Part shown: in pieces, positions 1 through 64,000 of the stretch
How the letters are laid out: each line of letters begins with the position of its first letter
How positions within the stretch are numbered: position 1 is the stretch's first letter
Assembly: GCA_030695565.1 (NCBI GenBank)
Contig: JAUYRZ010000090.1
Coordinates: forward strand, 1-64,000
Origin: Archangium sp.
GTDB lineage: Bacteria > Myxococcota > Myxococcia > Myxococcales > Myxococcaceae
DNA length: 64,000 nt
Direction: 5' to 3'
Position numbers and translations under genes: made by a program
Notes under the pieces: model-generated
The model's database searches: none
Seen by the model: the letters and a program-made list of their open reading frames with translations, nothing else
What the model was told of the DNA's origin: nothing

Positions 1-3000
1 CCCAGGTGGCCATCACGCGCTGCATGGCCGCAAGCCTCGCCTGCAGCTCTTCGCGCCGGGTGCTGATCATCACCATCACCACCACCACGCCCAGGCCGAG
101 CAGCGAGAGGAACACCGCGCCCAGCCGCGGCTCCGCGAGACCGCTGCGCACCAGGGTGGCCAGCACCGTGGTCACCAACACGCCGGTGCCCATCACCACG
201 TAGCTGCGAATGCGCCAGCGCGTGCCGAGCGCGATGCCGCCCAGGCAGACCAGCACGCACACCACCAGCGCGGGCACCGAGGTCACCGTCAGCGGCGTCC
301 ACGCGACGGCCACGTACATCAGGCCCATGCCCCAGGCGCGCAGCTTCACCACCGCACCCGCGCTCAGCTCGTCGTCGAAGACGCGCGCCAGCACCAACAA
401 GGTGAGCCCGAGCGGAATCAGCAGCAGCTGCAGCTCGGCAAAGCCGCTGCCGAACGCGGCGAGCACGATGGCGGCGTTGAGGGAGAGCGCCGAGACGATC
501 GCCCCACCGCGGCGGGCGCCTGCCCGGGCGATCCACGCGGCGAGCACCGAGACGCCCACCAGCCAGGCAGCGCCGAGGCTCCAAGTCTGCCACGGCACCA
601 ACACGGCGCCGAGCAGCGGCCACCCCATCGCGCCCTGGCGCAACGCCTTGCCCGCTTCTTCCCTGCCCTCCCTCGCGAAGAACTGAGCGAGCCCTGCGAA
701 CACCGCCGAGGCGCCCAGCAGCACCCATGCTTCGGTGAGCCCGGGCATCGCCCCCATGCCGAGCACGCGGGCCGCCAGCGCGCCGGCCACCACGGCGCAC
801 TGACCCAACCACGCGCTGGGCGCCTCGTCTTCTTCCACCGTTCTGCGCCACGCGACGAACGCGAGCACGCCCGCCACCAGCACGGAGAGCACCGCTTCCC
901 GCGGCTGGGCCGAAGCGAGCAAGGTGATGCCCAGCGTCAGCTCACCCAGCGCGACCCAGGCGAACGCGTGCACCGAGTTCTTCCCACCGCGCAGCTGCCG
1001 GAGCACCGCCAACGCCGCGCTCGCCGCCGCCCACCACGGGAAGATGAGCACCTTCGGCGCGCCGGTCGAGAGCACCACGCCCACGAAGGCCATCACCACG
1101 TGAAGCGCCACACCGGTCGCGGCCCACGCCCACCCCTGAGCGTTCTGCTTTTCGCGCAACAGCAGCCAGGTGGTTCCCGCGCCCACGCACCAGGCGAGCG
1201 GGATGAGCGGTGACTCGAGGTGCACGCCCGCCAGCCCGATGCCGAGCAGCGCGAGCAGCCACGACGCGTGGCGCCAGACGTTCGCGACGGCCAGCTGCGT
1301 GGCCCCGGTGCCCGCCCAGGCCAGGGCGAGTGAAGCGGCGCCGACGAGCGGCACCGACACGGCCGAAGGCAGCAAGACCGCCACAGCGAGCGAGGAGAAC
1401 AGCAGACCTGCCACGGCTTCCGCACGGCGTGCCGTCACCAGCAACAGCGGCGCGAGCCAGAGGGCGTGGGGAGCGCGGTGTGCGAGCAGCAGGGTGGCCA
1501 GACCCAACGCGCCCACGAAGAAGGGCCCGGCGAGTGCGGTCTCCGATTCGCGGCCCAGCCAACGCCAGAGCGCGCCGACCTGCGTCGACACCCGGGTGGA
1601 GCGCAGGGCCAGGGCAGCGACCGCGGCGACGAGCGCGACGGCGAAGATCTGCGGCGCGAACATCGGCGCCGAGCTCTGCACCATCGCGTGCACGTCGAGC
1701 CCCGCCGCCAGGATCGCGACCGGGATCAACCCGGGCACGCCCAGCAGCACGGCGCCTACGCCCACCGTCACGGGCAACATCCATTGAGGAGCGAGCAACG
1801 CCACCGCGCCACCGAGCGCGGCGGAGGCACCCGCCGCGAAGGCGCGCCGACTGGTGCCCTGGCTCAGGCGCGCACCCGTGAGGAACCCCAGCAGCGTGAG
1901 GCCGAGCACCAAAACGAGCGGAGAACCTGGCATCGGGGTGATGACGGTGAGGCTGGCCGCGCCCGCGATGGCCAGCAACAACGCGAGCGGCTCGACGTAT
2001 TTCAACGAGCTCACGCCCAGCAGGCGCGCGAGGTGCGCGGGGGCGTGGTGCGCTGCCGCTCCGAGCGCCACCAACAGGCCCACCGCGGGCGCACGCATCG
2101 GCTCGAAGGGCACGGCGATCGCCACGGCGACGGCCAGCCGCGCCGCGGGCTGCACGCCGCCCATCAGGAGCAGCACGGCGAACCACGCCACGGCGTGCGC
2201 GGGCTCGAAGGCCACCGAGAGGCAGGCGACGGATGCAGCGACGAGGAAGAGCGCGAGCTGCTCGAGCACCAGCCGCTCGGGAGCGGCCTCGAGCGTGGGC
2301 AACCCGAGCACCCGGCGAACCGACGCGAGCGGGAGCAGCCGGCCCGCCAGCAGCGCGATCACCAGCGCGAGCCACCACGGGCCCGCCACCGCAGCGAACG
2401 CCACGCCCAACGCGAGCGGCTCGGCACGCCGGGTCGCGCGCGCCCACACCACCGGGAGCAACGCCGCTGCGAGGGAGAGGGGAACGCTCGCGCCGTGGAG
2501 CAACGCGGCCATCAACGCGGCCGCCGAGGTCAGGCTGGCGCCCAGCGTGAGGGTGGATTGATTGAGGAGGTTGCGCCACGCCCAGTCGTTTTCCTCGAGG
2601 AGGGCGAGGAACGCGGTGACCGCGGCGATGGCCAGCAACGCGTACGGCGTGCTGCTCCACGCGAGGCTCAACACCAGGGCGGCCGCGGGCACGGTGAGCC
2701 AGGCGAGCAGCGCAGGCGTGGCGACCAACAGCACGGCGGCGATGGCGAGCAACGAATGATCCGACAGCTGAGCGGAGGCCAACGCGGCCACCACGCCGAG
2801 CGACGCCGACAACGAGCCCTGCCACGTGCGGCCCTTTCGCACCGCGTGCAGCGAAGCGATCGCCGTGAGCACGCCGGCACACAGCAGGCTCATGGTGTGG
2901 CTCCACGCCGGCCACAGACCCAGGCCCGGCGCGATGGCCACCACCAGCGCGACCAGCGCGGGCGCATCGAACGCACCGCGCACCTGCCTGGCCACGAACA

Positions 3001-5311
3001 CCGACAGCAGGCCCAGCACCCCGGCCGAGCTGAGCCAGATCCACCCCGCCGGGAGCACCAGGCTGAGCGAAGGAACCAGCAGGGCGCTCAGGGTGCCCCC
3101 GGCGAGCGCAGCCACCCACCACCAGCGGCGCAGCGGGAGCGCGGCCAACAGACCGGCGACAGCGAGGGTGATGACGGCCTTCAGGTCGAGCGGCGAGGCG
3201 TCAGCGAGTGTCCACGCCGGGGCGAAGACCACCATCGTCGCCAACGCGGGAATGGTGGTGCGCCAACGACGGCCTCGCGCGAAGAGCAGCCCCGCGCCCA
3301 CCAACGCCGCCAGCGCCATCGCCGCGGGCGAGTGAAGGGCGGTGAGCGGAACGAGCGCGGAGAACCAGGCGAACATCTGCACCTGCCGGTGAATCGCCCG
3401 GGCCGCGAGCACGCAGGCCACCGAGGCGAGCACCAGGGTGAACAGCGCGACCGGGCCGATCAACGGGCCGGCGAGGATGAAGGCCACTCCGCCCGACGCG
3501 AGGGCCGCACCGGAGAGCCAGCGGCGCAGCACGCGCGTCTCCCGGAGGACAGGCAGGCCATGCGCGCCCAGCGCGAGCGCCATCGCGATCACCGCCGCGG
3601 GCCACCCCGGCGCGAACGTGAGGCCGGCCGCGAAGGCCAGGAAGAGCGCGAGCACGCTGCCCGCGGCCATGGCGTCGGCGCGGCGTGAGATGAAGCCGAC
3701 GGCGAGCAGAGGCAAGAGCAGCAGCGGCAACGCCACCAACGCGGGGCGGGCATCGGAGGTCACGCTGATCATCGCCAGCGCACCCGCGGCGGATCCGGCC
3801 ACGGCCGAACAGCGCAACCAGATGTGCGCCGAGAGGCTGCGCTCCGACTTCGGAGCACGATGCCACTTCCAACCTGCGATGAGCGTGCCCACCGCCACGA
3901 AGAGCGCCTGGTAGACCGACGCGTACGAAGCCGGCATCGGCGCAGCGGCGTAGCCGAGCAGCAGCTTGAGCTGATCCCACCAGGTCCACACGAGGGCGGG
4001 GACGAGTTGATCGACGCGCTGCCACGCGAGGTACGCGAAGGCGTAGGTGCCGGCCAGCCACCAGGCGTTGCGCGGGGAGCGCGCCCGCTCTTTGGAAAGG
4101 CGAACGGTGGTCCACACGCCCAGCACGGCGATCAGCACGCACGCCGGCGCGATGGCGATGAAGGACCCCGCGAAGGCGACGAAGAAGATCGACATCGCGA
4201 CGGTGGTGAGCGGGCCGCTGTTCTTCTCGTCACGCAGCCACAGAGCGGCAGAGGCGAGGCCGGCGCTGGCGACCCACACCGCGGCGAGCGCACTCTCGGA
4301 GTGCGGCACGGAGATCAACTGACGCGCGGCCAACACGGCCACCGGCAGCAGGAAAGACAACAGCGTGACGGCGGTGCGTGCCGGGGTGGAGCGCGGACCA
4401 CGGCGGAAGGCGAAGCCAGCCAACACCGTGGGCACGAGGATCAACCAGCCGCCGGCAGCAGGCAGCGCCGGGGTCAGCCCCAGGCCGAAGGTGGCCAGCG
4501 CAACGGACGCAGCGAGCAGCGGCGCATCGGGCTCTTCGAGATCTCGTGCGGCGCTCCAGGCGAGCCGGCCTGCCAACGCAGCACCACCGGCCAACGCGAG
4601 CCAACTGAGCGGTGAGTGGATGTCGAGCGCGAGCACCGCCAGAGGTGCGACGAGTGCGCCGATGCGACGCAGGACCATCGACGCCGGACGGGTGGTCTCC
4701 TTGCGCGAGAGCGCGGCGGCCCAGAGCGCGAAGCCGATGGCCCAGACCTCCACCATGCCGAAGACGGTCAGCGCGCGCACGCCGGTGCTCATGCCGTCCC
4801 AGGCGTCGGCTACGAGGTAGAGCGCGCCGGAGAGAATGAGGAAGGCGCCGACGAACCAGCCGAGGCTCTCGTGGAGGAGCGGCTTCCAGGTGAGCTGCCA
4901 GCGGGAGGGCTCAGGCGGCGGTTGGGGCGGCGGTGGTTCAGGCCTCACCAGCGGGATCAGCGGTGACGGCGGTTCAACTGCGACTTCGCGAGCATCCCGA
5001 TCCTCCTTCAGAGTGAGGGGGTGATGAGTCATTTCGACGGGGCTGGGTGTTTCTTGAGCCGGGGGTACGGGCTGATCCGGCGACAGGGATCTGGCCAGCG
5101 TGAGCTCCTGGCGCCGGTAGTACTCCGCGATGGACCTTCGGGCGGAAACGGGAGCGAGGCTCTCGTCCCACACCGACACCTCGTCGAGCAGCCATCGCAC
5201 CCGATCCAGATCCGCCTCGATCAAGGGTGTTGCGCGTTCGATCAGCGCAGAACCGCACAGCACACAAAATTGACCGAAGGGTCTCTCGCGACGGCAGGGC
5301 TCGCAGAACAT
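1..5311 (-). CDS. Giant polytopic membrane protein with N-terminal zinc ribbon (partial, C-terminus off the left edge)
   Basis: Reading leftwards from the ATG at 5309-5311, the frame is open to base 1, giving about 1770 codons without a stop. The N-terminus has a zinc-ribbon pattern C3-x2-C6-x9-C16-x2-C19. A hydrophilic Pro/Glu-rich stretch follows to about residue 145, then an almost continuous series of Ala/Leu/Val-rich membrane helices (first near residues 147-170) interrupted by short Arg-rich loops. I do not recognise a catalytic motif or named family. The opposite-strand and out-of-frame ORFs here are Arg-rich, as expected of shadows. A role in the envelope is inferred only from the membrane content. 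Confidence is high that this frame is coding and low for function. Confidence 0.8.
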   Translation of the reverse strand, partial: MFCEPCRRERPFGQFCVLCGSALIERATPLIEADLDRVRWLLDEVSVWDESLAPVSARRSIAEYYRRQELTLARSLSPDQPVPPAQETPSPVEMTHHPLTLKEDRDAREVAVEPPSPLIPLVRPEPPPPQPPPEPSRWQLTWKPLLHESLGWFVGAFLILSGALYLVADAWDGMSTGVRALTVFGMVEVWAIGFALWAAALSRKETTRPASMVLRRIGALVAPLAVLALDIHSPLSWLALAGGAALAGRLAWSAARDLEEPDAPLLAASVALATFGLGLTPALPAAGGWLILVPTVLAGFAFRRGPRSTPARTAVTLLSFLLPVAVLAARQLISVPHSESALAAVWVASAGLASAALWLRDEKNSGPLTTVAMSIFFVAFAGSFIAIAPACVLIAVLGVWTTVRLSKERARSPRNAWWLAGTYAFAYLAWQRVDQLVPALVWTWWDQLKLLLGYAAAPMPASYASVYQALFVAVGTLIAGWKWHRAPKSERSLSAHIWLRCSAVAGSAAGALAMISVTSDARPALVALPLLLLPLLAVGFISRRADAMAAGSVLALFLAFAAGLTFAPGWPAAVIAMALALGAHGLPVLRETRVLRRWLSGAALASGGVAFILAGPLIGPVALFTLVLASVACVLAARAIHRQVQMFAWFSALVPLTALHSPAAMALAALVGAGLLFARGRRWRTTIPALATMVVFAPAWTLADASPLDLKAVITLAVAGLLAALPLRRWWWVAALAGGTLSALLVPSLSLVLPAGWIWLSSAGVLGLLSVFVARQVRGAFDAPALVALVVAIAPGLGLWPAWSHTMSLLCAGVLTAIASLHAVRKGRTWQGSLSASLGVVAALASAQLSDHSLLAIAAVLLVATPALLAWLTVPAAALVLSLAWSSTPYALLAIAAVTAFLALLEENDWAWRNLLNQSTLTLGASLTSAAALMAALLHGASVPLSLAAALLPVVWARATRRAEPLALGVAFAAVAGPWWLALVIALLAGRLLPLASVRRVLGLPTLEAAPERLVLEQLALFLVAASVACLSVAFEPAHAVAWFAVLLLMGGVQPAARLAVAVAIAVPFEPMRAPAVGLLVALGAAAHHAPAHLARLLGVSSLKYVEPLALLLAIAGAASLTVITPMPGSPLVLVLGLTLLGFLTGARLSQGTSRRAFAAGASAALGGAVALLAPQWMLPVTVGVGAVLLGVPGLIPVAILAAGLDVHAMVQSSAPMFAPQIFAVALVAAVAALALRSTRVSTQVGALWRWLGRESETALAGPFFVGALGLATLLLAHRAPHALWLAPLLLVTARRAEAVAGLLFSSLAVAVLLPSAVSVPLVGAASLALAWAGTGATQLAVANVWRHASWLLALLGIGLAGVHLESPLIPLAWCVGAGTTWLLLREKQNAQGWAWAATGVALHVVMAFVGVVLSTGAPKVLIFPWWAAASAALAVLRQLRGGKNSVHAFAWVALGELTLGITLLASAQPREAVLSVLVAGVLAFVAWRRTVEEDEAPSAWLGQCAVVAGALAARVLGMGAMPGLTEAWVLLGASAVFAGLAQFFAREGREEAGKALRQGAMGWPLLGAVLVPWQTWSLGAAWLVGVSVLAAWIARAGARRGGAIVSALSLNAAIVLAAFGSGFAELQLLLIPLGLTLLVLARVFDDELSAGAVVKLRAWGMGLMYVAVAWTPLTVTSVPALVVCVLVCLGGIALGTRWRIRSYVVMGTGVLVTTVLATLVRSGLAEPRLGAVFLSLLGLGVVVVMVMISTRREELQARLAAMQRVMATW

Positions 5312-5416
5312 GGCCGATCCGTCACTTCACCTGCCGTTCCGCCTGTAACTGCCCGAATGAACGATGCCCCGAGACAAGATGCGCGAAGACCTGCTCAGCT
5401 GCTGCCCAACTGGCGA

Positions 5417-5438
5417 AGCGAGTGGTTCACCACTTGCT
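5417..5438 (+). promoter_or_regulatory. Hairpin just upstream of the response regulator start
   Basis: AGCGAGTGG (5417-5425), a TTCA loop and CCACTTGCT (5430-5438) form a 9-bp stem with one G-T wobble. It ends four bases before the ATG at 5443. No clear Shine-Dalgarno sequence is visible between stem and start, so the hairpin could influence initiation or be a protein-binding dyad. Only the structure is seen; the role is inference. Confidence 0.4.
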
Positions 5439-5442
5439 AAGC

Positions 5443-6084
5443 ATGACGACCATGGCTCTGCCCGCAACCAAAATGGCGCCTCGCATGAGGGTGCTCCTGG
5501 CAGAGGATGAGACCGTCACGCGACGGTTGCTCGAGGCGCAGATGACGCGCTTCGGCTTCGAGGTCATCTCGGTGGCCGACGGCCTGGTCGCGTGGAACCT
5601 GCTGCAGTCGCCCGACGCGCCTTCGTTGGTGGTGCTCGATTGGAACATGCCCGGCCTCGACGGCCCTGATGTCTGCCGCCGCATGCGCGAGAGCACGCGC
5701 AGTGGGTACACGTACATGCTGCTGGTCACCGCCCGCAACGCGAAGAGCGACGTGGTGCAGGGCTTGTCGGCAGGCGCTGACGACTTCATCTCCAAGCCGG
5801 TCGATCCCGACGAGCTGCACGCGCGGCTGCGCACCGGTGAGCGCATCGTTCGGCTGGAGCAAACGTTGGGAAGTCAGGTCAAGGAGCTCCAGGCGGCGGC
5901 CGAGCACGTGCGCGAACTGCAGGGAATGATTCCCATCTGCATGCACTGCAAGCGCATCCGCAACCAGTCGCAGATCTGGGAAAAAGTGGAGACGTACATC
6001 GAGCAGCGCTCGGACGCGAAGTTCAGCCATGCCCTCTGCGCGGAGTGCCTGGACACCCACTATCCGGACACCGAAAAGCCGTAG
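5443..6084 (+). CDS. Response regulator: REC domain plus C-terminal double-CxxC domain
   Basis: A 213-aa protein. Residues 15-130 form a CheY-like receiver with the acidic pair E21/D22, phospho-acceptor D66, T96 and K118. A short coiled-coil-like linker (about 133-160) leads to a C-terminal module with C166-x2-C169 and C199-x2-C202 and an aromatic/acidic middle; similar tails occur at the ends of many sensor proteins and response regulators and may bind metal. There is no DNA-binding domain, so output is probably through protein contacts. I chose the ATG at 5443 because the receiver begins shortly after it; longer in-frame upstream sequence is not receiver-like. No histidine kinase is adjacent, so the partner is unknown. 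Confidence 0.88.
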   Translation: MTTMALPATKMAPRMRVLLAEDETVTRRLLEAQMTRFGFEVISVADGLVAWNLLQSPDAPSLVVLDWNMPGLDGPDVCRRMRESTRSGYTYMLLVTARNAKSDVVQGLSAGADDFISKPVDPDELHARLRTGERIVRLEQTLGSQVKELQAAAEHVRELQGMIPICMHCKRIRNQSQIWEKVETYIEQRSDAKFSHALCAECLDTHYPDTEKP

Positions 6085-6129
6085 GCAGATGACGAACCGG
6101 TGACAGGGGCCTGAGAGGGTGGCGTCGAC

Positions 6130-6930
6130 ATGTTCGGCACCCTCGGATCACTTCTTCGGTTTCTGGTCGGCTTCACCTGGCTGGCGCTGTGCTCCACGGT
6201 CATCGTCGTCCTGCTGGTGCTGTTGCTCCCCTCGCGCGTCGCCCGCGTGAAGCTGTGCAACTTCTACGGCAAGGTCATCGGCCGCTCGATCACCTGGTTC
6301 GCTGGCGTGACGCCGAGCGTGGCCAACCGGGAGCGCCTCGATGCGTCGATGCCCGCCATCTACGTGTCGAACCACACCTCGACGCTCGATCTCTTCATCG
6401 GCATCTGGCTGTGCCCGTACGGCGGCTGCGGCGTGCTCAAAAAAGAGGTCGTGCGCGTGCCGTTCTTCGGCCAGCTCGCGCTGCTCTCGGGTCACCTGCT
6501 GATCGACCGCGGCAACAAGGATCGCGCCGTGGAGAAGCTGCGAGACACCGCGAACTTCGTGAAGAAGAACCGCCTGGGCATCTGGATCATGCCGGAGGGC
6601 ACGCGCAGCAGGGACGGTCACCTGCTCGCCTTCAAGAAGGGCTTCGTGCACATGGCCATCGCGACCGGCTTCCCCGTGGTGCCCGTGGTCGTTCATGGCG
6701 CGCACAAGAATTGGGAGAAGGGCACGTTTGCCTTCAAGCCCATGACGCTGGAGATCGAGATTCTCCCGGCCATCGACACGACTGGTTGGAAGGAAGAGAC
6801 CGCCGGCGAGCACGCGGACTTCGTGCATGCGGTGTTCGCGAAGACGCTGCGTGAGGATCAAAAGCCTCACGCCGTGGTGCCGCAGCCCGTGCTGACGGCG
6901 GCTTCGGCTTCGGCTTCGCAGGCAGCCTGA
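6130..6930 (+). CDS. plsC: 1-acyl-sn-glycerol-3-phosphate acyltransferase (PlsC family)
   Basis: A 266-aa membrane-associated acyltransferase that would convert lysophosphatidic acid to phosphatidic acid in phospholipid synthesis. A hydrophobic N-terminal helix (about 10-33) is followed by the catalytic H-x4-D motif NHTSTLD (H82, D87) and the substrate-binding motif PEGTRS (155-160), with the usual spacing for the family. The C-terminus is a short Ala/Ser-rich tail. It lies 45 bp downstream of the response regulator on the same strand. Alternative roles within the LPLAT superfamily, such as acylation of another lipid, cannot be excluded. Confidence 0.9.
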   Translation: MFGTLGSLLRFLVGFTWLALCSTVIVVLLVLLLPSRVARVKLCNFYGKVIGRSITWFAGVTPSVANRERLDASMPAIYVSNHTSTLDLFIGIWLCPYGGCGVLKKEVVRVPFFGQLALLSGHLLIDRGNKDRAVEKLRDTANFVKKNRLGIWIMPEGTRSRDGHLLAFKKGFVHMAIATGFPVVPVVVHGAHKNWEKGTFAFKPMTLEIEILPAIDTTGWKEETAGEHADFVHAVFAKTLREDQKPHAVVPQPVLTAASASASQAA

Positions 6931-6956
6931 GAAGACCTCTCCTTGCGCAGCGCAGT

Positions 6957-7784
6957 TCACTCGGCGCGGAGGTAGAAGGTCACCGGCTCGTTGCCGAGGT
7001 TGATCACGTCTCCGCTCTCGAGCTCACGCGTGGTGACGCGCTCTTCGCCGAACCAGGTGCCGTTCGAGGAGTTCAGATCTTCGATGTAGAAGAGAATGCC
7101 CTTGCGGGTGAGCGCCACGTGCTCCCGCGAGACGCGCGGTGAGTCGATCACCAGATCGCAGTGCGGCCCACGGCCGATGATGAAGCGCTCGGCGGTCACC
7201 CGAATCGGCTCTTCACCTTCACGCTCCAGATACAGCGCGATCGGCACGGAGCGCAGCACGATGGTGCTCTCGTTCTCTTCCTCTTCCACCGGAGCAGGCG
7301 CGGCAGCGACAGCGGGTGCTGCCTCCTCTTCTTCTTCTTGCTGTTCTACCTCTTCGGGCGGCGGCTCTTCTTCTGCGCTGTCTTCTTCCTCCGAAGCCGC
7401 TTCTTCCTCGTCCTCTTCTTCCTGCGGGCCGGGCGCCCATGCCGCCCAGGGTCTGGTCAGCTTCTCCAGGTCGGCGTCGATCTCCGCCATGCGCGCGAGC
7501 GTAGGAGCCAGGTCGACGGCCGCCGCAGGTGCAGCCGGTGGCACCACGAGTTCAGCAACAGCAGGCGGCTCTGGTGCGAGCACCGGCACGGGGGTCGGCA
7601 TCGCGCGCACCACGGGAGCAGGCGCTTCGGCCATGACCGGAACAGCCTTGGTGACGTAGCCATTGCTGCGCAGCCACGCGAAGACAGCCTGGTTCACCAG
7701 CGCCTGGGGTTCGAGCGCGAGGTCCTTCGACATGGCGTCGAGCGCGCGCTGCAGGTGAGGCGCGAGGGAAATGGAGGTGCTCAT
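6957..7784 (-). CDS. FHA-domain protein with acidic linker
   Basis: A 275-aa protein. The first ~50 residues form a small helical segment; a Pro/Ala linker and a Glu-rich low-complexity stretch (roughly 100-170) follow. The C-terminal ~85 residues form a forkhead-associated domain with the expected GR...SRxH...N-x-NGT core (IIGRG, RVSREH, SSNGT). FHA domains bind phosphothreonine peptides, so this is probably a cytoplasmic adaptor in Ser/Thr kinase signalling. It starts 10 bp after the stop of 7794-9731, with a GAGG ribosome binding site before the ATG, so the two are probably cotranscribed. Binding partners are unknown. Confidence 0.85.
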   Translation of the reverse strand: MSTSISLAPHLQRALDAMSKDLALEPQALVNQAVFAWLRSNGYVTKAVPVMAEAPAPVVRAMPTPVPVLAPEPPAVAELVVPPAAPAAAVDLAPTLARMAEIDADLEKLTRPWAAWAPGPQEEEDEEEAASEEEDSAEEEPPPEEVEQQEEEEEAAPAVAAAPAPVEEEENESTIVLRSVPIALYLEREGEEPIRVTAERFIIGRGPHCDLVIDSPRVSREHVALTRKGILFYIEDLNSSNGTWFGEERVTTRELESGDVINLGNEPVTFYLRAE

Positions 7785-7793
7785 GAGGTGTCC

Positions 7794-9731
7794 TCAGCTC
7801 CCGCGCAGGTTGTCCTGCCAGGGCGTCTTCAACTTCGAATCCACCAGCCAATAGAAGAGGGCCTGCATCTCGGCGTACTGCTGCTCGGCGATGCCGGCGA
7901 CCGGGGGCGCGATCTCCGCCATGTCCGTGCCTTCCCACTCGAACGACGCCACGCCGTGTTGCTGCGCGTTGCGGCCGTTGAACGAGCGTTGATCTCGCGA
8001 ACGCCAGAGCCGTTGCTGCGCCATGCCCGCTGCTTTCCCGAAATCCGCCGGGGGGGCGAGGCCCTTTGGTGTCTCCACTTCGTTCGAGCCCGCGGCCCAG
8101 CACAACCAGCTCAGCGCGCTCCAGTCGGCCCGGGCGAGGCGCAACAAGGAAGGCAGATCGGCGCCCGCCACCTCAGGCACCTCGTCGAAGTCGACGGTCT
8201 GGGTCTCGCCTTCATCGTCGAGCCATTCGTGCTGGCCGCGCTCCAGCTCCACCGGGCCGTCGGGCAGCAGCCGGCTCAGATCAGGCGGCACCGCGGGGTT
8301 GGCGGGCGTCACCTTTTCCAGCACCGCCGTGCGCACCAGCTGAAGCCGGGTGGCGTACTTGAGCACCAGCGCCTGCAGCTCCTCGAGGGAGCGTTCGGGC
8401 TTCTCGGGCACGTCTTCGAAGCTGGTCTCCGGCGTCTCGAGCGCAGGCCCGAACGCGTACGAAGGGAAGACACCCTTCAAGTACACCAGCAGGAACTCCG
8501 CGCGATCCGGTGACTCGGCGGCGAGCTCGTTGGCGTCGCGTTCGGCCTGCGCGTGCAGCCCCAGGCTCATCAAGATGAGCGCACGCGTGAAGAGGAACTC
8601 GCTGCGATCGGGCGCCAGCAGCATCGCCGCGTTGGTGAAGTCGAGCGCGGCCCGGCTCTGAAAGACCTGGTCGAGCGCGATGGCGAGCTTGTTGAGCAAC
8701 AGCGCGGGGTGCGCACCTTCCACCAGCTCGTAGCCGAGCCAGTTGGTGGGGCGATCCGCTTCCTGGGCGAGGGTGAGCGCGAGCTCTTCTTGCAGCGGCC
8801 GCGAGACGCGCGCCAGCAGGGTGTTGAAGCCCGAGGTGTCTCGTTGGAGCCCCGCCACGCGCGCCCAGGTGATCAACGCTTCGATCACCTTGCCTTCGAT
8901 CTCCAGCTGCTGCGCCATGGCGGCGTAGTCCACGCTGACGTCGTTCGAGAACGCAGCCAGCGGCCCGCCTTCGAGTGAGCGCGTGTCGCCGTAATCGCAC
9001 TGCCCCACCGGAGCGCCCTTCGCATCGCAGAGCGTCCACGCACCGGTGCGGCGGCCTTCGCGGAATTCGCCGCGCTCGTACGCGATACGGGCATCGATGA
9101 AGGGGCTCGCCCCCGTCACGAAGAGCGTCGCCGCGCCGTGGCGTTCGTCGTCCACGTAGACCGCCTCTTCCTGGAGCTGGCCTTCACGCGACCAGATGCG
9201 CCACGGGCCGGTCTTGTGCTGCGTCTCTCCGTCGGCCGCGCCGAGGTGCCATTCGTCCTGGGGCTCCACGTATTCCGCGCCGGAGTCGACGCCTTCCGGC
9301 TTGAGCGGGTACCGGTTGCCGTTGGTGGGCAGCACCCGTTCACCATCCCGATTGAAGTGGCGGATGCCGACCACCCGCCCCTGCACGTAGTCCATCTCGC
9401 TCATCCACACCGACTCGTGCACGCCGTTGGGCCGGGTGACCTCGGTGGTCTCGCCGTCGGTGGCGAACCAGCGCCGCGTGCCGTGGAGCGCGCCCTCTTC
9501 GAACGCGCCCTCCTGGCTCACTTCACCGTTCTCGTGGAACCGCTTGAACGGGCCGTGGGCCACGTCCATCACCAGGTGGCACTCGTTGCACCTGGTGCCG
9601 TCGGGCCGCCAGTAGGTGAAGTCACCGTGTTTCTTACCGTCAACGAGAGGCCCGAAGACCCACTCGTTGTCGTTTGCGTCCCACCACGCCTTGCCGGGAA
9701 TGCCTGCCGGTCGCTTCGGTGCCTTGCTCAC
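7794..9731 (-). CDS. MORN/YwqK-like repeat protein with TPR-like C-terminal half
   Basis: A 645-aa protein starting at GTG 9731. Residues ~20-250 contain recurring G-x-x-x-G-x-x-x-x-W/F-x-x-D-G units, such as GPLVDGKKHGDFTYW, typical of MORN-like or YwqK antitoxin-type repeats. The remainder is helical with TPR-like features (residues ~260-420: dataset of Ala/Leu helices with a tetratricopeptide-like rhythm) and an acidic region before the end. No signal peptide is seen, so it is likely cytoplasmic. Tight linkage to the downstream FHA gene suggests a shared signalling or scaffolding role. I know no specific function for this architecture. Confidence 0.75.
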   Translation of the reverse strand: MSKAPKRPAGIPGKAWWDANDNEWVFGPLVDGKKHGDFTYWRPDGTRCNECHLVMDVAHGPFKRFHENGEVSQEGAFEEGALHGTRRWFATDGETTEVTRPNGVHESVWMSEMDYVQGRVVGIRHFNRDGERVLPTNGNRYPLKPEGVDSGAEYVEPQDEWHLGAADGETQHKTGPWRIWSREGQLQEEAVYVDDERHGAATLFVTGASPFIDARIAYERGEFREGRRTGAWTLCDAKGAPVGQCDYGDTRSLEGGPLAAFSNDVSVDYAAMAQQLEIEGKVIEALITWARVAGLQRDTSGFNTLLARVSRPLQEELALTLAQEADRPTNWLGYELVEGAHPALLLNKLAIALDQVFQSRAALDFTNAAMLLAPDRSEFLFTRALILMSLGLHAQAERDANELAAESPDRAEFLLVYLKGVFPSYAFGPALETPETSFEDVPEKPERSLEELQALVLKYATRLQLVRTAVLEKVTPANPAVPPDLSRLLPDGPVELERGQHEWLDDEGETQTVDFDEVPEVAGADLPSLLRLARADWSALSWLCWAAGSNEVETPKGLAPPADFGKAAGMAQQRLWRSRDQRSFNGRNAQQHGVASFEWEGTDMAEIAPPVAGIAEQQYAEMQALFYWLVDSKLKTPWQDNLRGS

Positions 9732-9786
9732 GGGACCGGGTTTCTACACCGTTCATTTGCAACGATCTGATCAATGCTGCGAGCCG

Positions 9787-10320
9787 ATGGTCTTCCTGCT
9801 GGTCACGGCGCTGCTCTCCTCGACTCCCGAGTCCGAACGCGGTCACCAGGCGCCAGCCCCTCCCAACCGGGTGAAGCTGGGGCTGTCCACCGCGGTGCTC
9901 ACCGGCGTCCCCGAGCTGTACCCCCTGCGCGGGTGGGTGGCCGTAGAAGCAGGCCCGATGGTGCACTTCCCGCTGGGTCGCTTCAGCGTGCGCCTGGGCC
10001 TCCCGTTGCGCGGAGGTGCCAGCGAGCTGGGCCCGGTTCTCTGGGCGGGCGTCACGGCCGAGTGCCGGCTTCACGTGACGGAGCGATTCGCCATCGGCCT
10101 GGGCATCGAGGCCAGCGCCTCGCTCGAGTTCGAACTGCTTCCCAACGGGTTCGACTCTTTCTTTGCGCGCTTTCACTTCGGCCCGACCGCGACGCTCGCT
10201 TCGGTGCGCCTCGGCGAGACGCTCAGCCATGAGGTGTCGTTGAGCGCGGCCGTGCTGTTTCGCGGTGAGCAGACTCAACCCGGCGGCTTCGTCTTCTTGA
10301 AGTACGCGTTCTTGCCCTGA
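9787..10320 (+). CDS. Hypothetical exported protein, possible outer-membrane beta-barrel
   Basis: A 177-aa protein beginning at ATG 9787, where a hydrophobic signal-like segment starts (MVFLLVTALLSS). The open frame extends further upstream, but that part overlaps the divergent gene and is not signal-like. The mature part has alternating hydrophobic/polar segments rich in Gly, Arg and aromatics and ends in FVFLKYAFLP, reminiscent of small outer-membrane barrels. It is convergent with the anti-sigma gene (3-bp gap). The family is not recognised. Confidence 0.65.
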   Translation: MVFLLVTALLSSTPESERGHQAPAPPNRVKLGLSTAVLTGVPELYPLRGWVAVEAGPMVHFPLGRFSVRLGLPLRGGASELGPVLWAGVTAECRLHVTERFAIGLGIEASASLEFELLPNGFDSFFARFHFGPTATLASVRLGETLSHEVSLSAAVLFRGEQTQPGGFVFLKYAFLP

Positions 10321-10323
10321 GGC

Positions 10324-11700
10324 TCAGCGGCCCGGCTGACGGAGCAACAACGGCACCTGCAACGTCGCTTCGACACCCAACGACGGCAACACCAGCGACT
10401 TCGCGGTGGTCACCAGGCACTCCGACGACGCGGCGCTGATGGTGCCGCTCTCGACGCGCGCCTTCTTCACCCTGCCCTGCGCGGAGACCACCAGCTCGAG
10501 CACCACTTCACCCTGCGCCGAGGGGTTCGCCTTGAGCCACTTCTCGTAGCAGGCCGACAGCTTGGGGCGCTGGGTCTTGATGGCCGACAACACGCGGGCG
10601 AGCGCCTCGGCGTCGGGATCCGGGCCTTCGTTCTCGACCACCGGCGTCTCGAGCTTCGCGGCGAAGGGCTGCCCCCCGATGAGCTCGGCCCACGACTCGG
10701 TCAGCGCGCCCCCCGGCGGGGTGAGGCCCAGGCGGCGACGGCCCGCGGTCACCACCTCGATGAAGGGCGCAGCGCCGAGTTGAACCCCATCGAGCGACAC
10801 CACCGTACCCGGGAGCAGCGCGCTCGCGTCGAAGCGCGCCCACGGACGGCCCGGAACAGCCGGTGCCTTCAAAGCGCTCACCACTTCATCGCGGCCTTCT
10901 GCGAGCGAAGAGCCGTCACTCCACCGCACCGACCGCGGGGCTTTCACCGAGCGGCGTTCGCCGGTGAGCGAGTCGACGACCTGCACTTCACCTTCGGCCA
11001 CCGCGAGCACCACTTCAGCGCCAGCCCGCGAGACCGAAAAGAGCGCGTTCGAGGCGATCACCCGGCGCGACGACGCCAGCACTTCGATGGGGCTGCCTAC
11101 CTGGGCGATCACCGCACCGGCCCCCAGGGTGAGCGAAGCCGCGCCGCCCAGCGAGAGTGAACCTTCGACCGCCAGGGCCCAGGCCACGTCACCTTCGGGC
11201 GCGAGGATCAACGACGCCGCCGACAACGCATCACCCGAGCGCGCCACGTCACCGGGCACCAGCGCGCGCCAGTCGGCCTCACCGCGTCGCAGCTGCGCCG
11301 TGGCATCGGCGCGCAGCACGGTCAGCGGATGAAACGGAGCCGCGGCCGTCGCCACCTGCTGCTGCGGAAGCTTCACCACGCCCGGAGACGCGGGATCTGC
11401 CGAGACCACCACGAAGGCCAGCACCGCCGCGGCCAGCGCCCCCCCCGCCCACCACAACCACCGCCACGGAGAAGGCGAAAGCTCACCTGCCGCCACCGCC
11501 TCATTGAGGCGCGCTTCGACCCGGCGAAAGGCCATGTCGGAGAGCGTGTAGGGCTTCATGCCGGCGAGCATTCGTTGACGGCCCTGCGCACGACGCAGGT
11601 GCCCCCGGCACTCGGCGCACTCGGTCAGGTGAGCCGCCGTTTCACCAGCGGGCGTCTCGCGCGCGGCGCTCTCGAGCACTTCAGGATCGAGGTGCTTCAT
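10324..11700 (-). CDS. Zinc-finger anti-sigma-like membrane protein with FecR-type and AgmX/TonB-like C-terminal domains
   Basis: A 458-aa protein. The N-terminus has the anti-sigma zinc motif H24-x3-C28-x2-C31. One membrane helix lies near residues 82-100. The periplasmic part resembles FecR (about 120-300), then a short PEGA-like stretch, then a C-terminal domain with a conserved Cys (LSACYEKWLKANP) and G-E-V-V-L-E-L-V-V, as in AgmX/TonB-like C-terminal domains. Its ATG overlaps the sigma factor stop by four bases (ATGA), so it should bind and restrain that sigma factor, relaying an envelope signal. The signal is unknown. Confidence 0.8.
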   Translation of the reverse strand: MKHLDPEVLESAARETPAGETAAHLTECAECRGHLRRAQGRQRMLAGMKPYTLSDMAFRRVEARLNEAVAAGELSPSPWRWLWWAGGALAAAVLAFVVVSADPASPGVVKLPQQQVATAAAPFHPLTVLRADATAQLRRGEADWRALVPGDVARSGDALSAASLILAPEGDVAWALAVEGSLSLGGAASLTLGAGAVIAQVGSPIEVLASSRRVIASNALFSVSRAGAEVVLAVAEGEVQVVDSLTGERRSVKAPRSVRWSDGSSLAEGRDEVVSALKAPAVPGRPWARFDASALLPGTVVSLDGVQLGAAPFIEVVTAGRRRLGLTPPGGALTESWAELIGGQPFAAKLETPVVENEGPDPDAEALARVLSAIKTQRPKLSACYEKWLKANPSAQGEVVLELVVSAQGRVKKARVESGTISAASSECLVTTAKSLVLPSLGVEATLQVPLLLRQPGR

Positions 11701-12326
11701 GATTCGCCACCCGTGAAGAAATCACACAACGCGGGGTCGTCCTTCGCCAGCGCCTCGAGCTCCCGGCGCGCGTAGAACAAGCGGGTGCGCACGGTGAGGA
11801 TGTTGGTGTCGAGCACCTCGGCGATCTTCTGCGCCTCCACGCCTTGCAGGTCGTGCATCACCAGCACCGCGCGCTTCTTGGGCGAGAGCTTCTCGAGCAG
11901 CACCTCGACCCGCTCCTGGCGTTCAGCGGAAAGCGAAACCGCGTCGGGCGTGGGCCGGTCATCGGCCTGGTCGGGCACCTCTTCCACGATGTCCAGGCGG
12001 CTGCGGGTGTGTTTGCGCCGCGCCTTCATCGCCACGTGCACGGTGAGCCGGTACAGCCAGGTGGTGAAGGCGCTCTTGCCTTCGAAACGCCGGATGCTCT
12101 TGAAGACCTCGATGAACACGTCTTGCAGCACGTCTTCCAGGTCTGAGCGGGGCACCAGGAAGGTCAGCTGACGGGTCACCTGCCGGTGATGGAGCGCATA
12201 CAGCTCGCGGAAAGCGGTGACGTCCCCGCCGCGGGCCCGCTCGACGACATCAGCGCGGGAGGCAGAGGTGGTCACTGGCGCGCGCTGTAGCCCCGTGCTC
12301 TGCCAACTGTAAAGCGAGAGCTCCAT
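11697..12326 (-). CDS. ECF-family RNA polymerase sigma factor
   Basis: A 209-aa sigma-70 family protein. Region 2 contains the acidic D-L-E-D-V-L-Q-D-V-F-I-E-V-F motif followed by F-x-x-W-L-Y-R; region 4 has a helix-turn-helix (AQKIAEVLDTNILTVRTRLFYAR). The upstream ATG at 12359 is in frame, but the start at 12326 is preceded four bases away by AAGGGG, so I prefer it. It is translationally coupled to the downstream anti-sigma gene and is divergent from the ICMT-like gene, with which it may share a promoter region. Confidence 0.9.
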   Translation of the reverse strand: MELSLYSWQSTGLQRAPVTTSASRADVVERARGGDVTAFRELYALHHRQVTRQLTFLVPRSDLEDVLQDVFIEVFKSIRRFEGKSAFTTWLYRLTVHVAMKARRKHTRSRLDIVEEVPDQADDRPTPDAVSLSAERQERVEVLLEKLSPKKRAVLVMHDLQGVEAQKIAEVLDTNILTVRTRLFYARRELEALAKDDPALCDFFTGGES

Positions 12327-12379
12327 TACCCCTTCAGTGTCACCTGACAGGGCCGGCATTCAGCGGTACAGGGCCCCGC

Positions 12380-13096
12380 GTGCAGCGCGCTTTGGACATG
12401 GCGGGAGCCGTCTTTTTCCGCATCCGGAGCTTCGCGCCCTTGCCCGTGATTTTCCTCGGGATGTCCCTGTCCTGGCGCTCCCACGTGCGCCCCGGACCGG
12501 GGGGGGCGGACGTCGACGGGGCCCTCAATCTGGTGGGGTTGGGTCTGTGCCTTCTGGGGGCGGCCATCCGCTTCGTCACGGTCGGGTATGTACCGGCAGG
12601 GACCAGCTCGCAGTCGCGGCAGCTGCACTCCCACGCGCTGAACACCGAAGGCCCCTACGCGGTGGTTCGCCACCCGTTGTACCTGGGCAACGGCTTCATC
12701 ACCGTGGGGCTGCTGGCCATCGCGCACGAACCCTGGGCGTGGGCGTTGGGCCTGACGTATTTCCTGGTGAGCCACGTGCTCATCATTCGCGCGGAAGAAG
12801 CGCTGCTGCGCCGCACGTTCACCACGCAGTACGACGCGTGGGCTTCGGGCGTGCCGAGGTGGTTGCCCAAAGGCCTGCCTTCGCTGAAGGGCCACTTCGC
12901 CTGGGTGCGGGCGATTCAGCGCGAGGTGAACCCGCTGGTGGGCTGGGGCATGGGCGCGACGCTCCTGTTGATGTGGGAGGCGTTTGCGCGCAGTCAGCTC
13001 ACCGCAGAACGCGGCCGGGCCGGGCTGGTCACGCTGCTGTTGTTTCTGCTGATGCTGATTCTCAACAAAGTCTGGAAGATCTGGAGGCGCGCATGA
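12380..13096 (+). CDS. Isoprenylcysteine carboxyl methyltransferase-like (ICMT/PEMT) membrane protein
   Basis: A membrane protein of 238 aa from GTG 12380 (an ATG at 12398 would give 232 aa). It has about five or six membrane helices and the family signature NTEGPYAVVRHPLYLGN, followed by E-E-x-L-x-x-x-F-x-x-x-Y-x-x-W, which forms the AdoMet site in ICMT-like enzymes. The substrate in bacteria is usually unknown: phospholipid, quinone or small thiol methylation are all possible. The stop overlaps the start of the next gene (ATGA at 13093-13096), so the two are coupled. Confidence 0.82.
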   Translation: MQRALDMAGAVFFRIRSFAPLPVIFLGMSLSWRSHVRPGPGGADVDGALNLVGLGLCLLGAAIRFVTVGYVPAGTSSQSRQLHSHALNTEGPYAVVRHPLYLGNGFITVGLLAIAHEPWAWALGLTYFLVSHVLIIRAEEALLRRTFTTQYDAWASGVPRWLPKGLPSLKGHFAWVRAIQREVNPLVGWGMGATLLLMWEAFARSQLTAERGRAGLVTLLLFLLMLILNKVWKIWRRA

Positions 13097-13836
13097 GCCG
13101 GGATGAAGAGCCCATCGACCGTTCGTTCGAAGGGCAAGAAGTGCTGCAGAAGCTGCTGAGCCAATCGGGCTCGCTGGCCGACGTGGATGACGTGGCCGAA
13201 GCCTTCAAGCAGGCGGTGAAGCAGAACGTGCCCGCGCCGGTGGTGATCCAGGCCTTGTGGGAAGACGAGCCGCGCTTCAGCTCACCCGACGAAGCGGCGC
13301 AGCTCTTCAGCAACCTGCTGGGCCTCTACGAGCTGGTGGCCAGCGGCGCGAAGTTGGACCTCGGCGCGAAGAGCGTGAAGGTCAAACGCGAGAAGGCGCA
13401 GAAGCCCGAAGCGTTCGGCACCGGCGAACCCGACGATCACTTCATCGAGGCCGCGTGGCGCTACTTCGACGACTTCCCCAAGGAGCGGCAGCGCTTCGAA
13501 CACGCCTTCGAGAACCGGCAGGACACCCTGGTCTCCTGGTTGGATGGTTCGGGCCTGGAGGACGCGGGGTTTGCGCTCGCGCGGCACCTCGTCGGTGAAG
13601 TCTTCGCCATGCTCGAGCTGGGCGGCCGTGAGGTGAAGACGCTCTACGACGAGCACCTTCCGAAGACGGCGAGTCTCGAGACGTTACCCAGGGCCCTCGC
13701 TGAATGGATTGAAGAGAGCCTGTTCGAGGCCACCTCTGACGAGGCGCAGCCGATGCCCGAGCAAGAGGCCGCGTTGGTGCTCGACGTGGTGGCGCGCGCT
13801 TCTGTGGCGATGTGGAAGTCAGCCGGACAAGCTTGA
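13093..13836 (+). CDS. Conserved hypothetical cytoplasmic protein
   Basis: A 247-aa acidic, helix-rich soluble protein without signal peptide, membrane segment or recognisable motif. It overlaps the ICMT-like gene by four bases, which fixes the start and implies cotranslation. The acidic N-terminus and regular helical pattern suggest a protein-interaction role, but nothing specific can be assigned. Confidence 0.75.
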   Translation: MSRDEEPIDRSFEGQEVLQKLLSQSGSLADVDDVAEAFKQAVKQNVPAPVVIQALWEDEPRFSSPDEAAQLFSNLLGLYELVASGAKLDLGAKSVKVKREKAQKPEAFGTGEPDDHFIEAAWRYFDDFPKERQRFEHAFENRQDTLVSWLDGSGLEDAGFALARHLVGEVFAMLELGGREVKTLYDEHLPKTASLETLPRALAEWIEESLFEATSDEAQPMPEQEAALVLDVVARASVAMWKSAGQA

Positions 13837-13922
13837 CTGAGCGCCCCCGGGTGAACGACTGTAGAGCCCTCATGGCCCCTCGTACTGGCGCGGCCTGAGC
13901 CTTTTCTCTTGGAGCGACAGCG

Positions 13923-14471
13923 ATGCCCAAAGACGACGACAGCAGTGGATTTACGGGGAAGCGGAACAAGTCGTTCCGCGAGCTCGACGCGGCGCGCGGC
14001 AAGTCGAAGTACCACTCGCGCCAGGACGACCCCAAGCAGCAGCGCATCGAACGCAGCGCCAGCTACGAGAAGTACAAGAAGGCGGCTGACTCGCTCTTCA
14101 CCGGCGGCGCGTTGCCGGAAGGCCTGGCGGCGACCTTCGATCCCGAGGGCAAGAAGAAGGAGCACAAGGCCGCGCTCCAGCGCATCACCGAGGCGCCCGA
14201 TCGCAAGGCGTGGGCGCAGCTGGTGACCGAGTTCATCGAGAAGTACGACCTCATCGACGACCCGTTCTTCCTCGATTCGCTGCTCGATCATCCGAAAGAT
14301 CGCATCGTCGACAAGGCGCTCGCGCGGCTGGAGCTGCTGGCGGAAGACGGCCGGCTCAGTCGCGAGAAGGCGCCCCGCTCGATGCAGCAGCGCCTCAAGA
14401 CGCAGGAGATGACGAACCTCGACTCCGACGTTCAGGCCCGGGCCAAGGCGCTGCGCACGAAATTGTTCTGA
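13923..14471 (+). CDS. Conserved hypothetical protein, highly charged
   Basis: A 182-aa soluble protein starting 8 bases after a GGAG site. The first ~60 residues are very Lys/Arg/Asp-rich and probably disordered; residues ~75-165 are helical with repeated ...DHPKDRIVDKALARLELL..., resembling a HEAT-like helical pair. No catalytic residues or family are recognised. It is followed by a probable terminator. Confidence 0.75.
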   Translation: MPKDDDSSGFTGKRNKSFRELDAARGKSKYHSRQDDPKQQRIERSASYEKYKKAADSLFTGGALPEGLAATFDPEGKKKEHKAALQRITEAPDRKAWAQLVTEFIEKYDLIDDPFFLDSLLDHPKDRIVDKALARLELLAEDGRLSREKAPRSMQQRLKTQEMTNLDSDVQARAKALRTKLF

Positions 14472-14490
14472 CGGCGTGAATGGCGGTGTG

Positions 14491-14527
14491 GCGGGCCCGT
14501 CCTGAGGCCCGCTGCCGCTCATGGCAG
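14491..14527 (+). terminator. Probable terminator hairpins after 13923-14471
   Basis: GCGGGCC (14491-14497) pairs with GGCCCGC (14506-14512) around an 8-base loop; CTGCC and GGCAG (14512-14527) form a second small stem. The tandem stems begin 20 bp after the stop. There is no T-run, as is common in very GC-rich genomes, so termination efficiency is uncertain. Confidence 0.4.
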
Positions 14528-14546
14528 CAATCCCCTGGAGCACCAC

Positions 14547-14834
14547 ATGAAGAAGCTCGTGATGGCCACCGTGGCGTCGTTGTCCTTGTGCGCGTTTGCC
14601 GGTGAAGCCCCGGTCGCTGCTGCCCCGGCTGCCGCTCCTGCCGCGAAGGCGGTTGCTGCGGCCCCCGCCGCGGCGCCCGCGAAGACTGAAGTGGTGAAGA
14701 AGGAGGAGAAGAAGGACGCCATTGGTGCGCCGGCCGCCACGGCTGCTGCGGCCGAGCCTGCGAAGACTGAAGAGGCCGTGAAGCCCGTTGAGCTGCCGGC
14801 GAAGAAGACCGCGCCTGCGATGAAGAAGAAGTGA
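14547..14834 (+). CDS. Small exported Ala/Pro/Lys-rich protein
   Basis: A 95-aa protein with a clear signal peptide (MKKLVMATVASLSLCAFA, cleavage after A18 or so). The mature region is low-complexity Ala-Pro with alternating Lys and Glu blocks (KKEEKKD, PAKKTAPAMKKK), expected to be disordered in the periplasm. Such proteins can act as linkers or cell-wall-interacting peptides, but no family is recognised. It has a GGAG site before the ATG. Confidence 0.65.
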   Translation: MKKLVMATVASLSLCAFAGEAPVAAAPAAAPAAKAVAAAPAAAPAKTEVVKKEEKKDAIGAPAATAAAAEPAKTEEAVKPVELPAKKTAPAMKKK

Positions 14835-14841
14835 TCAACCT

Positions 14842-14950
14842 CGCCCTGCGCAGCGGGGAGAGGTCGGTCCGCAGGACCGGGTGAGGGGCCGCCTCCGGCG
14901 CTTCGAAGGCCCCTCACCCCAACCCTCTCCCCGCTTCGCAGGGAGAGGGA
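14842..14950. repeat. Dispersed palindromic repeat, copy A (long inverted pair)
   Basis: This is the largest copy of the repeat family found across the window. A left arm containing GGGGAGAGG and GGTGAGGGGCC is mirrored by a right arm GGCCCCTCACC...CCTCTCCCC, giving a potential ~100-nt hairpin. It fills the gap between the small exported protein and the SDR gene. It looks like a small non-autonomous (REP- or MITE-like) element with no coding capacity. Confidence 0.75.
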
Positions 14951-14970
14951 GCTTGAGCTAGGTCAGCCGC

Positions 14971-15738
14971 ATGCACGTCGTCATCACGGGAGCATCGAGC
15001 GGCATCGGCGAAGCCATCGCCCGCGAGTATTTTTCGAGGAACGCGCACGTCACGCTCGTCGCGCGGCGTCGCGACCTGCTGGAGAAGCTCGCAGAAGCCG
15101 GTGATGGCAAGGCGCACATCGTCACGGCTGACCTGAGCGACCCCGAGCAGGTGACCACCTGGGTCGATGCCGCCGAGGCGAAGAATGGCCCGGTGGATGT
15201 GCTCATCAACAACGCCGGCGTGCAGATCGTCCGCTCATTCGTCGACACGCCGTTCGAAGAAGGCGCGCGGCTGATTCAGATCGACCTGCTCGCGCCGCTG
15301 CGGCTCTCGCACTTCATGGCGAAGCGAATGATGGCGCGCGGCAAGGGCACCCTCGTCGACATCTCCTCGATGGCGGCCATCGCGCCGACGCCGGGCATGA
15401 GCTTCTACAACGCGGCGAAGGGCGGGCTGGCCGCGGCTTCCGAAGGACTGCGCGCGGAGTTGAAGCCGTACGGCGTGCACGTGGTGACGGTGTACCCGGG
15501 GCCGGTGAAGACGCCGATGGAGACCGCGGGCCGCGCTGCGTACGAAGAGAGCTGGGTGGCGCGCCTGCTTGCCCCCGCAGGTGAAGCCACGGTGCTCGCG
15601 CGCCTGGTGGCCGATGCGGTGGAGGAGAAGCAGCCGCGAATCATCTATCCGTTCATGAACGCGCTGGGCCGGCACTTCCCCGCCATGACCCGGATCATGC
15701 TCGACGCCTTCACCCCGAAGGTGCGCAAGACGGAGTGA
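14971..15738 (+). CDS. Short-chain dehydrogenase/reductase
   Basis: A 255-aa classical SDR. The cofactor motif TGASSGIG is at residues 6-13, the structural NNAG motif near 72-75, the catalytic Ser in ISSMA near residue 132, and YNAAK supplies Tyr and Lys. The loop after the catalytic site has PGPVKTPM, the usual PG motif. R34 and R35 after the second strand suggest NADP(H). The substrate is unknown. It is preceded by repeat copy A and convergent with the DUF2378 gene with a 3-bp gap. Confidence 0.9.
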   Translation: MHVVITGASSGIGEAIAREYFSRNAHVTLVARRRDLLEKLAEAGDGKAHIVTADLSDPEQVTTWVDAAEAKNGPVDVLINNAGVQIVRSFVDTPFEEGARLIQIDLLAPLRLSHFMAKRMMARGKGTLVDISSMAAIAPTPGMSFYNAAKGGLAAASEGLRAELKPYGVHVVTVYPGPVKTPMETAGRAAYEESWVARLLAPAGEATVLARLVADAVEEKQPRIIYPFMNALGRHFPAMTRIMLDAFTPKVRKTE

Positions 15739-15741
15739 CGG

Positions 15742-16293
15742 CTACTCCTTCCAGTCCACCTGCCAGGCCACGTGCTCACCTTCGCTGCGCACGCGCGTCA
15801 CCTGAACTTCTTTGCCACCGAGGATCCGCGAGCCTTCTTCGAGCACGCCTTCGTAATAGCTCGGCGGCCCCACCAGCGGGCCGAGCTGAATCTCCATCGA
15901 GGTGGGCCCCAGCTCAGCGACCTTCGCATCGATGTAGTTGTTCCCGTGCTTGAGGGAGCTGCCGATGCGCTTGAGCGATCGACGCACACCCAGCATCTTC
16001 ATCGCATGGAGCGCAGCGCTGCCCAGCAAGGTCGAGGTCATTCCGCGAATCACCGCGAGCCGGCCCACTTCGCGGCAGGCCTCGGCTTCGCTCAGCTGCG
16101 GGTACCTGTGGCGGGCCGCGATCACCATCCACCGGTAGAACTCCACCGCGGGATACGCCGGGGCCAACTTCCGGTTCAGGTCGAGCCCGGCCAGGCGCAG
16201 CTTCTCGACCAGGGGTGGGTCGGAGAGCGCCTCCATCGCGCCCTTGAGAAGCCCGTCGGCGACCTGCTCGAACTCGACGCGCTCGTGGCCCAT
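15742..16293 (-). CDS. DUF2378 / TIGR02265-like protein
   Basis: A 183-aa protein starting at ATG 16293. It carries the features I associate with DUF2378 (TIGR02265), a family largely confined to myxobacteria: LRLAGLDLNRKLAPAYP, a conserved helical centre, the S-L-K-x-G-N-N-Y segment, and a C-terminal Val-x-x-x-W strand. Function is unknown. It is the last gene of a minus-strand operon with orn, a metallophosphoesterase and a Cys-rich protein (gaps of 9-11 bp). Its presence is a main reason for placing this genome in Myxococcota. Confidence 0.8.
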   Translation of the reverse strand: MGHERVEFEQVADGLLKGAMEALSDPPLVEKLRLAGLDLNRKLAPAYPAVEFYRWMVIAARHRYPQLSEAEACREVGRLAVIRGMTSTLLGSAALHAMKMLGVRRSLKRIGSSLKHGNNYIDAKVAELGPTSMEIQLGPLVGPPSYYEGVLEEGSRILGGKEVQVTRVRSEGEHVAWQVDWKE

Positions 16294-16304
16294 GGGCGAA
16301 AAGC

Positions 16305-16667
16305 CTACTCCAGCTGCAGACCGCAATCGCCGCACGCGCCGCTCTGCAGCGGACCCACGAACCCGCAGGCCGGGCACGGCGGCTCAGCACCTTCTGCGAC
16401 CGGCGTTCCCAACGAGACCAGGCCGCCCGTGCCTTCACGCTCGACGGCCGCCAGCCACTCGGCCTGCATCAGCTTCGCGACGCGAGGCACGTCTTCTTCA
16501 TGCACCATCAGCTGCAGCTTCGAGCCGCACCCGCACCCGCCCGCGCAACACGCCTTGGGCGGCGGCTTGGCGAGCTCGACCTCGATGTCCTGCGCCAACA
16601 ACTGACGCTCCAACTCGCGCATCTGCTGCAGCGGCCCTTCGAAGTACGGAACGAGTGCGGTGCTCAT
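16305..16667 (-). CDS. Small Cys-rich protein, zinc-ribbon C-terminus
   Basis: A 120-aa protein. Residues ~1-35 resemble the ferredoxin-like fold of small signal-transducing proteins of the DUF2007 type; a Cys cluster CCAGGCGCGS follows, then a C-terminal zinc ribbon (CPACGF...CGDCGL). It sits between a metallophosphoesterase (9 bp upstream) and the DUF2378 gene (11 bp downstream) in the same operon. A regulatory or metal-binding role is inferred from the cysteines only. Confidence 0.75.
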   Translation of the reverse strand: MSTALVPYFEGPLQQMRELERQLLAQDIEVELAKPPPKACCAGGCGCGSKLQLMVHEEDVPRVAKLMQAEWLAAVEREGTGGLVSLGTPVAEGAEPPCPACGFVGPLQSGACGDCGLQLE

Positions 16668-16676
16668 GAGCGCCTT

Positions 16677-17330
16677 CTACCCGGAATCGATGGGCTGCCA
16701 CACGCGGTGCGCCTTCACCGAGACCAGCCGATGTTCCGGCAACCACAACCCGGTCAGCTCGCGGCCGTACACACAACCCGAATCGAGCCCGGTGGCGTGC
16801 GCCTCGCGCTGCAAGCCGCGCATCGCGTCGTGACCGAACACCACGTGGCGGGGCCCGGGCCAGCGGGTCGCCCAGGGCACGCCGCCATCGACTCGCATCG
16901 AGGCCTGACCTTCTGCGTCGAGGGAGCGCATGTTGAGCAGCACGTGTTTGGGCTGCCGCTCCAGCTCGACCGTGGGAATGAGCCCGGCGTGCACCACCAG
17001 GGCGTTGAGCTCGGGCAGGTCGAGCCAGAGCGGCAGTTGATCGAGGTAGCGCCAATCATCCGCCCGCAGGGTGGCCGCCACCTTCGAGTGGTGCGCCTTC
17101 TTCGAGAGCCCCGCCTTCACGTCGAGCAGGTGGGCGTCGTGATTGCCGAGCACCGCCAGCGCACCGAGCTCCCGCGCGCGCTGCACCACGCCCGCAGAGT
17201 CAGGCCCCTTGGCGACCAGGTCGCCCACCAGCACGAGCCTGTCTTCGGGGGTCCACCCGGCGACCTTCAGCAGAGCGCCGAGCTCGTCGTTGCACCCGTG
17301 CACGTCACCGATGAGCAGCGTTCGGCGCAC
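16677..17330 (-). CDS. Metallophosphoesterase (ApaH/PrpE-like)
   Basis: A 217-aa calcineurin-like phosphoesterase from GTG 17330. Metal-binding motifs are in order: GDVHG (8-12), GDLVAKGPDS (around 37-46) and GNHD (around 62-65), with downstream His in VVHAG and FGHD. This pattern fits ApaH/PrpE-type enzymes acting on diadenosine tetraphosphate or phosphoproteins. It begins 11 bp after orn, suggesting joint nucleotide or RNA turnover. Exact substrate cannot be told from sequence. Confidence 0.87.
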   Translation of the reverse strand: MRRTLLIGDVHGCNDELGALLKVAGWTPEDRLVLVGDLVAKGPDSAGVVQRARELGALAVLGNHDAHLLDVKAGLSKKAHHSKVAATLRADDWRYLDQLPLWLDLPELNALVVHAGLIPTVELERQPKHVLLNMRSLDAEGQASMRVDGGVPWATRWPGPRHVVFGHDAMRGLQREAHATGLDSGCVYGRELTGLWLPEHRLVSVKAHRVWQPIDSG

Positions 17331-17341
17331 GGGATTCCTCT

Positions 17342-17893
17342 TCAGACCTCGCTGGCCTTCTTGAAGAAGGTCTGCTGGTAGAACGCGAGCTCACCAATCG
17401 ACGCACGCAGGTCGGACAACACGGTGTGCGACGCGTCGACCTTCGAGCGGCCCGGGGCGTTGGGGTACCAGGCCTTGGTGATGATCTTCAGGCTGGAGAC
17501 ATCGACCATCCGGTAGTGCAGCGCGCGATCGAAGCCGGGCATGTACCTGGCGATGAACGAGCGATCGGTGTGGATCGAGTTGCCGCACAGAATGCCTTCG
17601 CCGTAATCGCAGTGCTGCAGGAGCAGCTTGGTCGCTTCCTTCTCGGCGATGCGCAGCGAGATGTCGGACTTCTTCACGCGCTCGAGCAGGCCGTTCTTCG
17701 TGTGCATCTCCTTCACGAAGGGCTCCATGCGCTCCAGCGCGTCGGTGGGCTGCCAGACCGCGGTCTCCCACTCGGCGATGGGCTTCAAGTCGGGACCGGT
17801 GATGATGATGCCCATTTCGATGATGACGTTGGTGGCGGTGTCGAGGCCGGTCATTTCCAGGTCGCACCACACGAAGCGCTGCTCGGAGTTCAT
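17342..17893 (-). CDS. orn: Oligoribonuclease
   Basis: A 183-aa DEDDh 3'-5' exoribonuclease, the normal length. D11 and E13 in CDLEMTGLD, the middle Asp in IHTDRSFIARYMP, and the final His/Asp in SHTVLSDLRASIGEL form the catalytic set. It degrades very short RNAs (nanoRNA, pGpG) and is often essential. I chose ATG 17893, since the family starts just before the first motif; the upstream extension overlaps the divergent gene. It heads a four-gene operon. Confidence 0.95.
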   Translation of the reverse strand: MNSEQRFVWCDLEMTGLDTATNVIIEMGIIITGPDLKPIAEWETAVWQPTDALERMEPFVKEMHTKNGLLERVKKSDISLRIAEKEATKLLLQHCDYGEGILCGNSIHTDRSFIARYMPGFDRALHYRMVDVSSLKIITKAWYPNAPGRSKVDASHTVLSDLRASIGELAFYQQTFFKKASEV

Positions 17894-17906
17894 GGAGAGG
17901 CACTTA

Positions 17907-18893
17907 ATGGAAGACGGTGGTACTTGCAGCTCCGTGGATGCCCAGACGTTGATCTCGAAGCTGCAGTCCGAAGCCGCCGATTCTCTCTCCGCCTTGGCGG
18001 TCGAGTCGCTGCTCGCCACCCCTGTGGGAGAGCTGATGCCGGCCGAGGTGGTGACCGCCGCCGCCCGCAAGGCGCTCGGTGCGTGGCTCGAGTCGGAGAC
18101 CGCGGTGAAGGTGCTCAACAGCGTGGTGGAGACGCTCGCCCATCGCCTGCAGACCGAACGCCGCCCTCTCAAAGACGTGATGGCGTCCGACGTGCGCCAT
18201 GCGCTGAGGGAAATGATGGGCCGCCCGTTCAGCCCGGATCGCCGCCTGGTGCTCACCATCATCGACCGGCCGCCGACCCGCGAGCTGGTGCGCCAGCTGC
18301 TCCTCGACGCGGTGCTCGAGTTCGGGCGGCGCGCGAGTGCCCCGGTCGCAGGCATGGCGCGCGGGTTGGGTTCGTTGGCCAGCATGGTGGGCGACCGGGT
18401 GAAGGCGAGAAGTGGCGGCCTGGGGTCGTTGGTCGGCGCGGTGAGCGACGAGGTCGAGCGGCAGCTGGAGAAGCGTGCGGTGGAGTTCGTCGACTCGGCG
18501 CTTGCGGGCGTCTTCGGTCAGATCGCCGATGCCGTGTCGGACCCCAGACGGGCGGCGGAGTCGGCTGAGCTGCGCACCGCCTTCTTCGATGGTGCGCTCG
18601 AGCTGACGGGCCCTCAACTCGCCCGCGAGTTGGCCAACCTCGACGTCGCCGGTGGCGCGGAGATTTTGCGCGCGGGGCTCAAGCGCTGGCTCGCGTCACC
18701 GGCTTCTGAAGCGCAGCTGAAGCATTTCGTGGAGCTGCTGGGCGAACGCGATGCCAAGCGCCCGCTGCAAGAGGTGCTGCAGGAGATCGGACTGCTCGAG
18801 GTCGCGCGCGAAGTGGCTCGATCGCAGCTGGCGAACCGAATCCGCAAAATCGCATCCACGCCCGAGTTCGCAGCCTGGTTGGGCTCGATCTAA
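17907..18893 (+). CDS. Conserved hypothetical protein
   Basis: A 328-aa, mainly helical protein without signal peptide. Its central part has a Gly-rich amphipathic segment (ARGLGSLASMVGDRVKARSGGLGSLVGAV) that could associate with membranes; the rest is charged helices. It is divergent from orn with only 13 bp between starts if the ATG at 17907 is used; an ATG at 17892 would overlap orn. No family is recognised. Confidence 0.72.
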   Translation: MEDGGTCSSVDAQTLISKLQSEAADSLSALAVESLLATPVGELMPAEVVTAAARKALGAWLESETAVKVLNSVVETLAHRLQTERRPLKDVMASDVRHALREMMGRPFSPDRRLVLTIIDRPPTRELVRQLLLDAVLEFGRRASAPVAGMARGLGSLASMVGDRVKARSGGLGSLVGAVSDEVERQLEKRAVEFVDSALAGVFGQIADAVSDPRRAAESAELRTAFFDGALELTGPQLARELANLDVAGGAEILRAGLKRWLASPASEAQLKHFVELLGERDAKRPLQEVLQEIGLLEVAREVARSQLANRIRKIASTPEFAAWLGSI

Positions 18894-18902
18894 CGAATCG
18901 AG

Positions 18903-18940
18903 CTCCCCTCTCCCGTCGGGAGAGGGTCAGGGTGAGGGGA
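18903..18940. repeat. Dispersed palindromic repeat, copy B
   Basis: CCCCTCTCCCG and CGGGAGAGGG form a near-perfect hairpin followed by GTCAGGGTGAGGGG. It lies between two convergent genes and supplies the final codons and stop of ygfZ. It could act as a bidirectional terminator. Confidence 0.75.
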
Positions 18941-19823
18941 TCGACGCTGTTGCCCCAGCCATCTCAAACGTGGTCCCCGCCGCCAGAAAATCCCGGTGCA
19001 CATACCCGAGCGCCAGGTGCTGCCCATGCTTCGGGCTCTTCACCACGCTGGTGATCCACCCCACCTTGCGCTCGCCCTGCTTGAGCTCGGTCTTCCGCTC
19101 CGGCACCGCTTCACCGACCAACAACTGCACCAGCTTCTTGTTCATCTGGCCGCGGTAGGTGGCGCGGGCGATGACCTCCTGGCCGATGTAACACCCCTTC
19201 TTGTAGTTGATGGCGTGGTCGAGGTTGGCCTCGAGGGGAATGGTCACCTCGGTCATGTCGACGCCGAACAAAGGAACGTTCTTCTCGACCCGCAGCACCT
19301 CGAGCGTCGAAGCCGACAACCGGGGCAGCTCCCCGAACGCCGCCAGCACCGCGGCCAGCTGCTCGCGCTTGACCACCACGTCCACGCCACCGAGCATCGA
19401 CACCAGCTCACCCACCCGCGCGTCGGCCGGGATCTTCGCCGCCAGCTCCTGCGACTTCGGGCCGACCAGGCCAATCACCGCCAGCTCCGGCGCGTCGTGC
19501 AGCTCGCAGTCTTCGCTGATCAAATACTTCTCGAGGAACGCCTTGACGGTGGCGCCGCGGCCCGGCCCGGTATCGATGACCAGCTCGTTCTCGCGCTTCA
19601 GAATCCGCGCGTCGCCCACCATCGAGCCCTTCACCGTGAGCATCGCGGCGTAGCAGCTGCCACCCACCGGGAGCGCCTCGACGTCGTTGGTCACCATGCC
19701 CTGGAGAAAGCTGGCCGCCTCGGGGCCGGTGATGCGCAGCTGCTCGCGATCAGACCCGTCGAACACGGCACAACCGTTGTTTGCTGCCTGATATTCCGAC
19801 CCCACCGCTTCGACGACAGACAT
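18927..19823 (-). CDS. ygfZ: Folate-binding iron-sulfur cluster assembly protein YgfZ
   Basis: A 298-aa GcvT-like protein. The family signature K-G-C-Y-x-G-Q-E-x-x-A-R is present as KGCYIGQEVIAR (around residues 209-220) with the Cys intact. YgfZ uses folate to support assembly or repair of certain Fe-S enzymes. ATG 19823 matches the family N-terminus; the open frame beyond it runs into the divergent gene. The last residues (SIPSP) are encoded by a repeat copy, so the natural C-terminus may have been altered by that insertion. Confidence 0.87.
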   Translation of the reverse strand: MSVVEAVGSEYQAANNGCAVFDGSDREQLRITGPEAASFLQGMVTNDVEALPVGGSCYAAMLTVKGSMVGDARILKRENELVIDTGPGRGATVKAFLEKYLISEDCELHDAPELAVIGLVGPKSQELAAKIPADARVGELVSMLGGVDVVVKREQLAAVLAAFGELPRLSASTLEVLRVEKNVPLFGVDMTEVTIPLEANLDHAINYKKGCYIGQEVIARATYRGQMNKKLVQLLVGEAVPERKTELKQGERKVGWITSVVKSPKHGQHLALGYVHRDFLAAGTTFEMAGATASIPSP

Positions 19824-19844
19824 GAGCACCCCGGGAGACACCGC

Positions 19845-19851
19845 TATATAA
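19845..19851 (+). promoter_or_regulatory. Possible -10 element of the VKOR-DsbA gene
   Basis: TATATAA is a rare AT-rich heptamer in this GC-rich sequence and ends 9-10 bases before the GTG start at 19861. If it is a -10 box, the transcript would be nearly leaderless. No convincing -35 is visible. Confidence 0.3.
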
Positions 19852-19860
19852 GCCCCAGCC

Positions 19861-21162
19861 GTGTCCAAGCCATCCACACCGCCCCCCCTTTCCGGATTCA
19901 CGATCGGGACCTTGCTGGCGACCTCCGGCGGCCTGGTGGCGTTGGCCATCTACCAGTGGCTCGAGCTGATCGAGCTGCGCGCAGGGCATACGCCGGCCTG
20001 CTCCATCAACGCGACGGTCAACTGCGCCGCCGTGTGGGACTCGCCGTTCTCGCACCGCATCCACGAGTTCATCGGCATTCCCGTGGCGGGCCTGGGCGTG
20101 GTGTGGGGCGCCGTCGCGTTCACGTTGAGCTTCATGTTCATCCAGCGCAGCCGCGCGACGGGTGACGGCAGCACGTTCTCGGGCGCGCTCAAGGTGTGGG
20201 CGCTGCTGGGCCTGCTCTCCTGCGTCACCTTCATCACCGCGTCGATCCAGGCGAAGGCCGTGTGCCTGACGTGCCTGGGCACCTACGCGCTGACCTTCGG
20301 CTTCGCCATCGCAGCGCTCAAGCTCATCGGCGGCCCGGTCATCCCGCCTTCGAGCGATCTGCTGCCGGGCGCGGGCTGGGCCATGGTGCTGGCGGTGCCG
20401 GTGTACCTGGGCCTGCTCTACCCGGGCTCGAAGACCCCAACCTCCACCGCGCCGGTCGTTCCAGTGGTCGATGCGCACGACCCGAGGGACTTCGGGGCGA
20501 TCGTCGACAGCATGCCCGAGCGCGAGAAGCTCACCGCGAGCTGGGCCCGCGAGCAGTGGAAGAACAGCCAGCCGCAAGACGTCTCGATGTTCCCGGTGCA
20601 CGCGCTCAAGGGCAACCCCGACGCGCCGATGAAGGTGGTCGAGTTCACCGACATTCTGTGCGGCCACTGCGCGCAGTTCGTCGCGTTGTTCCACGAGATC
20701 GAGTCGCTCGCCCCCGCGCAGAACCTCTCGCTCGAGCCGCGGTACTACCCGCTCGACAAGGAGTGCAACCCGGACATCACCGGCTCTGCGAACAACGGCG
20801 TGCGCTGCTATGGCGCGCGGCTGCAGATCTGCACCGAGAAGAACCCGAAGTTCTTCGCCATGCGCAGTGAGCTGTTCGAGAACCAGGCCAAGCTCGATCA
20901 GGGAATGATGTTGTCGATCGCCAAGCGGTACGGCGTCGACGAGAACGAGCTCAACGCGTGCATGCGCTCGCCCGAGACGGCCGCGCGGCTGGCGGAAGAC
21001 ATCGCGTATGCGAAAAAGTACGCGATCGAAGGCACGCCGCTGGTGCTGCTCAACGGCAAGGTCGCTCCGCCTTCGCCCATCTTCCTGATGGGGATGGCCA
21101 TGTCGGGCGGCAATCCCGATTCGCCGCTCTTGCTCAAGCTGCCTCCGCCGCCCAGGGAGTGA
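19861..21162 (+). CDS. VKOR-DsbA fusion: disulfide-bond oxidoreductase
   Basis: A 433-aa protein from GTG 19861. The N-terminal half (about 15-190) is a vitamin K epoxide reductase domain with several membrane helices, loop cysteines C47-x7-C55 and the active CxxC at C135-C138. The C-terminal half is a DsbA/thioredoxin-like domain with CGHC (267-270) and the cis-Pro loop GTPLV. It would oxidise exported proteins and pass electrons to quinone within one polypeptide. The next gene starts immediately after its stop. Confidence 0.9.
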   Translation: MSKPSTPPPLSGFTIGTLLATSGGLVALAIYQWLELIELRAGHTPACSINATVNCAAVWDSPFSHRIHEFIGIPVAGLGVVWGAVAFTLSFMFIQRSRATGDGSTFSGALKVWALLGLLSCVTFITASIQAKAVCLTCLGTYALTFGFAIAALKLIGGPVIPPSSDLLPGAGWAMVLAVPVYLGLLYPGSKTPTSTAPVVPVVDAHDPRDFGAIVDSMPEREKLTASWAREQWKNSQPQDVSMFPVHALKGNPDAPMKVVEFTDILCGHCAQFVALFHEIESLAPAQNLSLEPRYYPLDKECNPDITGSANNGVRCYGARLQICTEKNPKFFAMRSELFENQAKLDQGMMLSIAKRYGVDENELNACMRSPETAARLAEDIAYAKKYAIEGTPLVLLNGKVAPPSPIFLMGMAMSGGNPDSPLLLKLPPPPRE

Positions 21163-21519
21163 GTGGTGAGTGACGAGAAGAAGCCGTTCAACAACCCGTT
21201 CGGTGCGCTGGGTGGCCTGCGCAGTGGGCTGCCTGAAGGCAAAGCGCCCGCGGTGAAGGAATCGAAGGTGCAGAAGGGCCCGGCGCGCGGCGTGGTGCGC
21301 CTCGAGCGTGCGGGCCGGCGGGGCAAAGAGGTCACCATCGTCGAACATCTGGAGCTGCCGCCCGCGCAGCGCGAGGTGTGGCTCAAGGAGCTCAAGTCGG
21401 CGATGGGCTGCGGTGGGGTGCTGGAAGAAGACGCGTTGGTGCTGCAGGGGGACCTGCGCGAGCGCGTGGCGAAGTGGCTGGAAAAGAAGGGCGTGCGGAA
21501 GGTCACCGTCGCCAACTAA
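21163..21519 (+). CDS. SUI1/eIF1-like translation factor (YciH family)
   Basis: A 118-aa protein. The C-terminal ~65 residues match the SUI1/YciH domain: GKEVTIVEHLELP, then KELKSAMGCGGVLEEDALVLQGD, ending with the R-x-x-V-A-K-W-L-E-K-K-G element. YciH affects initiation fidelity on poor start codons. There are two adjacent GTG codons (21163 and 21166) and either may be used; it directly follows the VKOR-DsbA stop, suggesting coupling. Confidence 0.88.
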   Translation: MVSDEKKPFNNPFGALGGLRSGLPEGKAPAVKESKVQKGPARGVVRLERAGRRGKEVTIVEHLELPPAQREVWLKELKSAMGCGGVLEEDALVLQGDLRERVAKWLEKKGVRKVTVAN

Positions 21520-21529
21520 GAGCTCCCAG

Positions 21530-22156
21530 TCAGAAGCGGCGCAACACCACCCCCGCCAGCCCCGCGTCGACGGAAACGAACACCTCGCCCACCTGCTCAT
21601 CGACAGTGGCCGCGACGCTCCAATCGTTCGAGTACCAATCGTCGTAGCGCTGCTCGAGCACATGAACGCTGAGCACGCGCAGCGAATCAGGCTGAGCACT
21701 CACCACCTCATCCACGCAAGCCGACAGCTGCGCCCGCGCGAAGGTGGAATACGGCAGCTGCACCGTGAGCATCGACAGCCGCCGCGTCGACTCGAGCGTG
21801 AGCAACTCACGCACCAGCCGAGGCAGCCGCGACCGCCTGGGCTCGGGCTGAAGGCCCGTGCGCGGCTCGGCCAGGTCTTGCGCGAAGCTGCGCAGCTTTG
21901 CTTCCACGATGAAGCCGCGACGCCACGTGAGCTCACACAAGGTGGTGGCCGTACGCAGTCCCCCCAGGAGCGCGCGATCATGCCGGGCCAGATGCGCCGC
22001 CTCCGCGCGCGCCAACCTCGCATCGTGCGGCTTCTGCTCGCGCGCCAGTTGGAGCTGCACCAACTCACCACGCGGGTCGCCCTGCCCGCAGAGCAGGTCT
22101 GCGAACACTGCCATCGCGGCAGAGTCATCGAGCGGTGGGAAGGACGGGGCAGTCAT
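21530..22156 (-). CDS. TIGR02996-like domain protein
   Basis: A 208-aa protein. Near the N-terminus, FADLLCGQGDPRGELVQLQLA resembles the TIGR02996 domain (ADWLEEQGDPRGEFIRLQ), a short motif common in myxobacterial and planctomycete proteins with otherwise unrelated bodies. The rest, Arg/Leu-rich and helical with a beta-rich C-terminus, is not recognised. It is convergent with the SUI1 gene (10-bp gap). Confidence 0.7.
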   Translation of the reverse strand: MTAPSFPPLDDSAAMAVFADLLCGQGDPRGELVQLQLAREQKPHDARLARAEAAHLARHDRALLGGLRTATTLCELTWRRGFIVEAKLRSFAQDLAEPRTGLQPEPRRSRLPRLVRELLTLESTRRLSMLTVQLPYSTFARAQLSACVDEVVSAQPDSLRVLSVHVLEQRYDDWYSNDWSVAATVDEQVGEVFVSVDAGLAGVVLRRF

Positions 22157-22219
22157 CCCGCATGGGACGGAGGCGCTGAGCTGCCCTGACTCTCAGTGCT
22201 CAGCAGCGGTGTGAGCGCT

Positions 22220-24616
22220 TCAGCGCTTCTTGGGCTCCATGCGGCCGGGGCGCGCAGGACGAGCACCGCCGCCGAAACGCGAGGGCTTGTCGCTGTTGCT
22301 CCCGAACTTCGGCTTGGCGCCGTAGGCGGGCTTGTCGCCGAACTTCGGCTTGTCACCGTAGGCGGGCTTGTCGCCGAACTTCGGCTTGTCACCGTAAGCG
22401 GGCTTGTCGCCGAACTTCGGCTTGGCACCGTAAGCGGGCTTATCGCCGAACTTCGGCTTGTCACCGTAGCGAGGCTTGTCGCCGAACTTCGGCTTGTCGC
22501 CGTAGGCGGGCTTGTCACCGTAGGCGGGCTTGTCGCCGAACTTCGGCTTGTCGCCGTAGGCAGGCTTCGCCTTGTCACCACCAAACTTCGGCTTGTCACC
22601 GAAGCGCGGCTTGTCACCACCGAACCGGGGCTTGTCGCCACCAAAACGCGGCGCAGCCTCTGCTGCAGCCGGAGCGGCCGCGACCGGAGCAGCCTCTTCC
22701 TTCTTTGCGCGAGGCGCGGAGACCCGAGGCGCGGAGACCCGGGGCGCGCGAGGAGCCGAACGCGGCGCCTCGATCGGCGCGGCCTCTTCCTGCTTGGCCG
22801 GTTCTTCGCGGCGAGGTGTCGAGGCCCGCGGCGCACGCGCAGGAGGTGCAGCAGCGGCAGCAGCGGCGGCAGGAGCCCCTGCACGAGCGGCACCTTCCAA
22901 CTCCACGCGCACCTTGCGGCCACGGACCTTGGTCGCGTGCATCGCCTGAATCACGCGCTCGACCGCTTCGGTCGGCACTTCCACGCGCGAGGTGTACTCG
23001 TCGACACGGATGCCGGAGATCTGCTTGGACGGCAGGTTCGCTTCGTTGGCGATGGCGCCGACGAGATCCTGCGGGCGAACGCCGGCGTGAGAACCCAGGC
23101 TGAGCGTCAACGCGGTCATGCCCACGCGAGGACCCGACGGGCGCTCGCCGCGATCAGAACGTTCGCCGCGATCAGAGCTGCGCTCCGGACGATCGGTGCG
23201 CTCCGGGCGCGAGCCAGGCCCGGTCATGCGATCCGAACGCGAAGGGCCCCGATCCGCGCTGCTCTTGAAGTCCACCGCGTCGCTCTCATGCGGCGGGAAG
23301 AGCTGGGCCTGCAGCAGCGACATCGCGGCGGCCGCCACGGCCTCCATGGTCGAACCTTCTGCGGCGCGGTTGGCGAGGATCATGAAGTCGGCCGAAGCGG
23401 GCTCCGCCATCGCAGCGATCACCTTGGCCGCCAGGTTCTCCGAACGCTTGCCATCCAACTGCGCGCGCGTGGGGACCTGCAGCATGGTCATCTTCTTCTT
23501 GATCTGCCGCTCCACGTTGCCGAGCAGCCGCATCTCGCGCGGGTCGAGGAACGAGAGCGCCACACCGTCTTTACCTGCGCGGCCCGTGCGGCCGATGCGG
23601 TGCACGTAGACCTCGGGCGAGGTGGGGAGATCGAAGTTGATCACGTGGCTCAACGAGTCGACGTGCAGACCACGCGCGGCGACGTCGGTCGCGACCAGCA
23701 CGCGCACCGCGCCTTCCTTGAAGCGCTTGAGCACGCCGTCACGCTGCTCCTGGGTCAGGCCGCCGTGCAACGCCGCGGGCGAGTAGCCCGAGCGCATCAG
23801 CACGTGCGAGAGCTCTTCGACCTCGTTGCGGGTGCGGCAGAAGATGATCGCGCTCTGCGGGCTCTCCCACTCGAGCACGCGCATGAGCGCCGCTTCCTTG
23901 AGCTTGCGCTGCACCACGTACGCCGCCTGGCGGATGTTGGGCAGCGTGCCCGCATCGGTGGAGCGCGCCTGAATGCTCACCCGCACCGGATCCTTCAGGT
24001 GCTTCTCGGCGATCTTCGAGATGCGGGAAGGCAGCGTGGCCGAGAACAACGCGGTCTGACGCGCGGCCGGCAGCTCGTTCAAGATCGACTTGAGGTCGTC
24101 TTCGAAGCCCATGTCGAGCATCTCGTCGGCTTCGTCGAGCACCACGAACTTCACCTTCGAGAGCTGCAAGGTCTTCCGGGCGATGTGATCCAACGCGCGG
24201 CCCGGAGTGGCCACCACCACGTCGACGCCGCGTTTGAGCGGGCGCACCTGGTTGAAGATCTCTTGGCCGCCGTACACGGCGAGCGCGGTGATGCCGATGC
24301 TCGCGCCGTACTTCTGCACGGCCTCGGCGACCTGCATGGCCAGCTCACGCGTCGGCACCAGCACCAGCGCCTGCGCCTCGAACGGGCGCCGATCTTTGGG
24401 ATCGAGCAGCTGCATCATCGGCAACGCGAAGGCGGCCGTCTTGCCGGTGCCCGTCGCGGCCTGACCGAGCACGTCACGCCCGGCAATCAGGGCGGGGATG
24501 GTCTCGCGCTGAATCGGGGTGGGCTCCTCGTAGCCGAGGCCCTTGAGGGCGGTGATCACTTCGGGGCGGAGGCCGAAGGACTCGAAGGTGACGGCAGGGG
24601 CAGCGGGGTTCTCCAT
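22220..24616 (-). CDS. DEAD-box RNA helicase with DbpA-like domain and long repetitive tail
   Basis: A 798-aa ATP-dependent RNA helicase. Motif I is ATGTGKT (54-60), followed by PTRELAMQ, TPGRALDH, LDEADEML, SATLP, ATDVAARG and HRIGRTGRAG in order. After the core (about 1-370) comes a helical dimerisation-like segment, a charged linker, a DbpA-type RNA-binding domain (about 505-590), an Ala/Pro-rich stretch and ~115 residues of GDKPKF/GDKPAY hexapeptides. Such enzymes act in ribosome assembly, RNA decay and cold adaptation. The basic tail probably adds RNA binding. Confidence 0.93.
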   Translation of the reverse strand: MENPAAPAVTFESFGLRPEVITALKGLGYEEPTPIQRETIPALIAGRDVLGQAATGTGKTAAFALPMMQLLDPKDRRPFEAQALVLVPTRELAMQVAEAVQKYGASIGITALAVYGGQEIFNQVRPLKRGVDVVVATPGRALDHIARKTLQLSKVKFVVLDEADEMLDMGFEDDLKSILNELPAARQTALFSATLPSRISKIAEKHLKDPVRVSIQARSTDAGTLPNIRQAAYVVQRKLKEAALMRVLEWESPQSAIIFCRTRNEVEELSHVLMRSGYSPAALHGGLTQEQRDGVLKRFKEGAVRVLVATDVAARGLHVDSLSHVINFDLPTSPEVYVHRIGRTGRAGKDGVALSFLDPREMRLLGNVERQIKKKMTMLQVPTRAQLDGKRSENLAAKVIAAMAEPASADFMILANRAAEGSTMEAVAAAAMSLLQAQLFPPHESDAVDFKSSADRGPSRSDRMTGPGSRPERTDRPERSSDRGERSDRGERPSGPRVGMTALTLSLGSHAGVRPQDLVGAIANEANLPSKQISGIRVDEYTSRVEVPTEAVERVIQAMHATKVRGRKVRVELEGAARAGAPAAAAAAAAPPARAPRASTPRREEPAKQEEAAPIEAPRSAPRAPRVSAPRVSAPRAKKEEAAPVAAAPAAAEAAPRFGGDKPRFGGDKPRFGDKPKFGGDKAKPAYGDKPKFGDKPAYGDKPAYGDKPKFGDKPRYGDKPKFGDKPAYGAKPKFGDKPAYGDKPKFGDKPAYGDKPKFGDKPAYGAKPKFGSNSDKPSRFGGGARPARPGRMEPKKR
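22304..22648 (-). repeat. 18-bp tandem repeats encoding the helicase tail
   Basis: About 17 imperfect units, mostly 18 bp, encode alternating KFGDKP and AYGDKP hexapeptides, with RFGGDKP variants at the upstream end and AYGAKP substitutions. Some unit pairs are identical at DNA level, so copy number should vary between strains. The array is in frame throughout. Confidence 0.9.
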
Positions 24617-24975
24617 GCAGAGCCCCTACGCGACTTGGGTCCCCCGGGAAAGTTCTCCCTACCCGTCGCTTTCTTCGAAACCGTGTCGATCTGGCTCAGG
24701 GCCGTTGGTCGACTGAGTGCCGGGCCACTTCGGCCGCCCTGAAGAAGGCGACAAACCATGGAAACGACACTCAATCTGCTCCGCACCCAGCCCCGCTGGG
24801 GAGGCCGCGTGCAGCGCCGCGTCACCATCAAGGTCGCAGGCCACCCATCGGTCGACGCGGCCTCACGACCATGGGGCCTGCACAGAACACGAGCCAGAAA
24901 GGAACGGCTGGTGAGGCGCGCTGATTCTGTTCGGCCCTCACCCTGACCTCTCCCGAGGGGAGAGGGGACCGCTCT
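24617..24975. other. 359-bp intergenic region between helicase and thymidine phosphorylase
   Basis: It contains the helicase leader region on the minus strand and repeat copy C near its right end. A short plus-strand frame (24758-24946) is Arg-rich and overlaps the repeat, so I do not call it a gene. No tRNA-like or riboswitch-like structure is evident. A cold-shock-type 5' leader for the helicase is possible but not demonstrable by eye. Confidence 0.6.
24934..24967. repeat. Dispersed palindromic repeat, copy C
   Basis: GCCCTCACCCTGACCTCTCC followed by CGAGGGGAGAGG repeats the family consensus, with a short hairpin between CCTCTCCC and GGGGAGAGG. It lies 9 bp from the 3' end of the thymidine phosphorylase gene, where it could serve as its terminator. 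Confidence 0.75.
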
Positions 24976-26280
<1,305 letters not shown>

Positions 26281-26342
26281 GGCCGGCAAACTACGCGCCA
26301 CCGAGCGAGCCGGCTACTTCTTGAGGGTGTAGATTGCGGGCC

Positions 26343-26906
26343 ATGCGCGCGATGACGGTTCAGCAGTTCCTCGCACAGGACGAGCGCATTGAGCTCATCC
26401 GCGGAATTGCCGTCCGGAAGGTGACCAGCGCTGAACACTCATCTGCCCAAGGGGCCATCGGTCGCCGACTGGGTGACAAGTTCAACCGCAAGCCCGGCGG
26501 CCGTTGGCCTGGGGGATGGTGGTTCTTCATCGAGTTCGACGTTCAGTTCGGCAGCGAGATTTTCCGCCCTGATGTCTGCAGCTTTCGACGCGATCGCCTG
26601 AAGGAAAAGCCCAGCGGAAGACCTGTCCTGACGCGACCCGACTGGGTCTGCGAGATCCTCTCGCCGAGCAACGCCAAGACCGACCGGGTGGAGAAGTTGC
26701 AGACCTACTTCGCCGCCGGCGTCCCGCACTACTGGTTGGTGGATCCGCTCGAAGGAAGTCTGGAGATCTTCCGCCGCACGGACCTTGCCTACGCACTGGT
26801 TCAGAGCGCGCATCGCGGCCAACGCCTCAAGCCTGAGCCCTTCGACGCCCTGGAGTTCTCGGTCGATGAGCTGCTCGGTGACGATCCCGAGGGCGACGAC
26901 GCCTGA
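26343..26906 (+). CDS. Uma2-family putative restriction-endonuclease-fold protein
   Basis: A 187-aa protein of the Uma2 (DUF820) family with a PD-(D/E)xK-like core: E-F-D-V-Q-F...F-R-P-D-V, then C-E-I-L-S-P-S-N, then K-x-x-x-Y-x-x-x-G-V-x-x-Y-W-L-V-D-P. These residues are all present, so the fold is probably intact. The biological role of the family is unknown; copies are numerous in some genomes and behave like mobile or defence-related genes. The ATG at 26343 is preferred over a TTG at 26334. A strong hairpin follows its stop. Confidence 0.85.
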   Translation: MRAMTVQQFLAQDERIELIRGIAVRKVTSAEHSSAQGAIGRRLGDKFNRKPGGRWPGGWWFFIEFDVQFGSEIFRPDVCSFRRDRLKEKPSGRPVLTRPDWVCEILSPSNAKTDRVEKLQTYFAAGVPHYWLVDPLEGSLEIFRRTDLAYALVQSAHRGQRLKPEPFDALEFSVDELLGDDPEGDDA

Positions 26907-26916
26907 CTCGTTCGCC

Positions 26917-26940
26917 GTGAAGCGTGCTTGCCCGCTTCAC
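26917..26940 (+). terminator. Hairpin terminator after the Uma2 gene
   Basis: GTGAAGCG (26917-26924) and CGCTTCAC (26933-26940) form a perfect 8-bp stem with an 8-base loop, 10 bp after the Uma2 stop and 23 bp before the BMP lipoprotein start. There is no T-run. It probably separates the two transcripts; an operator dyad is the alternative. Confidence 0.5.
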
Positions 26941-26963
26941 ATCTTGAGGCATGGTGCGCCCCC

Positions 26964-28094
26964 ATGACGCTCCGCCTGCTGCTCGTCGCCGCGCTCGCGC
27001 TGTCCTCCTGCAAGAAGGACACGGCCACCCCCGAAGCGCCCAAACCGCCCAAAGGCCTGACCGTGGGTCTGGTGACAGACATCGGAGGCCGGGGCGATCA
27101 GTCCTTCAACGACTCGGCGTTGCGCGGGCTCGAAGCGTGGGCAGCCAATCAGAAATCCGTCGACGGTAAATACACAACGCTGCCTGAAGCCGATCGCAAG
27201 GCGAGCTTGCCGGCGGATCTCCAGGCCCGCATCACCCCGCTGGGCATCAAGCCCATCGTGGTGCAGTCGAAAGCACAGGAGGACTACCAGCCCAACCTCC
27301 AGCTGCTCGTCGATCAGGGCGCCGACCTCACCGTGGGCACCGGCTTCATGCTGGAGAACGCGGTGGAGACGGTGGCGAAGCAGAACCCGGGCAGCAAGTT
27401 CCTGCTGATCGACTCACCCGTACTCGACGCGAAGGGCAACCCGCTCGCGCTGCCCAACGTGCGCACCGTGGTCTTCAAGGAAGAAGAAGGCAGCTTCCTG
27501 GTGGGCGCGCTCGCGGGCCTGGTGGCGAAGGAAAAGGTCGGCTTCGTCGGCGGCATGGAGATCCCCCTCATCAAGAAGTTCGAAGCGGGCTTTCGCGCCG
27601 GCGTGAAGACCACCAACCCGAACGCGACCGTGTTGGTGCAGTACACCGGCACCTTCGACAACGTGGGCGCGGGCAAGCAGGCCGCGCAGGATTTGATCTC
27701 CAAGGGCTGCGAGGTGATCTTCCACGCGGCCGGCAGTGACGGGAACGGCGCCATCCAGGCCATCAAGGAAGCGCGCGCCGCGGGCAAGGCGGTGTACGCG
27801 ATCGGCGTCGACTCCGATCAGTCGCACCTGGCGCCCGAAGCGATGCTCACCTCGATGATCAAACGGGTCGACCTCGCGGTGTGGCAGGCGGCCAGTGACT
27901 TGAAAGACGGCAAGTTCACCGCGGGCGATCAGGTGATGGGCCTCCAAGAAGGCGGCGTCAGCTACGCCCCGGTGCGCGTGGAGCTGCCCGGAAAAGAAGA
28001 GCTGCTCTCGAAGGTCGAAGCGCTGCGCACGAAGATCGTGGCCGGTGAGATCAAGGTGCCGTCGAACCCCACCGACCTCGCCGCCTTCAAGTGA
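26964..28094 (+). CDS. BMP-family nucleoside-binding lipoprotein
   Basis: A 376-aa exported lipoprotein with a lipobox ending LSSC (Cys ~16). The mature part is a BMP/Med periplasmic-binding protein: VGLVTDIGGRGDQSFNDSALRGLE, then LLIDSPV, FVGGMEIPLIKKFEAGFRAG, and GSDGNGAIQAIKEA, as in BmpA/PnrA nucleoside binders. The middle has the family's E-E-G-S-F-L-x-G-A-L-A. It should deliver nucleosides to the ABC ATPase and permeases at 31896-35387. The genes between them probably represent an insertion or rearrangement. Confidence 0.9.
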   Translation: MTLRLLLVAALALSSCKKDTATPEAPKPPKGLTVGLVTDIGGRGDQSFNDSALRGLEAWAANQKSVDGKYTTLPEADRKASLPADLQARITPLGIKPIVVQSKAQEDYQPNLQLLVDQGADLTVGTGFMLENAVETVAKQNPGSKFLLIDSPVLDAKGNPLALPNVRTVVFKEEEGSFLVGALAGLVAKEKVGFVGGMEIPLIKKFEAGFRAGVKTTNPNATVLVQYTGTFDNVGAGKQAAQDLISKGCEVIFHAAGSDGNGAIQAIKEARAAGKAVYAIGVDSDQSHLAPEAMLTSMIKRVDLAVWQAASDLKDGKFTAGDQVMGLQEGGVSYAPVRVELPGKEELLSKVEALRTKIVAGEIKVPSNPTDLAAFK

Positions 28095-28128
28095 GTCCCA
28101 CTTTTCCGACGAGGAGTGTCGAAGCGTC

Positions 28129-28989
28129 ATGAAAGTCTTGAAGCAGTCCATCGCTGACGCCCGGGCACGCGTCGCCGCCGAAGACAGTCTGCACCGCCGG
28201 GTTCGGCTGGCCGTGCGCGCGCTGTGGGATGCGGGCGTGTTGCTGGAGGCCTCGTCGTCGCCCCTGCCCGAGCCCTCCGCCCTCGCCGCGCTCCGGCGCG
28301 AAGCGGTGAGGGTGGCCACGCAGGCCCTGCCTTCGACCGCGCTGGCCGATACCGGCGAAGGCCGGCTCTGGCTGAACCAGCTGATGGAGCGCGGGCTCGA
28401 TGACGTGCCACCCGGTGAAGTGGCGCCGTTTCTGTCGGTGGCGCGTGAAGCGCACCGGCGCGCGCTGGAGACCCTGGAGACCGATGTTCGAGAAGAGCAG
28501 GTCCTGGTGCGACGTCGGCAACTTGCGCTCGGCTCTTTTCTTATCGCCGTCTGCATCTTCGCCTCGGTGACCGGCCGGCTGCTGCTGCGGCGGAACCAGC
28601 CCGTCGACCTCGCCGAAGGCAAACCCTTCACCCTGTCCTCCAAGTGGGCCGACTGCCACCCCGACAAGAACGAGTGTGGCGGCTTCCCCACCCGCATCGC
28701 CTTCCACACGCAGGCCGAGCAGTCGCCCTGGTTTCAGATCGACCTGGGTGCGCCCACCACGTTCAGCAGCGCCACCATCGTCAATCGACAGGACATGGCG
28801 ATGCCCCTCGCCGTGCCTTTGGTGGTCGAGGTCAGTGACGACGGCAAGGCCTTCCGCGAAGTGGCGCGCCGCGACGACGTGTTCAGCACCTGGCTGGCCA
28901 CCTTTCCGCCGCAGACCGCGCGGTACTTCAGGCTCAAGGTGGCTCGGCTCTCGACGCTGCATCTCGAGGCGGTGCAGGTGCACCCGTGA
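28129..28989 (+). CDS. Membrane-anchored protein with discoidin (F5/8 type C)-like domain
   Basis: A 286-aa protein. Residues 1-125 are helical and cytoplasmic-like; one membrane helix (about 133-150) follows; the C-terminal ~120 residues look like an F5/8 type C (discoidin) domain with WFQIDLG, an N-terminal SSxW element and RYFRLKV near the end, typical of sugar- or protein-binding modules outside the membrane. Its stop overlaps the GTG of the next gene (GTGA), so the two are cotranslated. This domain pairing is not one I recognise. Confidence 0.75.
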   Translation: MKVLKQSIADARARVAAEDSLHRRVRLAVRALWDAGVLLEASSSPLPEPSALAALRREAVRVATQALPSTALADTGEGRLWLNQLMERGLDDVPPGEVAPFLSVAREAHRRALETLETDVREEQVLVRRRQLALGSFLIAVCIFASVTGRLLLRRNQPVDLAEGKPFTLSSKWADCHPDKNECGGFPTRIAFHTQAEQSPWFQIDLGAPTTFSSATIVNRQDMAMPLAVPLVVEVSDDGKAFREVARRDDVFSTWLATFPPQTARYFRLKVARLSTLHLEAVQVHP

Positions 28990-31328
28990 ACTTGCGGCGT
29001 CACGTGGTGGGGGTCATCTGTCTGCTCGTGCTCGCTTTCGCGGGCTACCGGGTGGCGACGTTTGCGCTCCCGATGGAGAAAGTGCTCTTCGACAAGTGGA
29101 GCACGGGCCTGGGGCCACGCTTGTGGCTCACCTGGTGGATGCTGGGCACCTACGTGCTCGCTGCGCTCTCGTTCGGGCAGCTCGTGGTGCGAAAGGCCTC
29201 GCGCGCACCGCGTGATGGCACGTGGGCGTTGGCCTTCAGCTCGGGAACCATCGTCTTCGCCGCGGCCATCGGGCTGTTCGGGTGGCTGGGCTGGTTGGAG
29301 TACCCCTTCTTCTGGTTGCTCCCCCTGGGCATGACACTGGTGGGGCTGCCCTCGCTGCGGGACGCCGTGGTGGAGAGCCGCGCGCAGTGGCAGCGACAAC
29401 CCGCGTTCTCGGCGGTCGAGGTGGTGGCCCTCTTGTTCGGAGGCGTGTGCCTGGGGCTGTTGCTGCTGCAGGTGATCGCGCCCGACAACGTGAACTTCGA
29501 TTCCATGTGGTACCACCTGCGCGCCGCCGAACGGAACGGGCTGGCCCGGGCGATTCTCCCCACGCCCGAAGGGGACATGCTGCTGTCGCTTCCTTCGGCC
29601 ACCAGCTGGCTCTACACGTGGGCCTTTCTGGCGCCGGGCGTGGCCATCGAAGATCGGGTCGTTCTCGCGCTGCATCTCGAGTTCGCCGTGTACGTGGGAA
29701 CGGTCGCCTACCTCCCTGCGCTGGTGCGCGCGCTCGTGCCCTCGCAGCAGCGGCGGGCCACCCGAGTGGCGTGGGTGGCGCTCTTCTTCTTTCCCTCGGT
29801 CTTCGTCTACGACACCGGACTGATGGGCGGCGCGGATCACATCGTCGCGCTCTGGGCAGCTGCTTCGGTGCTCGCCTGGCTCCAGGCACGCGAGCGGGAC
29901 GATGCGGCCTCGTGGGCGTTGGTCGGGCTGCAGCTCGCGGGTCTGAGCGCGAAGTACTCGAGCCTGTATCTGCTGGTGCCGCTCATTCCGATGATGCTGA
30001 TCGACGCGTTGCTGCGCCGAAGGCGTGCGGCGGTACCGTCGTCGTCGTTCGTGCTCAGCGGCTTGATGGTGGCCGCGGGTGTCTCGCTATTGGTGACGGT
30101 GCCGTACTGGCTGCGCAACTGGGTCTGGTACCACAACCCGGTGTACCCAGCCGCGTCGTGGCTCTTTCCCAGCACGCCCTGGAACCCTGACGCCGCCGCG
30201 TATCAGGCGTACTACGCGCTCTCCAACGTCTTCACCGCGTCGATCAGCAGCCCTTCGTACCGCATCGAGTCGACGCTGATGGCGCTCGTCGACTACCAGA
30301 GCAAGCTCTACGGCTGGAAGGACATGATGGGTGATCAGCCGGTGATGGGCTCCGGCTATCTGCTCTCGTTGGCGGTGTTGCCCTTTCTTCCCGACCGCCG
30401 CCGGCTGCTGCTGCTCGCGGTGCTGATCAACGTGGGCATCATGGTGTGGTTCAACACGCACCAGCACCACATGCGCTACCTCACGGTGCTCACGCCGCTG
30501 ATGGCCGCGGGCATGGCGGCGACGGCGCTCTCGTTATGGGAGCTCGGGCTGCCTTCGAGAATCGCGGTGGTGGGGCTGACGGCGCTGCTGCTCTCGGCCT
30601 ACGCCGACGTACCGTTTCGGCAGACGCATCGCATCTGGCGGCACTCTTCGCCGGTGGAGAACGGAGCCGACTTCATCGCGAAACGCGGGCCCGGCGGCTT
30701 TCGACTCAAGATGTGGGCGGAGATCGGCGCTGCGCTCCCGCCCGGCGCCAAGCCGTTGGTGCACGGCGTCGAAACGCATCTGGGTCTTCCGCGCCAGACG
30801 GTGACCGACTGCTCGGGGCTGCAGTTCGGGATCAACTACGGCCGCTGGGGTTCCGTGGCCGAGGTGTGGCGTCACCTGCGCCAGATGGGGGTCACGCATC
30901 TCATCTGGAGCGGTGACGTCGAGCAGGCCGACAGCATCAGTGGCGAGGCGCTGTTGATGGCGCTGGCTCACTCGACCGTGCAGCAGCAGGTGGTGCGCAC
31001 GCTCCACCTGGGCGAACTGCCCGCTGCGGCACCGCCCGCAGAGCCCGGCACCCATATTCTCTACGTGGGTTGCACCGAGCACTGGCGAACGGGCATCTAC
31101 TCGATCGCCACCCTCGCTGAACCCCTGCCGCCTTCGAACTACGTGTGGCCGGCGCTCGAGCCGTACGAGCCAGTGACGCACGCCGAGTGGCTGGCCAAAG
31201 CGAACGACGACCGCCTCGGCTGGGTGGCCATGGAGGAGTCGTGCAAGCTGCCTCAGCCCGCCGGTTACGTGAACATGGGCACGGCGCTGCAGCCCGCGAA
31301 GGTGCGCTACTTCGTGCGTCAGCGCTGA
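28986..31328 (+). CDS. Large polytopic membrane protein, GT39/ArnT-like glycosyltransferase candidate
   Basis: A 780-aa protein from GTG 28986. It has roughly 11-13 membrane helices over residues 8-550, then a ~230-residue soluble C-terminal domain. Loop features such as DNVNFDSMWYHLRAAERNG between early helices resemble the acidic first loop of GT-C/PMT-type transferases, which use lipid-linked sugars. It is coupled to the preceding discoidin-like protein, which may bind the product. I am fairly sure of the membrane topology and less so of enzymatic class. Confidence 0.7.
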   Translation: MNLRRHVVGVICLLVLAFAGYRVATFALPMEKVLFDKWSTGLGPRLWLTWWMLGTYVLAALSFGQLVVRKASRAPRDGTWALAFSSGTIVFAAAIGLFGWLGWLEYPFFWLLPLGMTLVGLPSLRDAVVESRAQWQRQPAFSAVEVVALLFGGVCLGLLLLQVIAPDNVNFDSMWYHLRAAERNGLARAILPTPEGDMLLSLPSATSWLYTWAFLAPGVAIEDRVVLALHLEFAVYVGTVAYLPALVRALVPSQQRRATRVAWVALFFFPSVFVYDTGLMGGADHIVALWAAASVLAWLQARERDDAASWALVGLQLAGLSAKYSSLYLLVPLIPMMLIDALLRRRRAAVPSSSFVLSGLMVAAGVSLLVTVPYWLRNWVWYHNPVYPAASWLFPSTPWNPDAAAYQAYYALSNVFTASISSPSYRIESTLMALVDYQSKLYGWKDMMGDQPVMGSGYLLSLAVLPFLPDRRRLLLLAVLINVGIMVWFNTHQHHMRYLTVLTPLMAAGMAATALSLWELGLPSRIAVVGLTALLLSAYADVPFRQTHRIWRHSSPVENGADFIAKRGPGGFRLKMWAEIGAALPPGAKPLVHGVETHLGLPRQTVTDCSGLQFGINYGRWGSVAEVWRHLRQMGVTHLIWSGDVEQADSISGEALLMALAHSTVQQQVVRTLHLGELPAAAPPAEPGTHILYVGCTEHWRTGIYSIATLAEPLPPSNYVWPALEPYEPVTHAEWLAKANDDRLGWVAMEESCKLPQPAGYVNMGTALQPAKVRYFVRQR

Positions 31329-31723
31329 GCGAGCGTGGCCCGGCGCGGCTGCGTGCAGAAGGTCACCGAGTCGATGGGCTGAACCCGCGGGCCAGAGACG
31401 CCCAATGGGTGGAGCCAACGCGGCGAGCTGCCCTCGAAGGTGCGCTCGCCGGCCTGCACTGTGAAGGTGACGTCTGCGGGCAGCTGCGTGGCGAAGCCCA
31501 CCACGTCGGTCGCCAGCGCGTCGGCGGTGGTCCACTCCGAGAAGCGCACGGTCTGACCGCCGACTTCGATCTCGAGCGGGAGCGCGCCGAGCTCGTTGCC
31601 CTCGACCCGCACGCAGGTCTGCACGGTGACCTGGCGGGCGGTGGTCTCGACGGCGGAGGCCGGGAGTTGCGTGGCAGTTCCCGCAAGCGCAAGGACTGCA
31701 GCTCCGAAGATGAGATTCCGCAT
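31319..31723 (-). CDS. Small exported hypothetical protein
   Basis: A 134-aa protein with a signal peptide (MRNLIFGAAVLALAGTATQLPASA) using ATG 31723. The mature region is beta-rich with two cysteines (one near the start, one in FCTQP), possibly disulfide-bonded. Its 3' end overlaps the convergent GT39-like gene by 10 bp. No family recognised. Confidence 0.65.
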   Translation of the reverse strand: MRNLIFGAAVLALAGTATQLPASAVETTARQVTVQTCVRVEGNELGALPLEIEVGGQTVRFSEWTTADALATDVVGFATQLPADVTFTVQAGERTFEGSSPRWLHPLGVSGPRVQPIDSVTFCTQPRRATLAQR

Positions 31724-31895
31724 GGTGACGCCTCCCGCGCGCTCACTGAGCACGGGGCGGGCCATCGGGGCGCTCACGGAAGATCGACCACTTGGGTGCA
31801 AGTTCGGCCGCGAATGGTGCGGCCGTGGGCCAGCGCTGGTGTGCACTGCAGTTCTCAGGTCGAGGTCCGATTTCCTCAGGTAGGGTTCGTGAGAG

Positions 31896-33434
31896 GTGAT
31901 CGAGCTCCGACACATCACCAAACGTTTCGGCGGTGTTCCGGCGCTGGAAGACGTGTCGCTCGAGGTGCGGCCGGGTGAGCGCCTGGCCCTCATCGGCGAG
32001 AACGGCGCGGGTAAGTCGTCGCTGATGAACGTGTTGTACGGGCTCTACCAACCCGATGCCGGCGAGGTGTGTTTCGACGGGCAGGCCGTGAAGGTGAAGA
32101 CACCGGCTGAGGCGCTCGCACGTGGCGTGGGCATGGTGCACCAGCACTTCACGCTCGTGCCCACGCTGACCGTGACGGAGAACGTGGTGCTCGGCCGCGA
32201 GCCGACCTCGTGGGGAAGGCTCGATCGCGCGCGCGCCGAGAAAGAGGTCGCGGCCACCTGCACGCGGTTCGGGTTTCAGCTCGACGTGAGCGCGGTGGTG
32301 CAGGAGTTGTCGGTGGGCAGCCAGCAGAAGGTGGAGATCGTCAAGGCGCTGCATCGGGGCGTGAAGACGTTGATCCTCGATGAGCCGACCGCGGTGCTCA
32401 CGCCGCAAGAAGCCGACGAGCTCTTCGCCGTGACGCGCCACCTGAGTGATGAAGGCCTGGCCGTGGTGCTGATCAGCCACAAGCTGCGCGAGGTGCTCTC
32501 CTTCTCGACCCGCATCGCCGTGATGCGCCGAGGAAAGAAGGTCGCAGAGACCACGCCCGCCGAGACCAGCCCAGAACAGCTCGCAGGCCTGATGGTCGGG
32601 ACCGAAGTCCCCTCGCCCCGCGAGCGGGGAGAGGGTCAGGGTGAGGGGCCACCACTGGCCACCCTCGAAAAGCTCACCGCGAAGGGCCTGCACGAGATCT
32701 CCCTTTCAATCCGCGAAGGAGAAATCCTGGGCATCGCCGGAGTCGACGGCAACGGCCAACGCGAACTCGCCGAAGTGCTCACGGGCCTGCGCGAGTGGAG
32801 CGGTGGAACCTTCACGTATTCAGGCAACACGCTGCGCAGCTGGAACCCTCGAACTGCCCGAGAGCAAGGCGTGGCGCACATTCCAGAAGATCGACTGCGA
32901 CGCGCGATCATCAGTGACTTGTCGGTCGAAGAGAACGTCTCGCTCGGCCGGCAGACCCGCGCGCCGTTCGCGAAGGGCCCGTTGATCGACTTCGACAAAC
33001 GCCGCGCGTGCACCACGGCGTTGCTCGAGGCCAACGACGTGCGGCCGCGTGATCCGAAGATCCGTGCGGGTGGGCTGAGCGGCGGCAATCAGCAGAAGCT
33101 GGTGGTCGGGCGCGAGCTCGACGCGGCTCCGAAGTTGTTGGTGGTGGTGCAGCCGACGCGAGGCCTCGACATCGCCGCGGTCGCGGCGGTGCGGGAGCAG
33201 TTGCGGGATCAGCGGACTCGTGGATGTGCGGTGTTGCTCGTCTCGCTCGACCTCGATGAGGTGATGGAGCTTTCGGATCGGATTGTCGTTCTGTGCGGCG
33301 GGCGGGTCAGTGGCGAGTTTGGGAGAGCTGAGTTTGATGAGCGGTTGATTGGCCGGTGCATGTTGGGGGTTGGATCGGCCCCTCACCCCGACCCTCTCCC
33401 CGCTTCGCAGGGCGAGGGAGACCTGAGTGCGTAA
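31896..33434 (+). CDS. ABC transporter ATPase, nucleoside/simple-sugar type (two ABC domains)
   Basis: A 512-aa duplicated ATPase from GTG 31896. Domain 1 has Walker A GENGAGKSS (34-42), ABC signature LSVGSQQKVEI and LDEPTAV; domain 2 (about 250-490) has GVDGNGQREL instead of canonical Walker A, signature LSGGNQQK and a degenerate Walker B region VVVQPTRGLD (V-Q replacing D-E), as in RbsA-like transporters. The linker between domains (residues ~238-252) and the C-terminus both contain repeat-encoded peptide (RERGEGQGEG; PHPDPLPASQGEG). It works with the two permeases downstream. Confidence 0.92.
   Translation: MIELRHITKRFGGVPALEDVSLEVRPGERLALIGENGAGKSSLMNVLYGLYQPDAGEVCFDGQAVKVKTPAEALARGVGMVHQHFTLVPTLTVTENVVLGREPTSWGRLDRARAEKEVAATCTRFGFQLDVSAVVQELSVGSQQKVEIVKALHRGVKTLILDEPTAVLTPQEADELFAVTRHLSDEGLAVVLISHKLREVLSFSTRIAVMRRGKKVAETTPAETSPEQLAGLMVGTEVPSPRERGEGQGEGPPLATLEKLTAKGLHEISLSIREGEILGIAGVDGNGQRELAEVLTGLREWSGGTFTYSGNTLRSWNPRTAREQGVAHIPEDRLRRAIISDLSVEENVSLGRQTRAPFAKGPLIDFDKRRACTTALLEANDVRPRDPKIRAGGLSGGNQQKLVVGRELDAAPKLLVVVQPTRGLDIAAVAAVREQLRDQRTRGCAVLLVSLDLDEVMELSDRIVVLCGGRVSGEFGRAEFDERLIGRCMLGVGSAPHPDPLPASQGEGDLSA
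32609..32650. repeat. Dispersed palindromic repeat, copy D (inside the ATPase gene)
   Basis: CCCCTCGCCCCGCGAGCGGG and GAGAGGGTCAGGGTGAGGGG form a full repeat copy inside the reading frame, encoding ~14 extra residues in the interdomain linker. The frame is kept across it. Confidence 0.8.
33377..33420. repeat. Dispersed palindromic repeat, copy E (3' end of the ATPase gene)
   Basis: CGGCCCCTCACCCCGACCCT followed by CTCCCCGCTTCGCAGGGCGA matches the family consensus. It encodes the last ~15 residues of the ATPase and abuts the permease start, so it lies between two translationally coupled genes. Confidence 0.8.
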
Positions 33435-34509
33435 GGCGCTCCCCAGTATTCTCTCGGTGATCAGCGCGATCCTGATCTGCTTCATCGCGGCCGGGCTCAC
33501 GCGCGACTTCGGCACCGCGGTCGATGCCTTCATGGCCATGTGGTGGGGCGCGTTCGGTGATTGGCCGAAGTTCCTCGAGACCGGCGCCTCCACCACCCTG
33601 CTCCGCCCGCTCGGGGAAGCCGCGACCAAAGCCGCCATTCTCACCTTCACCGGCCTCTCCGTCACCGTCGCCTTCCGCGTCGGGCTCTTCAACATCGGAG
33701 CGCAGGGCCAGCTGGTGGTCGGCGCCCTGGCCGCCGCGGTGGTGGGCGCGAAGGTCGAGCTGCCCGCGCTGCTTCATCTTCCGCTCTGCCTGCTCGCCGC
33801 CGCAGCAGCCGGTGCGCTCTACGCCCTGGGCCCCGCGATTCTCAAACTCAAGCGCGGGGTGCACGAGGTGATCAGCACCATCATGCTCAACTGGGTCGCG
33901 GTGAGCCTGGTCGACAACTGGCTGGTCACCGGCCCCCTGCGCGCCACCACCAGCGGCGACAACTCGGCGTCGGGCACTGATCAGATCCACGCCAGCGCCG
34001 AGCTCCCCCGCTTGCTGGGAGACCTCTCGCGCCTCAACTTCGGCATCGTGCTCGCGTTGATCGCCGCGGTGCTCACCTGGGTCTTCCTCACCCGTTTCAC
34101 CCGCGGCTTCGAGTGGAAGGCCATCGGCCTCAGCCAGGACGCCGCGCGCGCTTCAGGCATCGACGTCGAACGCGGCTTCATCGAAGCGATGCTGCTCTCC
34201 GGCGCCTTCGCAGGGCTGGGCGGCGCGGTGCTCATCCTCGGCACCGAGCTCAAATACCCCGCATCGCTCGGAGCACCGTGGGGCTTCGACGGCATCGCCA
34301 TGTCGCTCATCGGGCAAGGCCACCCGCTCGGGGTGCTCGCCATCTCCACCCTCTTCGGCGGCCTGCGCGCCGGCGGCACCCGCATGCAGTTGTTCGGCGT
34401 GCACAAGAGCTTCCCTGAGTTGATCCAGGGCCTCGCGTTGCTCTTGGTGGCGGCGCGCATGCTCTGGGACAAGTTGATCGATCGCCTCTCACCCCGGAAG
34501 CCCGCGTGA
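33427..34509 (+). CDS. ABC transporter permease, BMP/nucleoside type (first)
   Basis: A 360-aa permease from GTG 33427, overlapping the ATPase stop by 8 bp. It has about nine or ten membrane helices and the cytoplasmic EAA-like loop GFEWKAIGLSQDAARASGIDV that contacts the ATPase. The N-terminal long periplasmic segment and the AFRVGLFNIGAQGQ motif match the YufP/NupP-type permeases next to BMP binding proteins. Its partner is the next gene. Confidence 0.88.
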   Translation: MRKALPSILSVISAILICFIAAGLTRDFGTAVDAFMAMWWGAFGDWPKFLETGASTTLLRPLGEAATKAAILTFTGLSVTVAFRVGLFNIGAQGQLVVGALAAAVVGAKVELPALLHLPLCLLAAAAAGALYALGPAILKLKRGVHEVISTIMLNWVAVSLVDNWLVTGPLRATTSGDNSASGTDQIHASAELPRLLGDLSRLNFGIVLALIAAVLTWVFLTRFTRGFEWKAIGLSQDAARASGIDVERGFIEAMLLSGAFAGLGGAVLILGTELKYPASLGAPWGFDGIAMSLIGQGHPLGVLAISTLFGGLRAGGTRMQLFGVHKSFPELIQGLALLLVAARMLWDKLIDRLSPRKPA

Positions 34510-35387
34510 TCCTCGAGATCCTCTCTTCCGCCCTCGACGCAGCGCCCGCGCTCGTGTTCGCAGCGTTGGGCGCCACGCTGTCGGAACGTGGAGGCGTGGT
34601 GAACGTCGGCGTGGAAGGCATGATGCGCGCGGGCGCTTTCGCGGCGGCGGTGGCGTCGTTGGCGATGCCCACTCCGCTGGGCGTGCTGGTGGGCATGGGC
34701 GCGGGTGCGTCGGTGGCGGCGATTCACGGGCTGCTGTGCATTCGCTGGCGCAGTGATCAGGTCGTCTCGGGCATGGCGCTCAACCTGGTCATGCTCGCGC
34801 TCGGCACCTTCCTGCTCGAGGCGGTCTTCAGCTCTCCCTCGTCGACGCCGTCCATCACGCAGCTGCCGTTGGTGTTCGGCCGCTCACCGCTCACGTGGCT
34901 GGCGCTCGTGCTGCCGTTCATCGTGCACTTCGCCCTCTACCGGACTGCGTGGGGCCTGCGATTGCGCGCAGTGGGCGAGAAGCCTCAGGCGGTCGCGGCG
35001 ATGGGCGTTCGCGTGGCCCCGCTGCGGTTTGGTGCGGTGTTGATGTCGGGTGCGCTCGCGGGGCTGGGCGGGGCGGTGCTCTCGACTTCGACGCTCGACC
35101 GCTTCGAGCACCACATGCCCTCGGGCCTGGGCTTCATGGCGGTGGCGGCCATGGTGTTCGGGAGGTGGACTCCGCTCGGCGCAGCGGGCGCGGCCGCGTT
35201 CTTTGCGTTTGGGAATGCGCTGCGCGTGGGGCTCTCGTCTTCGGCTCCGGAGCTGCTGGAGGTGGTGCCCAAGGGCGTGCTGCTTGCGCTTCCTTACGCG
35301 CTCACCTTGCTCGTGCTCTCCCTTCAAGGCGCGAAGAATGTGGCTCCCGCCGCGCTGGGTCATCCGTACGATCCGGAGCTTCGGTAA
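34506..35387 (+). CDS. ABC transporter permease, BMP/nucleoside type (second)
   Basis: A 293-aa permease from GTG 34506, overlapping the first permease by four bases (GTGA). It contains ~8 membrane helices, the family start with LSERGGVVNVGVEGMM, and an ATPase-contact loop GLRLRAVGEKPQAVAAMGV. This matches YufQ/NupQ-type partners. The operon ends with repeat copy F, a strong hairpin. Confidence 0.88.
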   Translation: MILEILSSALDAAPALVFAALGATLSERGGVVNVGVEGMMRAGAFAAAVASLAMPTPLGVLVGMGAGASVAAIHGLLCIRWRSDQVVSGMALNLVMLALGTFLLEAVFSSPSSTPSITQLPLVFGRSPLTWLALVLPFIVHFALYRTAWGLRLRAVGEKPQAVAAMGVRVAPLRFGAVLMSGALAGLGGAVLSTSTLDRFEHHMPSGLGFMAVAAMVFGRWTPLGAAGAAAFFAFGNALRVGLSSSAPELLEVVPKGVLLALPYALTLLVLSLQGAKNVAPAALGHPYDPELR

Positions 35388-35430
35388 GCCCTCTCCCCGA
35401 CCCTCTCCCCCTCGGGGAGAGGGAGAGCGG
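35387..35430. repeat. Dispersed palindromic repeat, copy F
   Basis: CCCTCTCCCC and GGGGAGAGGG (35401-35423) form a perfect 10-bp stem with a CTC loop, preceded by another CCTCTCCCCGA. It sits between the convergent permease and YkgJ genes, immediately after the permease stop, so it probably terminates transcription. Confidence 0.78.
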
Positions 35431-35454
35431 TTGCGGGAGCGGGAGCGCATTGGT

Positions 35455-35928
35455 TCAGGCCGGGGGCGGCATGAAGACGGCGTAGCGCTGATCTTCCACC
35501 GCCTGGAACGCCTTCAGCTGCGCTTCGTTCACCTGCGAAGTGGTCGAGTCGATGTGCGCCCTCGCCTGCCGCAACACCGGCTCGTCACTCGGAGGGAGCA
35601 ACGCCTTCAAGGTCGCGATCTTCGCCTGCATCTCGACCACCTGGGCCTTCGCCTCTTCCAGCGAGACCTCTTTGGCCTCGAGCCGTTTGCCCAGCGCGCA
35701 GACGAACCGCCGGCACCCGCCCGGGCGCGCCTCGTAGATGGTGCAGCACTTCCCCGCGAGCTTGCCGCAGGGCAGCCACATCACCTCGCCCTTGCGATTC
35801 TCGCCAACTCCGATGCCCAGGCGCACCAGCTCCTCCCGCTCGGAACCATTGATCGCCACGTAGCGAAACAGGGTGCCGTCGCAACACAAGCCGCAGTCCA
35901 GACACAGCTGTGAAAGGGCAAGTGACAT
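35455..35928 (-). CDS. YkgJ-family Cys-cluster protein
   Basis: A 157-aa protein from ATG 35928. The cysteine pattern matches YkgJ (Fe-S or Zn): C-L-D-C-G-L-C-C near residues 9-16, then [20 protein letters not shown] and CRRFVC. The C-terminal 70 residues form a coiled-coil-like helix. Function is unknown; members are suspected Fe-S or zinc-binding oxidoreductase-like proteins. It is divergent from pckG, with 106 bp between starts. Confidence 0.85.
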
Positions 35929-36034
35929 GCGTGTCGAAGGTGCAACACCCGGGGGGCCTCTTACAAGTGCTACTGACACACCCCAGAAGCACAGGCCTCT
36001 TGAAAGGCTCCAGAGCCCATGCGAGCAAGTGCCC

Positions 36035-37801
36035 ATGGCTACCAGCACTCCCCTCACCAGCAACAAACACCTCCTCGGTTGGGTCGACGAGATGGTCACG
36101 ATGTGCCAGCCCGATTCGGTCGTCTTCTGCGACGGCAGCGAGGAAGAGCGAAAGCGGCTCACCGAGTTCGCGGTCAGCAAGGGCATCCTGATTCCGCTCA
36201 ACCAGGAGAAGCACCCGGGCAGCTACCTGCACCGCAGCAACCCGAATGACGTCGCCCGCGTCGAGCACCTCACCTTCATCTGCACGCCGAAGAAGGAAGA
36301 CGCCGGCCCCACCAACAACTGGATGGCGCCTGACGCCGCGTACACCAAGCTGCGCGGCCTCTTCGAAGGCTCGATGAAGGGCCGCACGATGTACGTGATC
36401 CCCTACGTGATGGGGCCGCTGGGCAGCGAGCACTCCAAGATCGGCATCGAGGTCACCGACTCGGTCTACGTCGTCTTGAACATGCAGATCATGACCCGCA
36501 TGGGCAAAGCCGCGCTCGAGATGCTGGGCGAAGGCGACAACTTCAACCGCGGCCTGCACTGCACCGGCGACGTGAACCCCGACCGCCGCTACATCTGCCA
36601 CTTCCCCCAGGACAACACGATCTGGTCCTTCGGCTCGGGCTACGGCGGCAACGCGCTGCTGGGCAAGAAGTGCCTCTCGCTGCGCATCGGCAGCTACCTG
36701 GGCAAGTCCGAAGGGTGGCTGGCCGAGCACATGCTGATCCTCGGCGTGGAAGACCCGGACGGCACCAAGACCTACGTGGCCGCCGCGTTCCCCTCGGCCT
36801 GCGGCAAGACCAACTTCGCCATGATGATCCCCCCGCGCCGTTTCGCGGGCTGGCGGGTGTTCACGGTCGGCGACGACATCGCCTGGCTGCGCGTGGGTGA
36901 CGACGGGCGTCTCTGGGCGGTGAACCCCGAGAACGGGTACTTCGGCGTCGCGCCGGGGACCAACATGAAGAGCAACCCCAACGCGATGAAGACCATCTCG
37001 AAGAACACCATCTTCACCAACGTCGCCGTGACGAAGGATGGAGAGGTCTGGTGGGAAGGGCTCGACGGCGAAGTGCCCGAGGAGCTCACCGACTGGAAGG
37101 GCCAGCCCTGGAAGAAGGGCAGCACCGAGAAGGCCGCGCACCCGAACAGCCGCTTCACCGCGCCGGCCGCGAACAACCCGATCCTCTCCAGCCACGTGAA
37201 CGACCCGCGGGGCGTGCCGATCAGCGCCATCATCTTCGGTGGCCGCCGCTCGACCACCATTCCCCTGGTGATGCAGAGCTTCAACTGGGCGCACGGCGTG
37301 TACCTGGGCTCGACCATGGCCTCGGAGACCACGGCCGCTGCGACCGGCGCGACCGGCGTGGTGCGCCGTGACCCGATGGCCATGCTGCCCTTCGCTGGCT
37401 ACAACGTGGCCGACTACTTCCAGCACTGGCTCAACATGCAGAAGCGGGTGCCCTACCCGCCCAAGATCTTCATGGTGAACTGGTTCCGCAAGACGAAGGA
37501 AGGCAAGTTCCTCTGGCCTGGCTTCGGCGACAACATGCGCGTGCTCAAGTGGATCCTCGATCGCGCCCACGGCAAGGTCGGCGCGCAGGAGACGCTCTTC
37601 GGGTGGGTGCCCAAGCAGGGTCACATCGATCTCTCGGGCCTCGACATCGCGCCTGAGACGGTCGACGAAGCGACGCACATCGATGACGGTGAGTGGAAGG
37701 CCGAGTTGGAAGACCAGAAGAACTTCTTCGATCAGTTCGGCGAGCGCATGCCGAAGACCCTCGAGCTGATCCGCCAACAGCTGCTCTCCCGCCTGAGCTG
37801 A
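36035..37801 (+). CDS. pckG: Phosphoenolpyruvate carboxykinase (GTP)
   Basis: A 588-aa GTP-dependent PEPCK, the usual length. The P-loop motif with active cysteine FPSACGKTN lies around residues 253-261, the Mn-binding region before it includes HCTGD and the metal ligand Lys/His/Asp set, and [13 protein letters not shown] and the nucleotide motif [14 protein letters not shown] are intact. It converts oxaloacetate plus GTP to PEP in gluconeogenesis. I chose ATG 36035, since upstream residues in frame are atypical and lie in the divergent promoter region. Confidence 0.95.
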
Positions 37802-37858
37802 CCCCTCGTCTCCCTCTCCCTGCGACCCGCGGGGAGCGCAGCGAAGCGAGCGGGCTCC
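37802..37858. repeat. Atypical or degraded repeat copy G
   Basis: A stretch with CTCCCTCTCCCTGCGACCCG and an internal GAGCGCAGCGAAGCGAGCGG resembles the repeat family but lacks the clean palindrome. A small inverted pair (GCGGGGAGC / GCGGGCTCC-like) is imperfect. It follows pckG and may be a decayed copy or a different GC-rich element. Confidence 0.4.
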
Positions 37859-37903
37859 CCCCCAACGCACCGGGCCGAAAGGCCAGGAGATACCCACCCC
37901 ACT

Positions 37904-37949
37904 GACGCACTCGTTAGACCTCGGAAGCGTGCTTTCCGAGGAGTGCGTC
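37904..37949 (+). promoter_or_regulatory. Long hairpin sequestering the ribosome binding site of 37950
   Basis: GACGCACT (37904-37911) pairs with AGTGCGTC (37942-37949), and CCTCGGAA (37919-37926) with TTCCGAGG (37934-37941), giving a 16-bp stem with a 7-nt bulge (CGTTAGA) and a 7-nt loop. The right arm contains the Shine-Dalgarno GAGGAG and ends exactly at the ATG. The structure should block initiation unless opened, so it is a candidate RNA switch or thermometer; a DNA operator is the alternative. Confidence 0.6.
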
Positions 37950-38588
37950 ATGAAACGTCTGGTCGTGGTGCTCGTCCTCGCGATGAGCTGCGGATGTGGG
38001 GTGTATGACTGGGAAGAGGCGTCGGCCCCGGGTGGTAGCGGAGGCCCGCGCGGCGGAGGCGCTGGCGATGGTGGCTCCAGCGACGCAGGCTTCAGCGACG
38101 GCGGCTTCAGCGACGCAGGCTTCAGCGACGCTGGCTTCAGCGACGCTGGCAGGGACGACGACGGTGGCTCTTTTACCGGCGGCTCCGGCACCGGCAACGG
38201 CAGCTTCGGGAACGGTGGATCCGGAGGCGATGGCGCGAGCGATGGAGGAGACAGCACGGGCAGTGGAGTCGATGCCGGCGTACCCAGCAGCGGCTCGCTT
38301 GGTGAAGGCGACCCGTGCACCGCGGCGCCCGATTGCGGCCCGGGGTTGTACTGCGCGCTCCAGATGACGAGCACCACCAACTCGGTGTTCCGCTGCAGCG
38401 TGTGCGCGAGCGAGAATCAGCCCTGCGGCACCAACGGCAGCTGCATCGCGATCGTCACGTCAAACCGCCCCACGCTGGTCTGCAGCTCAGGCCAGCCCGG
38501 CGAACCCTGCCGCACCGGCGCGGATTGCCAATCCAACGATTGCGTCGCCTCGATCAGCGGCGGTGCCGACCGCTCCACCTGTCGTTGA
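37950..38588 (+). CDS. Cys-rich lipoprotein with SDAGF repeats
   Basis: A 212-aa exported lipoprotein beginning at ATG 37950; lipobox MSCGC in a hydrophobic signal. A Gly/Ser/Asp-rich low-complexity region (residues ~25-115) includes five copies of (S/F)SDAG units, and the C-terminus (~115-212) has a Cys pattern (DPCTAAPDCGPG, C-S-V-C, QPCGTNGSC, PCRTGADCQSNDC) like Dickkopf/TIL-type modules common in myxobacterial lipoproteins. Its start is controlled by the hairpin just upstream. Function unknown; surface exposure is likely. Confidence 0.8.
   Translation: MKRLVVVLVLAMSCGCGVYDWEEASAPGGSGGPRGGGAGDGGSSDAGFSDGGFSDAGFSDAGFSDAGRDDDGGSFTGGSGTGNGSFGNGGSGGDGASDGGDSTGSGVDAGVPSSGSLGEGDPCTAAPDCGPGLYCALQMTSTTNSVFRCSVCASENQPCGTNGSCIAIVTSNRPTLVCSSGQPGEPCRTGADCQSNDCVASISGGADRSTCR
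38076..38150 (+). repeat. Five 15-bp tandem repeats in the lipoprotein gene
   Basis: Five consecutive 15-bp units of the form TTCAGCGACGCAGGC (with small variations) encode FSDAG/FSDGG pentapeptides. The two last units are identical, suggesting recent expansion. Length polymorphism is expected. Confidence 0.9.
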
Positions 38589-38717
38589 CCGCGAGGAGCG
38601 AGCAGCAGGGCGTCGCAGGTTCCTTTCGCGCACAGAACGGGCGCCGCGGAGCCAACCAACCAGTGGCGGTAGACGCGAGGTGGAGTTGGCCCCCCGGTGG
38701 GCTAGCATCGACCGCCC

Positions 38718-39533
38718 ATGCGACGTCTCGTTCTCCTCGCCGCATTGTCGGTCGTCTCGACCGCGATGGCCGCCAACCCGAAGGCCTCGGCCCTCGCGAA
38801 GGACGCCGACCGGCTCTACAAAGACAACCGCTACAAAGAAGCTGCCGAGACACTGCGGGAGGCCTACGAGGCCGACCCCACCGGCCTCTACCTCTACAAC
38901 ATCGCCCGCGCCTACGATCAGGCCGCCGAGCTGGAGCTGAGCCAGGAGTACTACCGCAAGTACGTCGCGCTCCCCTCCGAAGAGACGCAGCCCGACCTGG
39001 TGAAGAAGGCCAACCTCGCGATGGATCGCATTCGCACCCTGCTGGCCCGCGGTTCAGCCGACAGGCAGGTGCGCGACGCCGAGAAACAACGCCTGGAGAG
39101 CGACGCGAAGAAGGCCGAAGCACGCGCCGATGCCGAAGCCGCCGAGGCCCGCAAACAGCGCCAGGAGTTCGCGGAGAAAGAGCGCGTTCGCAAGGAAGCC
39201 GAGAACAAGCAGGTCAACGTGCGCAAGCTGGCGGCCTACGGCACTGGCGGCGCGGCCATCGTGGGCTTGGGTCTGGCCATCGGTTTCGGGGTGGGCTCCA
39301 ACGGCAACCGCGAAGCCTTCCGCACCGCCGACACGCTGACCCTCAAGCAGCAATACGAAGGCGCCACCCGCACCACCGCCGCCGTGGCTGACGTGAGCCT
39401 GCTGGTGGGCCTCGCGGCCGCGGTGGCCACCGTCATCCTGTACCCCAAGGGCGATGAGCCTGAAAAAGCGGTCAACGTCGTGTTCGCGCCCGTGGCCGGC
39501 GGCGGCATGGCCAGCCTGGGAGTGACCTTCTGA
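38718..39533 (+). CDS. Exported TPR / coiled-coil protein
   Basis: A 271-aa protein with a signal peptide (MRRLVLLAALSVVSTAMA). Residues 24-100 resemble tetratricopeptide repeats (ADRLYKDNRYKEAAETLREAYEADPTGLYLYNIARAYDQ); 115-170 is a Lys/Glu/Ala-rich coiled coil; two membrane helices near 175-195 and 225-245 follow. It ends one base into the next gene (TGATG), so it is coupled to the substrate-binding lipoprotein. Similar exported TPR proteins are common in myxobacteria, but the role is unknown. Confidence 0.78.
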   Translation: MRRLVLLAALSVVSTAMAANPKASALAKDADRLYKDNRYKEAAETLREAYEADPTGLYLYNIARAYDQAAELELSQEYYRKYVALPSEETQPDLVKKANLAMDRIRTLLARGSADRQVRDAEKQRLESDAKKAEARADAEAAEARKQRQEFAEKERVRKEAENKQVNVRKLAAYGTGGAAIVGLGLAIGFGVGSNGNREAFRTADTLTLKQQYEGATRTTAAVADVSLLVGLAAAVATVILYPKGDEPEKAVNVVFAPVAGGGMASLGVTF

Positions 39534-40942
39534 TGAACCCGCGCTCGTGGTTCTTCTGGCTCTTGTTGCCCCTGGTGGGCTGCAGCTTCACCACCGCCGG
39601 CAACTTCGAGGAGTGCAAGAACGACCTCGACTGCGGCACCGTGGCCGCTTGCAGCAAGGGCTACTGCCTCACCCTGCCAGCGGGCTGCCGCCGCGAAGAA
39701 GCGGGTGGCACGGTCGCGGCGTTCGACAAGACCGATCGCATTCCCATCGCTGCGTTGTTGCCGCTGAGCAACTCGGAGGGGCTGACCGACGACTCCGAGG
39801 TGCAGGGGCTCAACGCGATGCGCCTGGCCGCTTCTGAGGTGAATCGCACCGGCATCAAGGGCCGCCCGTTCGGCCTCTTCGTCTGCGATATCGGCCGGTC
39901 CGACGGTGGTGGTGACGACGCCACCCGCAAGTACACCGGGTGGATGGTGGAGAACCTGCAAGTGCCGGCGTTCATCGTCTCGGGCAGCGGAGCCACCACC
40001 CAGGCCGCCACGCTCCCGGCGCGGCTCGACGCGGGCACCCTGGTCATCTCGGCGAACGCCACCTCGCCTTCGCTCAGCTCGACCTTCCGCACCGCAGGCA
40101 ACGTGTGGCGGGTGCCGCCGTCAGACGATCTGCAGGCGCGCGCGTTGACCAACCTCATCAAGGCCGACTTCCCTGATGCCGGCACCACCCGGGTCGACGT
40201 CATCTACGTGAACGACTCGGCCTACGGCACCAGCTTCGGCCTGCCCATGGTGGAGTCGTTGCGCGCGGCGGGCTTCATCACCGACGGCCGCCCTTTTCCC
40301 GTCGACGATCTGGCGGGCGCCATCACCCCCATCATCAATGGCCTGAGCAACGCGAGCCCCAAAGCCACCGTGCTGATCGCCTTCCCGCCCGAAGCGCGCG
40401 CGTTGATCACCCGGGCCAAGACCTTCCCTGCGTTGACCCGCGCCGGGGGGCATCGTTGGTACCTCACCGACGCCATGAAGGATCCCGCGGTGCTCACGCC
40501 CGAGACGCTGACCGAGCTCGATCAGGCGATCGGCACCGCTCCCGCGCAGGGCGCTGGCAACGCCTTCCCCGCCTTCCGCGACAGCTTCCGCACCCGCTAC
40601 GGAATCGACCCGAACACCTTCTCGTTCACCTCGCACAGCTACGACGCGATGTGGTTGGTGATGCTCGCCACCGCGGCCGCGCAGAGCACCTCGTCGTTCG
40701 CGGGGCCGGCGCTGGGGCAAGGCATGGGCAAGCTCGCCAACACCACGCAGCAGCCCATTCCCTTGCGCGCCGACAAGTGGACCGAGGCGTCCAACCTGCT
40801 GCTCGAGGGCAAGTCGATCAACGCCGAAGGCTCCTCGGGCGCGCTCGACTTCGATCTCGACGCGGGCGTGCCCGCAGCGCCGTACGAGGTGTGGCAGGTC
40901 TCGGACGGCGGCATTCGGGTGCTGCGCCTCACCAATCCGTGA
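39533..40942 (+). CDS. Orphan periplasmic-binding lipoprotein (branched-chain amino-acid type fold)
   Basis: A 469-aa lipoprotein with lipobox LVGC. Residues ~20-55 form a small Cys-rich module (CKNDLDCGTVAACSKGYCLTLPAGC) before a type I periplasmic binding domain: IPIAALLPLS, then NAMRLAASEVN, VPAFIVSGSGATTQAA, and later SYDAMWLVMLATAA. No ABC ATPase or permease is nearby, so it may be a sensor or receptor rather than a transport component. Coupled to the TPR protein upstream. Confidence 0.82.
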   Translation: MNPRSWFFWLLLPLVGCSFTTAGNFEECKNDLDCGTVAACSKGYCLTLPAGCRREEAGGTVAAFDKTDRIPIAALLPLSNSEGLTDDSEVQGLNAMRLAASEVNRTGIKGRPFGLFVCDIGRSDGGGDDATRKYTGWMVENLQVPAFIVSGSGATTQAATLPARLDAGTLVISANATSPSLSSTFRTAGNVWRVPPSDDLQARALTNLIKADFPDAGTTRVDVIYVNDSAYGTSFGLPMVESLRAAGFITDGRPFPVDDLAGAITPIINGLSNASPKATVLIAFPPEARALITRAKTFPALTRAGGHRWYLTDAMKDPAVLTPETLTELDQAIGTAPAQGAGNAFPAFRDSFRTRYGIDPNTFSFTSHSYDAMWLVMLATAAAQSTSSFAGPALGQGMGKLANTTQQPIPLRADKWTEASNLLLEGKSINAEGSSGALDFDLDAGVPAAPYEVWQVSDGGIRVLRLTNP

Positions 40943-40990
40943 GCTTCGAAAAGGTCAGACTTTCAAGCCCACCGTGGCTACACGACGCCG

Positions 40991-41785
40991 ATGCCTCTGC
41001 CGTTCGATTCGCTCATCACCCCTGAGCTGACCTCTCCCGGCCGGTATCGCTGCGACCTCCCCGAAGGTTGGAAGCAGGGCCGCGGCCTCTTCGGAGGCCT
41101 GGTCACCGCCGTGATGACCCGCGCCCTCGAAGCCCAGGCGCCCGACCGCCCGCTGCGCAGCCTCACCGCCGAGCTGTGCGGCCCCCTGCAGCCGGGCGAA
41201 GTGCACGTGGTCGTCGAGACGCTGCGCGAAGGCAACGCGGTCACCACCGCCACGGTGCGCCTCGAACAGAGCGGCCAGGTGCAGGCGCATGGCGTGGGCG
41301 TGATGGGCAAAGCGCGGGTGACCGATCGTGACGGCGTCTACCTCGAGCGACCCAAACCGCCCGATTGGCGCACCATCGAGTCGGCGGCCGTCGAACCGCC
41401 ACTCGGCCCGGAGTTCGGCCCGCACTTCGACTTTCGGGTCGAGCGATTTTTTCCGATGTCGGGCGACAAGACCGGCGTCACCGAAGGGTGGATTCGCCTG
41501 AAAGATGCGGGCAAGACGCGCGACGCCGCGCTGCTCGCCGCCTACGCCGACTCGTGGTGGCCGGTGCTGCTGACGATGGAAGAAGGCCCTCGCCCGATGG
41601 CCACCATCGCGTACACCTTTCAGCCGTTCGTGCACTTCGAGGGGCTCGATCCCGAAGCGCCGTTCTTCTTCCGCGCGAAGCTGGCCGCGGCCAGCGATGG
41701 CTATGCGGTCGAGCTGCGCGAGCTGTGGGGTGAAGACGGCCGCCTGCTGGCGCTCAATCAGCAGACCTTCTGCATCATCAAGTAG
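40991..41785 (+). CDS. Acyl-CoA thioesterase-like protein (double hotdog, TesB-like)
   Basis: A 264-aa protein with two hotdog-like halves: the first with GRGLFGGLVTAVMTRAL and LTAELCGPLQPGEVHVVVE, the second with AYADSWWPVL, AYTFQPFVHF and a terminal VELRELWGEDGRLLALNQQTF. This matches the thioesterase superfamily (4HBT_3/TesB-like). Substrate unknown; probably an acyl-CoA. It overlaps the 3' end of the convergent SRPBCC gene by 8 bp. Confidence 0.85.
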   Translation: MPLPFDSLITPELTSPGRYRCDLPEGWKQGRGLFGGLVTAVMTRALEAQAPDRPLRSLTAELCGPLQPGEVHVVVETLREGNAVTTATVRLEQSGQVQAHGVGVMGKARVTDRDGVYLERPKPPDWRTIESAAVEPPLGPEFGPHFDFRVERFFPMSGDKTGVTEGWIRLKDAGKTRDAALLAAYADSWWPVLLTMEEGPRPMATIAYTFQPFVHFEGLDPEAPFFFRAKLAAASDGYAVELRELWGEDGRLLALNQQTFCIIK

Positions 41786-42167
41786 CCGCGCGGCGGCGCA
41801 TCCAGGTGGCGAACGCTTCGGCCACGTCGGTCTCGTGCGTCTCGGAGCGGCCACGCGCACTCTCGAGCGAGTAGCGGAAGCGGCAGCCTTCACCCGCTGC
41901 GTCGAAAGAAGCCGCGCCGGAGACGCCGTCTCGCAGCCCCGCCGACGGCACCCAGCGCACGCGATGGAGCAGGTCGTCGTAGTGGTAGACCAGCGCGTAC
42001 GAGAGGATCTCGCCGAACTCGTAGCTGACCTCGACCGGGCGGCCCTGGGCGTCGCTGCGCACCACCCGCGCCTTCTTCAGCCCCGGCAGCCACAACCGGG
42101 CGCTGCGCAGATCGATGAACTCGGCAAAACAGGTCTCGGGACTCGCAGGAAGAACGGCTTCGAACAT
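41778..42167 (-). CDS. SRPBCC-fold protein (polyketide cyclase/START-like)
   Basis: A 129-aa protein with the SRPBCC ligand-binding pattern: short N-terminal strand (MFEAVLPASPETCFAEFIDLRSARLWLPGL), beta-rich centre with VSYEFG and a long C-terminal helix (AEAFATWMRRR). Such proteins bind hydrophobic ligands. The track-level frame is longer, but only this part has the fold; start ATG 42167. Ligand unknown. Confidence 0.78.
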   Translation of the reverse strand: MFEAVLPASPETCFAEFIDLRSARLWLPGLKKARVVRSDAQGRPVEVSYEFGEILSYALVYHYDDLLHRVRWVPSAGLRDGVSGAASFDAAGEGCRFRYSLESARGRSETHETDVAEAFATWMRRRAAT

Positions 42168-42218
42168 CGGAGTGTGAGGACTGTAGCGAAGCAGCCGCCT
42201 CTCTGCTGTGACGCGTTC

Positions 42219-42923
42219 GTGACTTCTTCCACACGAAGGCTTGATCAGCTCCTGTCCTCCCTCGGCTACTGCAGCCGTAAAGAGGCCCAGGGCCTGTGCG
42301 ACGAGGGGCTCGTGAAGGTGCAAGGCGTGGTGCTCGACGACGCCAGCCGCCGGGTCGACCCTGATCAGGTGCGACTCGACGGCGAACCGCTCGAGTTCCC
42401 CCACGGGCTGCTGGTGATGCTCCACAAGCCGGTGGGCCTGGTGTGCAGCCACGACACCAAAGAGGGCCCCCGGGTCTACGACCTGCTCCCCGAGCGGTGG
42501 CAGGAGCGCGACCCGAAGGTGACCACCATCGGCCGGCTCGACAAGGAGACCTCGGGCATCCTGCTCTTCACCGACCAGGGCTCGCTGGTGCAGCGGCTCA
42601 CCTCGCCCAAACACCACGTCGACAAGGTGTACGAGGCCACGCTCGATCGGGAGGTGACTGCGGTGATGATCGAAGCCTTCGAGCGCGGACTCGAGTTGAA
42701 CGAAGGCGGGGAACGCCTGCAGACGCTGCCGGCGGTGCTGCGATCGTTGGGCGGCAAACGCGCCGAGGTGACGCTGCGCGAGGGCAAGTACCACCAGGTG
42801 CGCCGCATGTTCGCTGCGGTGGGCGCGCACGTGGAGACCCTCGCGCGCACCCGCTTCGGTGAATGGACGCTGGGCGATCTGCCAGAAGGTGAATGGAAAG
42901 AACTCCCTCTCCCTGCGCACTAA
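42219..42923 (+). CDS. 16S/23S rRNA pseudouridine synthase (RsuA family)
   Basis: A 234-aa protein from GTG 42219. An S4 RNA-binding domain (about 5-50, RLDQLLSSLGYCSRKEAQGL) precedes a catalytic domain with the RluA/RsuA motif GRLDKETSG, catalytic Asp D108. A 3' KYHQVRRMFAAVG motif completes the family pattern. It would isomerise a uridine in rRNA, likely 16S U516 if a true RsuA; the substrate is not certain. The stop overlaps the convergent diiron gene by 4 bp. Confidence 0.9.
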   Translation: MTSSTRRLDQLLSSLGYCSRKEAQGLCDEGLVKVQGVVLDDASRRVDPDQVRLDGEPLEFPHGLLVMLHKPVGLVCSHDTKEGPRVYDLLPERWQERDPKVTTIGRLDKETSGILLFTDQGSLVQRLTSPKHHVDKVYEATLDREVTAVMIEAFERGLELNEGGERLQTLPAVLRSLGGKRAEVTLREGKYHQVRRMFAAVGAHVETLARTRFGEWTLGDLPEGEWKELPLPAH

Positions 42924-44026
42924 TTCGTCGGCAGCTCGTCGAACGCCTCATCGACCGAAGTGCCCGGCTGATAGCCCTCGGGAAAGAACCGCAGGTTCCG
43001 CTGCAACGAGACGAGCATCTCGAACCACACCCGCTTCTCCTCCAGCGAGAGCCCAGCGCGATCGAGCAGCCGCTGATTGAACTTCGGCATGAACTCGTTC
43101 TTCGCGTGCTCGAGGCCGGTGACCCCATCGAAGTGCGCGTCGATGATCTCCCGCAGGGTCTCCTTCGGCAGCCGCGAGAGCGCCTTCATCTGCGGCACCG
43201 CGCGGTGCGACATGGCCCGCTCCTGGCCCGTCGTGATGGCATCGGAGAACGTGTACGTGATGGTGGTGCGCTGCATCGCCTCGGACATCGCGGCGTAGAG
43301 CGGGTTGCGTGACGAGCGCCGCTCGAGCAGCTGATACGTGCACGCGGCCATCATGCGAGAGACCGCCATGTGCCGGTTCTCGTCGACGGTGTGCAGCATC
43401 GACAACCGGGTCAGCGGCGTGGCGAAGGGCAAATCAGCGACCTTCGTCTCGAAGGCCTTGCCCATGTGATTCACGATGCCGCGGCCCAGGAAGTACGTGG
43501 TGATGAAGTCGGCGCCGAACGTCTTGATGAGAAAGCGCACCGACGGCTTGCTCACGATCAGCGGGCGCAGCGGCTTGACCGGCATTCGCAACGACGCCAT
43601 CTGGTGACGGCGGCGCACGGCGTCGAGCACGCGCATGAACGCCGCGATGTGATCGACCTCTTCGTGCGACTCGAGGCGCATCAGCGCGGCGACCTCGGGA
43701 TCGTACGAAACGAGCGCGTCGGCGATGGCGTCGTTGACCAGCACCACGAACCGTTCTCCGTCGCCGATGCGGAAGTACATCATCACGTACGTCCAGTGAT
43801 TGAGGGCGAGGCGCTGCTCTTCGTCGAGCGTCGCCCAGAACGGCGTGTGGTAGCCGAGGCTCATCTCCCACGGGGCGAGCGGCGCGTCGGCGATCGCCGC
43901 TTCCCACCGGGTGGAGTCGAGGTGGTGACCGAGCGGCTGCCCGTTCGGGTTGGCGAGGCGGCGTTTGGCAAAGCCCCGAAGGCGCGCCAGCTCTTCGACG
44001 GCGATGTCACTCACGAGTACCTTCAT
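42920..44026 (-). CDS. AurF-like ferritin-fold diiron oxygenase
   Basis: A 368-aa protein with the diiron ligand pattern of the AurF (p-aminobenzoate N-oxygenase) family: E91, E123-x2-H126, candidate E193, then H212-x3-E216-x2-H219, spaced as in AurF. AurF-like enzymes hydroxylate or N-oxygenate with O2. No reductase, ferredoxin or biosynthetic partner gene is adjacent, so substrate is unknown. A small exported protein lies 20 bp away on the other strand. Confidence 0.8.
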   Translation of the reverse strand: MKVLVSDIAVEELARLRGFAKRRLANPNGQPLGHHLDSTRWEAAIADAPLAPWEMSLGYHTPFWATLDEEQRLALNHWTYVMMYFRIGDGERFVVLVNDAIADALVSYDPEVAALMRLESHEEVDHIAAFMRVLDAVRRRHQMASLRMPVKPLRPLIVSKPSVRFLIKTFGADFITTYFLGRGIVNHMGKAFETKVADLPFATPLTRLSMLHTVDENRHMAVSRMMAACTYQLLERRSSRNPLYAAMSEAMQRTTITYTFSDAITTGQERAMSHRAVPQMKALSRLPKETLREIIDAHFDGVTGLEHAKNEFMPKFNQRLLDRAGLSLEEKRVWFEMLVSLQRNLRFFPEGYQPGTSVDEAFDELPTN

Positions 44027-44046
44027 ACTCTGGAGGGCCGAACCAC

Positions 44047-44388
44047 GTGCTGCTGACCCTGTTGTTGTTGACCCTCGCCGCTGACGGAGGCACGCCCGAC
44101 GCGGGTGTACCCGACGCGGGAAGCTGGAGGTGGATCGACGGAGACGGGGGCTGGCTGCTCGATGGCGGCTCCACCGACATCCTCACCCTGCGCACGGGCG
44201 AGACCGCGCGCATCGTCTTCCCCTTCCCCATCGTGCTCATGCAATGCGACGAGCCGTTGCTCGGCCTGGGAGCGACCGAAGACACGCTGTTGCTCACCGG
44301 CCTCAAGACCGGCCACACCGCGTGCGGGTTCTGGTTCTACCAACGCGCCTGGCCCCACCGCTCGATGGACGTCACGGTGACGAAGTAG
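44047..44388 (+). CDS. Small exported protein with pilus-secretin N-terminal-like domain
   Basis: A 113-aa protein from GTG 44047 with a short hydrophobic leader (MLLTLLLLTLAA). Residues 45-113 have the shape of the T2SS/T3SS secretin N-terminal domain (ILTLRTGETARIVFPFPI...TLLLTGLKTGHTACGFWF), normally fused to large secretins such as CpaC. Here it stands alone, with no secretion genes around. Structural similarity is an inference from sequence pattern. Confidence 0.55.
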   Translation: MLLTLLLLTLAADGGTPDAGVPDAGSWRWIDGDGGWLLDGGSTDILTLRTGETARIVFPFPIVLMQCDEPLLGLGATEDTLLLTGLKTGHTACGFWFYQRAWPHRSMDVTVTK

Positions 44389-44416
44389 CGGCCGGTTCGC
44401 AAAGGGCGGTCATCGC

Positions 44417-44434
44417 CGTGAGCCCCAGCTCACG
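44417..44434. terminator. Bidirectional terminator hairpin
   Basis: CGTGAGC and GCTCACG form a perfect 7-bp stem with a CCCA loop between the convergent genes ending at 44388 and 44450. The position and symmetry suit a shared terminator. No T-run. Confidence 0.55.
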
Positions 44435-44449
44435 GGATTGGGGGCCTGA

Positions 44450-45268
44450 TCATCGGTCGCGACGCGGGCGTGCTCCGGGAAGAGCCGCGGTCACCTCGCC
44501 ACCCACGATGAAGGCGATGGCTGACAACCAACTCCACAGCAGGAGCACCACGCCGCCGGCCAACGCGCCATAGGTCGGCCCGAAGTCGGCGAACTTCTCG
44601 GCGTAGATCGCGAAGAGTCGGCTGCCCGCCAGGAAGAGCACGGTGGCCACCGCCGCGCCCCACAACGACGCGCTCGCACGAGGCCGGATGTCAGGGAGGA
44701 TCCGGTACGCCAACGCGGCCAGCAACACCAGGCTGCCCACCGCCATCGGCCAGCGGATGACGCCCCACAACCGGGCCTCTGCGAATGCGTCGAACCCCAG
44801 ACTGCTGCCGACCTGCTCGATGAGCCCGGCGCCCACCACGGACGCCACCACTGAGGCGAGCAGGAGCACAGCCCCGCACAACGTGAAGAGGATCGCGATG
44901 ACCTGCTGCCGCACGAACGACCGCCCATCACCCTTCAGATCGTGGGCGGCGTTGAGCGCCGTGCGCAGCGCATTGGCGGCGCGGGAGGCGCTCCAGATGG
45001 CGGTCAGCAGACCCACCGTCAGCAAGGTCGCGCTCCGGCTCTCCACCACGTCCGCCATCACCTCCGACACCAGGTCGAAGGCCTCGGAGGGCATCAGGCT
45101 CTGCGCGCGAGACAGCAGCTGATCGATGGTGTTCTGACTGGGCAAGAAGCCCGCGATCGACGTGAGCACCACCAGGAAGGGCGCGAGCGCGAGCACCGCG
45201 TAGAACGCCAGCTGCGCCGCCCGCTCGAAGACGGGGCCCACGACGACGCGCTCCCCCACGCGCAGCAC
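44450..45268 (-). CDS. YihY/BrkB-family membrane protein
   Basis: A 272-aa inner-membrane protein from GTG 45268 (no ATG is available upstream before the stop at 45353-45355). It has six membrane helices and the BrkB/YihY features: AAQLAFYAVLALAPFLVVL at the start, TIDQLLSRA, then LLTAIWSASRAANALRTALNAAHD and GPTYGALAGGVVLLLWSWL. Family function is unresolved (once called RNase BN; possibly lipid or envelope related). Confidence 0.85.
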   Translation of the reverse strand: MLRVGERVVVGPVFERAAQLAFYAVLALAPFLVVLTSIAGFLPSQNTIDQLLSRAQSLMPSEAFDLVSEVMADVVESRSATLLTVGLLTAIWSASRAANALRTALNAAHDLKGDGRSFVRQQVIAILFTLCGAVLLLASVVASVVGAGLIEQVGSSLGFDAFAEARLWGVIRWPMAVGSLVLLAALAYRILPDIRPRASASLWGAAVATVLFLAGSRLFAIYAEKFADFGPTYGALAGGVVLLLWSWLSAIAFIVGGEVTAALPGARPRRDR

Positions 45269-45320
45269 GAGGTCACGAAGGCTGACCCCGAGCCTGCGTG
45301 GGTGGCGCCCTGTCGAAAGC

Positions 45321-45629
45321 TCACGAATGGGGCGCGCTCGACCGGGGGCTGTTCACCTTCTGTTTGGCCTGCTCGACGGCCGACTCGATCGCCTCGGCGG
45401 CCTTCGGCGCAGCGCTCTGGAACTTGTCCTTCAGCTCACCCCGCAGCTGGCTCCCTGAACGCGGCGCGGTCATCAACCCAATGCCCACGCCCACCAGAAT
45501 GCCGACGCCGAAGAACGCGATGATCGGCACCGCCCGTTCGGCCGTGGTGCGCCGGCGCTCCAGCCCGATGAGGTCCATCATGCGTTCCCGGTCAAAGTCC
45601 CGAAGGCCCTGCTTCATCGAATCGAACAT
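45321..45629 (-). CDS. YtxH-like small membrane protein
   Basis: A 102-aa protein. A central Gly-rich membrane helix (IIAFFGVGILVGVGIGLMTAPRSG) followed by GSQLRGELKDKFQ and an Ala/Lys-rich amphipathic helix matches the YtxH pattern (membrane helix plus APxSG). It lies 52 bp upstream of the BrkB-like gene in the same direction. Function unknown; YtxH-like proteins are often stress-related. Confidence 0.72.
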   Translation of the reverse strand: MFDSMKQGLRDFDRERMMDLIGLERRRTTAERAVPIIAFFGVGILVGVGIGLMTAPRSGSQLRGELKDKFQSAAPKAAEAIESAVEQAKQKVNSPRSSAPHS

Positions 45630-45694
45630 GGTTCTGCCCCTTTCAACGTGGACGACATCCAGGGCGTGGACTGCAAGGCCATGGCCACGGCCGC

Positions 45695-46702
45695 TCAACT
45701 GCGCGAGAGGCCCGACGCGGCATCGAACCAGCGCAAGTGCTGCGGATCGAAGTGCAGGCCCACCGGGTCGCCGGGCCGCAGCTGCACCGCGCCTTCGCAC
45801 CGGGCGATCACCCGGGTGCTGGCCAGCTCGACGGTGACCCAGGCATCGGCGCCCATCGACTCGACCAGATAGACGCGGCCCTGCAGCCGGGCGCGCGCGT
45901 CGAGGGTGAGGTGCTCCGGGCGCAGGCCCACCAGCACGTGTGCATCGCTGGGCAGACCGAGGGCGGCCGGAGGGCAGACGTTGAGCGTCGGTGCGCCGAA
46001 GAAGCGGGCCGCGAAGAGCGAACGCGGGTTCTCGTACAGCTCACGCGCGGTGCCCAGTTGTTCGAGGCGGCCATCGTTCATCAGCGCCACGCGATCGGAG
46101 AGGGTCATCGCTTCGGCTTGATCGTGCGTGACGTAGATGAAGGTGCCGCCCACCGTCTCGTGCAGCTTCTTGAGCTCTCCTCTCATCTGCGCGCGCAGGT
46201 TGGCGTCGAGGTTGGAGAGCGGCTCATCGAAGAGGAACGCGGCGGGTCTTCGCACCAACGCACGGCCGAGCGCGACCCGTTGGCGCTGGCCTCCGGAGAG
46301 CTCGCGGGGTTTGCGCTCGAGCAGGGAGGTGATGCCCAGCAGCTCGGCGGTCTCCTCCACCCGGCGGCGGAGTTCGGCAGGCGCAACGCGCGCGACCTTG
46401 AGGGGAAAGGCCAGGTTCGAGCGCACGTCGAGGTGCGGGTAGAGCGCGTAGCTCTGGAACACCATCGCGAGATCGCGCTCGCGGGGGCTGAGCCGGGTGA
46501 CGTCGGTGCCTCCGATGCGCACGGTGCCGGAGGTGGGTTGTTCGAGCCCGGCGATGACGTTCAAGGTGGTCGACTTACCGCAGCCCGAGGGGCCCACCAG
46601 GCAGAGGAATTCACCGTCGGCGATGGTGAGGTCGAGCTCCCGCACCGCGTAGCCGCCGGTGGTGAAACGTTTGCTCACGCCGGTGAGGGTCACGCTGGCC
46701 AT
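45695..46702 (-). CDS. ABC transporter ATPase, MalK/UgpC type
   Basis: A 335-aa ATPase: Walker A GPSGCGKST (38-46), signature LSGGQRQRVALGRALVR, Walker B FLFDEPLSNLD and switch His in YVTHDQ. The C-terminal ~90 residues form the MalK-type OB-fold (TOBE) domain with LVGLRPEHL. This ATPase drives sugar uptake for the two permeases and binding protein encoded upstream (46745-49649). It is the last gene of the operon, 42 bp after the second permease. Confidence 0.93.
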   Translation of the reverse strand: MASVTLTGVSKRFTTGGYAVRELDLTIADGEFLCLVGPSGCGKSTTLNVIAGLEQPTSGTVRIGGTDVTRLSPRERDLAMVFQSYALYPHLDVRSNLAFPLKVARVAPAELRRRVEETAELLGITSLLERKPRELSGGQRQRVALGRALVRRPAAFLFDEPLSNLDANLRAQMRGELKKLHETVGGTFIYVTHDQAEAMTLSDRVALMNDGRLEQLGTARELYENPRSLFAARFFGAPTLNVCPPAALGLPSDAHVLVGLRPEHLTLDARARLQGRVYLVESMGADAWVTVELASTRVIARCEGAVQLRPGDPVGLHFDPQHLRWFDAASGLSRS

Positions 46703-46744
46703 CAGCCGTTCGCTCCGAGCGAGGTGGGCTTCTCGTTTCGCATG

Positions 46745-47551
46745 TCAGCCCTTCACCGCGCCGGCGGTGAGCCCAGCCACCAACCGGCGTTGAAAGAGCA
46801 ACGTGAGCACCACCAGCGGCAGCGTCACCACCACCGAAGCGGCGGCGATCTGCGCCCACGGCTCGCTGTGCCCTGAAGAGAACAACGCGATCGCCACCGG
46901 CACCGTGCGGTGCTCCGGCGCCGAAGTGAACGTGAGTGCGTAGAGGAACTCGTTCCACGAAAAGATGAACACCAGCAACGCGGTGGTGACCAACCCCGGC
47001 GCCGCCAGCGGGAGCAGCACCCGGCGAAACGCTCCGAAGCTGGTGCAGCCGTCGATCTTCGCAGCGCGGTACAGCTCGATCGGCAGCTCCCGGAAGTGCG
47101 CGGTGAGCACCCACAACGTCAACGGCAACGCGAAGGTGGTGTACGGCACCACCAGCCCGGCGAGGTGATCTCGCAGGCCCAACGCACGCACGGCCAGAAA
47201 CAACGGGCCCACCGTGGCGATGGGCGGAAACATCGACGCCCCCAACGCTGCCGCCAACAACGCGCCTCGGGCAGGCACCGGCAAACGCGCCAACGCGAAG
47301 GCCGCCAACGAGCCCACCACCAGGCACAGCAACGTGGTGAGCGTGGCCACCGCGAAGCTGGTCGCCAGCACCCGCGCGAAGGCGTGCTCGTCGAAGAGCT
47401 GCCGGTACGCCTGCAGCGTGAGGTGTTCAGGAAAACCGAGCCGGGTCTGCTCTCCCTCGGGGCGCAGTGAGGTCATCACCTGCCAGAGAAACGGCCCCAC
47501 GCAGAAGGTGAAGGCGGCGGTGAGCGCGAGGAACAAGGGCAGGCGCTTCAT
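46745..47551 (-). CDS. Sugar ABC transporter permease (MalG-like)
   Basis: A 268-aa permease with about six membrane helices. The EAA-type loop ELPIELYRAAKIDGCTSFGAFRRVLLPLAAPG is well conserved, matching MalG-like subunits that contact MalK. ATG 47551 overlaps the preceding permease stop by 4 bp (ATGA), so the pair is coupled. Confidence 0.9.
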   Translation of the reverse strand: MKRLPLFLALTAAFTFCVGPFLWQVMTSLRPEGEQTRLGFPEHLTLQAYRQLFDEHAFARVLATSFAVATLTTLLCLVVGSLAAFALARLPVPARGALLAAALGASMFPPIATVGPLFLAVRALGLRDHLAGLVVPYTTFALPLTLWVLTAHFRELPIELYRAAKIDGCTSFGAFRRVLLPLAAPGLVTTALLVFIFSWNEFLYALTFTSAPEHRTVPVAIALFSSGHSEPWAQIAAASVVVTLPLVVLTLLFQRRLVAGLTAGAVKG

Positions 47552-48414
47552 GCTTCCTGCCCGCCGGCGTTGGGCATCACGAGCTTGAGGTACAGCCCCG
47601 CCAACACCGCGACGCACAAGAACGTGGCCACGGCGATGGTCGACCCGTAGCCAAAGTCGCCCGAGCGCATCAGCGTCTTGTACGCATAGATCGACAACGT
47701 CTCGGTGGTGTTCGCGGGTCCCCCGCCGGTGAGCGCGTAGACCGCGTCGAACACGCGCATCGCGTCGAGCCCGCGGAACACCGCCGCCACCGCGATGGCG
47801 GGCCGGAGCAGCGGCAAGGTGATCGACCCGAGGATGCGAAGCGGGCCCGCGCCATCGAGCTGTGCAGCGCGGGAGAGCTCGGGCGGAATGGCCTGCAGAC
47901 CGGCGAGCAGGATGAGCGCGACGAAGGGCGTGGTCTTCCACACGTCGACCACGATGGCCGCGTGCAGCGCGTAGCCCGGAGCGCCCAGCCAGTTCACGTC
48001 GTGCCCCGGCAGCAGCGCCGGCAGCAGGCCGTGATCGGCGTTGAAGAGCCAGCTCCACAACCGCGCCGCGACCACGGTCGGAATCGCCCACGGCACCAAC
48101 ACCGCCGCGCGCAACAGGCCACGCCCCCGAAACGAAGCGTGCAGGAGCAGCGCGAACAGCAGCCCCAGCAGCAGCTCCAGGCTCACCGCGACGGCGACGA
48201 AGTAGAGCGTGGTGCGTAACGAGGCCCAGAAGCGCGCGTCGCCGAGCAGGCTCGCCCAGTTCTCCAGACCGATGAAGCGGTGCTCGTGGAACACCAGGAT
48301 CGAGCGGTGCAGCGACAACCAGACGGTGGCGAGGATGGGATAGAGCGCGACCCCGGCCAGCAGCAGCACCGCCGGCGCCACCAGCAGCATCGCCAGCCGC
48401 CGGTCGCTCTTCAC
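47548..48414 (-). CDS. Sugar ABC transporter permease (MalF-like)
   Basis: A 288-aa permease with about six membrane helices and EAA loop IPPELSRAAQLDGAGPLRILGSITLPLLRPA. It matches the MalF/UgpA partner of the following MalG-like permease. Its start overlaps the binding-protein stop by four bases, confirming one operon. Confidence 0.9.
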   Translation of the reverse strand: MKSDRRLAMLLVAPAVLLLAGVALYPILATVWLSLHRSILVFHEHRFIGLENWASLLGDARFWASLRTTLYFVAVAVSLELLLGLLFALLLHASFRGRGLLRAAVLVPWAIPTVVAARLWSWLFNADHGLLPALLPGHDVNWLGAPGYALHAAIVVDVWKTTPFVALILLAGLQAIPPELSRAAQLDGAGPLRILGSITLPLLRPAIAVAAVFRGLDAMRVFDAVYALTGGGPANTTETLSIYAYKTLMRSGDFGYGSTIAVATFLCVAVLAGLYLKLVMPNAGGQEA

Positions 48415-49649
48415 TGCGCCCCCATCACGCGGTCCACCTGGCGTTGCGCCTGCTGCAGGGCCTCTTCCGGGCTGCGAATGCCGGAGATCGCCGCCGAGAA
48501 CTCGCTCTGCAGGATGTCGGAGATCATCCCGTAATACGGCGTCACCGGACGAGGCCGCGCGCGCTCGAGCATCGGCTCGAGCTGGGCGAACGACGTGTCC
48601 TTCAGCGCAGCGTAGGCGGAGCGGCGCGCGGGATTTCTTCCGTAGGCGCGCGCGAACTTCACGTTGGCCTCGCTGGAGGTCAGCGCCCGGATCAACTCGA
48701 CCGCGGCCGCTCTTCGTTCAGGCGGCGTGCGCGCGTTGATCGCCAGCTGCCAGCCGCCCAGGGTGCCGAAGCCCGGCTCGCCGCTCGCCGTGGGGAGAAA
48801 GCTCAGGCCCACCTTGCCGCGCACCAACGAGCCTTCTTTCTGGGCCTCACCGAACGCGTACGGCCAGTTGCGCATGAACACCGCGCGGCCGTCTTGAAAC
48901 GGTCTGCGGCTCTCTTCTTCCGCGGCCGAGGTGACGGAGGGCGGCGAGAGGCCTCTCTCCACGAAACGTCGCAGCGTGTGCAGCGCCTTCGCAGCCTCGG
49001 GGGTGTCGAGCGCGAGGTGTCCGTTCTCGAGTGACTTGCCGCCGAAACCCCAGAGCGTCTCGTAGACGTTGCAGACCAGGCCTTCGTATTGCCGCCCCTG
49101 CCAGAGGAACCCCTGCAGCGCGGGATCCTTCTTCATCGCGGCGCGCGTGAACGTCTCCAGCTCGCCCCAGGTGCGCGGGGCGTGGGGCACGAGATCGGTG
49201 CGGTAGTAGAGCAGCCCGACGTCGAGGTACCAGGGCACGGCCCAGGTCTTTCCCTCCCACGTCACCGCGGAGATCGCCGCGGGCAGAAAGTCTTCCGCGA
49301 GCTCGGTCTGGGGGAAGTCGGCGGAGAGCTCTGAGATCCAACCCGCGCGCGCGAACTCAGGCACCCAGACCACGTCGGCCACCAGCACATCGAAGTCGGC
49401 GCCCTGCCCTTCGAGCGACGTGAGGAAGTACTGATGCGAGACGTCGGAGTCGTTGGGAAGGAGCTGCGTGACCAACTCGATGTGCGGGTGCTCCCGGCGG
49501 AAGGTGTCCAGCAGCGCGTTGAACGGCGCGGGCTCTCCCCAGAGTGGCTGGTGCACGAAGACGATTCGCACTGCATCCGTGGGTTGCGGTGCCGGAGGCC
49601 GCGCGCACCCCAGGCACACGATCATCGCGAGGGAGAGGAGCGGACGCAC
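48411..49649 (-). CDS. Extracellular solute-binding lipoprotein, sugar family
   Basis: A 412-aa lipoprotein from GTG 49649 with lipobox CLGC. The mature part resembles UgpB/MalE-type binding proteins: FRREHPHIELVTQLLPND, then WEGKTWAVPWYLDVGLLYYRTDL and KVGLSFLPTASGEPGFGTLGGWQLAINA. W, Y and acidic residues suit a carbohydrate pocket; trehalose or maltodextrin is possible. It opens the ABC operon reaching to 45695. Confidence 0.9.
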   Translation of the reverse strand: MRPLLSLAMIVCLGCARPPAPQPTDAVRIVFVHQPLWGEPAPFNALLDTFRREHPHIELVTQLLPNDSDVSHQYFLTSLEGQGADFDVLVADVVWVPEFARAGWISELSADFPQTELAEDFLPAAISAVTWEGKTWAVPWYLDVGLLYYRTDLVPHAPRTWGELETFTRAAMKKDPALQGFLWQGRQYEGLVCNVYETLWGFGGKSLENGHLALDTPEAAKALHTLRRFVERGLSPPSVTSAAEEESRRPFQDGRAVFMRNWPYAFGEAQKEGSLVRGKVGLSFLPTASGEPGFGTLGGWQLAINARTPPERRAAAVELIRALTSSEANVKFARAYGRNPARRSAYAALKDTSFAQLEPMLERARPRPVTPYYGMISDILQSEFSAAISGIRSPEEALQQAQRQVDRVMGAQ

Positions 49650-49705
49650 CGTGCTGAACTAACGGGCGGGGCCCTGCAGCCGGGGCAGCCATCATTGGGG
49701 AGTGT

Positions 49706-49720
49706 GGCCTGCCAAAGCCG
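49706..49720. repeat. 15-bp direct repeat, left copy
   Basis: GGCCTGCCAAAGCCG is present here and again at 50566-50580 in the same orientation, flanking an orphan gene and a broken toxin remnant. It may mark the edges of an inserted segment. Confidence 0.45.
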
Positions 49721-49738
49721 TGAACCGACCTCTGAACG

Positions 49739-50200
49739 CTACAGGCTGGCGCCGAACCAATCGGTCCAGCGAGGGTGAGCCACCATCGAAGGAAAGCGAG
49801 TGAGGAGAAACTGCCGAACGCGCTGAAACAGGGCTGCCACTGCTGAATGGAGTTCGGCGAGCGACATGGGTACGGTGGCGCCACTGAGCGAATTCCGAAC
49901 CTCGGCCGCGTCATCGCGCAGCCGCCAGACCAGGCTCCCACCACCCGCCAGAAACATCTGCGCCTTACCCTGTTCGATGAGGCGCTCGAGACACGCCTGG
50001 AGATGAGTCGCGAAGCCCAACAGCGGCAAATCCCACCAAGGTTCTCCGCCCGCTCCGAGAACCTCGGCGCCGTTCACCGAGAACCGCAAGGGCATGACGA
50101 AGTACGTCTCTTCGAGGGCGGCCGGGTCCGCAGCCTGCGGCTCGCCCTCCGCATTCTCAGCGAGCACACCTTCATCAGGTCGGAAGTCGAACTCGATCAC
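49739..50200 (-). CDS. Orphan hypothetical protein
   Basis: A 153-aa soluble protein from GTG 50200, with an acidic N-terminal third and a helical end. Motif-free. It lies inside the 15-bp direct repeats with no neighbours of known function, and its coding density is weaker than that of surrounding genes. Possibly an immunity- or accessory-type gene, but this is guesswork. Confidence 0.5.
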   Translation of the reverse strand: MIEFDFRPDEGVLAENAEGEPQAADPAALEETYFVMPLRFSVNGAEVLGAGGEPWWDLPLLGFATHLQACLERLIEQGKAQMFLAGGGSLVWRLRDDAAEVRNSLSGATVPMSLAELHSAVAALFQRVRQFLLTRFPSMVAHPRWTDWFGASL

Positions 50201-50345
50201 GGGACGGCGATTGGATACATCGAGATGACTTCTTCCACATCATTCACAACGATTCGCAGCCAGGACGTCGCCTTGTTGGCATTGAGGACGCGCGAGTTGC
50301 CCTGCGTCCAGCGCGTGGCGCCGCCGGAATGGCTCCATTTGAGCC

Positions 50346-50547
50346 ATGAACACGCTGACCCTGAAGCAGTTCCCAGACCTCACGTCGGCGCGCGTACCTG
50401 GAGAAGTATCTGGCGCAGGTCGTGCTCCCCTCGATGGCGCTCCTCCCCTCCGATCAGACAGCCGCGGAGTGGCACGCGAAGGAGCGCGCCCGCCTGGAGA
50501 AACGCGGCTCGCCCCCATCGTTGGAGAATTGGTTTGAGTCGGAGTGA
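50346..50547 (+). pseudogene. Toxin-antitoxin remnant (PIN/VapC-like fragment after an antitoxin-like start)
   Basis: From 50392, the frame reads YLEKYLAQVVLPSMALLPSD and QTAAEWHAKERARLEKRGSP, which matches the middle of VapC/PIN toxins (D-x-x-A-A-x-W-H-A-x-E-R-A-R-L-x-x-x-G) but stops soon after, lacking the N-terminal acidic residue and the C-terminal D-x-x-I-A. Just upstream, in another frame, ATG 50346 starts a short MNTLTLKQFPDLT segment that looks like an antitoxin beginning. A deletion joining an antitoxin start to an internal toxin piece would explain this. Confidence 0.45.
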
Positions 50548-50565
50548 ACTTCGCGAGCCAGACGC

Positions 50566-50580
50566 GGCCTGCCAAAGCCG
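50566..50580. repeat. 15-bp direct repeat, right copy
   Basis: Identical to 49706-49720 (GGCCTGCCAAAGCCG). It closes the segment with the orphan gene and toxin remnant, just before the DUF2127 gene end. Confidence 0.45.
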
Positions 50581-50583
50581 GCA

Positions 50584-51057
50584 TCAGGCCTGGTTCACGA
50601 ACGCGAGCCAGCGCTGGCGCAACAACCAGCCCACGATGAAGGCGTTGATCACCAGCACCACGACGCGGAACACCGTCACCTCATCGATCAACGCGCCGAT
50701 CTCCACGGGGATCAGCAGCGAGGAGGCGACCACCACCAGCCACACGCCCCAGCGCCAACCCCGCAAGAGCGCCCAGCCCTCGATGAACGTCACCAATCCG
50801 TCGAGCGTGAGCAGCGAACCCACGCCCAGAATGTGACTGGGCTCGACCGCCCAGAGCAGCATTCCCGATCCGGCGGCGGCCACCGCGTTTGCCGTCTGAT
50901 CTTCCAGCCGAAGGGCCGCCGCGCGCAGCGGCACGTCGAGGTGCGTGACGACCAGGCCCAGAAAGGTGAGGCCCGCGAGCAGCGCCGCGCCAGCGCGTAC
51001 GAGCTTGTACGCGATGATCAATCGCAGCGTGGGCTCGGGTGCGGTGTTCATGCTCAT
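50584..51057 (-). CDS. DUF2127-family membrane protein
   Basis: A 157-aa protein with four membrane helices; the loop RLIIAYKLVRAGAALLAGLTFLG near the start and LVTFIEGWALLRGWRWGVWLVVVASSLLIPVEI in the second half are characteristic of DUF2127. ATG 51057 is preferred over 51051. Function unknown. Confidence 0.82.
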   Translation of the reverse strand: MSMNTAPEPTLRLIIAYKLVRAGAALLAGLTFLGLVVTHLDVPLRAAALRLEDQTANAVAAAGSGMLLWAVEPSHILGVGSLLTLDGLVTFIEGWALLRGWRWGVWLVVVASSLLIPVEIGALIDEVTVFRVVVLVINAFIVGWLLRQRWLAFVNQA

Positions 51058-51153
51058 CAATAACTGCAGGCCCGGAACCAGCCCGGCCATCCGGTCAGCA
51101 GGCGTCACGCTTCCTTCCCGCGTCTGCCGTGTTGAGGAAGTGAGGAGAGCCGC

Positions 51154-51480
51154 ATGAAGACAATGGTTCTGGCAGCAACCTTGATGTTGGGCAGCGGGTG
51201 CTTTGGGCACGGGTACGACCGCTACGACAGGTACGACCGGCAAAGCCGGTACGACCGATATGACCGCTCTGATCGATACGAACGAAATGGTCAGCGGCGC
51301 CATCGTGATGGGTACCGCGGCCGAGGCATTCACCGCTCCAGTCCGCCGCGAGGTGCGGTGCTGCAGCGCCTGCCACGGGGCGCGAGGCGAGAGGTCATCC
51401 GCGGGCAGCACTACGCGCGAGTCGGTAACGCAGTCCTCAGGTGGGACGGCTACCGCGGCGGCTGGGTCGTAATCAGGTAG
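51154..51480 (+). CDS. Small lipoprotein with DRYDRY repeats
   Basis: A 108-aa exported protein: lipobox MLGSGC after a short hydrophobic leader, then a Tyr/Asp/Arg repeat (YDRYDRYDRQSRYDRYDRSDRY), then an Arg-rich stretch and a C-terminal RcnB-like segment (GARREVIRGQHYARVGNAVLRWDGYRGGWVVI). GGAG lies upstream of the ATG. Likely a periplasmic or outer-membrane small protein; metal or polyanion binding is possible. Confidence 0.7.
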   Translation: MKTMVLAATLMLGSGCFGHGYDRYDRYDRQSRYDRYDRSDRYERNGQRRHRDGYRGRGIHRSSPPRGAVLQRLPRGARREVIRGQHYARVGNAVLRWDGYRGGWVVIR

Positions 51481-51640
51481 CGCGCTGCGTGGGGAGCGGC
51501 GGGCGCGCTGCCTTCTGAATGTCGCCCGAGCCGCACGCCGGGCACGCGGTGAGCAACTCGTCGACGCGCCACGTTCCGAACAAGGTGACCTCGATGGCGA
51601 GGACACCCTTCCCACATGCACAGAGGACGGTCGTGGTCAT
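51473..51640 (-). CDS. Small zinc-ribbon protein
   Basis: A 55-aa protein with two Cys pairs (CACG near residues 7-10, CPACG near 34-38), spaced as in a zinc ribbon, between short beta segments. Its 3' end overlaps the convergent lipoprotein by 8 bp. Plausible but small; no partner is known. Confidence 0.5.
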   Translation of the reverse strand: MTTTVLCACGKGVLAIEVTLFGTWRVDELLTACPACGSGDIQKAARPPLPTQRAT

Positions 51641-51726
51641 GGCCTCAGACTCGTCCTGCGAGGGGCCGGGCGACAAGACGCGCCACCGAACCGGTACGAA
51701 CGGTAACGGTGCTACCGCAACCCGGA

Positions 51727-52443
51727 TCATGAAGACGCGTAGTGAAAAGAGCCCAGCACCAACCACCGGCGATCCGCCAGAGAGCGCGTCTGCAGCGGGG
51801 TGGTGTAGTGCCACAGCGGCAGCCGGTACGCCGTGACGGTTCCATCGATCGCGATCGGCGCCATCGCGCTCAGGTGCCCATCGCGTTGATGCACGATGAA
51901 CTGTGCGCGAACACCCGGCGTGACGAAGCTGAAGTGCACGTCGACGTAGCCGTGCTGCGCGCCCGGCTCGTTGGGATGGTTGTCGGTGTGCGGCCCCGCG
52001 TAGTCGCCGCGCCGATTGCAAAGCACCTGCGCCGCGGCGAGTGGGCCCAGCGACACGCCCGCGAGCACTTCACTGAAGCGGCGAAAGCTCTCCGACTCGA
52101 GCATCTGCATCAGACCGATCTCTTTGGCGAGGCGCCGCATCACGAACATCTCGAGCCCGGTGATCGGCACACTGAGCAGGCGCCCCACCTTGGGCAAGCT
52201 GTCTTCGTAGGACTGCGCAGAACTCGTCGGCGGCGGGAGCGGCCGGCTGATCTCGACCAACGAGGCCTCGAAGGTGCGCGCCAGCAGCTTCCTGCAACCC
52301 GCCAGCAACTTCGGTTCGAGAAACGCCGCCGATGCGAAGAAGCCTTCTCGCAGCAGCGCGCCCGACGCTGTGTGCGTACCGGCGAGCACCTTGCGCCCCG
52401 TTCGCGACAGCAGCGCTTCGAACTCGTGCGGAAACTGATTCAT
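51727..52443 (-). CDS. 2OG-Fe(II) oxygenase-like protein
   Basis: A 238-aa protein. The Fe ligands H152-x-D154 (GPHTDNH) and a distal His (LWHYTTPLQTR), followed by Arg, fit the HxD...H...R arrangement of 2-oxoglutarate-dependent dioxygenases on a jelly-roll fold. Substrate unknown; collagen-like prolyl hydroxylase homologs are the closest general class. ATG 52443 is used (a GTG three bases earlier is also possible). Confidence 0.65.
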   Translation of the reverse strand: MNQFPHEFEALLSRTGRKVLAGTHTASGALLREGFFASAAFLEPKLLAGCRKLLARTFEASLVEISRPLPPPTSSAQSYEDSLPKVGRLLSVPITGLEMFVMRRLAKEIGLMQMLESESFRRFSEVLAGVSLGPLAAAQVLCNRRGDYAGPHTDNHPNEPGAQHGYVDVHFSFVTPGVRAQFIVHQRDGHLSAMAPIAIDGTVTAYRLPLWHYTTPLQTRSLADRRWLVLGSFHYASS

Positions 52444-52490
52444 CACGGGTCTTCAAAGCGCAGAACCTCGCGCCCCACCAGAAGCACGGC

Positions 52491-53654
52491 TCAGTGTTCG
52501 CGCCCGTCCACCCGCTCGGCGAGGAGCAGCGGTGCGAGCCGCACGCCCGTCATCGCGAACCCCAGCATCCACGCCAGGGCCGAGAGCCACAGCCAGTGCT
52601 GGTAGAGCGCAGGGGCGAGCTGCGGCGCGATGATGCGCGCCCCGAAGGCCACCACCATCACCCACAACACCAGCCGGTCACGCCGCTCGAACGCCACCGG
52701 ACGGCCCGTGTGACCCAGGCCGATGCGCAGCAGCATCGCGGGGATGATCAACCCCATCGCGCCGAAGGTGAAGACGTGCAGGCCCATCGAGCCCACCCAC
52801 TGCGTGCCCGAAGCGTCGAGCGCCAGCTGCGCCGCGATGGAGAGCATGCCCAGGTACATCACCGCCAGATCGATGCGGCGAAACGCGCGGTGGGGACTCC
52901 ACGTGAAGAAGCGCACGACGATGAGCCCGGCCAACAACCATGCGGCACCTTGTCGCAACAGCGGCGGCATCCACGGCGCTCCGATGAGAACCAACGCCAG
53001 CCCCTTGATGGGGAAATCGATCGCCGCGCGTCGCGGCAAGGTGAGCTGAAACGCCGACTTCATGAACGGGGTGAGCGTGCGCTCCAGCATCACCAGGAAC
53101 GCCAGCCGGAAGATCGCCAGCGTGACGTCTCTGCCTTCGGCGAAATGCGCCGGATCCAACAGCAACGCGCGCGCGGCCAGGAACACCGGCAGCGCCACCA
53201 GGAACAGGAAGTTGTCCCGATAGCTGTCCTTCTTCCGGTACCGAAGGAGCGTCCACCAGATCGCGCCGACCAGGGAGAGGGTGAAGAGGTTGAGCGAGCT
53301 CAACCGCAGCCACGACGGCCAGCTGCCGCCCCACCACATGCCGGCGCGCTCGAACGCCCACGCCGCCACCAGGAACTGCAACGTGCGGCCGAAGTGACCC
53401 CGCACCGAGACCCAGTTCTTCGTGGCCGTCAGCAAGAAGCCGCCCAGCACCGCGAAGCCGAAGCCGAAGAACATCTCGTGCGCGTGCCAGGTCATCGGCG
53501 AGAGGCCCGCGGGCGGGGTGAGCTTGCCGGTCAACAACAGCACCCAGATCGGCGGGAGCACCACGGCAGCCGCGCTCGCGAGCAGAAAGAACGGCCGGAA
53601 GCCCACCAGCCACAGCGGGTGCCCGTGCCACGCGCGCGGCGTCTTTTCAGTCAT
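52491..53654 (-). CDS. nnrS: NnrS family NO-response membrane protein
   Basis: A 387-aa, ~12-helix membrane protein. The hallmark GFRPFFLLAS near the start, WHAHEMFFGFGFAVLGGFLLTATKNW, and HVFTFGAMGLIIPAMLLRIGLGHTGR match NnrS, a haem- and copper-containing protein induced by NO that protects metabolism from nitrosative stress. It ends the operon with the hemerythrin and 387-aa membrane genes (overlap 53651-53654). Confidence 0.93.
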   Translation of the reverse strand: MTEKTPRAWHGHPLWLVGFRPFFLLASAAAVVLPPIWVLLLTGKLTPPAGLSPMTWHAHEMFFGFGFAVLGGFLLTATKNWVSVRGHFGRTLQFLVAAWAFERAGMWWGGSWPSWLRLSSLNLFTLSLVGAIWWTLLRYRKKDSYRDNFLFLVALPVFLAARALLLDPAHFAEGRDVTLAIFRLAFLVMLERTLTPFMKSAFQLTLPRRAAIDFPIKGLALVLIGAPWMPPLLRQGAAWLLAGLIVVRFFTWSPHRAFRRIDLAVMYLGMLSIAAQLALDASGTQWVGSMGLHVFTFGAMGLIIPAMLLRIGLGHTGRPVAFERRDRLVLWVMVVAFGARIIAPQLAPALYQHWLWLSALAWMLGFAMTGVRLAPLLLAERVDGREH

Positions 53655-54217
53655 GCGGGCGTCCTTCGCCGAGCGCGGAGTTCCTGAATGATCACCTGCT
53701 GCGTCTCCGCCGGGAGCGCCTCGTCGAGAAAGGGAAAGAGCTCGAACTCCTCGAAGCGCAGGTGCTCTTCCAGGTCGGTCTCGAGCGTCGCCGCTTCGCG
53801 CGCCAACTGGCGGTGCAGCACCGCGTCGTTGGGCCGCTCGAGCACCGCGCGCAGGGCGTCTGCCACCGCGTGCAACCGCACCTCGTGCGTGAAGTGTTCG
53901 GCGCGCATGCGGCCCAGCGTGGCGTCGAGCGCGGCCGAGTGTCCCGCCATGCGAGGGGCGATGCTGTCTTCTTCGTCACGCACGTGCAGCGGGAGGGCTT
54001 CGCTGAAGTAGCGCAGACACTGGGTGGCGACCTCCTCCACCTCGGCCGCGGGCGTGGTTCGCTGCGCCCCCAGGGTGAACGCCAGCCGTGCGAAGCGGCG
54101 AATGCGCGCGTGGCAAGCAAGCAAGAGCTCCCGCAACGACTCGGGTCCGCCCACCGCTTGTCGGCTCGAGGAGTTCCCCAATCGCACCAGGCTCATCGAC
54201 GCACCGAACTTCTTCAT
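53651..54217 (-). CDS. Hemerythrin-like (HHE) domain protein
   Basis: A 188-aa protein. H/E ligand sets in PLHVRDEEDSIAPRM, EHFTHEVRLH and EEHLRFEEFELFPFLDEAL match the hemerythrin HHE fold, probably binding a di-iron centre. Next to nnrS, it likely handles NO or repairs nitrosylated Fe-S proteins, as in YtfE/DnrN-type proteins, but the domain is too divergent to assign exactly. ATG 54217 overlaps the upstream membrane gene stop (ATGA). Confidence 0.82.
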   Translation of the reverse strand: MKKFGASMSLVRLGNSSSRQAVGGPESLRELLLACHARIRRFARLAFTLGAQRTTPAAEVEEVATQCLRYFSEALPLHVRDEEDSIAPRMAGHSAALDATLGRMRAEHFTHEVRLHAVADALRAVLERPNDAVLHRQLAREAATLETDLEEHLRFEEFELFPFLDEALPAETQQVIIQELRARRRTPA

Positions 54218-55377
54218 GTGGCTTCCTTCAGGAGCGGAGCTCGATGCTTCGAGGTGATCAGAAAGCGCGCCGCCGCCCAGGCCTGGCCGACGACCACGCT
54301 GACGCCGCCCAGCGCTGCGAGCACCAGGCCGGATCTTCCGGGCCATGACGCCGCGACGCCCAGCCCCGAGAGCATCAAGCCGATGCCCAACTGGTGCAGC
54401 CACAACGCGCGCGCCGAGGGCCGCGGTGCGCGCAGCTCGATGAACAACAACAACGACGAGGTCACCACCCCGAGCGTCTGCAGGTGCACCACGAACACCA
54501 CCGCGTGCCGGTTCATCACCAACGCCTGCAACGCCCCGGTGGCCATCAGGGCGAAGAGCAACACGCCGACGCTCCAGGCGAGGGCCGCGCTGCGCCAGAG
54601 CCAGCGGTGAGCAGCGCCCGCGCTGGCGTGAAAGACCCACGCGCTCCACGCGGCCGCGGGTACCAGGAGCACCACCGCCGAAAAGCGGGCGAGCGCAACG
54701 AGGGGGCTGCCTTCGAGCCCGGGCACGGTGAGCACCGAAGGCCACATCAACAGCGGCGCGCCGACGCCCAGCACCACCCCGAGCCGCCTGCCCGGAGGTT
54801 TCCCCAACGCGCGCACCGTCAGGCCCATCACGCCCATGACGAAGAATGCCCCGAAGGCGCCCAGAAAGAGATGCACCGCCAACGCCGAAAGCACGGGATC
54901 GTCGTGGTGCAGCACCTTGAGCACCACCCGGCTCAACGCGCAGACGTAGGCGATCACCACGAAGACCGCCGCGGCGCGAAGGAAGGCGAGGTCTGCACCG
55001 CGCATCCGGTGAGCGGCTTTGAAGAAGATCACCACCGCCGCGAAGAAGGGCACCAGGGTGAGCGCCGAGAGCACCACGCCCGGCCGGCCGTAGCCGGAGT
55101 GCAGGAACACCCCGAAGGTGGCCAGGCCCTGCGCCGCCAACGCGCCCAGCACCCAGCGCGCGCTCCGGCCGGTGGCCCCGACCCGTTCGAAGAAGAGGGT
55201 GAACAAGGCGAGCCCTGCCCACCCCCAATAGAGCGTGTGGGAGTGCGCGTGCGTGGCGTGGCTCACGTTCACGTCGACCGGCGTGACCTGACCCAGGCGC
55301 AGGGCCGCTCCCAGGCTCACCCCCAGGAGCAACAGGCCGAAGGCGGCAGCGAGCGCGCGGTTCACGGACTGACTCAT
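54214..55377 (-). CDS. Unrecognised polytopic membrane protein, His-rich (NO-metabolism operon)
   Basis: A 387-aa protein with about 11-12 membrane helices. It carries helix-associated His clusters: S-H-A-T-H-A-H-S-H-T-L-Y-W-G-W in an early loop/helix, LHHDDPVLSALAVHLF, and VVFVVHLQTLGVV, suggestive of haem or copper ligation like NnrS or degraded haem-copper oxidase subunit I. I do not recognise the family. It heads the operon with hemerythrin and nnrS and is divergent from nirK, so an NO- or denitrification-linked role is inferred. Confidence 0.75.
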   Translation of the reverse strand: MSQSVNRALAAAFGLLLLGVSLGAALRLGQVTPVDVNVSHATHAHSHTLYWGWAGLALFTLFFERVGATGRSARWVLGALAAQGLATFGVFLHSGYGRPGVVLSALTLVPFFAAVVIFFKAAHRMRGADLAFLRAAAVFVVIAYVCALSRVVLKVLHHDDPVLSALAVHLFLGAFGAFFVMGVMGLTVRALGKPPGRRLGVVLGVGAPLLMWPSVLTVPGLEGSPLVALARFSAVVLLVPAAAWSAWVFHASAGAAHRWLWRSAALAWSVGVLLFALMATGALQALVMNRHAVVFVVHLQTLGVVTSSLLLFIELRAPRPSARALWLHQLGIGLMLSGLGVAASWPGRSGLVLAALGGVSVVVGQAWAAARFLITSKHRAPLLKEAT

Positions 55378-55427
55378 TGCAGCTCCCCGGCCAGCGCCGG
55401 TGCGCTCGGAGAAGGGGGTGAAACGGT

Positions 55428-55501
55428 GTTTCGAAACGAGACATGGGCGAACAGCCGACCCGGCTGAGTGAGCCCAAACTAATGATTCTCGAGGGGAGTA
55501 T
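55428..55501. promoter_or_regulatory. Candidate operators in the nirK divergent promoter
   Basis: The 183-bp region holds a perfect 10-bp palindrome GTTTCGAAAC (55428-55437) and an imperfect dyad ATTCTC-N5-GAGTAT (55485-55501). Neither matches an FNR consensus (TTGAT-N4-ATCAA); the second recalls Rrf2/NsrR-type dyads only loosely. They are the best candidates for coordinated control of the nirK and nnrS operons. Confidence 0.35.
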
Positions 55502-55560
55502 GAGTTGGTCTTCGCCTTGCAGCTCCGTCTCACAGTTCACTTTTCATCGGGGAGTCACAC

Positions 55561-56973
55561 ATGCAGATCGCCATGTTGAGCGCCGTGTTGTTGGGGTTGG
55601 GCTCCGCGTTGCCGGAGGAGAAGGCGGTGCTGACCGAGCCGCCCACGGTGCCCCCGCCGATCACCCGCACCACCCCTGCCAGGGTGAAGGTGGAGTTGGA
55701 GGTGGTGGAGAAGGTGATGCAGATGGCGGACGGCGTCGACTACACCTTCTGGACGTTCGGCGGCACCGTGCCCGGCCGCTTCATCCGCGTGCGTGAAGGC
55801 GACACGGTGGAGTTCTGGCTGGCCAATCACCCGAACAACAAGCTGCCCCACAACATCGACCTGCACGCGGTGACCGGCCCGGGTGGCGGCGCGGCGAGCA
55901 CCTTCACGGCGCCCGGCCACAAGAGCCGCTTCACCTTTCAGACGCTCAACCCCGGTCTGTACGTCTACCACTGCGCCACCGCGCCGGTCGGCATGCACAT
56001 CGCCAACGGCATGTACGGCCTCATCTACGTGCAGCCGAAGAAGGCGCTGCCGAAGGTCGACCGCGAGTACTACGTGATGCAGGGCGACTTCTATACGGAC
56101 GCCGATTTCGGAGCGAAGGGGCTGCAGCCCTTCTCGATGAAGCGGGCGATCGACGAACGCCCTTCGTACGTGGTGTTCAACGGCAGCGCGCTCTCGCTGG
56201 TCGGAGACCGCGCGCTCAAGGGCAAGGTCGGCGAGACCGTGCGCCTGTTCATGGGCAACGGCGGCCCCAACCTGGTCTCCAGCTTCCACGTGATCGGGGA
56301 GATCTTCGACAAGGTCTACACGGAGGGTGGTTCGACCGCGCAGCAGAACGTGCAGACCACCCTCGTGCCCGCGGGCGGCAGCGCCATCGTGGAGTTCAAG
56401 CTCGACACCGACGGCACGTACATCCTGGTCGACCACTCCATCTTCCGCGCGTTCAACAAGGGCGCGCTGGGCATGATGAAGGTGGAAGGCACGGGCAACA
56501 AAGACCTCTATTCCGGCAAGCAGGTCGACGAGATGTACCTGGGTGACGAGTCGGTCGCCTCTTCGATCACCGCGAGGGCCACCGGCCCGGTCGAGGTCGC
56601 GGCCGCGGTCGATGGCAAGGCGCTCTTCACGGCGAACTGCGCCATGTGCCATCAGCCCGAAGGCCAGGGCATTCCCCCGGCCTTCCCTCCGCTCGCCAAG
56701 AGCGACTACCTGAAGACCATCTCCAATACGAAGCGCAACGAGCTGGTGGAGCTGGTGCTGCGCGGCAAGACGGGGCAAATCACCGTCAACGGCATCGAAT
56801 ACAACGGCGTGATGACGGCGGTGGCCGGCCTCGACGACGTGAAGCTGGCCGCGGTGCTCAACTACGTGAGCAACACCTGGGGCAACCAGGCCAGGCCCTT
56901 CACCACCGACGAAGTGAAGAAGCTGCGCGAGGCCCTGCCCGCGACGCCGTCGTCCGCGGGCGGTCACGAGTAA
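55561..56973 (+). CDS. nirK: Copper nitrite reductase NirK fused to cytochrome c
   Basis: A 470-aa periplasmic enzyme, starting with a signal peptide. Type 1 copper ligands H97, C138, H146, M151 and type 2 ligands H102, H137 and a C-terminal H292 are all present; catalytic residues D100 and H243-V-I245 match the known enzyme. A C-terminal cytochrome c domain has CAMCH (360-364). This three-domain form reduces nitrite to NO using its own haem as electron donor. GGGAG precedes the ATG. nirV follows 3 bp later. Confidence 0.95.
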
Positions 56974-56976
56974 GCC

Positions 56977-57735
56977 ATGCCTCTTGAACTCGTCCTGCTG
57001 GTAATGCTGAGCCTCCCTCTCCCTCTGGGCGAGGGGCGGGGTGAGGGCATCGCGTTACCAGCAGGCCGGTTCGCGCCGCTCTTCGGCATGGACGTGGGCC
57101 AGAGAGATTTCCCCGTCGGCGCCTTCTCGCTCTCGGTGCGCCCGGTCTCGAGAGCGGAGTGGGCCAGGTTCCTCGAGGCGAAACCCGAGTGGCAGAAGCC
57201 CACGAAGGTCCTGGCCGACGAGCGGTATCTCAATTCGTGGAAGACCCCGCTGGCGCCGCACGCGCCGGTGGTGGAGATCTCCTGGTTCGCGGCGCGCGCC
57301 TACTGCACGTGGAAAGGCGGCCGGCTGCCCACCACGCTGGAGTGGGAGTACGCCGCCGCGGCCGATGAAGATCACCGCGACGCCTCGCGCGATCCGCTGT
57401 TCGCGCAGCGCATTCTCGATTGGTACTCGCGGCCCGCGCGCCCGGGCGATCTCGAGCTGCCCGGCAGCCCGAAGAATGCGTACGGCCTCGAGGCGATGCA
57501 CGGCCTGGTCTGGGAGTGGACCGACGACTTCAACAGCGTCTTCGTCTCTGGCGACAACCGGCAGGATGGCGACTCGAACGCGAAGTACATGTGTGGCAGC
57601 AGCGCCACCGGCAGCGCCCGCCGCGAGGACTACGCGGCCTTCATGCGGTACGCGTTGCGGTCGAGCCTCACGCCGCGCACCGCCTTACCCAACCTCGGTT
57701 TCCGCTGTGCTTTCGCCGCGAAGGTGACGCCATGA
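56977..57735 (+). CDS. nirV: NirV-like SUMF/FGE-sulfatase family protein
   Basis: A 252-aa protein of the SUMF1/formylglycine-generating fold: RPVSRAEWARFLEAKPEW, APVVEISWFAARAYCTWKGGRLPTTLEWEYAA, LEAMHGLVWEWTDDF and GFRCAF. NirV proteins of this type are encoded next to nirK in Rhodobacter and others. Canonical FGE has two catalytic cysteines near the C-terminus; only one clear equivalent (MCGS) is seen, so it may not be a true FGE. Its signal peptide region (12-24) is repeat-derived. It is coupled to SCO (ATGA). Confidence 0.85.
   Translation: MPLELVLLVMLSLPLPLGEGRGEGIALPAGRFAPLFGMDVGQRDFPVGAFSLSVRPVSRAEWARFLEAKPEWQKPTKVLADERYLNSWKTPLAPHAPVVEISWFAARAYCTWKGGRLPTTLEWEYAAAADEDHRDASRDPLFAQRILDWYSRPARPGDLELPGSPKNAYGLEAMHGLVWEWTDDFNSVFVSGDNRQDGDSNAKYMCGSSATGSARREDYAAFMRYALRSSLTPRTALPNLGFRCAFAAKVTP
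57012..57048. repeat. Dispersed palindromic repeat, copy H (inside nirV)
   Basis: CCTCCCTCTCCCTCTGGGCG and AGGGGCGGGGTGAGGGC resemble the family consensus, in frame within the first 25 codons of nirV, just after its hydrophobic leader. It encodes SLPLPLGEGRGEG. Confidence 0.65.
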
Positions 57736-58277
57736 AGAAGCTCGCGCTCGGCCTGTGTCTGGTGTCCTCCCTTGCGTTCGCGCAAGAGGAGCCGAAGAAC
57801 GTGTTGGCCCTGGAGACCCGCTGGCGCGACGAAGCGGGCGCGACGGTCTCGCTCGAGGCGTGGAAGGGGCGCTGGTACGCGTTGACCTTCGTCTACACCT
57901 CGTGTGCCGGCACCTGCCCTCTGACCACCCGGAAGTTGAAGCGCCTCGACGCGGCGCTGGTGAAGGCCGGCCGCCCGCTCGAGCTGGTGGTGGTGAGCCT
58001 CGACCCGGCGCACGACACGCCCGAAGCGGTGGTGGCGTACCGCGCGCGCTACCAGTTGCAGAAGGAGAAGCGGTGGAACGTGCTGGTGGGCGACGACGCG
58101 CAGGTGCGGACGATCACCATGCTGCTCAACTTCAAGTACACGACGAACCCTGAGTCGGGCGTCATCCTCCACGACAACACCGTCTTCCTCATCGCACCGG
58201 ACGGCAGCGTGAAGACCTCGATGTCGTCACTCGATCAACCACTCGACGACTTCCTGAAAGCGCTGCCGAAGAAGTAG
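57732..58277 (+). CDS. SCO1/SenC-type copper chaperone
   Basis: A 181-aa exported thioredoxin-fold protein. The copper ligands C58-x3-C62 (TSCAGTCP) and H147 (LHDNT) are intact, and it has a signal peptide (MKKLALGLCLVSSLAFA). SCO proteins deliver copper to CuA of oxidases; in this operon (nirK-nirV-sco, ATGA overlap) it probably serves NirK maturation or redox repair. A bidirectional hairpin follows. Confidence 0.9.
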   Translation: MKKLALGLCLVSSLAFAQEEPKNVLALETRWRDEAGATVSLEAWKGRWYALTFVYTSCAGTCPLTTRKLKRLDAALVKAGRPLELVVVSLDPAHDTPEAVVAYRARYQLQKEKRWNVLVGDDAQVRTITMLLNFKYTTNPESGVILHDNTVFLIAPDGSVKTSMSSLDQPLDDFLKALPKK

Positions 58278-58281
58278 GTCT

Positions 58282-58309
58282 CCCTCGCGCTGCGCCGGGC
58301 CTGCGAGGG
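58282..58309. terminator. Hairpin between the sco and regulator genes
   Basis: CCCTCGC (58282-58288) and GCGAGGG (58303-58309) form a perfect 7-bp stem with a 14-base loop, 5 bp after the sco stop and 11 bp from the convergent regulator stop. It probably terminates both. Confidence 0.45.
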
Positions 58310-58319
58310 TCCCACCTCC

Positions 58320-58922
58320 CTAGCCCGCGAGTACCTGCAAGCCCGCCGCATCGAGAATGCGCACCTCGCCGCCCGCAGAAATCAAACCCTCCGCCTCCAG
58401 ACCGCGCAGGCACCGCGACATCGTCTCGGGGCGAATGCCCAACAACCCAGCGGCGTGCCGCTTCGAAAACGCGCCCAGCCCACCGCTGAGCAAGATGAAT
58501 CGAGCCACCCGCGAAGCGGCCGACCCACTGCGCAGCTCGCCATCTCGCTCGACCCGCAACAGCTCATCGAGCGTCAACTGCCACAACGTTCGGGGATCGG
58601 CCGCCTGAAGCACCGTCGACGGTGACGCGCTGCAGACCACCGCATCCGTCAGCGCCTCCACCGACGCGCGCGCGGCCTGCCGGCGCAGGGCCTCTGCACC
58701 CAGGAGCGATCGGGGGCCCCTCACCGAAGTGGCCACCTCGTCACCATCGGGAGCGATCGTGCGCCTCGCCAGGACGCCCCGCTTCACGAAGAGCACCTCG
58801 GCCGGCACCTCACCCTGAGGCCACAACACGCTGCCCGCAGCCACCTTGCGCGGCACGAACGCACACGGTCCCTGAGCACCGAGAGGACACGCTTCACACG
58901 AGGTGACCGGCGCGTCGATCAT
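58320..58922 (-). CDS. Crp/FNR-family regulator with candidate Fe-S cysteines
   Basis: A 200-aa regulator. N-terminal C9-x2-C12-x7-C20 and an internal C97 recall the FNR [4Fe-4S] ligands (C-x2-C-x5-C plus a central Cys). The body has the cyclic-nucleotide-binding beta roll, and a C-terminal HTH (FSKRHAAGLLGIRPETMSRCLRGL). It would sense O2 or NO and likely controls the nir, nor and nnrS genes. It overlaps the porin stop by one base (TGATG), so it is downstream in the same transcript. Confidence 0.87.
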   Translation of the reverse strand: MIDAPVTSCEACPLGAQGPCAFVPRKVAAGSVLWPQGEVPAEVLFVKRGVLARRTIAPDGDEVATSVRGPRSLLGAEALRRQAARASVEALTDAVVCSASPSTVLQAADPRTLWQLTLDELLRVERDGELRSGSAASRVARFILLSGGLGAFSKRHAAGLLGIRPETMSRCLRGLEAEGLISAGGEVRILDAAGLQVLAG

Positions 58923-60340
58923 CAGAACTGGCTGCGCACCGAGAGGAAGCCCCAGGTGGAGGTCGAGCGGCCTGCCGCTTCGCCCCCGGGGAGGAAGACC
59001 GACACGTTCCCCGCGAGCGCGAGGTTCTTCTCGAGGATCGGCACGGTGAACGAGAGATCCAGCTCGGTGCCCATGTTGCCGTCCACCCGCGATGGATCAG
59101 CGGCGAGGAAGACAGAGCCGTTCGCCGCGAACCACGCCCCCCGCGGATCCCACGCGCGGAAGTGGTGCACGTCGAGCCACACGTGTGCTCCCCAGGGGCG
59201 GAAGCCGATGGTGCCGCGCCCGGCCACCACGTTCTGCCAACCCACGTAGTCCATGAAGCCGAGGTGAACGTGCCCGGTGGGGAAGAGCTGGTGGAAGGTG
59301 TGCTGCGTGCCGTCGGAGGGATCGCCATCGCCCGACGCAGCGCTGAACTCGCCCATCACGTACGGGTTGCCCCACACCGCCAGGGTGTAGGTGGCCTTCG
59401 CGGCGAAGGCGCCGGCCAGCACGAGCTCATCGGCCTGGCCCACCTTGCCGGATTGAAAGGCGCCTTCACCCACCAGCGCCAGCCCACCGAAGGTCGCGAA
59501 GCCGCGCGCCCCGAGCGTGAGCCGGTTGTCATCGTGGCGAAACCCGAGCGCGACGCTGGAGGGATCCTCCAGCAGCCCCAGGCCATACACGTCGAGGCCC
59601 GCCTTGCCGAAGCGCGCCCGGGCATAGAGGCCGGTGAAGTAGCTGCCCGAGTTGTGAAAACGAGCCCCGCCGTTCACCAGCCAGGCCGGGGGCGCCAGCA
59701 CCATTCCGAACGCATCGAGCGTGACGGCGGGCGAAGCGGTGAGACGAAGGAAGAGCCCGTCGAAGGCGCGTGCGCTCTGTGCCCAGTCGAGGTTGCCGAT
59801 GAGTCGGTCTTCACCGTACGAGAGCTCCTGTCGGCCGATGCGCACGTCGAGAAACGCGGTGGCCTTCACGTCGACGTAGGCCTGGTGCAGGCCGGTGTTG
59901 GGCGTGACGGTGACGGTGTTGGGCTCGGAGCCCCAGCCGCGCACGTCCTGGAACTCGAGGAGGACCCCGAAACGCTCCAGCGCCGAGGCGCGCACGCTCA
60001 GCCGCGCGCGGTGATCGATACCCAGGGAGTGATCTTCGACCCCACTGGCGAAGTCGCGGTTGTCGCGCCCGTCGGCCCGCGCGATGTACTGGCCGCCGAT
60101 CGCCAGGGAAAAGCGATTCCACTGCCAGCGCAGGGGCCCTTCGCTCACCGGCACCGCGGCGCTGCGAAAGAGCTCACCCGAGGTCTTGCGGCCCGGGCCC
60201 CAGGGCGTCTGAGACACATCGAAACCGGCAGTGGGTGCCCCCGCGTCGACGGCAGGCGCGGGAACGCCACCGTCGGCTGAGGTCTGAGCCATCGCTTTTG
60301 CGGAGAAAAGAGCCAGCAACCACCATCGAGTGCGCCACAT
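58922..60340 (-). CDS. Outer-membrane porin (alginate-export-like beta-barrel)
   Basis: A 472-aa exported protein from ATG 60340 with a signal peptide (MWRTRWWLLALFSAKAMAQ). The rest alternates amphipathic strands rich in Gly and aromatics, with AYVDVKATAFLDVRIGRQELSYGEDRLIGNLDWAQSARAFDGLFLR in the middle, as in the AlgE-type (alginate_exp) barrels, and ends in F. In denitrifying operons such porins may pass nitrite or another anion. Cotranscribed with the Crp/FNR gene. Confidence 0.82.
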   Translation of the reverse strand: MWRTRWWLLALFSAKAMAQTSADGGVPAPAVDAGAPTAGFDVSQTPWGPGRKTSGELFRSAAVPVSEGPLRWQWNRFSLAIGGQYIARADGRDNRDFASGVEDHSLGIDHRARLSVRASALERFGVLLEFQDVRGWGSEPNTVTVTPNTGLHQAYVDVKATAFLDVRIGRQELSYGEDRLIGNLDWAQSARAFDGLFLRLTASPAVTLDAFGMVLAPPAWLVNGGARFHNSGSYFTGLYARARFGKAGLDVYGLGLLEDPSSVALGFRHDDNRLTLGARGFATFGGLALVGEGAFQSGKVGQADELVLAGAFAAKATYTLAVWGNPYVMGEFSAASGDGDPSDGTQHTFHQLFPTGHVHLGFMDYVGWQNVVAGRGTIGFRPWGAHVWLDVHHFRAWDPRGAWFAANGSVFLAADPSRVDGNMGTELDLSFTVPILEKNLALAGNVSVFLPGGEAAGRSTSTWGFLSVRSQF

Positions 60341-60380
60341 GAGGGGAGGTCGATGCAGCGTTGGGGCCAAGCGCTCAGGT

Positions 60381-60440
60381 GGGGCCCCTCACCCCAACCC
60401 ACCCCAACCCACCCCTCTCCCCGCTTCCCAGCGCGAGAGG
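60381..60440. repeat. Dispersed palindromic repeat, copy I (with internal tandem)
   Basis: GGGGCCCCTCACCCCAACCC, a tandem of CACCCCAAC units, and CCTCTCCCCGC followed by AGCGCGAGAGG match the repeat family. It lies between norD and the porin start, probably separating the two operons. Confidence 0.7.
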
Positions 60441-60449
60441 CACCGCGTT

Positions 60450-60464
60450 CCTGTTTGAAACAGG
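60450..60464. promoter_or_regulatory. Palindrome CCTGTTT-G-AAACAGG near norD end
   Basis: A perfect 15-bp palindrome (7+1+7) lies 12 bp after the norD stop and 110 bp upstream of the porin start. It shares GTTT/AAAC half-sites with the palindrome at 55428-55437. It could be a terminator stem, or an operator for the porin-regulator operon. Confidence 0.35.
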
Positions 60465-60475
60465 CGCGAACATCC

Positions 60476-62455
60476 TCAACCACGCAGCGCGGTGCTGGTC
60501 ACGGTGGCCAGCACCCTCACCAACTCCTCTGGCTTGCTGACCACCGAGGCCCGCCCCGCCCCGAACATCGATGGCAACCAGGCCTTCGCCGCGGGGTCGA
60601 CCGCCAGGGCGTGCATCACCACCCCGCTCGCTTGCGCGTCGATCACCGCGCGGTGCACGTCAGCCACGCCGTACCGGCCTTCGTAGCGATCGAGATCGCT
60701 GGGTTTGCCGTCGCTCACCAGCAGCAGCAGCCGCTTGCGAGCACCACACTCGAGCAACAACCGCGTGGCGTGGCGGAGCGCCGGGCCGATGCGGGTGAAG
60801 CCGCCGGGCGAGAGGCTCATCACCCGGCGTGCACCGGCAGCCCACGGCTCGTCGAAACGTTTGGCGAGCAAGAACCGGCAGTCGCGCCGGGTCTGGCTGC
60901 AGAACGCGGCGACCGAGACCTCGTCGAACAGGCCATCGAGGGCATCACCCAGGGCGATCACCGCCTCCTTCTCGACGTCCATCACGCGGCGGTTGGCCAC
61001 CCACGCGTCGGTCGAGAGGCTGGCGTCGAGCAACACCAGCACCGCGGTGTCTCTCGTATGACGGCGCCTGGCCGCATAGAGGCGGCTCTGGTTGCACTGG
61101 CCCGCACGCAGCGCGCCGTACCGGGCCACCAACGCGTCGATGTCGACGTCGGGACCGCTGACCTGCCGCAGACGCCACGAACGCGCGGCCTCGAGCTGCT
61201 CGAAGACGGCGCGCAACCCGGTGGTGGTGCGCACCAGGCGGCCCCGCACCGTGCGCAACGCTTCGTCGGCGTCCTCCGCGATCTCCACCTGACGCGTGGT
61301 GAGGCGGCACCAATCGCGGCGCCACTGGTGACGGGCTTCATCCCACTCGTCGTAGGTGGCCTCGGCCGGGCCGGTGCTCTCGTCTTCGAGATCGCCCACC
61401 GCGCCATCGATCAACACGTCGGCGCGATAGAGGCTGCGGGCGCGCTGGTGGCTGCGCACCAGCTGCTTCAAGTCGAGTTCGTCGAGCGCCTTCTGATGCG
61501 CGGCCAGCTCGTCGTCGCCGTCGACGCGTTTGCTGCCGCCCTTGTACGTCTCGAGCGTGTGCACCTTCTCGAAGCTGTGCACGAGCGGGTTCTCGGCGAG
61601 CTCGTTGTTCGGTTCATCGATGCGCTGGGGCTGGGTGACCACCCGCTTCTGCACCTCGGTGCCGCCGGGCAACGACGACGCATCGGCCTGCTGCTTCGGA
61701 GCAGGCACCGTGAACGCCCTCGCCATCGGGGGCATCAACTCACCCCACAGCGGCACCGCGGGATCGCTGGGGCCTGCGCGCAACCAACGCCGCGTCGCCG
61801 CAGGCAGCGGAGGCAGTCTTCGCAGCACTTCTTTCAGCACCACGGGACCCGGGGGCACGCAGGCCAACGCGGCTTCGGCCCACGCCCACGCTGCGGCGGA
61901 GAGCTCACCCTTCAAGGTGGAAGGCCAGCGGTCTGCACCCAGGGTCAACCGCACGAACGCCTCCACGGCCTGGGCGCGTGCGTCGGAGATCGGCGGCGTG
62001 GGGCGCGCTTCGATCATCGCGCGCTCGAGCCGAGGCAGCAGCCCGGCCAACATCGGCGCGTCCTCCAGCAGCCGGTGCCTCGTGGTGGGCGCTGCGAGGG
62101 CAGTGACGAGCAACAGCTCTGCGCCGGAGAGCCCCGCGGGCCGGGTGAAGTCGAGCGCGCGCGAACTGCAGGTCCACACCAGGCGCACCAACACCGCGGC
62201 GAGGTTGAGCTCGCGGGTGGGCGCAAAGTCGAAGTGTTTCGGCAGGTACAACACATCACCGCGATGGCCACCCGCCTCTTCGCTCGTGGTCACCGTCACC
62301 GGGGCCGAGGTGAGCAGCCGCGCGAGCACCTCGAGCCGCGCGCGTTCGGGTTCGACCTCGACCCGTCTCGTGAGCACCTCTTGCGACGCGCGCGGCGAGA
62401 ACCAACGTCGCGCGCTGTCGAAGGCGGCCCCGAAGAGCGCTTCATCCCATGCCAT
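60476..62455 (-). CDS. norD: NorD (nitric oxide reductase activation, VWA domain)
   Basis: A 659-aa protein. The C-terminal third has a von Willebrand A domain with MIDAS motif DASLS (in VLLDASLSTDAW), plus SPGGFTRIGPALRHA and LLLLVSDGKPSD. The N-terminal two-thirds is the NorD-specific region. NorD with NorQ forms an AAA+/VWA pair needed to insert non-haem iron and activate NorBC. It is 18 bp downstream of norQ. Confidence 0.92.
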   Translation of the reverse strand: MAWDEALFGAAFDSARRWFSPRASQEVLTRRVEVEPERARLEVLARLLTSAPVTVTTSEEAGGHRGDVLYLPKHFDFAPTRELNLAAVLVRLVWTCSSRALDFTRPAGLSGAELLLVTALAAPTTRHRLLEDAPMLAGLLPRLERAMIEARPTPPISDARAQAVEAFVRLTLGADRWPSTLKGELSAAAWAWAEAALACVPPGPVVLKEVLRRLPPLPAATRRWLRAGPSDPAVPLWGELMPPMARAFTVPAPKQQADASSLPGGTEVQKRVVTQPQRIDEPNNELAENPLVHSFEKVHTLETYKGGSKRVDGDDELAAHQKALDELDLKQLVRSHQRARSLYRADVLIDGAVGDLEDESTGPAEATYDEWDEARHQWRRDWCRLTTRQVEIAEDADEALRTVRGRLVRTTTGLRAVFEQLEAARSWRLRQVSGPDVDIDALVARYGALRAGQCNQSRLYAARRRHTRDTAVLVLLDASLSTDAWVANRRVMDVEKEAVIALGDALDGLFDEVSVAAFCSQTRRDCRFLLAKRFDEPWAAGARRVMSLSPGGFTRIGPALRHATRLLLECGARKRLLLLVSDGKPSDLDRYEGRYGVADVHRAVIDAQASGVVMHALAVDPAAKAWLPSMFGAGRASVVSKPEELVRVLATVTSTALRG

Positions 62456-62473
62456 GCGTGCGCCCTCTTGAAT

Positions 62474-63244
62474 TCAGAACGAGAGATCGACCAGATCCTG
62501 CAGTGCTCTGGCGGTGGGCGGATCGTCGGTGAGCGGTTGCACCAGCGTCACCTGGCAGGCCACCCGCGGCGCGAGCCCCGAGGCCATCAGGCGCGCGGCC
62601 ATCACCAACAACCGGGTGGACACCGTCTCTGCCAGACCCAGCGCGTCTTGTGAGCGCACCTTCTTCGCCCACGCCACCAGCCGCCGCGCCTGCTTCGAGT
62701 CGATGCCCGTCTCGCCTGCGAGCACCTCGGCCTCCGCGTCTTCGGGCGGGTAGTCGAAGTGCAACGAGACGAAACGTTGGCGGGTGGAGGGCTTGAGCTC
62801 CTTGAGGCCGCGCCGGTAGCCGGGGTTGAAGCTCGCCACCACCATGAACCCGGGCGGAGCGGTGAGCACCTCGTCGTTGCGATCGACGAAGAGCTGCCGG
62901 CGGTGATCCGTCAGCGGGTGGAGCAGCACCACCACGTCCTCCCGCGCCTCGGCCACTTCATCGAGATAGAGAATGCCGCCCTGCCGCACCGCGCGTGTGG
63001 CCGGGCCGTCTTGCCAGAGGGTGTCACCACCGCGCACCAACCAGCGTCCGACCAGATCGGCCGCGCTCGTCTCGTCGTTGCAGGCCACGGTGATCAGCGG
63101 GCGTTGCAGCCGCTCGGCCATGAACTCCACGAAACGCGACTTGCCACAGCCCGTGGGCCCCTTGAGCAACACGGGCAAGCGCTGCGCGTGGGCCCGCTCG
63201 AAGACGGTGACTTCGTCTCCGATGGGCCGATACCAGCTCGTCAT
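62474..63244 (-). CDS. norQ: NorQ (MoxR-type AAA+ ATPase for NO reductase activation)
   Basis: A 256-aa AAA+ protein. Walker A GPTGCGKS (29-36), Walker B GILYLDEVAEA, and GFMVVASFNPGY (sensor 1) are intact; the body matches the CbbQ/NirQ/NorQ group. With NorD it activates nitric oxide reductase. It starts 4 bp after the norB stop, with GAGGGG upstream, so the operon is norB-norQ-norD. Confidence 0.93.
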   Translation of the reverse strand: MTSWYRPIGDEVTVFERAHAQRLPVLLKGPTGCGKSRFVEFMAERLQRPLITVACNDETSAADLVGRWLVRGGDTLWQDGPATRAVRQGGILYLDEVAEAREDVVVLLHPLTDHRRQLFVDRNDEVLTAPPGFMVVASFNPGYRRGLKELKPSTRQRFVSLHFDYPPEDAEAEVLAGETGIDSKQARRLVAWAKKVRSQDALGLAETVSTRLLVMAARLMASGLAPRVACQVTLVQPLTDDPPTARALQDLVDLSF

Positions 63245-63248
63245 GGCT

Positions 63249-64000
63249 TCAGCCCCTCGCCGCCGCGACCGCCGGGAGCGGCTCGGGCGCCAGCTCCTGC
63301 GTGGTGCTCTGCTGCGCGCCGGTCACCTTCGCGGTGGGCAGACCGTAACGAACGAAGTTCCACACGAAGGCGGAGATGCCGGCGGTGAACAAGGTGGCCG
63401 CGAGGATCAACCCCACGAAGTGAACCTCGACCTCCTTCTGCACCGTCAGGAAGTCCATGCCTGCGCGGCGCTCGAGCACCACTTGCGAGACACCGGCCAC
63501 GGCGAAGGCCAGGGTCATGGCGGTCATGCCCACGTTCGAGCTCCAGAAGGCGAAGCCCGCGGTGGGGTGATCGTAGAGCTTGCGGCCGGTGAGCAACGGC
63601 ATCGCGTAGGTGATGATGCCCAGCACCAGCATCGCGTACGCGCCCCAGAAGGCCATGTGGCCGTGCATCGCGGTGACCAGCGTGCCGTGCGTGTACATGT
63701 TCACCTGCGGCAGCGTGTGCGCGAAGCCCAGGAAACCCGCGCCGACGAAGCTCATGAAGGAGCAGCCCACCGTCCACAACAACGCGACGCGGTTGGGGTG
63801 CGTGCGGCCCCCCTTCTTCGCCATGCTGAAGGCGTAGATGGCCATGCCCAGGAACGCGAGCGGCTCGAGCGCGCTGAAGACGCCGCCCACCATCAGCCAG
63901 TACCGGGGGAGGCCGATGTAATAGAAGTGATGGCCCGTACCGAGGATGCCGCTCAAGAACGTGAAGCCGACGATCACGTAGAGCCACTTCTCGATGATCT
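63249..64000 (-). CDS. norB: Nitric oxide reductase catalytic subunit NorB (partial, N-terminus off right edge)
   Basis: The last ~250 residues of a haem-copper oxidase-type NO reductase. The active-site pair lies in GTGHHFYYIG (haem b3/FeB), followed by GFLGFAHTLPQVNMYTHGTLVTAMHGHMAFWGAYAML with the conserved His residues of the following helix. It reduces NO to N2O. The C-terminal tail (AQQSTTQELAPEPLPAV) is low complexity. norC or an N-terminal fusion should lie to the right; whether it is cNOR or qNOR cannot be decided here. Confidence 0.93.
   Translation of the reverse strand, partial: IIEKWLYVIVGFTFLSGILGTGHHFYYIGLPRYWLMVGGVFSALEPLAFLGMAIYAFSMAKKGGRTHPNRVALLWTVGCSFMSFVGAGFLGFAHTLPQVNMYTHGTLVTAMHGHMAFWGAYAMLVLGIITYAMPLLTGRKLYDHPTAGFAFWSSNVGMTAMTLAFAVAGVSQVVLERRAGMDFLTVQKEVEVHFVGLILAATLFTAGISAFVWNFVRYGLPTAKVTGAQQSTTQELAPEPLPAVAAARG

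Follow-up and report, generated by a model that had tools for sequence, protein, structure and literature searches.

A solitary membrane protein with a haem-copper oxidase fold and a predicted single haem b site, encoded among denitrification genes in Archangium

We analysed a 64,000-nucleotide stretch of DNA from Archangium sp. (contig JAUYRZ010000090.1, positions 1 to 64,000; hereafter "the window"), in which an operon for a histidine-rich membrane protein lies beside genes of nitric oxide (NO) metabolism. We name the gene and its product for the haem-copper oxidase (HCO) fold predicted for the protein. The genes that define the locus are:

52491..53654, minus strand: nnrS (PF05940, E 3e-70)
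53651..54217, minus strand: gene for a hemerythrin-domain protein (PF01814, E 1.1e-12)
54214..55377, minus strand: HCO-fold gene (387 aa), the subject of this study, recognised from its open reading frame, homologs and predicted fold
55561..56973, plus strand: nirK with a C-terminal cytochrome c domain (TIGR02376, 357.6 bits; Cytochrom_C, residues 350-440)
60476..62455, minus strand: norD-like (VWA) gene of a neighbouring NO reductase cluster, adjoining norQ (PF00092, E 2.2e-6)
62474..63244, minus strand: norQ (CbbQ/NirQ/NorQ ATPase; PF08406)

The HCO-fold open reading frame runs on the minus strand from an ATG at 55377 to a stop at 54214, with a ribosome-site-like GGGGAG just 5' of the ATG. 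It overlaps the hemerythrin gene by 4 bp (ATGA), and the hemerythrin gene overlaps nnrS by the same 4-bp ATGA; coordinates and Pfam matches thus confirm the original prediction that the HCO-fold gene comes first in an operon with hemerythrin and nnrS. The hemerythrin-domain protein scores below the RIC/YtfE cut-off. The nirK gene is divergent from the HCO-fold gene, starting 183 bp away on the opposite strand, and norB and norC adjoin norQ across and beyond the window end, as read across the window and L020.

Several further features lie close to these genes. On the 3' side of nirK are FGE-sulfatase-like and SCO1-like genes, an arrangement also found in the sister species G009 and G011 and in G046. 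Upstream of nirK, at 55505-55521 on the plus strand, is a sigma-54-like -24/-12 element, TTGGTCTTCGCCTTGCA, which is weak on its own given two matches in the window against 0.57 expected by chance. A gene at 58320-58922 (minus strand), with the nirK operon on one side and the porin/nor genes on the other, encodes a CRP/FNR-type protein, a candidate for regulating the cluster in response to NO or oxygen.

The HCO-fold protein matched no Pfam or NCBIfam model. A homolog in a sister species is 65-67% identical, and comparison with a sister species gives a dN of 0.28 against a dS of 0.85, indicating selection at the protein level; on this sequence evidence, 54214-55377 encodes a real protein. We found about 10 carriers among about 195 Myxococcota genomes searched and 6 carriers among 154 genomes of one Bacillota class, and no relative in the plasmids or viral contigs searched. 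In a scan of genome contigs for close relatives, the single protein as query recovered no loci and the alignment recovered 8. The family alignment holds 16 members (10 Myxococcota and 6 Bacillota), two of which (L012 and L017) are cut by contig ends. Two matches covering 64-69 residues, one a second match in the Archangium genome itself (L002, E 0.016) and the other in G045 (L010, E 1e-4), were left out. Within the family, H43-A-H45-S-H47, Y50, G52, W53, F91, G95, Y96, R290 and H298 are invariant or nearly so. Genome G111, which also has two ccoN-like genes, encodes a more distant Myxococcota protein (L040) with the stretch HAHSHMGYFG, a hint that the HAHSH proteins may form a larger superfamily. 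Literature searches, incomplete in coverage with most subscription papers outside it, returned no description of such a family; within that coverage, HCO-fold proteins that keep the low-spin site alone and lack a dedicated family model appear to be undescribed.

Built from nine input sequences, the AlphaFold2 model of the HCO-fold protein (pLDDT 89.5, pTM 0.90) contains 12 helices, in agreement with the roughly 12 originally predicted. A Foldseek search of the PDB returned HCO subunit I structures in all of the first 28 places, with the cbb3 oxidase subunit CcoN at the top (E 1e-8). VIA-align superposed the model on CcoN (3mk7_D) with a Z-score of 38.5 and a deviation of 2.4 Å over 374 residues, and on NorB with Z-scores of 33-35. 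As a multi-helix membrane protein without a family match, the HCO-fold protein might instead be an unrelated transporter or permease. This is extremely improbable given the fold and ligand evidence for an HCO: PDB transporters rank far lower (E > 0.1, starting at E 0.19), and the transporter match that would have told against the original prediction was found neither in Pfam or NCBIfam nor in the structure searches.

Sequence profiles point the same way. Profile-profile comparison of the family with CcoN gave a P value of 1.2e-4 over 373 columns, significant only after more Bacillota members were added (P 0.007-0.04 with shallow alignments), and a score of 42.3, compared with at most 23.8 for 60 block-shuffled controls and 13.3 for a reversed profile. 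The distant Bacillota member L115, found with a Myxococcota-only profile at 95.6 bits, matches Pfam COX1 (PF00115) over its full length at 69.3 bits (E = 3.9e-19), above the curated cut-off, whereas the HCO-fold protein itself and most family members fall below the gathering cut-off of this model. Searching PDB sequences with profiles yielded nothing relevant. One homolog's match to the NCBIfam cbb3 subunit I model (E 0.009) was set aside, as its helix II pairs with the helix X region of the profile. Overall, the predicted structure and the profiles make membership of the HCO-superfamily fold solid, with CcoN the best match.

Compared with CcoN (PDB 3mk7 and 8smr), the HCO-fold protein has the same 12-helix fold over its whole length and both low-spin haem b ligands, but it is only ~15% identical, is shorter (387 vs ~465 aa), lacks the haem b3 ligand and a complete CuB site, and has no ccoO or ccoP genes adjoining its own. 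The codons of the key positions are:

55237..55251, minus strand: H43-A-H45-S-H47, where helix II begins on the periplasmic side, kept in 15 of 15 members that cover the site
54505..54507, minus strand: H291, where helix X begins on the periplasmic side, beside the nearly invariant R290, His in most Myxococcota members
54490..54492, minus strand: V296, in the place of the proximal His of haem b3, where the family alignment indicates loss of the ligand
54484..54486, minus strand: H298, in helix X, aligned with the other of the two low-spin haem b ligands in CcoN, kept in 15 of 15 covering members

In each of three alignment modes, H45 in helix II and H298 in helix X take the positions of the CcoN low-spin haem b ligands. 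Against NorB, the helix X match is unchanged and the helix II register is one residue off, so the actual ligand there could be H43 or H47; we infer the ligand geometry from the sequence register together with the fold. Counting positive charges (16 K/R inside vs 4 outside) predicts an N-in topology, which would place the conserved histidines on the periplasmic side. The protein has 15 histidines in its 387 residues, among which the original prediction had recognised three helix-associated clusters. Two of these hold: TM2 begins with H43/H45/H47 and TM10 contains H291/H298, and both clusters are helical and conserved, but H157/H158 lie in the TM5-TM6 loop and vary among members. H93, H123, H169, H250, H257 and H378 are likewise not conserved as His in the family. 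The key histidines are kept among homologs; their variation would have told against the original prediction.

The ligands of the binuclear centre are missing, with the haem b3 and helix VII CuB positions placed alike by all three alignment modes. At the haem b3 position the protein has V296 and the family has V, L, F, Y or D, never His; the helix VII CuB positions are L216/T217 here and His in no member; and the helix VI CuB position is G173 here, His in seven relatives, and G, T, Q, E or F in the others. Because the haem b3 and CuB ligands are missing, the sequence excludes a catalytic reading, and the HCO-fold protein cannot be an oxidase or an NO reductase of the classical kind. NorB and qNOR (PDB 3o0r, 4xyd and 8zgp) have the fold in common with it, the helix X His falls on their low-spin haem ligand, and their genes are neighbours of HCO-fold genes in several genomes, but the HCO-fold protein is without their binuclear centre ligands and so is not an NO reductase of the NorB/qNOR type. 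It is also very improbable that the operon is headed by a new type of haem-copper NO or O2 reductase that reduces NO itself. The subunit I fold, the denitrification neighbourhood and the helix VI His retained in some relatives would fit such an enzyme; the substituted haem b3 proximal His, the absence of both helix VII CuB histidines from all members and the presence of NorCB with NorQD next door argue against it.

We examined the genomic context of the family. In four genomes, the HCO-fold gene lies within ~2 kb of nirK, qNOR or nos genes, and the arrangements differ. The sister species G008 has the order nirK, porin-like gene, HCO-fold gene and hemerythrin; in G079, the HCO-fold gene lies between a divergent qNOR gene and a cytochrome c-nosZ-nosD-ABC operon; and in G001, the HCO-fold gene has nnrS/hemN/hemerythrin on one side and qNOR/hemerythrin on the other, together with genes for CBS proteins. 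No NO gene lies near the HCO-fold gene in the carriers G067, G056, G046, G161 and L026. Across a sample of 189 Myxococcota genomes (9 carriers and 180 others), and with P values that ignore shared ancestry, nnrS occurs in 8/9 carriers vs 36/180 others (P 4e-5), nirK in 5/9 vs 13/180 (P 4e-4) and nosZ in 6/9 vs 31/180 (P 2e-3), with a weak association for qNOR (4/9 vs 35/180, P 0.09). The HCO-fold gene thus tracks nnrS, nirK and nosZ in this sample; co-occurrence with nirK was a check suggested with the original prediction.

Two sister species, G009 and G011, have nirK, nor and nnrS without the HCO-fold gene, which is thus not obligatory. Where the window has the HCO-fold gene, hemerythrin and nnrS, these genomes have norE, norF and nnrS:

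L107:2719-3497, minus strand: norE (COX3) and norF-like (COX4_pro) genes before nnrS in G011
L110:171-946, plus strand: norE (COX3) and norF-like (COX4_pro) genes before nnrS in G009

This dispensability would suit an assembly or stability factor that delivers haem or copper to NirK, NOR or NOS and is not itself a redox protein, as would the SCO1-like and NorQD assembly genes close by and the conserved HAHSH patch, which could bind copper. We consider such a role quite unlikely, since H45 and H298 sit exactly at the low-spin haem ligand sites and a copper chaperone would need neither.

The Bacillota copies often occur with peroxiredoxin and thioredoxin-like genes. In three Bacillota genomes, an AhpC-like peroxiredoxin, a thioredoxin-like protein and a ~141-aa membrane protein without an assigned family precede the homolog in a conserved order, in clusters at:

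L030:6210-7775
L117:6793-8367
L118:9022-10631

These peroxiredoxin neighbours, along with the carriers without a nearby NO gene, indicate that the link to NO may not be universal. They would also be expected if the HCO-fold protein were a general redox protein with no tie to NO, set only incidentally in the denitrification neighbourhood of Myxococcaceae. We find this doubtful in view of the co-occurrence with nnrS, nirK and nosZ and the close linkage in four genomes with differing arrangements; moreover, one Bacillota copy lies beside a NarK-type transporter gene and one within ~8 kb of napA-/nrfH-like genes.

NnrS (PF05940), the operon partner of the HCO-fold protein, is likewise a multi-helix protein. 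It has been described as a hypothetical haem-copper membrane protein (PMC1274295), and work summarised in PMC5710167 suggests protection against iron-NO complexes, or NO sensing. In a global alignment, H45, H47 and H281 of NnrS (L055 numbering) fall exactly on H45, H47 and H298 of the HCO-fold protein, and H45 and H281 are the only histidines invariant across a divergent NnrS set. Against these likenesses, PF05940 is matched by none of the 16 family members even at E 10, the profile score of the family with NnrS is marginal (23.2 vs a shuffled maximum of 20.7) and not significant, and the NnrS GHTG motif is absent, its histidine having no counterpart. Direct profile comparison of NnrS with CcoN gave no support, and an AlphaFold2 model of NnrS from two input sequences only (pLDDT 49) was too poor for fold comparison. 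The alignment suggestively points to a common origin of the two families, which we treat as a lead and not a result. That the HCO-fold protein is a divergent NnrS-like protein with the same fold and haem site, shielding iron centres from NO or sensing NO instead of supplying reductases with electrons, has a modest chance of being correct: the operon in common with nnrS and hemerythrin, the presence of nnrS in nearly all carriers and the aligned histidines favour it, and the profile, family-model and GHTG comparisons above do not. Genome G046 encodes, near nirK and downstream of a ScdA-N/hemerythrin (RIC-like) gene, another multi-helix protein without a Pfam match (P0004; L109:6929-8047, plus strand), whose HGPLMVSGF and LHALFVGFVFSMIFGHAP stretches are reminiscent of NnrS.

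Overall, we consider it probable that the Archangium protein is a solitary HCO-fold protein with only a low-spin haem b site, a b-type cytochrome that would assist denitrification either by passing on electrons or by binding or sensing NO. The original idea of a new membrane metalloprotein resembling HCOs and NnrS is in this respect upheld by the fold, the conserved histidines and the genomic context, though not in any catalytic sense. The predicted haem b would be held by bis-histidine ligation through H45 and H298 near the periplasmic face, with H43, H47, H291 and R290 surrounding the site. One low-spin haem lying close to the periplasmic face allows neither O2 or NO reduction of the binuclear type nor, alone, electron transport through the membrane, so the HCO-fold protein would be expected to perform neither. 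As an electron carrier, it would connect quinol to carriers or reductases in the periplasm; its partner in the window may be the NirK-cytochrome c fusion, and in another genome the cytochrome c encoded next to nosZ. Alternatively, it may bind or sense NO, as has been suggested for NnrS. We prefer electron transfer over NO handling only slightly, and we infer both haem binding and function.

The binuclear centre defines haem-copper oxidases and NO reductases, enzymes at the heart of respiration. A conserved family that spans two phyla, occurs in denitrification operons and has the fold and low-spin haem site without this centre would extend the HCO superfamily by a non-catalytic branch. The HCO-fold protein may also serve as a structural model for NnrS, predicting that the haem of NnrS is bound by the corresponding histidines of helices II and X. 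We tentatively raise the broader idea, itself unlikely at present, that this family and NnrS belong to a whole class of solitary HCO-fold proteins with a single haem, which serves NO metabolism without a binuclear centre, its members being either degenerate oxidases or survivors of a single-haem ancestor of oxidases and NO reductases. For the Myxococcota, the finding would account for a recurring unannotated gene among their denitrifying members.
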